The notes under the pieces are model-generated. The model searched no databases, was not told the DNA's origin, and saw nothing but the letters and a program-made list of their open reading frames with translations. Positions 1 to 64,000 of a DNA stretch of 64,000 nt are shown piece by piece. Numbering within the stretch: the first letter of the stretch is position 1; every line of letters starts with the position of its first letter. This DNA is from Salvelinus alpinus (lineage: Eukaryota; Chordata; Actinopteri; Salmoniformes; Salmonidae): positions 16,345,565 to 16,409,564 of the forward strand of contig NC_092122.1 in the NCBI RefSeq assembly GCF_045679555.1, read 5' to 3'. The position numbers and the translations under genes were made by a program.

Positions 1-1143
1 ATATTTGACAATGAGCCGTATGTCCAAACATTAAGACATATCTTATATAAAACTATAATAAAATCCTTTAATCGTGCTTGCTGGGCAACTCTATTGACTT
101 TCCCGTGAGGTTTTAACTTGACATGGGGCTAAAACATCACAAAATGACATGTACAAAGGAATTGCAGTAAGAAATGTTCCGTTCCAAACTCCTCAGAATG
201 CTACTGAGATACTTTTACTAACGTGTGTTTTTAAAACAAAAAACAGATGAGGACACATTGGATGGATACGCAGGCAAATAAATGTGATTACGAGAAATTC
301 ATCTTCAAGAGGAAGAAAATAAAAAAGGGTTGAAATAGTTTAACGTTAGAGTTATTGAACATCTTGATGCTGCAAAAAAAGAATCGCACAACAGTGATTG
401 TGGAAGGCAACAGAATGTCAAATGGAGTAAAATGACACTTGGAATCAACATTAAAGGCAACTTTAAAAGCATCTGCTAAAAACTCATAAGTTCATCAGAC
501 ATGTGTTGAGGCCTATAAAACATTAAAATCTGAAATAAATCAAAGACACCATCTCCTGTGACCTGGTCTAGTCTGTGTTAGAAGTCCTGTCCCTAACAGG
601 AAGTGCCCATGACACTTTGGGCTATGATGCTTGGTGTCCTTTTTCCCTTTCAATCAATTTCAATACACATAAAATCACCAATATACAACAGCTAACGCAA
701 CAAAAAGCAATACAAACTAATTGAAACAGAACTACAGAGATAAATACAAATAAAAACAAAGGTGCCTTGATGATTTGACAAGTTTCCCTTTGTGGATGGT
801 AATTTCATTTTTCTGCCGATAAGGAAAATCCTATATTCTCCGCCCAAATCTACTTGCTTTTGTCCTCTCACACACCCACTCTCTTCATCCGCTCTCCAAG
901 TCAGCATGATTCGAGTGCCATGATTGGATGTACCACGAAGGGGTGAGAGGTCATAGTTCATGATTATTTCCATAGTGGCAGACTGCTGGTGAGCTGACTG
1001 CTGACTGTACAAGGAAGGTGCTGAATCCTGTGACGGTGAGGTTGAGGGGCGGTGTTGTGGAGTTGGCGTTGTTTTGGAGGGGCAGGGAGTGGGTTGAAAG
1101 GGCCATGGAGGGAATGGCGAGTTAGGAGTCGTGATGGAGTTGG
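1..1143. other. tulp3 3' untranslated region and downstream flank
   Basis: No coding exon is visible here. The tulp3 stop codon is at 1144-1146 on the minus strand, so the part next to it should be 3' UTR. I found no canonical AATAAA on the minus strand. The only near match is ATTAAA at 72-67, which would give a UTR of about 1.1 kb. The reading frame at 692-1147 on the minus strand is proline- and serine-rich, overlaps the last codon of tulp3 and matches nothing I know, so I treat it as chance. Confidence 0.5.
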
Positions 1144-31256
<30,113 letters not shown>

Positions 31257-32880
31257 GATGCTGTATCAGCCAGTCTAGGTGTATGATAGATAGTGAGTCC
31301 AGCAGCAGCTCCGGTAATGTATGGTACTCCCAACCCGGTCCAGAGTCAGTCTGAAGGTCTACATGAAGCTCCAACTACAACCCTGCTACCCTGCAGCCAG
31401 GAGGGAGTCCCAGCGCCACACAGCTGAGGGTGAGTAGGAGCCGTTGCCATGACGCCACACTTGAGGCTAGCCTCTGAACACAACACAGTGAACCCACAGG
31501 GATTTGTTAGAGGAGTCTAAATGTGGCGTGAGTTCATGCCAAGACAAAATACTGGGCATAAAATCGCTAAACTTGGTCCTCTGACTTAGTTACATGTCTG
31601 TCTTTCTTCAGTTTCTAAGATGTATCAGATATATAGACTGATAGGCCACGTGCTAAAACTGGAAATGACTGTATCGGAATAGCTAAAAATGCTTTCTGCA
31701 GAACTCCACAGACGCCATTTCCTCTGACTCAGAGGGAGATATTGCACATATCAAAACCGCAGACCATTGACAAAAAAACTGAATTTAACACCAATTGGGA
31801 AAGTTTACGTTTTGTGGGCTTTAGCCTAGGCCCAGTATCTTAAGTAAAATAGTCCAACACTTTTATTTTGACAGAAAATGCCAGAAAATTGAATTTGCTT
31901 AGTCATAGCAAAATGAACCAAACTGTGTCTTGTCAATGGGAAACCACATTATTCTGGTTTTCTGCCTTTCTACATAGGCTTTCCTTATATGCTCCTTGAA
32001 TCCGTCCGTGTAAGTAGTGCGGTTTCTGGATGACAACCACAGTTACTCCCAATTACCGGAAGTATAAACAAACAACCCTCTCATTCCTTAAACTGGCAAG
32101 AAGTGGGGGACCTTGATCCTGTTGCTAGGAGACCACAGTACCTTTAAGTCATATCGTCTTCTGTTTGTGTACGTGTGTTTGCATGCGCGTGCCAGCGAAG
32201 GGAAAATGGCATTCTCCTCAGCTGAGGGCAATCTGGGGAATGATTCACCTGAGAGTAATTAAACACTGTCAAAACAAATGATGGAAACAAGAGCTAAGTG
32301 TCGACTGGTAAGCACTCGAAGCACCGCCTTACATTCATATAACAATGGTGAAAACCCAAAGACCGGAACTACAGAAGCTCGTTATCTCATGCATCCCATT
32401 GAGTCACGGCAGATTCTTCAGTCTACACGCAGAATCGGCCCACGGGAGATTAGGTAGGCTAAAATGATGTAGCCTACATGATACAGTTGAGAACCAGCCT
32501 ACCTATTGCAAATACCAGATTTTTTTCTGTCTGTCAGTCCCTGACTCAACTGGGTGGATTGTCCAAGCCACTGCGGAGGCATGTGTTCGGAATGTGCTGG
32601 AAAACAGGAAGTAAATTGCACCTCATTTTCTACCCTGTTGAAACGGCTTTCTCACCCACAGGTCTTGTACAGTTAGATACTTGAGGTCCAGCTGGTTTGT
32701 TATAGGTCTGCCGAGCCATTGTGAAATATGGATACAACAACCACACCTTTATGGAAAGGGAATTACTGATACTGATACTGATTTAAGACACATTGAATTA
32801 AACCAGGAACAATTTTCCTACAGCAGACTGAATGGTAACTGATTTTGACTCTCAATCAAATCACGGTGAGGTACAGTTAC
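31257..32880. other. tulp3 5' flank and probable 5' UTR
   Basis: No coding sequence is seen. The region upstream of the tulp3 start (minus strand) must hold its 5' UTR and promoter, but no TATA box or CpG-rich core stands out. A GTTGCCATGACGCC word at about 31442 resembles one half of a ciliary X-box, and an ETS-like ACCGGAAGT lies at 32055-32063. Both are single short matches and prove nothing. The exact promoter is not resolved. Confidence 0.4.
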
Positions 32881-32884
32881 CCGC

Positions 32885-35200
32885 TACCTCTCATCGCCAC
32901 GGCAATTGAGTCAATGCACGGGGCGCGCTTCATTCACTAAACTGGATCTCAGGAGCGCCTACAACCTGGTGCGTATCCGGGAGGGAGACGAGTGGAAGAC
33001 GGCATTTAGTACCACCTCAGGGCATTATGAGTACCTCGATATGCTGTACGGGTTGATGAATGCTCCATCAGTCTTCCAATCCTTTGTAGACGAGATTTTC
33101 AGGGACCTGCACGGGCAGGGTGTAGTGGTGTATATCGATGACATTCTGATATACTCCGCTACACGCGCCGAGCATGTGTCCTTGGTGCGCAGGGTACTTG
33201 GACGACTGTTGGAGCATGACCTGTATGTCAAGGCTGAGAAATGCCTGTTCTTCCAGCAGTCCGTCTCCTTCCTAGGGTACCGCATTTCCACTTCAGGGGT
33301 GGAGATGGAGAGTGTCTGCATTTCAGCCGTGCGTAATTGGCCGACTCCCACCACGGTAAAGGACGTGCAGCGTTTTTTAAGGTTTGCCAATTACTACCGG
33401 AGATTTATCCGGGGTTTTGGCCAGGTGGCTGCTCCCATTAACTCACTGCTGAAGGGGGTCCTGTACGTCTGCTGTGGTCGGTTGAGGCGGACAGGGCTTT
33501 TGGGCACCTAAGAGCTCTGTTTACCTCGGCTCCCGTGCTGGCCCATCCGGATCCCTCTTTGGCGTTCATAGTGGAGGTGGACGCGTCTGAGGCTGGGATA
33601 GGAGCCGTGCTCTCTCAGCGCTTGGGCACGCCACCGAAGCTCCGCCCCTGTGCTTTCTTCTCGAAGAAGCTTAGCCCGGCGGAGCGGAACTATGATGTGG
33701 GGGACCGGGAGCTGTTGGCTGTGGTTAAAGCTTTGAAGGCGTGAAGACATTGGCTTGAGGGGGCTAAACACCCTTTTCTCATCTGGACTGACCACCGCAA
33801 CCTGGAGTACATCCGGGCAGCGAGGAGACTGAATCCTCGTCAGGCAAGGTGGGCCATGTTCTTTACCCGTTTTGTGTTTACCCTGTCCTACAGACCAGGT
33901 TCCCAGAATATGAAGGCAGACCCACTGTCCCGGCTGTATGACACAGAGGAGCGGCCCATGGATCAGACTCCCATACTCCCGGCCTCCTGCCTGGTAGTGC
34001 CGGTTGTTTGGCAGCTGGACAGGGACATTGAGCAGGCGTTGCGTACAGAGCCCGCTCCCCTCCAGTGTCCCATCGGGCGTCTGTACGTTCCGTCTGCTGT
34101 CCGTGACCAGTTGATCCATTGGGCCCACACGTCACCCTCCTCTGGTCATCCGGGGATCGGTCGGACGGTGCGCTGTCTGACTGGGAAGTACTGGTGGCCC
34201 ACCTTGGCTAAGGACGTGAGGGTTTATGTTTCCTCCTGCTTGGTGTGCGCCCAGTGCAAGGCTCCTAGGCACCTGCCCAGAGGTAAGTTACAACCCTTAC
34301 CCGTTCCACAACGGCCGTGGTCGCACCTGTCGGTAGATTTCCTGACCGATCCTCCTCCCTCACAGGGTAACACCGCGATCCTGGTCGTTGTGGATCGTTT
34401 TTCTAAATCCTGTCGTCTCCTCCCGTTGCCCGGTCTCCCTACGGCCCTACAGACTGCGGAGGCCTTGTTTACACATGTCTTCCGGCACTACGGGGTGCCT
34501 GAGGATATAGTGTCTGATCGGGGTCCCCAGTTCACGTCGAGGGTCTGGAAGGCGTTCATGGAACGTCTGGGGGTCTCGGGTCAGCCTTACCTCAGGTTTT
34601 CACCCCGAGAGTAATAGGCAGGCGGAGAGAGTAAACCAGGATGTGGGTTGGTTTCTGAGGTCCTATTGCCAGGACCGGCCGGGGGAGTGGGCAGCGTTCG
34701 TGCCCTGGGCAGAGATGGCCCAGAACTCGCTCCGCCACTCCTCCACTAACCTCACCCCCTTCCAGTGTGTATTGGGGTATCAGCCGTCAGACCGAGGCTC
34801 CTGCGGTGGACGACTGGTTCCGGACGCCACCCATGTCCACCTTCAGCGCGCCGTGCTGCGCCAGAAAGTGGGCGCAGACCGTTACCGCAGTGAGGCTGCA
34901 TGTATTTATTAATCTGTTTTTGTGTGAAATTGGTTTTGTTACGTGTTTCGTGTGTACGCGCCAGGCTGGGTTTTTTCCCGTTATTCTGTGGTATTTCCAC
35001 GAAGGATGATTATTGTAAAACATTTGCTCATTTTTGTGACTGTTTCGAGCCTTGCACTTTTACCTTTGGCTGGAGGTTTTGACGCAGTGGCGTCTGTCTG
35101 TTTTATTGCCTCTGCCTAAATAAAGTGTGCGCCTGTTCACAACTCTCTGCTCTCCTGCACCTGACTTCTCCACCATTAGCGCACACCCTGACACAGACTG
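32885..35200 (+). mobile_element. Ty3/gypsy LTR-retrotransposon remnant (pol and part of a 3' LTR)
   Basis: Fossil element. Parts in order: reverse transcriptase (about 32906-33500, with the YIDD box region), RNase H (about 33535-33900), integrase with its zinc-binding and core regions (about 34090-34900), and an LTR-like tail with a polyadenylation signal ending near 35200. Gag, protease and the 5' LTR are not seen, so it is 5'-truncated. The coding part is broken in several places (about four or more). The amino-acid sequence is still readily recognised, which suggests a moderately young but dead copy. It lies upstream of tulp3. Confidence 0.85.
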
Positions 35201-36950
35201 GGCAAAATTGGCGAAGATTGTGTTGATTAACCCTGTTTCCAGTGTGCCCGTCGGGAAGGGATTCTTTCCCCAAACCAGAGTAAAGACGGCCTCAAGATCG
35301 CTCCTTCTTGAGAACAAAGTAACGAGGCTGATGTGCATCAAGCTGCTCCAAGGAGTTGGACAGTTTTGACTTCCCAACAGCAGCAGCAGCTCACTTTGAG
35401 CAGGCCAAGGTCCACCTCAAACGCAAGTAAATTACAGGCAAATTATTATGTTTGACAGGCCCAGTCCTAGCAGTTCTGCTGCCGCCCTAGGCAAGATCAC
35501 CATGTATAGTAGGCCAGGCCTATATAGATTTAGAATGGATTGATAGACCAGAGTAGAGTAATGATGTGTATCGTGCACTATTGGTGCATTTCAGTTGAGC
35601 TTATTCAGCAGCACTTAGAAACTAAACATTGAGCTTTGGAAACAAGTACTTTTATAAATGCATGGCGCGGACCTCGTTTCACAGGAGTATTGTAAAATAA
35701 GCTTTCTGTTAATGAACCAGCTGTAACAAATGTTGTTTATTTACATATGGAATTTGATTGTCCAACACCAGTTTGATAATTTCTTCATTTTGTGGCCGCC
35801 TAGAGTGGCCTCTTTCCACAGCTGTGGTGCTGAATCGCAGCTGGAATTGGGAGCGAGGCGGGCTGGCCCTGGAGTTCGTAGACAACCATGTTTTGTTATT
35901 TATTAGGACTAATTAAAATCTTCACGCCTAGGCTAAATTAAAGTAGAGGCCTAGATTGTATTTGAAACCAGCTGTGGTTTGTTATTTATTAATTCAAATG
36001 TTCCTACAAATAGGCTATAGGACAGGTCGTTTGCAAATGATATTATACAAATATTACATTTTGAAGTTGTGTAGGCGACTTGTTCTTCTAGGCTAAATGT
36101 TTTTTCTTTTTTTTTATGATATTCATTTATGATTTATAGCAGGGATGGGCAATGTTTTGCTTTTCGATAAAACTTGTCATGCTGATATAAGAACAGGCTC
36201 ATTTACAGGCTCATTTCTATCCTGTTAAGATTAATTACAATAATCTAAAATGTGCTTTTGAGCACCATGGGAGGACACCCTATGTTATGCACCCAATGCA
36301 TATGGATGTCCGGTAAATTTCTCAAACATCCGGTAAATTAAAATCTTGCCATCACGGTGTCCGCCACCAAATTTTCCTGACGGAAACCCTGCCCAGGCTA
36401 CATGTCTGTTCCTTACACTAATCCTCTACAGACATCCTCTGAAAGACTACACAAGCAGATTACATCAAATAATCACATTGCAGCATTAGAACAGGAAAGG
36501 GTGGGAACTGCCCTCTGATTTTATTCTCCTCTCAGGGTAAAAATGGACCTATGGATTTCACACTTTTTCTGCAGAGTTAACAGTAACCTCTTACGCACAC
36601 AGCACCATGCTCTGCTCTCAGGGCACCTCTGGTCAGCACAGTCCTAATGCACTGACATCAAACAGACATCAATAGGAGTGCTGGGGGACCATAGGGAGAG
36701 TTGATTTCCCTCAGACAAGCCATTACATTAAGCACAGTGCCCTCAGCTCTGAAACTGATTGCTAGAGTAAGATGTGGCAGGGAGAGGCATGCTCCAACAC
36801 GTCATGTCAGGGTTTCCCCTGTATTCATAAAATGTTTTTAGTGTAAACTTAAACGACTAAAACCAGATATAAAGTATGCAGAAAAGATAATGAGGGTACA
36901 TATTTTTAAATAAGATAATCATTGAACTATTGATTTTGTTATAATGTTTG
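35201..36950. other. intergenic sequence with old repeat debris, no gene seen
   Basis: AT-rich sequence between the Ty3/gypsy remnant and the next repeat block. Words such as CTGCCGCCCTAGGCAAG (about 35483) and CCGGTAAATTTCTCAAACAT (about 36310) look like pieces of old dispersed repeats. No frame with recognisable homology is present on either strand. Confidence 0.5.
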
Positions 36951-36959
36951 AGTCACTCA

Positions 36960-38060
36960 GATAGCATAAGAACACAGCATAAGCCATGGCAAAATGTGTA
37001 GAATTGCATGAAATTTGCTTAAAAGTAGCTGTCCAGTGTTTCCAGATTAATATGAAATATTAATCACCTATAATGAATTACAATATGAGTAAAATAGTTT
37101 TCCTTCCAAAAAAATGTAATTAAGTATGCACAGCAGCTTTTCTGTGTTGGAATGGTTTAGCTGTACCCCAACAACAGAATGGTGTGGGTCATTAAAAAAA
37201 AAATACGAGTAGACCGCTGATTGGCCAGCTCAACCTCCTTGGGAGTATTACATCATACTCCATGAGGAAATAGCAAGCATTTTTTTTAACAGTCTGTTTG
37301 AGATGCAAATTTGAAGTATTTTTACTCCAATTTATGCTTTGGCCACAAATACGAGTATAGGACGAGTCAACAACACTATTTGAATATGAGAATAGTATAT
37401 AACAGAATATTAACTTTTAAAAGTGAGATTTTCACTAGACAGTTACTTAAAAAATGCACATTTTCTCTCAGTCCCATGGCAAAATGTGTAGAATTGTAGG
37501 AAAGGATTAGCAAATTACTAGAATAAAGTCAGCACAAATATGGAAAACATTAGATCATGATAGAAATGTAATTTGGTGTTAACAGGTTACGCTAGCTAGG
37601 TAACGCTACTTTAATTTGCTCATCAAAAGAACCATCAACTCAGGTAGAAAGTTGTCAGCACCTGATTCGTCATCAGCTCAACAGTATAGCTATCATTTAG
37701 CCATTATAGCTAACCATATTTTTCTGCCCCAGGTGGAAAAATGTCGATGTGGCTGTAATTTATGCTTTGGCCACAAATACAAGTATAGGACGAGTCAACA
37801 ACATTATTTTGGAGTTAACAGAATATAAACTTTTTAAAGTGAGATTTTCTCTGGCCAGTTACCTTAAAACTGCTAATGTTATCTCATCCCCATGGCAAAA
37901 TGTTTAGAATAGCATGAAACTAGCTATAAAACTGTAAAATGTCTTCTCCACCCCATGGCAAAATGTGTAGAATTGCAGGAAATTAGCTTTAAAACTACAA
38001 CATTTTGTCTCAGCGTCCAAGAGGGCCTCTAAAATGTTTGGTGGAAATCCTAGAGGAAAC
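36960..38060. repeat. diverged tandem/dispersed repeat block
   Basis: The word CATGGCAAAATGTGTAGAAT recurs at about 36985, 37477 and 37953, with a diverged form near 37893. A ~90-bp stretch beginning AATTTATGCTTTGGCCACAA occurs twice (about 37329 and 37757), showing a local duplication with period near 430 bp. A segment similar to foxm1 intron 1 sits between the two copies (37507-37750). Confidence 0.7.
37507..37750 (+). repeat. diverged copy of foxm1 intron 1 sequence
   Basis: The stretch matches 49846-50170 (foxm1 5' intron) in the same orientation. Shared blocks include CAAATATGGAAAACA, ACGCTACTTTAATTTG/AC, CATCAAAAGAACC, ACTCAGGTAGAAAGTTGTCA with GCACCTGATTCGTCATCAG, and TTTTTCTGCCCCAGG. 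Relative to the foxm1 copy, about 60 bases (around 49979-50038) are absent. It could be a local duplication or two copies of one dispersed repeat. Confidence 0.75.
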
Positions 38061-38716
38061 ACTGTATTTCTTTTTTTTATTTCACCTTTATTTAACCAGG
38101 TAGGCCAGTTGAGAACAAGTTCTCATTTACAACTGCGACCTGGCCAAGATAAAGCAAAGCAGTGCGACAAAAACAACAACACAGAGTTACACATAAACAA
38201 ACGTACAGTCAATAACACAAAATAAAAGAAAAATAGAAAAATCTATGTACAGTGTGTGCAAATGTAGAAGAGTAGGGAGGTAGGCAATAAATAGGCCCTA
38301 GAGGCGAAAATAATTACAATTTAGCATTAATACTGGAGTGATAGATGTGCAGATGATGATGTGCAAGTAGAGATACTGGGGTGCAAAAGAGCAAGAGGGT
38401 AAGTAAAAATATGGGGATGAGGTAGTCGGGTGTGCCATTTACAGACTGGCTGTGTACAGGTACAGGGATCGGTAAGCTGCTCTGACAGCTGATGCTTAAA
38501 GTTAGAGAGGGAGATATAAGACTCCAGCTTCAGAGATTTTGGCAATTCGTTCCAGTCATTGGCAGCAGAGAACTGGAAGGAAAGGCGGCCAAAGGAAGTG
38601 TTGGCTTTGGGGATGATCAGTGCAATATACCTGCTGGAGCGCGTGCTATGGGTGGGTGTTGCTATGGTGACCAGTGAGCTGAGATAAAGCGGGGCTTTAC
38701 CTAGCAAAGACTTACA

Positions 38717-39395
38717 GGCTGACTACACCGCTCGCGTCGCGTGCGCGAGCTTTGCAAAATAAATGTAGAAATCTATATTATTCAATCATTGCACCCACTG
38801 CTCGCGCGCCAACAAGCATCTGCGTTGCCAAGGGCTAAAATAGAAGTCAGTTCTATTTGTAACGCAGATCGCGCTGCAAGTCCTGCCTCTCCCATCTGCT
38901 CATTGGTTTATAGAAGCAGGTACCCACGTGCCATTTCCTCATTGTTAATACCCACATGGGTGACTGAAAGACGAACAAGGTCAGTGGCGGTAATGCACCT
39001 AATTTATGAAAGTTGCCAATCGCAATATAATGTCAAGAGAAGAAAAAGCCTAGAAGGAGAGATGACTAGAAACGATTCGGTAGACCGTTTTGTGTGTGGA
39101 TTAATTGTCAGAGTAGAGGACCTTGTGCATTTCAGGTAAAATAACAACTCCCAGGACAAATTAGCTAGCAACAGCAAGCTAGCTAAATAGGACAAATTAG
39201 CTAACAAGTGCAAGCTCGCTAGCTAAATTGCCATAAATGTTTGATGCTTTTCGACCTGTCCCCAAATTAATGTAATTGGTTCAGAGTTTGTTTTGATATT
39301 TTAACCTGTGTGTCGTGATCGCGTTTGGTGTGGGGGGACAAAATACATTTATGCACGATGGCGCACGCGCTCAGCCGGTTTGGGTTCCGTGTTAT
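38717..39395. mobile_element. non-autonomous DNA element inserted in the LINE, probable TTA target
   Basis: The left end is CAGGCTGACTACACCGCTCG and the right end ...CAGCCGGTTTGGGTTCCGTG. Both ends contain CGCGTGCG-type words in inverse orientation. The flanking LINE sequence closes up as AAAGACTTA/TTATAGATGACC, suggesting a 3-bp TTA duplication as in Harbinger-type transposons. I recall this ~650-bp repeat as very common in salmonid genomes. No transposase is encoded. Confidence 0.65.
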
Positions 39396-39911
39396 AGATG
39401 ACCTGGAGCCAGTGGGTTTGGCGACGGATATGTAGTGAGGGCCAGCCAGCGAAAGCAGGCAGGTCACAGTGGTGGGTAGTAAATGGGGCTTTGGTGATAA
39501 ACGGATGGCACTGTGATAGACTACATCCAGTTTGCTGAATAGAGTGTTGGGGGCTATTTTGTAAATGACATCGCCAAAGTCGAGGATCAGGAGTATAGTC
39601 AGTTTTACAAGGGTATGTTTGGCGGCATGAGTGAAGGAGGCTTTGTTGAGAAATAGGAAGTCGATTCTAGATTTAATTTTGGATTGGAGATGCTTAATGT
39701 GAGTCTGGAAGGAGAGTTTACAGTCTAACCAGACACCTAGATATTTGTAGTTGTCCACATATTCTAGGTCAGAACCGTCCAGAGTAGTGATGCTAGTCTG
39801 GCGGGAGGGTGCGGGCAGCAATCGGTTGAAGAGCATGCATTTAGTTTTACTAGCATTTAAGAGCAGTTGGAGGCCACGGAAGGAGTGTTGTATGGCATTG
39901 AAGCTCGTTTA

Positions 39912-41905
39912 AAACCTCTGTTAGCTACTTGGGATGTATCCTTGATGGAAGCTTGGGAGGTGTGAGCATGGCCAATAAGGTGCTAGGGAAGGTTAATGCC
40001 AGAACTAAGTTTTTGGCTAGAAAGTCCAAGCTGCTTGATAAGGACTCCATGAAAGCGCATTTGCGAAAAAAGCACAATCGTTGCACGACTGTACCTAACC
40101 ATAAACATCAATGCCTTTCTTAAAATCAATACACAGAAGTATATATTTTTAAACCTGCATATTTAGCTAAAAGAAATCCAGGTTAGCAGGCAATATTAAC
40201 CAGGTGAAATTGTGTCACTTCTCTTGCGTTCATTGCACGCAGAGTCAGGGTATTTGCAACAGTTTGGGCCGCCTGGCTCGTTGCGAACTAATTTGCCAGA
40301 ATTTTATGTAATTATGACATAACATTGAAGGTTGTGTAATGTAACAGGAATATTTAGACTTATGGATGCCACCCGTTAGATAAAATACGAACAGTTCCGT
40401 ATTTCACTGAAAGAATAAACGTTTTGTTTTCAAGATGATAGTTTCCGGATTCGACCATATTAATGACCTAAGGCTCGTATTTCTGTGTTATTATGTTATA
40501 ATTAAGTCTATGATTTGATAGAGCAGTCTGACTGAGCGATGGTAGGCACCAGCAGGCTCGTAAGCATTCATTCAAACAGCACTTTCGTGCATTTTGCCAG
40601 CAGCTCGTCGCTGTGCTTCAAGCATTGCGCTGTTTATGACTTCAAGCCTATCAACTCCCGAGATTAGGCTGGTGTAACCGATGTGAAATGGCTAGCTAGT
40701 TAGCGGGGTGCGCGCTAATAGCGTTTCAAACGTCACTCGCTCTGAGACTTGGAGAAGTTGTTCCCCTTGCTCTGCATGGGTAACGCTGCTTCGAGGGTGG
40801 CTGTTGTCGATGTGTTCCTGGTTCGAGCCCAAGTAGGAGCGAGGAGAGGGACGGAAGCTATACTGTTACACTGGCAATACTAAAGTGCCTATAAGAACAT
40901 CCAATAGTCAAAGGTATATGAAATACAAATCGTATAGAGAAATAGTCCTATAATTCCTATAATAACTACAACCTAAAACTTTCTTCCCCAACAATTTGTT
41001 TTTGCATTATTTAAACCAAAATGAACATGTTTCATTATTTATTTGAGGCTACATTGATTTTATTGATGTATTATATTAAGTTAAAATAAGTGTTCATTCA
41101 GTATTGTTGTAAATATCTTTATTATAAATAAAATAAAATAAAAATCGTCCGATTAATCGGTATCGGCTTTTTTTGGTCCTCCAACAATCGGTATCGGCTT
41201 TTTTTGGTCCTCCAACAATCGGTATCGGCGTTGAAAAATCATAATCGGTCGACCTCCACTCCAGATAGCGCAGAATAAGCTGATCAGGGTAGTATTGAAG
41301 GTGTGTCCACGTACTCATATAGGCAGGAGCTGCTTTTAGGAACTAAACTGGCTGCCTGTTGAGGCTAGGGTGTCCCAGATTAGACTAGGTTTGGTTTACA
41401 GGAGTATTTATGGTCCTGTGCCCAGATATCTATTACTTTCCTTGTGTTAGGAATGCACACAATCACAGCACCAGATCAGGTGTTGCTGATGTGTGCTTAT
41501 ACAGGTTCAGGAGTAATGTGGGAAAGGTACTTTCTTGTATACTGGAGCCTCAGAATGGAATGAGTTGCCTCTGCCTATAAAAATAACGTCCTCTCTGGAC
41601 AGCTTTAAAAAATAAAGTTAAAATATGTTTGATGTTTTCTGTGCCCATATGAATAACCCCTATGATGTAACTGGAATGATGAGATAGATGTTCTTCTTCT
41701 ATGTTTTTGTTTTATTATTTCACTGCCATACTGTGTTTGATCTTGTCTAGCCATCTTGTCTCAAGAGGACCACAATGGAAATAAGTCCCAGACTTTATTG
41801 TGTGTTATCCTCGATGTTTCTATTCATGTGCATGTATGGCTTTTAAGTTTTATGTGTGCTTGTTTTTTTAAATGGTCGAATTAATAAACTAAACTAAACT
41901 AAAAA
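39912..41905 (+). mobile_element. second LINE (plus strand), inserted in the first and itself interrupted
   Basis: The 5' piece (39912-40053) encodes LGCILDGSLGGVSMANKVLG, a reverse-transcriptase C-terminal region. The 3' piece (41262-41905) encodes ELNWLPVEARVSQ-like sequence after a break, then a 3' UTR and an AAACTAAACTAAACTAAA microsatellite tail. The two pieces are separated by an unrelated ~1.2-kb element. It is heavily 5'-truncated and dead. It lies in opposite orientation inside the minus-strand LINE. Confidence 0.75.
40054..41262. repeat. ~1.2-kb dispersed salmonid repeat nested in the second LINE
   Basis: It begins near AAGCGCATTTGCGAAAAAAG and ends near ATCATAATCGGTCGACCTCC, with a doubled CAATCGGTATCGGC segment before the end. 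I know this as a high-copy family in salmonids. A GGTTCGAGCCC word (40820-40830) and an A-box-like TGGCTAGCTAGTTAGC (about 40689) suggest that a tRNA-derived piece is embedded, but their spacing is far too wide for a working tRNA gene. No ORF. Confidence 0.7.
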
Positions 41906-42339
41906 GGGCCAGATGTATACAGAATGGTGTCGTCTGCATAGAGGTGGATCAGAGAATCACCTGCAGCAAGAGCAACAGCATTGATAGATACAGAGAAAAG
42001 AGTTGGCCCGAGAATTGAACCCTGTGGCACTCCCATAGAGACTGCCAGAGGTTCCGTACAACAGGCCCTCCGATTTGACACACTCAACTCTGAGAAGTAG
42101 TTGGTGACCCAGACTAGGCAGTCATTTGAGAAGCCAAGGCTATTGAGTCTGCCATAAGAATGCGGTGATTGACAGAGTCAAAAGCCTTGGCCAGGATGAT
42201 GAAGACGGCTGCACAGTACTGTCTTTTATCGATGGCAGTTATGATATCGTTTAGGACTTTGAGCGTGGCTGAGGTGCACCCATGACCAGCTCGGAAACCA
42301 GATCGCATAGTTCTTGTGTCAACTTGTTTGCCTATTAAT

Positions 42340-44160
42340 TGTCCTGAGCCCTTTTCCACAGTGTGCATTAATGTCACAAAGGGAATAGCCAATAATATTG
42401 TTTGTTGTGGGTGCAATGGTATTGCAACATTCGTGGGCATGCTTTAAAAACCAAACACTGTGGAATTCTCTATTGCCTCCAGATAGTCACATAACATTCA
42501 GCCATACTACATTCCAATCCACAATAAAATGGGGGTGGAGTGTCATTATTTTGACCAGGAATGCACAGCATAAGGAAAATGTTTGCTTGTGAAATAAGCA
42601 TTAAGAATCCCTAAATGAAACTCAACTTCACAGGGTGAAATGAAGTTGCAAAAGCAATGCAGTGGATTTCACTTGTGGGTGCTAGCTAGTATAACACCTT
42701 AAGCTGAGCAAAAGAACAGTGTTTGTCATAATAGTAGGGTCATAAACAGTATAAAGTCAGTTGTCATTTTAATGACAAGTTGTCATGACTGTGTTTATGA
42801 CAGCTGATGCTGTTATGCCGAAGGGTTCAGGTAGTGTTAAATAATAATCCTACTCTGACTGACATATTGTAATTTGTCTATTGCCTCCATGTAGCATATC
42901 ACATAACTATCACATCATTAACCACGAACTGAACCATCCAACACCCTATTCAACATCGGATTGTCCCCATGTTGGCCACAGTTCCATACAATCATTATGC
43001 TATGACATTAGCTTGATTCACCTGCTTTTGTTGATGTTGTTCATCCTGTCACTTCTTCCGTTTCGGGAGACTTCTTTGGTGGTGACCGTGCCGAGTGACG
43101 TTGCCAAGATTGCCCCCCTCATAGGCCCTAATACTGTATTTTTTAGCAAGCTGCTATAGTACCCACATTTCTGCGGTTCCGTCTCCAAGGACAATGGCGC
43201 AAGCTCCTATGACAAAGCCACAGTAACTCGAGAAATCGAGTGTAATATATTCCCTATCTGATGGCTTTCGTGACGCAATAATGTAACGTTAGCAACCCAA
43301 CATATTCCAGGCTTGAGCCTTGCCAGATGTTTATAACGTCGTTATAGCTCCGTTGTCAACATACATGTTCATACAATTTTGACAATTTTCAGATGGAACG
43401 TTATAGCTAGCTAGCAAGTTAGAATCAAAAAAGACTCTCTCATTTTCAAACACATTCCTGTTACAAAACATTAATCACAAAGTTTACGAGCAATCCATGA
43501 CGAATTGTGTTCTTTCTGTTTTACCGTTAACAAGCACGCTAGCTAGCTAACAATCGATGGTGTTTTCCTAGCTACAATTCACTGACCAGCTAGCTCATGC
43601 TTCCTTTTCGTGATAAAACGATGCCCAAATCATTAATGATAAGCGTTTAACTCTGCTTGATTCCTGACAAGAAAAAATAGAATAGTTAGCTACATTTCAA
43701 GTTGTGAAAAATATGCATTTTAGTTTGTGCTTGGTATTATCTTCCATGATTGATTTACCACTCAGCCTCTGTTCTAGTCTCTTCACGGAGCACGCTATCT
43801 TCAGGCAAGCAAGCCTGAGCAAGCAAGGAACATTAGCCAAACATTAGCCAAACTAGCATCATAGTTTTCTCGAGCAACAGTGCCTTCTGAAAAAGTTAAG
43901 TGACAGACAAGTCTCGCGCACCACCACCAGACACACTTCGCCCATCAAATTTGGACACCGCATGTCTACATAATATCATGGGCAAAGAACTATAAATATA
44001 TTTATTTACTTATTTTATTTTTTACTTACCTTATGCTGTAGTAACTCATGTTTATCCACGGTTGCTATGGATCCCAGCTGGTGGTGGCCTCAGACAACTT
44101 TCCTTGATACGCTTGGTAAATTGTTCCCCACAGCCCTAGTTACCGCACATGACTACAACA
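42340..44160. other. intergenic sequence, no gene seen
   Basis: Between the LINE stack and the hAT element. A short repeat with internal inverted symmetry (TTGTCATTTTAATGACAAGT) lies near 42760. The rest is AT-rich with scattered GCTAGCTAG words. No frame with recognised homology on either strand. Confidence 0.45.
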
Positions 44161-47100
44161 CAGTGTTGCCAACTCCTCAGTAAGGAAAGTAGCTATTGGC
44201 TGTCCTACAAGTCGCTAGAAGTCGCTAAATGACGCCATCGCCTAATTTGCATAATTGGCCATGTGCATGTAATTGTGATGGACGCCGTAGGAGAGAGGAA
44301 TAACGTCGTGGGAGAGACAAAAAGTGAGTAAAAAACTCCCTAAATATGTTTAGAACTACAAATTAACTTTCTTCTGTTGATTCTTGTTTTTTTATGTCAC
44401 AATTCCAACCCTCCTCCTTTATCCGGACTTGGGACCGACAAAAGTGACCCAAAAGAGACACTTACTTAGTTTTTTATTTTATTTTTTATTTTTTGTTTTT
44501 TAATTTTATTTTTCTTAATTTGGTTTGGTTTTTAACCTTAGGGTCCACTTAGGAGCCTACATCAAGTCACAGTAAAACATGAACATTTTTAACCATAACA
44601 TTTCATTTTTTTGTATACAATCTACATTATCAACATTATCAACCTAAATGGACCAAAAAGAGACAATAGAAAAAACTGTCAAAGACAATGTGAGAAAATT
44701 ATGGTAACTAGTCTGGCCCTAATTCAGGTTAATAGTTTTTTTTACAGACCCCCCTCCACACACACACAGGCTGTGCTGGCTCACAGAAAGAGTGGGTCAT
44801 CATCATTTTGGTCAGGGCTCTCTATGGCAGGTTCAGCAACTGAGGGAGCTGACTTAAATGAGTAAGCAGCTGATGTGCCAAAAAGCTGCTGGTGCTCATT
44901 GCAAGCCTCACCAGACAGCTTCAGTCCATATCGAATGTACAGGATCGGTTAAGGGTCTGCAAGGACATCCGATTTCTACGTTTGCTTTTTACCACACTCA
45001 TCTGGCTGAATACTCTCTCGACTTCAGCATTCGAGTGTGGCAAGGACAACACAGACACAGCAGCCATGGCAAGTTCTTGAAACGGGTTGATATCAGCTGC
45101 ATCCCTGAACTTCCCAATCTCACTCCAGAAGCCCAGTGTTTTTTGTCTCATTCCATTTACTAAGATGGATGGCACGCCATTGCTGAACAATCTTGTCTAG
45201 CTCTGCATTTGAGTCGCCAAGGAGCTTGGCTATTTTAATTTTTTTCTCCAGGGCTCTTATTGTGCTTTAGAGTTTCCTCCACATTGAAAACTGACATGTA
45301 CTGCAATGCTTCGATGTTGTCCAGCAGTCTCACCCTCAACTCATTAGTGAGGGAGATGATGAAGGCTACACACCGCTTTCTGACATTGTTTTCATCCTCA
45401 GGCGCAAGGTGGAGCTCAGCTGCTTTTGACTCAAAAAGGTAACCAAGGTACGGTTTGGGACTGATGTATCCATCTATTGGCCCTTTGAGTACATCAACAT
45501 TTGCCAATGGTTACAGCACCCTGCTGCTCACAGACTTGATCAGGCTAACCAAGCTGTCAAGTAGCTTAAGAGGATCTACTTGCTCTCCCTCAAAAGCCTT
45601 GATGGCCAACTGTACCTCACCCAGCACTGACTTCAAAAAAGTCAGATACAATATGTTTTGAGGATCACTGTACATGGAGTATAAAACCTCAGCCATGTAG
45701 CAGTGTTCACTGGACTTGGTGACTGTGAAATGCAGCCTAAGCTCCTCCCACTGGTCCAAAATGTGTGAAACCGCAGGTTCAATGGAGAGCCAACGTGTGG
45801 CACACACCTTGGTTATCTGTAAAGGTTTCTCCCCACAGTTGATGGTCTCATATATGGCCTTGTAGGCCTCCCTGCGCTTTGGAGACACTGAAAACCAGTT
45901 ATAAGTCTCTCGTACCAAGTACTCCACACTACGTGGGATGGTGTCATTGGAAGCATGACTTACAGCAAGCTGCAGAGAGTGGCACACACAGCGAATAGGA
46001 ACCAGATATTTGAGGCCATACTCCTCCTTCAGCACTTTATGGACCCCATTGTTGTTAATCCCCGTCATAACAGAAGCATTGTCAGTCCCTATCCCCAGGA
46101 GTTTCTCTTTTTTAAGACAACACTTCTCGAGGAAAGCCACAACAGCACGGGCTATAGATTTAGCATCTCCTCCCTCCAACTCAAGCCCCAGAAATGTTGA
46201 TACAATTGTCTGCTTGGTATCACTAAAGTACCTTATCACAACCCCCAGGTACTTAGAAACTTACATCCGTGAACTCATCGAGGAGGAGGCTGAAACGCTG
46301 GTCACCCACATCTGTGACCAACTTTTTTTATAAAGTATGGTGCTAGAACACCATTAATCAATTCTGTGCACTTTGTCCTGTGCATTTTGAAGTGGGTAGC
46401 AGCTGTGGAGTCTGAGAAAGCAGCTCTACATGCTTCTCCAATGTGATCACATGCCAGCATGGAACAGTGTTCAGCGAATGGTGGCCTCAGCCTTTTTTGC
46501 AGTCAATTTTTTTAACCATAAATGGCAGCTTGTAAGGCTTTGCCTTTTGAATATGTTTTTGAGTTACTAAGTTTGGCGTAGAAATCATCCTTACAATACA
46601 ACCAGTATGCCCATGTATCATCTCCAATAAACAGCTTCAACCAGCCTTTGAATTCAGGGTTTGATTCCCACTCCTTTCTGTATTTTTGAGTGTACAGTCT
46701 AGACTGAGACATGATGAGCTAGCCAGCTAGATGTTTAGCTTATGTCACAGATAGGCGCACACACACAGTGGACAAGGTGAGTAAGTGACTGAGGCTGTGT
46801 GAGTCAAATGCAGTAATTTATTTTTGTGCAGTGATTTATTTTAGACAAAGAACATTTTACATTTGCATCCCGCCCTGAATGTAAGCCAGGGCAGGATCAG
46901 CCAGCGGCAGCTTCCCGCATGCACGATTCATTTGCAGTCTGGACACGGAGGGGTGAACATCTCCTGCTCTGACTGCAGCTGGGAGGGACTGCTGCGCGAG
47001 GACTGGGCCGCCTGTGAGTGCTTTGGGACGGGGGTGGGGCCCACGGCAGCACTTGCTGCTCGTTGAGAAGAGTAAGAACAATACGTGCTTTCACGTCAGA

Positions 47101-47200
47101 GTCTCCAAAAACACCAGAAAGTTGCTAGATTTGTCACTAGTCGCTACAGGGGTCTGAATACTCGCTAAATATAGCAACAAAGTCGCTAAGTTGGCAACTG
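44161..47200 (-). mobile_element. hAT-superfamily DNA transposon, inactive copy
   Basis: The ends CAGTGTTGCCAACT and the reverse complement CAGTTGCCAACT form short terminal inverted repeats, with GTCGCTAGAAGTCGCTAAAT and CTCGCTAAATATAGC inside them. The 8-bp target duplication is not resolved. The transposase reads on the minus strand. A start with MSQSRLYTQKYRKEWESNPE (46712 on) is followed by a catalytic core (45511-46239; LLGIGTDNASVMTG, CVCHSLQLAVSHA, CATRWLSIEPAV) and the hAT C-terminal dimerisation region (44921-45190; NAEVERVFSQMSVVKSKRRN). Several frame breaks separate these pieces. Bases 45055-45147 are copied exactly inside rhno1. Confidence 0.85.
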
Positions 47201-47499
47201 ACAATGTTATTGGATGGCAAGTTATATAGACTGAGTGATTGGACAGGTTTCTTTGCTTCTGCATGCCATGTTACCACACATGTAGCTAGTAAATAGACCC
47301 CTCTATTTATACCCAAGTTACTAGCTAGTGTTGTAACACTCACACCACGGAAATTCATTATGTATTTGTTAAATTGAAAAACAACCTTTTTTAAAAAAAT
47401 ATTTAATGTGGACCCAGGGTACAAAGAAAACAAGAACCTAGACAGAGCCACGTCCATAATGGGCTGAACTACCAACTGCACATGGACAACATGCCAAGT

Positions 47500-47575
47500 T
47501 ATCCCGAGCAGCAAAACAATTGAGTGGACTCGATAATATCCCGAGCAGCAAAACAATTGAATGGACTCGATAATA
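47500..47575. repeat. 37-bp tandem duplication downstream of rhno1
   Basis: Two adjacent copies of ATCCCGAGCAGCAAAACAAT plus TGAGTGGACTCGATAAT, differing by one base (GAGTGG versus GAATGG). It lies in the 3' flank of rhno1. The rest of 47201-47736 holds nothing else I can name. Confidence 0.85.
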
Positions 47576-47736
47576 TTATAGTCATTGCAGCATATCACTT
47601 TCAATCAGTGGACTAATGTATTCATGTGGTTTTAACTACAATTCAGTGTTAATTGCAGAACATGATAATAAAATGTCAACATTTACAGTTATGTTGATTA
47701 GATGCTAATCAGTGCCTCTGCACTTGAAAGATAACC

Positions 47737-48893
47737 TCAGTCCCTCAGCAACCTCATCAGCCCTTTCCTCCTCCATGTAACCTTGACTCCATAGTCCCTC
47801 TCTGGGGTGTCTGTTGCTAAAATCTCTGAAGTCACGGTGTGTGGCGGGGTCATCGGCTGTGACGCAGGCAACAGGAGGCGAAGAAAGGAGGAACTACCAT
47901 CATGGTGTAATTCTGGAGTCTCTACATCAAGTGGGGAGAAGACATTGTCCGTGCCAGGGGTGTGGTGTGTTGCTGAGGCAGGAGTCCGAGCAGAGCATGA
48001 CGCTGGGCTCTTGCAATGTCTGGCAACATTGGCAGCTGCCGTTCTAAGGACCCCCACACATCTGCTAGAGGTTGATGCTGCATCTTCCGGTGTTACCTCT
48101 GACAACCGTCTCCTCTCAGCTGTCCCTTTCCTGAGAGAAGTTCTCGGTGTTGGTGTCTCCGTTTCATCTTGGTTACTTAGGTACTCTGTACTTAGAGAGC
48201 CGACCTTATGCGCTTGCAAGCCCTGCTGCTCCTCATGGGCCCCAAGAGCAGATTCTACAGCTTTCTTTCCACGTGCATGCTTTTGATGGAGAGATTGGAC
48301 TGTTGACCTTCTCTGAAAAGATAAGGCTTGGAACTTGCAAACACTACTTTTTCTGGATAAGTGAGAACTCCTGTCAAGAACGCTTGTTGCAGAGAGGAAC
48401 TTCTTCCTTCCTCTGGGTGCAGGGGGCGGAGTTGATCAAACTGTGGACTCACCTGAAATTGAGTGAGAGAGACGAGACATCTTTGAACATGTTAGTTATA
48501 CATTATTTATAGTCTATGGTTTGAACGGACAACATTCAGAAGATAGTAAATAATTACATTAAAAACATGATTGATTATCATCATACACATTATCAGTTAT
48601 CCTAAACTGTGATTACCCAAGAACTACACAGCAGCCATGGCAAGTTCTTGAAACGGGTTGATATCAGCTGCATCCCTGAACTTCCCAATCTCACTCCAGA
48701 AGCCCAGTGTTTTTTGTCAACTACAGGCTGTGCAGCTATTCTGTCGCTGCTCCTCAACCAGAAATGACTTGGGATTGAGTGCCCCTCTCACTTGAGGCAC
48801 GTTGTGGTATCTGGCGTCATCAAGTGGTGGCTCAAAAAACAGCGACGGCTTCTGTGAGTTTGACAAATATGTCTTTCTTGTTTTACGGGGCAT
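47737..48893 (-). pseudogene. rhno1: RHNO1 (9-1-1 interacting nuclear orphan), disrupted copy
   Basis: RHNO1 binds the RAD9-HUS1-RAD1 clamp and TOPBP1 and helps activate ATR at stressed forks. Coding exon 1 is 48893-48617 and begins MPRKTRKTYLSNSQKPSLFF, like human MPPRKKRR. It ends at a good donor (TTGG|GTAATC). Intron is 48616-48453. Exon 2 (48452-47737) opens with VSPQFD (human WVSPDFD) and includes SSHLSRKSSVCKFQALSF. It ends in the family hallmark DTPERDYGVKVTWRRKG near the C-terminus. Two disruptions are seen. A 93-bp insertion with a 7-bp flanking repeat in exon 1 adds 97 bases and an immediate TGA, and the frame changes in exon 2 near the five-C run 48426-48422. Without them the product would be about 298 aa (human 238). 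Salmonids are ancestrally tetraploid, so another copy may serve. Confidence 0.82.
48626..48718. mobile_element. 93-bp templated insertion of hAT transposase sequence in rhno1 exon 1
   Basis: The 93 bases are identical, by direct comparison, to 45055-45147 in the hAT transposase C-terminal region (coding for QKTLGFWSEIGKFRDAADIN and onward). They are flanked by AACTACA on both sides (48622-48628 and 48719-48725). The first three bases (ACA) are shared between flank and donor. The fragment has no transposon ends of its own. Confidence 0.93.
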
Positions 48894-49255
48894 CAGAGAT
48901 CATGGCTGAGGAGCTGATGGGATCAAGAGAAGGTGAAATATAAGGTGACGTATCAAAGTAATGCAGTATGGAACAGATGTGGTATATAAGAAACGTTATA
49001 ACGCTATAGCTTGCTTTGGGTTAAGTAACGTTAGCTAGTTAGCTACAACAACAAAAAATAACAGAGTGAAGTACCCTTCCATTAACACAGTACGCCTTCG
49101 CATATCACACGACGTACCTGGGTGTATACTGCATGTCAGAAGTAGCTAGTTATCAATGTTTTGAAGAAATAATGTCAGAATCAGAAAGGACAAACATTTG
49201 GCATTTGCTTCGCTGTCCTCCTCAAGTCTTGCAGTTAACATAATGGCTAACCCTG

Positions 49256-49341
49256 ATTGGTTGTCACATCCACTGGGTTCAGCCCATTGGATATGCAAAG
49301 ACCACATGACCGGAATCGCAAATACTGCGCCAAAATTCAAA
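49256..49341. promoter_or_regulatory. divergent rhno1/foxm1 promoter: two CCAAT boxes and CDE/CHR-like site
   Basis: Two ATTGG words (CCAAT on the minus strand) lie at 49256-49260 and 49286-49290, 30 bp apart. Downstream is GCGCC AAAA TTCAAA at 49327-49341. The first part reads TTTTGGCGC on the other strand (E2F/CDE-like) and TTCAAA is the complement of the CHR consensus TTTGAA, with the typical four-base spacer. NF-Y-CCAAT boxes spaced about 30 bp next to a CDE/CHR are the known layout of DREAM/MMB-controlled late cell-cycle promoters. The element lies 363 bp upstream of the rhno1 start and 0.9 kb upstream of the foxm1 ATG. Its function is inferred. Confidence 0.65.
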
Positions 49342-50238
49342 CTCCCATTCCCTTTCACACTGAATGAAAGGAGGTGGAGATCTACAAACTACCTATCAAC
49401 TTTCATTTTCGATTATTGTCATTGTTTAATTAAGGAGTCAAGTAACCCAGAACAAAAGCGCATCGCATCACCATAATATGAAGGTTTGTTATTTTCAACT
49501 TGGTTAAAGTTGCTAGTTAGCTGGCTAATTAACTGGACTAACGTTAGCTGGCAAACTAAACGCGCTAACTACTACCGCTAGTTAGCTAACTACTATCTTA
49601 CGTTAGCTTGGGGTATATTTTTCTACCTTCTTTGTATGTTAGCTAGCTAACTATAAACCCGTGGATTAGCAACCATCTAATTTAGCTAACACCATCATGT
49701 TCTAGAAGACTGCGTCATAACCATAGCTGATATTTGAAAGACTGGTATTTATATTCTAAAATCGTTAACTAGCTAGCTATAGTAACAATTAGCTGGCTGT
49801 TTTATTTTTAATTGAAACAATCAAATATATTTTAGTATGGTTAAGTTAGCAAGTTACTAGAGTAACGTCAGCGCAAATATGGAAAACAAGTTCATGATGT
49901 GAAAGATATCCAATTCGGCGTTGTTACCAGGTTACGCAAGCTAGCTAACGCTACTTTAATTTACCCATCAAAAGAACCTTGGATAATTTTTGAAATAACA
50001 GCTTTTGCATCGACAGTCTTGATTGTTTAGTTGCAGCATATCAACTCAGGTAGAAAGTTGTCAGCACCTGATTCGTCATCAGATCAGTTTCGCTATCATT
50101 TAACCATTATAGCTAACTAGCTCTAACCTAACCAGCTTTTTCTGCCCCAGGGGAAATGTAGTTGTGACTTTAACGTTACCTGTTATCTCTTCAGACATCA
50201 AGTGAAGTCAAAGGGCCAGCCTCTGTAATCGGAGCAAA

Positions 50239-53200
50239 ATGAGACAGAGCCCAAGAAGGCCCCTGATCCTTAGGAGGAGGAAGCTTCCTTTCCAGCTAAA
50301 TGAACCAACACTTGATGGCTCAATTGATGAGCCGGATGGACTACGACACAAGGGACCATCCACATCCAAACCCTCAGGTGGCCAGTGCTTTCCTGATGGC
50401 ATCCGCATCATGGACCATCCCACTATGCCTGGCACACAAGTGGTTGTCATCCCCAAAACTGCAGACCTTCAGAGTGTAATTGGGGCCCTCACTGCCAAGG
50501 GAAAGGAGTGTGGCTCTCAAGGACCAAACAAATTCATCCTTCTAAGTGGTGGTGGCTGTATCGAGGATGGTGCAGATTCTTTCAGTCAACCTAGCTATAT
50601 GAGAGCTCGCAGCTCTGGTAGGAGTAGCATGGCTCTTGTCACACAGCCAGAGAAGGCAACAACAATGGACTGCCTAAAGGATACTAGGACTTTGACTACA
50701 ATTAAACCATGTATGTTTATTTGCTTTCATGATTTTGGGTTAAATGACCCTCCACTTTTCAGGTGTTGTTTAACTGTTTGATGATGAACATTGCTGATGG
50801 GCACAGTTTTTATTTCACAGTGAATAGGGACCTTGATTGCAGTCCTCTAGATGACAGCCTTACTAACATCCAGTGGCTTGGGAGGATGAATACAGACGGT
50901 CTTGAACCAGATCCTGCTAAGAAAGCTGCCAACAAAGAGAATCATGACGCTTGCCAACAGATTCTCCAGGTTTGGCTCCTCTTTTAGCATCTTGCTGTGA
51001 TTGTCAACGGACGTATGTAAACAGTGATGCTCAAGGAGGGTGTCACCGGCAATGTGTTATACGTTTATCTAGAATGTTTCAAGTGTGCACTCAAGTGTGA
51101 TATTAGTTCTGCGTGCTTGCTGCATTTGTTGAGTCTTCAAAGAGTAGTATCTAAATAGGCCAAACAAAACCAACCTCTCTTTTGTTCTGTTTTGCACACA
51201 GTCACAAAGTGAGCGAATGGAAGCACACATGGTTGTCAAAGACCCCTTGTCAGAGAGACCACCCTACTCATACATGGCAATGATTCAGTTTGCCATCAAC
51301 AGTAAGAAGAGCAGGAGGATGACATTGAAAGAGATCTACACTTGGATTGAGGATCACTTTCCATATTTCAGAAAGGTGGCTAAGCCAGGCTGGAAGGTAA
51401 ACATCCGTAATAAGCCCTTGGTCACAGATAGATTTTATTGGTGTCACTGTAGTAGTTGAGGACAAGATTGTGTTATAATAGAAGTGGAAAAATACCCCTT
51501 AAGCACCCAACAAAAACTTGTATAATTGCCAATGGCATAAGCCACATCCTCTTAGTTTGATATTGTCTATGCTCCTCTGCCAGAATTCCATCCGCCACAA
51601 TCTCTCCCTGCATGACATGTTCATCCGTGAGACAACACAAGATGGCAAGATCTCCTACTGGACCATCCGCCCAGAGGCCAATCGCTGCCTTACTCTTGAC
51701 CAGGTTTACAAGGTCGGCATGTTACCCACTTTTATGTTCTAAGTCATATTTTGTTGCTGGCCAATTACAACTATGGGACTCCACAAAAGGACAAATCCCT
51801 GCATATAACGGTCTTAACTCTGATATCTACTTATCTCTATGATAACTCTGTCCCTTTTGACCAATTTTCCACCCCACAGACTGAGTCTGATCCAACTTCC
51901 GTCTCGTCTCGGACCATGCAGGTCTGTGACCAACATGTAAGATTGTTTTACCCTTCTTTTCATCTGTGGCAGTCAGTCAGGGAGGACAGGACACTCAGAG
52001 AGAGGACAGGACATGCTTTCCATCTGCTCTTGTTTAGCTCATTAAGTTGACAATTAATTTCAGGGGAGGTGCGAGGTGTAGGCAGAGATGCAGACATCAC
52101 AGGACCACCGTACATAGTCAGTAACTTCTTCTACACAGGTCTAACTCATGCCGTCTTCATATGTTGTCTTTGAGAAGAGAAAGGGACCATTTCAATTAGA
52201 ATAGTTGTGTTGGGAATGAGAAGTTAACATCTCAATTGTCTCCCGCAGCAACAAAAGAGAATTGCTCCTGAAATCAAGAAAACATCTGCCAGTGCCCCTG
52301 GTGAGTGAGGGAAAGACGTGGGGGGAAACAAGCAGCTGGACAATTACCAAACCTTTGAGAGTTGGAAATTATTGATGTGTAGCTGTTGCCTCATGACTTT
52401 TTTTTCTGCCATCCATATGTTCAGAGAGGAAGATGAAGCCCCTTCTTCCTCGTGCAGACTCCTACCTGGTCCCCATCCAGCTGCCTTTCACCCAGTCACT
52501 CTTCCTGTCCTCGTCCACACAGTTCCCCCTCTCTGCCCCCCAACAGAAATCTAGCTCCACAGGAGGGGGCAAGAGGGTCCGTATAGCTCCCAAGGTAAAG
52601 TCTCACCATCACCATACGTTTTTTTTTATTGTGAAGTGCCGGGAGGTTACTTGATTCCCTATAATTATTAAATGAATACGCTGGGACTGTGTTTGGCAGG
52701 TTACGTACAGTGATGCCTCCACAGTGATGCTGTATGCTCCTCCAGTTGAGGAGATGAAGGAGGAGCAGGTCTGTGTGCCCCTGACCTCTGTTACCCCTAG
52801 AGCCATTCTGACCAACACCAGGAAGGAAGTCAGCAGCTCCCGTCGCAAGCAGCGCCTCGTCCTGCCTTCCAACGAGGAGCCTGTGCTCCTCTTCCCCGAC
52901 AGCACCTTCTTCGACTCGGGCCTGGCCTCCGACGGCTCCGCCTTACAGGACGCCGAGCTCGATCCCCGGCCGGAGCCTGACAGCCCCTGCAGGGAGTTCT
53001 CTTTCAAGACCCCCATCAAGAGCAGCCACCCAGCCTCCTCCACCCCCAGCAAGCCACCCACTGTGCTGTTAGAGCCCTGGAGGGTGACCCCGCTGGGCAA
53101 GGAGAGAGGTGGCATGCTGGACTTCAGCCCCATCCGCACCCCCGGCCCCAGCTTCACCCCGCACCGCCATGACCACACCCCCTTCAGCTTCAGTAGCACT

Positions 53201-53506
53201 CCCTTTAAGGACCTGCCCTTGTTCAACTCCCCTCGCGAGCTGCTCACCTCTGCACGCTCCTCATCCGCGGCTGGCCCCACCGGCACCTGCTCCCCGGGGC
53301 TGGAGCGTCTGCAGGGCTGCTCTAGAGAGCTCCAGATCGGGGGTCCCTCCACAGCTAACCGCTCCCTTACGGAGGGCTTGGTCCTGGACACCATGAACGA
53401 CAGCCTGAGCAAGATCTTGGTGGATATCAGCTTCTCTGGCCTGGAGGATGATGATCTGGGTATGGGGAACATCAGCTGGTCTCAGCTCATCCCTGAACTC
53501 AAGTAG
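50239..53506 (+). CDS. foxm1: Forkhead box protein M1 (FOXM1), 8 coding exons, 671 aa
   Basis: FOXM1 is the nuclear transcription factor that drives G2/M genes with the MuvB complex. Coding exons: 50239-50710, 50821-50969, 51202-51396, 51584-51712, 51880-51921, 52249-52300, 52425-52594, 52700-53506. All phases join. The start MRQSPRRPLILRRRKLP matches human MKTSPRRPLILKRRRLP. The N-terminal block HPTMPGTQVV...ALTAKGKE is conserved. The forkhead domain spans about residues 226-315 (RPPYSYMAMIQFAI, then recognition helix NSIRHNLSLHDMF at 273-285). A small 14-residue exon (TESDPTSVSSRTMQ) follows. KMKPLLPR, KRVRIAPK, FKTPIK and SSTPSK come next, and the C-terminal transactivation region NRSLTEGLVLDTMNDSLSKI...WSQLIPELK ends the protein. 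A noncoding upstream exon is likely, because a CAG acceptor lies at 50192-50194. The gene is intact and diverges from rhno1. Confidence 0.96.
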
Positions 53507-54935
53507 CCACTGCCGAGCAGAGAGCACGACCTTTTCAAAGTTCTTTGCTAGATGAGGATGCCATAGTCTCATCATTACCCAAGCTGCTCACATCATCTTC
53601 CAATCTGTAAATGTGGGAGTTTTTCTGACTTAGATTTTTTTTCTTTGTCATTGGTTGCTTTTGTCAATACTAACCAGTCCATTTCCTCTCTCTTGGTTGT
53701 TTCATGCCACAAGCATAAGCGACCATATTTTGATTACAATTCACTGCCTCCCACGATAGTCTTGAAGGAACTACTAGAGAACCGAAAAGTATGTCTGAGT
53801 TGTATGTTGATGTGTAGCCTACATAGAATATGTATGTTAATTTGCACATTTTGTAATATGTTTTGCTCTTTAAAATGTACATTTATACATAGATAAATCA
53901 TCAAACTATCCAGTGAGACCGACACTACCATGCTAGAATATAAGATGTGGTGCCTCCTCTGAAAGTGAGCGAGTCTCCATATGATTGGACCTCTGAAAGG
54001 ATGTAACATGATGTACAGAGGATCAACCACCAATGAGAGAAAGTAATAAACAACAAGGGCTGTCTACACCCAAAGGAGATGCCATTTTTGATTGACCAAG
54101 TCAACACTTATTCTAGTGCACTTTTGTAACTTATTTTAAGTATGACACAATGTCCAATCTGCTTTGTGAACTTTTAAAGAGTGGTAGTAATTTCTTACTC
54201 ACTATGTAAAAGCATAAAGTAGTATGCTGATGTCTTCTACTCCTGTGTTACTCTGTCTGTGTAGAAGGGAAATATGTTAGAATTGTCATTGGAAGTTTTT
54301 TGGCTAGAAGATTAAACATTTAATGCATGAGTTTATGGTTTTATCTTGATCAAAGGGTCATAGTTGTTACTTTGTTATGGGAAAGGAAGACTCCATTTGT
54401 ATATGACCAATTCTGAACGATGTATGGCTTTTTATGGTTATTCTCTGTTCCTTTGTTGGCTGTGCTTGTGGTGGACACATTCAGGTTTAAGGAGCATACT
54501 GTCTGCTAGTGTTTAATATCATGGCATGGGCTTGCTGGTGATTGACTTGGTTTCATATCTTTACAGTATTGGTGTCTTGGAAACTGTAGCTAATGTAAAT
54601 GTTTAAAGTGCCTTTTTTCCTTTTTGGGTGGGTGTGCTGACTACAATGAAACCCTGTGACTTTGCTGCTTCTTTTCACATTGGGTGGGTTTAGATGTCTT
54701 AACTTTGACTAGATTCACACAGTCCTGGGTTTCTTGTCCCATATAATTTAAAAGTATGATAAACTGGAAGAGGCATGAACACCACATAATATGCAAGAAC
54801 TTTTACATTCTGGTTCAGTATTTATTACATGACCAGTACAACAGACCCCAGAGGAAGGTTTGGGGAAAACTGACATGGGTAAATTTTGGGATGATTACGA
54901 AAAGCATGTCTGTTTTATGAATCCTATGTAAATGG

Positions 54936-54941
54936 AATAAA
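54936..54941 (+). terminator. foxm1 polyadenylation signal
   Basis: This is the first clear plus-strand AATAAA suited to the 3' end of foxm1, giving a 3' UTR of about 1.45 kb. Earlier A/T-rich words are weaker. It faces the opposing signal at 54967-54972. Confidence 0.6.
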
Positions 54942-54966
54942 TTAATGTCACAGTTTCTCTCTTTGT

Positions 54967-54972
54967 TTTATT
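54967..54972 (-). terminator. slc7a11-like polyadenylation signal
   Basis: TTTATT on the plus strand is AATAAA on the minus strand, about 300 bp after the slc7a11-like stop codon. Cleavage 10-30 bases further on would fall at about 54940-54957, inside the predicted foxm1 3' end. Confidence 0.5.
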
Positions 54973-55271
54973 TGAGTACCAAATACCAGTATGTCATCAT
55001 TTGCTGATGATCGTCATTTTAAATGTAAATAATCCACACAAAACATATATCGTATTCAAAGTGTAAAAAGTACACCGTTAATTCAAGTAAACAAAAACAA
55101 TAGTCAGTGGGGTTTTTTTCAGCAGAACTAACTTTCCCAGCAGTGAATGGTGTGGAGTTAACGGCTCATTATTTTCCAAATCTAACATGCCTTGGTATTC
55201 ACGTCCATATGCAATATGGAGGGCACAGCAATGGGTGTCCGTCCGGTCAGTGTGTGAGTAAAGAGGCGTCT

Positions 55272-58200
55272 TTAGTAGGTCTGTACTTCTTGCTGAGCCA
55301 CCTCCAGCAGTATCTGGAGCTGCTTGCTGCAGTAGTCTGGAGAATAGAGAGACTGTCCTGTCAGTGACTCGCAACAGCCATAACTATCCCACACAACACC
55401 CTCACCTGACATTTCTGCTATCAGTAATTCAGTATGATGATGACATTATAGTGGCATGATAAGGATGTGACTCACTGAAGATCTTTCTCCATCGGGTGGG
55501 CAGGCGTGAGCGGTGCACGGTCAGGTAGTAGACAGGGACTCCAGACAGGGTGAGAGCACAGCTGCCCCCTGTGTTCCAGGGGTCTGAGTACAGAGACAGC
55601 CCAACGATGAAGAAGCACACCACTGTGAAGGTGACTGCAATGGCCAGCGGCACCTAGTAGACAGAATAGAATTATGAGCTGATCATAGGAATAAAACTGT
55701 AGGTAAACAGTCAAGAAACAGCCAACTAGTAAGTACCAAACAAGTGACATTAGTTAATTATAGTAGTCATAGCAACCTTGAAGGGTCTTGGGTGGAGGGG
55801 GAAGCGGTAGCGATGGATGAGCATCCCCATGGTCGCCATGGCAATGAAGAGCCACCGAGAGAAGGAGGCAAAGTTGATCAGCTGGAATATCTCTCCTCTC
55901 GCCACCATTACTACCACCAACGGATACTGCAGGAAGGACAACACAAACATCTCAACTGGACCATGAAAGCAAAGCATAGACCTACCTCATCAACCCAATA
56001 AGGACATCCCTACAATACAGATGTCTGTAAAGAGACTCTAATAGGGTTGTCAAGGTAGACTATGGGCAGTAGTAGTAGACTATACCAGCAGCAGAACAGC
56101 AGGCAGAGGCGTGTTTCTACGGATGTGGATCATTGAGAAGAGGACTGGCCAGTGTCCCTCCCTGGCCCCCACAAACAGCATCCTGCACCACGGACAGACA
56201 GACAGACGTCTCGTGAATAGAACCAGCCAAGCGTACATCAAGGTGTACATTTCTGAATTACGAGAGTGCAGCATTATTACCTGGGTGCTCCAAAGAAGCC
56301 ACCGTTCAGCGCCCCAAGACAGGACACAGCTACCAGTACAGGAATCACAGAGGCCAAGCCGTGAAGCGCACGATTGGCAAACGTCTGCGAAAAACAGACA
56401 GCATATATGAGGCTGACATGCAGTTCACTTCATATGCAGTTATTTTCCTTCTCTTGGCTTTGACCATATGATGCCACAGTACTGACCACAGCCACAGCGT
56501 CAGACACAAGAAGCTCCTCTGCTGTCATCATGGTGTAATAGGCCACGTTGACAAGAACGTAGCACACAGTCACCGTCACCATGGAGAAGATGATTGCCAG
56601 TGGGATGTTTCTGACAAAATAGATCAGACAAACTAAGGCATGAGGTTCATTGATTATTTGTGTGGAAATAATTGGTCAATCACATTGTTTTTTTTGATGT
56701 AAAATACCTATTTGGGTTAATGACCTCCTCTGTGACAAAATTCAGATAAAACCTGCAAAGAAAGTAAAAGATGTCCATTTATCAGTTAACAGTTCTTTAC
56801 GGACAACACAACAATGGTATGATTGGGATTTTCTTGTGCACTGCTTACCATCCACCATAGGCATATAGACCAGAATAAAAGGCCAATGGTAGCTTATCCA
56901 GTGTTAATGTATCAATCTCAAAGCCATTCTGAAAGTTCTCTGTCTGTCCTGGGGAGGGGAGAGAGGAAAACAAGTTAGCAGGGTTTGATTGATTAGGGTC
57001 CTGTGTATATTGTGTACATCGTGTATCATGTTACTCTACCAAAACCAATACCCCACCTCTGGCTAATGCCATGATGCCAGGAACGATGATTAAGACCAGG
57101 GCAAACATCTTGATGAATGTCAGAGTGATCTGGGTGCGAGAGACCAGGGTCACACTCCAGCAGTTTATCGCCACCACAAATGCTACAAGGAGAGGGGGAA
57201 GATAAACCTCGTTGAAATAGTATTCCATAGTAATCAAACAATTCACAAAGTCTTATCGATTGTATTTTATCACTCACTCACTCCAAGGATGCTGACCAGT
57301 TTAATCAGTGCTGTGGGAGGAGCACAAGGGCTGAAAAAGGGATCCACCAGATAGCGTCCGAATGCCAGGGATACGTAGGATGCTACAGCTGGCCTTTACA
57401 GTCCACATGGAGTACAGTAAAAGCATTAGAAAACGTGTAATAAACTATACTGTCCCCTAAACTACTCCAAGAGTGTATGCAAAGAGACACAGAGATACAG
57501 GCTGCTGACCTGATGAATAAAAACTCTGCCCAGAGACGCAGGAACGCAGGCAAGGGTCCTAATGTCTCCAGCAGATAGGTGTAGTGGCCCCCTGACTTTG
57601 TAAATGTGGTTCCCAGCTCAGCATAACACAAGGCCCCTGGACAAAGAACAGAGACAGATGACACATCTCCCACTGGGCACAGACGTCAGTTCAACAAAGT
57701 TATGATTTACATTTGGTTGAGTTGTCAAATAATGTTAATTTCAACGTGAAATCACAAAAAAAATTAACCATGTCATTGGATTCAGGTGAAAAGTTGGGTG
57801 AAAAAAATACTAAATTCCCTTACGTTGATTACTTTTTTCAAATAGAGTCAGTTTTCCACGTTGACTTAACATCATCACATTGAATTTGTTGGTTGAAATG
57901 ATGTGGAAACAATGTGGAGTTTTTGCTGTGGGCTGGGATATTTTCTATTGTATAACTATCTCTATACATTCAGGAAACAGATTTTTTAAAATATTCATTA
58001 TTCAGTGCATATCATTAGTTATAGCTGTGCTTAAAACTGTGGTATAATAAAGTTAAAAACTGGGGGAATACCTGGGAAAGGTCAGCCATACATCCACCCC
58101 ATGCTTTCAGCCCATGCTACCCTTTTGATCTGTTTATTTGGTCAGCCGTAGGCTATTACCCTATAAACAACCTTAATGAATAGTACAGATATTAATTTGA

Positions 58201-59545
58201 TCACTTTTGTTGCTGAGCATTTTCCTGTTTAAAAAGGCTTCTGAAGTTTGTAATTTCCACTGACATTTCCATTTCAGACTTGATTTGCCCAAATGAAAAA
58301 TGCATCAACCCCTACAAAAATGGCCATTAATTATAATCAACAGGCTCATTTTCCTGCTGTAGCAAACTGTCTCAAATTAAGATCCTACATCTGTATATTA
58401 AACCATCAGTTTAATAGTAAACATTTGGACATCTGTTCAAGGACTCATATACTTGAATGATAATAAATGTTTTAAATTATGTTAATGGTACAAATAATAG
58501 TGGAGGCATGTATGACAATAACCTGTACAGTGAACTGTTATTACCTTAATTAAATAAGATAAGTCAAAATGACTTTATAAGTGAAAAGGTTGATTACATG
58601 TGCAAATACCAGAGGATTATGGACCTTGGCCAGATCATTCAGCTAAGTGAACACATCCAGCACAGTTTACTACCAAAGACAATACAGCGAGTACTAGATT
58701 ACACCTCTGAGGTAGCCTAAGCTTCCATTAGGGGAGTGAATGTTGTGTGCTGTCTGTGAATTAAAGGGGCAGTGCAGTCAAATGCATGATTTACCTGTGT
58801 TTTATATATATTTCCACACTATGAGGTAGAGAAAAGACTGCCTGAAATCTCAGCTAGTTTCGCCCTGCCTGGCTACATGACCAGGCAGTGTAAGTTAATA
58901 GACCAATAACAATAATATATCTCTTTTACAATAACACCTAGTTTTCAGGTTACAATCCCTCCAATTAGGCTCCTCCAATTAGGAGGCTCCTCATTCAGAC
59001 CTTTCCCATACAGTCCTAGCAAAATTTTTGCGAGACAAATTACTTTTTGTTAAGAAGCTTTTTTGTATGTTTTTAAACATTTTGATTGGAAAAAAATCAC
59101 AGTAAAGTGCTTAATTGTTACCCAGAAATGTTTTCATATTGAGATAAAAACAGCTGCATTGGACCTTAAACAATACTGAATCAGCCTGATGTCAAAAATG
59201 TTTCAAGACGGATATTGTGTTAGCAACTGCCACTCTCAAACATCACAATTATGCTCCTCTTGCTTTCATAGTTACCCACTACCTCTTTTAAAATGACAGT
59301 TGGTGCTTACCGAAGGTCGAGAGAACCCCACACAGTGCCCAAACCACCAGTGACAGGCCCACACTACCACTGTTCATCAGAACCCCTTTTGGTGCAATGA
59401 AGATGCCGCTGCCCACCACGGTACCGATGATGAAGGAGATAGCCGGAAGCAGACCTATTGTCCTCCTCAGGTGGATCACTTCATCTTCTTTCTTCTCCTT
59501 CACCTCATCCCCCTCTTCCTTCGACTGAATTCCATCTATGCCCAT
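55272..59545 (-). CDS. slc7a11: xCT-type cystine/glutamate exchanger light chain, 12 coding exons, 488 aa
   Basis: Heteromeric amino-acid transporter light chain of the SLC7 family, most similar to SLC7A11 (xCT), which exchanges extracellular cystine for glutamate and feeds glutathione synthesis at the plasma membrane. Exons (5' to 3'): 59545-59311, 57636-57510, 57393-57278, 57182-57057, 56948-56849, 56752-56708, 56610-56487, 56384-56281, 56182-56086, 55926-55777, 55653-55476, 55336-55272. All phases fit. Landmarks are TM1 GTVVGSGIF (41-49), [21 protein letters not shown], and FFSPC with Cys144 where xCT has the cysteine that bonds the 4F2hc heavy chain. Others are [47 protein letters not shown] and a tail [15 protein letters not shown]. 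Human xCT has 501 aa. The close match of loop sequences argues for SLC7A11 or a fish co-orthologue rather than SLC7A9/A10. Paralogue naming is uncertain. Confidence 0.88.
57671..57942. repeat. dispersed salmonid repeat in slc7a11-like intron 1
   Basis: The stretch from CCCACTGGGCACAGACGTCA to TTTGCTGTGGGCTGGG belongs to a common family with words such as TTCAACGTGAAATCA and TTCCACGTTGACTTAAC. It has inverted similarity between the ends (CCCACTGGGC and GCTGTGGGCTGGG). No ORF. Confidence 0.6.
58205..58395. repeat. dispersed MITE-like repeat, inverse copy of 21043-21262
   Basis: CTTCTGAAGTTTGTAATTTC to AATTAAGATCCTACATCTG matches the reverse complement of 21043-21262. It is a non-coding element in intron 1 of the slc7a11-like gene. 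Confidence 0.75.
58761..59170. repeat. dispersed element with inverted ends in slc7a11-like intron 1
   Basis: It starts TTAAAGGGGCAGTGCAGTCA and ends GCTGCATTGGACCTTAAA, a short imperfect inverted repeat typical of a salmonid MITE family. It lies just downstream of coding exon 1 of the slc7a11-like gene (intronic side). No ORF. Confidence 0.6.
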
Positions 59546-61712
59546 GCCTCAGCAGCCTTGAAGGTGTGAAAACACCTTGTTTAGATAGCCAGCCTTACAC
59601 CAACACGTTCCAGTGAATAAATCAAGTAGTTAATTTAAGTGAACAAAAAAGTATTCTCTCTTTACGAACACAAAAGTATAGTAATTCCCTTTATGGATAA
59701 ACTATAAAATTCATATATCCTTCTTCTTATACTGAAACTGCTTGTATTTATCCAATGAAGATTGCTTGATGTAGAGGACAAGTGTGAAAGACGAGACAAG
59801 CTAGGGGAGGGTGACAAGCCGAGTGGAGCTGTATGAGCTGAACGAGTAGACTAGTATAACCCTCACACTTACACAAGGCCCTCTCCCCCGAACTTGTTTT
59901 TTACCCCCTCATTGGCTCTTGCAAATCGGCACAGTCAGTAACCATAGAAACTCACCAATCCTGCACAAGCGGAAAACAAAGCCAGCAGTCTTCCCAAGCT
60001 TCAACAACATGAGTAATTAAGGCAGTTTAGACGGGTCAAAGCCATGGTGCATTCATTGTACTGAGTATTAATGTGTATGTGTTTGTGTGTGTGTATGTGT
60101 GTGTGTGTGTGTGTGTGTGCGTGTGCGTGTGCGTGTGCGTGTGCGTGTGTGCGTGCATGCGTGTGTGTGCGCATGCACTAAAGTTTTTGTGGGTCTTTGT
60201 ATGTGTGTGCCGGTGTGTGTAAGTTTTGCTTGTGTGCACAGCTTTAAACACGGAATACCATGGGGAGAGAACCCAAACACCCCTTGTAGCGGCAGCTGTA
60301 CAAATAACAGGGGGGTCGCTTACACCAACAACTTCACAACTGAGAAACTATATGTGCTATAGGAGCAGATGGCCTTATTGATGTTCTCACTAATATCCAC
60401 AAAATATCAGTAGAATTCATTCATAACCAAATCAGAACCAAATAACATCCAATTTGACACAAATTTCAACCCTAAAATGGGGTTGAATGCAACGTCAAAC
60501 AATTGTCATGTCATTTCTCTCTCTTTGCACGCACACCTGATGAATAAAAGCAAGGTCATGTAGTTTGTCCCTGTGTTTGAACTGTGAAGTATTTCTGTCA
60601 TGAGCAAGGAAACTTCAGCGTGAGATCACGTGAGGGATCCAACAGCAAACTGTGAATAAATGTATCTTGCCTCTCTTTTCTTAACGCTTGGGAGACTGTG
60701 GCTGTCCATTTCAGTTAATCCGTTGCTTGTTAACAGCAGTTAACAAAGGCATTAAAGCGGCTTTATTTTCATTTGACATGTTTAGTTGTAATTGCATGTC
60801 TTGACAATGGGTGTCGGCATTTCCGGAAAACTAAGTATCATATTCACAATAACTTATCTGACATGTCACCACTCTACCCCATCACGTTATGTGGCTTGAA
60901 TAATACAGAAAGAGAAAGTATGCCATTTATTTTTCTTATTTTCATGTTTATTCAGCTGAAAATTGTGAGGATGTTTTGGAGAGATCCCTACTGCTGTGAA
61001 AAATAGGTATTTCAAATTGCTGCAGGTTCAACATCAAATCTAATATTTAGAACCTTCTAAATTGGTCTCTCAACAGAAAATTGAGTAAATGAAAGCCCCT
61101 TAACACCCAAACCTTACTTTGCATAATTAGCTCATGGCATAGAGTTATTTTGAGTTCTACAACTTCATCACTTTCTGTCCTTGTCAAAAACAGTGATGCA
61201 AATGTATGTGCAAAAGTTCCGTTGTTCCAGATATCCCACAAATCAATTATCATATTCTATGGTTATATTTATGAATTAATTAATACTTCATTTTCGTTTT
61301 TCTTTGGGGGGGGGGGGGGGGGGGGGATGTCAAAAGAGATCCCAAACGATAAACTGGAACCCCACTCAATACGGCACGCCGGGCGAGCTAAATCGAGCGC
61401 ACCTGGAGGTCACGTATGAATAAGAACGCAAGTGATTGGATGCCTTGTGTTCACGAGTAATCTCCGAATATGATTGGTGGCGAGTGCAGAAGTCAAATAA
61501 GAGCATGTACATCTTCTCAGAATGTAATCAAATTTGTACAAGGCAGGTACCACAGTTTTTTGCAATTAAACTTACCACCACCACATAATTGACGGCACGT
61601 TTCACATATTGGTAAAAACGTTACTAATGTTTGGTTGACAGTCGGTGAATCGTCATATAATTTGTCGGCACAAACAACTAAAAGAGACATAACATTAGCT
61701 ACCTAGAGTGCA
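59546..61712. other. divergent intergenic region between slc7a11-like and pex26
   Basis: It holds the 5' flanks of both genes. On the minus strand a TGACTGTGC word (59937-59929; antioxidant-response core TGACnnnGC), a CCAAT box (59915-59911) and a TATA-like GGTAAAAAAC (about 59905-59896) line up as a possible slc7a11-like promoter. A GT-rich microsatellite with GTGTGC interruptions fills 60069-60180, and a run of 21 G lies at 61306-61326. No other gene is seen. Confidence 0.5.
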
Positions 61713-63210
61713 ATGAGGAGGAACTCGTCCACCTCAATGTCTCAGACTCTCATCTTCAGGTCTGTCCGTCAAAGCCCCCCTGCTGTGTTCAAATTTTGCA
61801 CTGACACGTGGACTGTTGGACTCAGCTGCCGAGCAGTTCATGGTTCAGAGGGATTTCCAAGCTGCTTTCAACACATGTGAGAGAGGTCTGGATAGTCTTT
61901 TAAACGCGGAGCAAGACAGGTGGGTACTAATTCTTAGAAATGTCTCTACTTTTATGACATGGTCCTTGTTGCATTGCGTTATTGGACTAAATCGTTGTCC
62001 ATCTGACTTTCAGGTATGGGGAGTTGAAGGCTGCACTCTGCATTGTGGGGATTCAAGCAATGGCTGAACTCAATCAATGGCCAGGTATACTGGCATGGAT
62101 TCTGCAGCATTATGAGTGCCCTGAGAAAATACCTGCCAAAATAATGCAGATGTGGTGAGGAAAATGTAACATGGTTAATTTGCAGGTTCTCATTTCTTCC
62201 ACACCATTTATAACAGTGCTATACACTGCAGACACTGGACATTGTGATTTATGTTTTTCACCCTGCAGTCTTGTTTTTCTCTATGTCCCTCTTCTTTTTT
62301 GTAGCATACTCCTCTACACCAAAGTGGGTGAGCAAGCTATGATGCAGGAGGCAAGCTATGTTTGGCTGTGCTGCCCATCCAATGGGAGATTGGCAGGGTT
62401 TGGGACTGTAGCAGAGCTGTATTTACTGCATATTCTAGTGCCTTTAGGTCATATGACAGAGCCACAGAAGTTAGTTGTTGGTGAGGTGGGAGGTATTGCA
62501 TTCACAGAGGACCAAAAACAAACAGCACTGGATATCGTGGAAAATAAAGAGAACCTCAGCCAAGAACAATCTCCAAGCCCTAATCCCAACCCCAGTCCTG
62601 TGGTGGTGGCTGCTGGACTTAACACACCTCAAGGTGCATCTCACTTACAGTTGAATTAACCCTTTGTATTTACTTTAATGCTGCCAGACAGTGTGACTGA
62701 CTGTGTGTTTGTGCTTTATAGGTGCTGTGATTCAGAAACTTGAGGCCTTGCTTAGGCTTTTGAACAGAGGACTATCAGTAGCTAGTGCTGGGTCATTCAC
62801 TCTTCGGAGAGTCTTTCTGGCTGCGGTCCTTTTCTACGGTCCTTTTCTACGCGCTTTTTGTCCGGATGGATCCAGGTACAAAATAAATAATGTTGTAAGC
62901 CTCTTATTCAATCATTGAAAGAAACTGTCAACATCAAAATAATGTGGTTGCTTTAGTTAATACTAGTCTAGCACTTAGCATTCAGCTTTTGTCTAGGTTT
63001 TGATTGCACCCAACCTACCTACAGTATTGAAGCACTGAACAGCGACTAGATATCAGAACAAAGAGCGTAAATGTTATGATGATTCTTGGATATGGTTTCT
63101 CCACAGCTCATCCCTCATCTTTCCCCTGGATCTCACAGCTGCTGCAGATGCTGAAGCAGATGTGGGACGCCATGTTTGCTCCTTACTATCGAGCCAGAGC
63201 TCAGAGCTAA
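61713..63210 (+). CDS. pex26: Peroxin-26 (PEX26), five coding exons with two frame disruptions
   Basis: PEX26 is the tail-anchored peroxisomal membrane protein that docks the PEX1-PEX6 ATPase, which recycles PEX5. Exons: 61713-61919, 62014-62154, 62305-62633, 62722-62875, 63107-63210, with fitting splice phases. Conserved blocks are DFQAAFNTCERGLDSL, LCIVGIQAMAELNQW, HYECPEKIPAKIM, CILLYTKVGEQ and LLHILVPLGHMTEPQKLVVG. The anchor is in exon 4 (RRVFLAAVLFYALFVRMDP if one 13-base copy is ignored) and exon 5 gives the tail HPSSFPWISQLLQMLKQMW. Two problems are seen. The likely ATG 61713 (MRRNSSTSMSQ) is one base out of frame with LLDSAAEQFMVQRDF, perhaps in the six-C run 61775-61780. A perfect 13-bp tandem duplication (62825-62850) shifts the frame inside the anchor. 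Without both, the product would be 306 aa, against 305 in human. Either a decayed duplicate or assembly errors. Confidence 0.85.
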
Positions 63211-63381
63211 CTGTAAAACCATACAGCCTAGTGTTGGGACATCATGGTTTAAATTTGACTGAGAACCAAGAGCTCACCATTGGCCCTCTAACCATGTAAA
63301 TATGAATTAGTGAGTAAGATGAAGAGAAATTAGGGGGGCTTTTGTTGGCAACAACAACATGGATACCTGTGAAGGCAGAAT

Positions 63382-63481
63382 NNNNNNNNNNNNNNNNNNN
63401 NNNNNNNNNNNNNNNNNNNNNNNNNNNNNNNNNNNNNNNNNNNNNNNNNNNNNNNNNNNNNNNNNNNNNNNNNNNNNNNNN
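63382..63481. other. assembly gap of exactly 100 N
   Basis: A run of 100 N marks a scaffold join of unknown true length just downstream of pex26. The ORF crossing it is meaningless. Confidence 0.99.
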
Positions 63482-63546
63482 TGATAGTAATAGTCAGAGT
63501 TAATTTCCCTGGTGTTGCAGATTCAGTCGCTCCCATATACTGTAGG

Positions 63547-63622
63547 TGTGTGTGTGAGCGAGTGTGTGAGCGAGTGTGTGAGCGAGTGAGTGAGCGAGTG
63601 AGTGAGCGAGTGAGTGAGTGAG
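63547..63622. repeat. GTGTGAGCGA-type microsatellite
   Basis: A run of GTGAGCGAGT/GTGAGTGAGC units directly after the gap. It may be the reason for the gap. The remaining 63623-64000 shows no coding homology. Short GCTAGCTAG words and AT-rich sequence only. Confidence 0.85.
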
Positions 63623-64000
63623 AAAGCAAGCGGTTGAGTGTGTGTGGTGACACAATTTTACATGACAGTGAAAGATTTTTAATTGGTAAAATGATAATTC
63701 TCTCATTATGAATTACTCCAGTATCTTTCAATAGGATCTGGCGCCAGCAGATACCGTCTCAGGACACAGACGCTGTGAGAAATACGGGCTCAGATTGGTT
63801 GAATGCTGCCAGAGAGGATGGCGCATGTGTGTAGTGTGTACTAGCTAGCTAGTGTATACTAGGTAGCAGTGGTGTAGTGGGGGTATTGCATATTACTTCT
63901 TAATCCCCACTGATGTATATCCAAGTAGTACAGCGTATACCTTCACTATATCAATTATGTAGTACAATAGCGACATTATGCACAAAGTAGCCTACATAAT

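Follow-up and report, generated by a model that had tools for sequence, protein, structure and literature searches.

One of the two rhno1 genes of Salvelinus alpinus carries in its first coding exon an exact 93-base copy of a segment of a hAT transposase region lying roughly 3.5 kb away, and a repair-mediated duplication from this nearby template is very probably the explanation of the insert. The window, by which we mean the whole stretch of 64,000 nucleotides that was analyzed, is part of contig C37 of a 2.37-Gb genome; a second rhno1 locus is found on contig C11. The features referred to below are as follows (positions in the window).

44161–47200, minus strand: decayed hAT element, absent from C11; left end CAGTGTTGCCA, right end degenerate
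45055–45147, plus strand: donor segment in the hAT transposase region, identical to the insert
47737–48452, minus strand: rhno1 exon 2; frameshift after VSPQFD, premature TGA at 47739–47737, Pfam RHINO match
48453–48616, minus strand: rhno1 intron; splice signals kept, conserved in C11
48617–48893, minus strand: first coding exon of rhno1, interrupted by the insert; TGA stop at 48719–48717, 100 bases before the exon end
48622–48628, no strand assigned: left flanking repeat AACTACA; last three bases shared with the donor match, single copy in C11
48626–48718, plus strand: insert, exact copy of 45055–45147
48719–48725, no strand assigned: right flanking repeat AACTACA

The insert and its empty site

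Direct comparison of the insert with the donor segment gave 93 identical bases out of 93 in the same orientation, at an offset of 3,571 and with 3,478 bases separating the two. The pair is also the top match when the region from 43 to 50.5 kb is compared with the rest of the window (E 4e-46), and 93 exact bases rule out a match by chance. AACTACA borders the insert on both sides, and ACA forms bases 1–3 of the 93-base match as well as the last three bases of the left repeat; owing to this overlap, the net gain at the site is 97 bases. The exact copy and its two AACTACA borders, as described in the original prediction, were confirmed base for base. It should be noted that a 7-base word recurs at a spacing of 97 at 7 of 63,890 window positions, the AACTACA pair included. 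Neither end of the insert shows an untemplated poly(A) or poly(T) tract, and the 50 bases around the left junction contain neither TTTTA nor TAAAA.

Ordinary transposition was rejected as the origin of the insert, in agreement with the earlier view of an internal hAT fragment: the 93 bases lack the ends of the element, and neither terminal inverted repeats nor an 8-base duplication were found there, the flanking duplication being of 7 bases.

Three stretches of the window, searched in the genome, are 92, 98, and 94% identical to sequence on C11, and for each of them C37 and C11 hold the only two genomic matches. In the rhno1 gene on C11 the insert is lacking and AACTACA stands once; the two alignment blocks that meet there share exactly these 7 bases, and both flanks are otherwise collinear. 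Because C11 shows an empty site with a single AACTACA, hAT is taken as the donor and rhno1 as the recipient, and the simplest reading, in a comparison made within one genome, has the insert as the derived state. The original prediction had proposed this direction and a comparison of both duplicated loci, and had named a hAT recipient as the outcome that would refute it; the empty site within this genome supports the former and goes against the latter. Nor does C11 have the hAT element, both flanks of which align there; either the element was gained on C37 or C11 lost it. The insert is known from one genome, where it could be a polymorphism or, with lower probability, an error of assembly.

The hAT element and the choice of donor

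Within 44921–45196 the donor element matches the hAT dimerisation domain (PF05699; Pfam, E 7.2e-08); its reading frame is broken, the open stretches being spread over three frames. The left end of this copy is perfect, while on the right side both the end and the target duplication are degenerate; the right end at 47200 was read by eye, and the alignment with C11 resumes at 47195. No clear terminal repeat was seen among the longest 25 of 102 pairs of inverted repeats around the donor hAT. The family as such shows terminal inverted repeats and an 8-base target duplication: a script paired both ends in 6 of the 26 hAT copies searched, and the 8-base duplication is perfect in three of these six (L024, L033, and L038) and lacking in perfect form at L014, L026, and L039, as also at the window copy.

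A genome search with the 93 bases gave 57 candidates, the best 40 of which were scored, and the count of hAT copies is accordingly a lower bound: at least 40 genomic matches (best 40 of 57), insert and local donor included. A single one of the 38 other scored copies (best 40 of 57), located on C12, matches exactly at 93/93. Sequence was read for 26 of these 38, the remaining 12 having listed identities of 95–99%; those read mostly share 87–95% identity with the window copy across long stretches, indicating an old family. Two rare marks narrow the choice of donor. Position 45115 is C in the insert and the local donor and A in 25 of the 26 copies read, the C recurring only in C12; a T6 run before GTC is common to the insert, the local donor, and three of the 26, C12 among them. 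Both marks together are found only in C12 among the 26 other copies read. A donor drawn at random from the 39 scored copies (38 others plus the local one) would match exactly in 2 of 39 draws. Over the 93 bases, the C12 copy fits the insert equally well; by its rare marks and its distance, the local copy is the likely donor, preferred over C12 since proximal donors prevail among the human events reported by Pace et al. 2009 (824 of 1,136 within 5 kb, mean 162 bp; PMC2671141, as far as the consulted portion of that paper gives them).

Decay of the rhno1 copy and age of the insert

The rhno1 gene lies on the minus strand, with a Pfam RHINO match (PF15319, E 2.1e-18) in 47737–48435. Read directly, the window copy starts with ATG at 48893–48891, exon 1 ends with base 48617 at a donor GT (48616–48615), and exon 2 follows from 48452 after an acceptor AG (48454–48453). 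The nine bases predicted between the insert with its repeats and the splice donor are correct, and this original donor is intact despite the insert, which itself contains a donor-like GGA/GTGAGA, a putative splice donor. The in-frame TGA at 48719–48717 spans the junction of target and insert directly after codon 58, and the 97 added bases with this stop truncate the gene as had been anticipated. On C11, exon 1 has 61 codons ending CSSW, and exon 2 begins VSPQFD and is open to its stop. The RAD1-binding motif of RHINO is WVxPxF (PMC10937111, in the text available from that source); in C11 the W at the end of exon 1 and the VSPQF at the start of exon 2 fit it and are separated by the intron, and the insert-derived TGA precedes this motif.

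Two more lesions were found in the window copy: the reading frame of exon 2 shifts after VSPQFD and before the part that matches Pfam RHINO, and there is the premature stop at 47739–47737, beyond which C11 continues for 13 more residues. Pfam and PDB searches with the first frame of exon 2 returned no match. One small lesion may be a sequencing error. With three lesions, and with a duplicate that is open throughout, the window rhno1 is a decaying copy. By the usual rule, a transcript bearing the insert is predicted to be subject to nonsense-mediated decay, the stop lying 100 bases before the exon junction. The effect of the insert on the animal is probably small, given two more disabling changes and the open C11 duplicate. 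Of the predicted hit on a checkpoint gene, the truncation therefore stands, whereas a lone loss does not, in view of the frameshift, the premature stop, and the open C11 twin. Between the two copies, 18 of 217 synonymous and 23 of 701 nonsynonymous sites differ (ratio 0.40), which suggests that much of the divergence took place under constraint, this being a pairwise ratio that pools the two lineages. A literature search for rhno1 with salmon found no work on this, as judged by titles and the openings of abstracts.

Head to head with rhno1, a forkhead gene is encoded on the plus strand at 50239–53506, with Pfam Forkhead matches in two adjacent open stretches (E 4.6e-18 and 1.8e-09); its long exon (52676–53506) is open and 98% identical to the C11 copy. 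We take this neighbor to be a presumed foxm1, from the features of the human protein and the gene order of RHNO1 and FOXM1.

The absence of differences over 93 bases allows a divergence of up to 3.2% at 95%, and the two rhno1 copies differ at ~8% of synonymous sites; on this sequence comparison, the insert probably arose after the two loci had separated. The perfect identity had been read as a sign of a recent event: this holds as a loose bound (≤3.2%), and a very recent origin is not borne out by 0/93.

Comparing the window with 70 kb of C11, we counted 29 length differences that reach 25 bases or more and lie within the collinear blocks or between them. Gaps of 25 bases or longer were counted, as were spaces between blocks where the opposite side has no more than 5 bases; blocks for which the unaligned DNA is long on either side alike were set aside. 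Donors were sought in both sequences for the 24 differences of up to 1,000 bases, the five larger ones being left out. An exact nontandem donor within 5 kb was found for one of the 24, the rhno1 insert (for microsatellites, among their first five matches only). Nine other differences have some match: four are or hold microsatellites, three are weak or short, and the remaining two are a tandem copy at 47525–47561 and a 47-base difference at 21141–21187. The comparison of duplicated chromosomes within one genome is a cheap way to count repair scars.

Repeats of other kinds were seen elsewhere in the window. The 47-base difference from C11 at 21141–21187 has a 94% inverted match at 58274–58320, 37 kb off, and the two are possibly a short dispersed repeat. 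A tandem array with a 30-base period occupies 17001–19068, its shifted copies being ~97–99% identical; the arrays at 21656–22520 and 28293–29628, ~6 kb apart, share a similar unit of ~47 bases and are ~82–96% alike in the listed pieces.

Origin of the insert

We infer that a staggered double-strand break would have occurred in exon 1 of one of the two rhno1 copies, and that the break end reading ...AACTACA would have paired through three bases (ACA) with the hAT copy ~3.5 kb away. Some 90 further bases would then have been copied from hAT and the new strand joined to the other break end; the 7-base stagger, kept or filled in on both sides, would leave the AACTACA repeat. The pathway may have been synthesis-dependent strand annealing or a polymerase-theta-like end joining. 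The latter makes templated insertions, short copies primed by a few bases of microhomology, and 90 copied bases would be long for polymerase theta. Templated synthesis at a staggered break with 3-base microhomology, as originally put forward, finds support in the ACA overlap, the 7-base repeat, and the empty site; a 3-base microhomology at a given junction has a chance expectation of ~1/64, which weakens the repair reading.

The insert closely resembles the proximal repair-mediated duplications (RDs) of Pace et al. 2009 (PMC2671141), as these are described in the available part of the paper: the copy exceeds 50 bases (93), its donor is more than 50 bases and less than 5 kb away (3,478 bases), an empty site exists in a related sequence, here the C11 duplicate of the same genome, and the junctions show traces without a tail, namely the 3-base microhomology and the 7-base duplication. 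The short target duplication is shared with a part of the RDs; it is a minority outcome among the proximal junctions examined there (6 of 39, with microhomology in five of these six) and is present here. The table of that source gives target duplications of 4–21 bases and microhomologies of 2–9, its text reports poly(A) or poly(T) in 0 of 39 proximal junctions, and 80 events are listed for zebrafish. Unlike those cases, the recipient here is a coding exon, the published pipeline, as described, having been confined to the interior of interrupted transposons; the donor is one of a family of repeats and was identified by two marks and its distance. The pipeline further keeps only copies with a single other genomic place, a filter outside the mechanism, and here the local and the C12 copies both match at 93/93 (best 40 of 57). 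The insert also recalls the class 2 templated sequence insertion polymorphisms of PMC5110952, with a copied patch at a presumed double-strand break and microhomology; as characterized in the portion consulted, that class differs in having no target duplication and distant donors and in being often thought RNA-derived. We regard the insert as a well-documented case of an already known type of repair scar.

The same product would also be expected from replication template switching (FoSTeS/MMBIR), in which a stalled strand jumps at ACA, copies ~90 bases, and returns 7 bases upstream: the 3-base microhomology, the direct orientation, the short distance, and the 7 re-copied bases all agree with it, and the MMBIR-linked templated insertions of PMC8421209, in the part of that source available, are likewise short copies primed by a few bases of microhomology. 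Break repair and template switching cannot be separated from a single product. Template switching nevertheless appears improbable to us: the return junction has no microhomology, no further switches are seen, and a stagger is the simpler account of the 7-base repeat.

Breakage induced by hAT, suggested in the original prediction, has lost ground: it is very improbable that a hAT transposase made a cut, at the rhno1 site or in the donor, and that the fragment was captured in an aborted reaction. The donor is a hAT, one of the at least 40 matches to the 93 bases (best 40 of 57, insert and donor included), and three of the six sister copies with paired ends themselves lack a perfect 8-base duplication; against this, the flanking repeat has 7 bases where three sister copies have a perfect 8, the fragment carries no terminal repeat, the open stretches of the local copy lie in three frames, and the family is old. 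An artefact of assembly or gap filling, judged from the assembly alone, is about equally improbable, given that a misjoin is not expected to yield a 7-base target duplication with flanks collinear with C11. The least probable reading is that a LINE inserted a fragment of hAT RNA, as in class 1 templated sequence insertions. Class 1 typically has flanking repeats of 5 bases or more (PMC5110952, as far as the accessible text describes it), which speaks for this reading, but the poly(A) addition and TTTT/A target of that class were not found at the insert, with its untailed ends and its left junction free of TTTTA/TAAAA, and the donor lies within 5 kb, a range for which the available part of PMC2671141 gives no tailed event among 39.

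Break repair from the nearby hAT copy is thus retained as the most likely origin, and the function of the recipient gene adds a further aspect. RHINO is described as critical for the recruitment of polymerase theta in mitotic repair, and theta joining of G1 breaks as proceeding without need for RHINO in the B-cell lines studied (PMC12657980, in the portion of the study consulted). That a scar possibly left by theta-type joining lies within rhno1 is, as far as the evidence goes, a coincidence. It is unlikely, though conceivable, that the error-prone repair event was what first disabled the window rhno1, removing one duplicate of a gene that steers mitotic polymerase-theta repair; if this were true, a repair regulator would have lost dose, following genome duplication, by way of a scar from the type of pathway under its control. 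The locus offers a clean natural scar of a double-strand break in a coding exon, with its empty site and likely donor within one genome; the scar sits in one of two rhno1 copies, and the other copy reads open.
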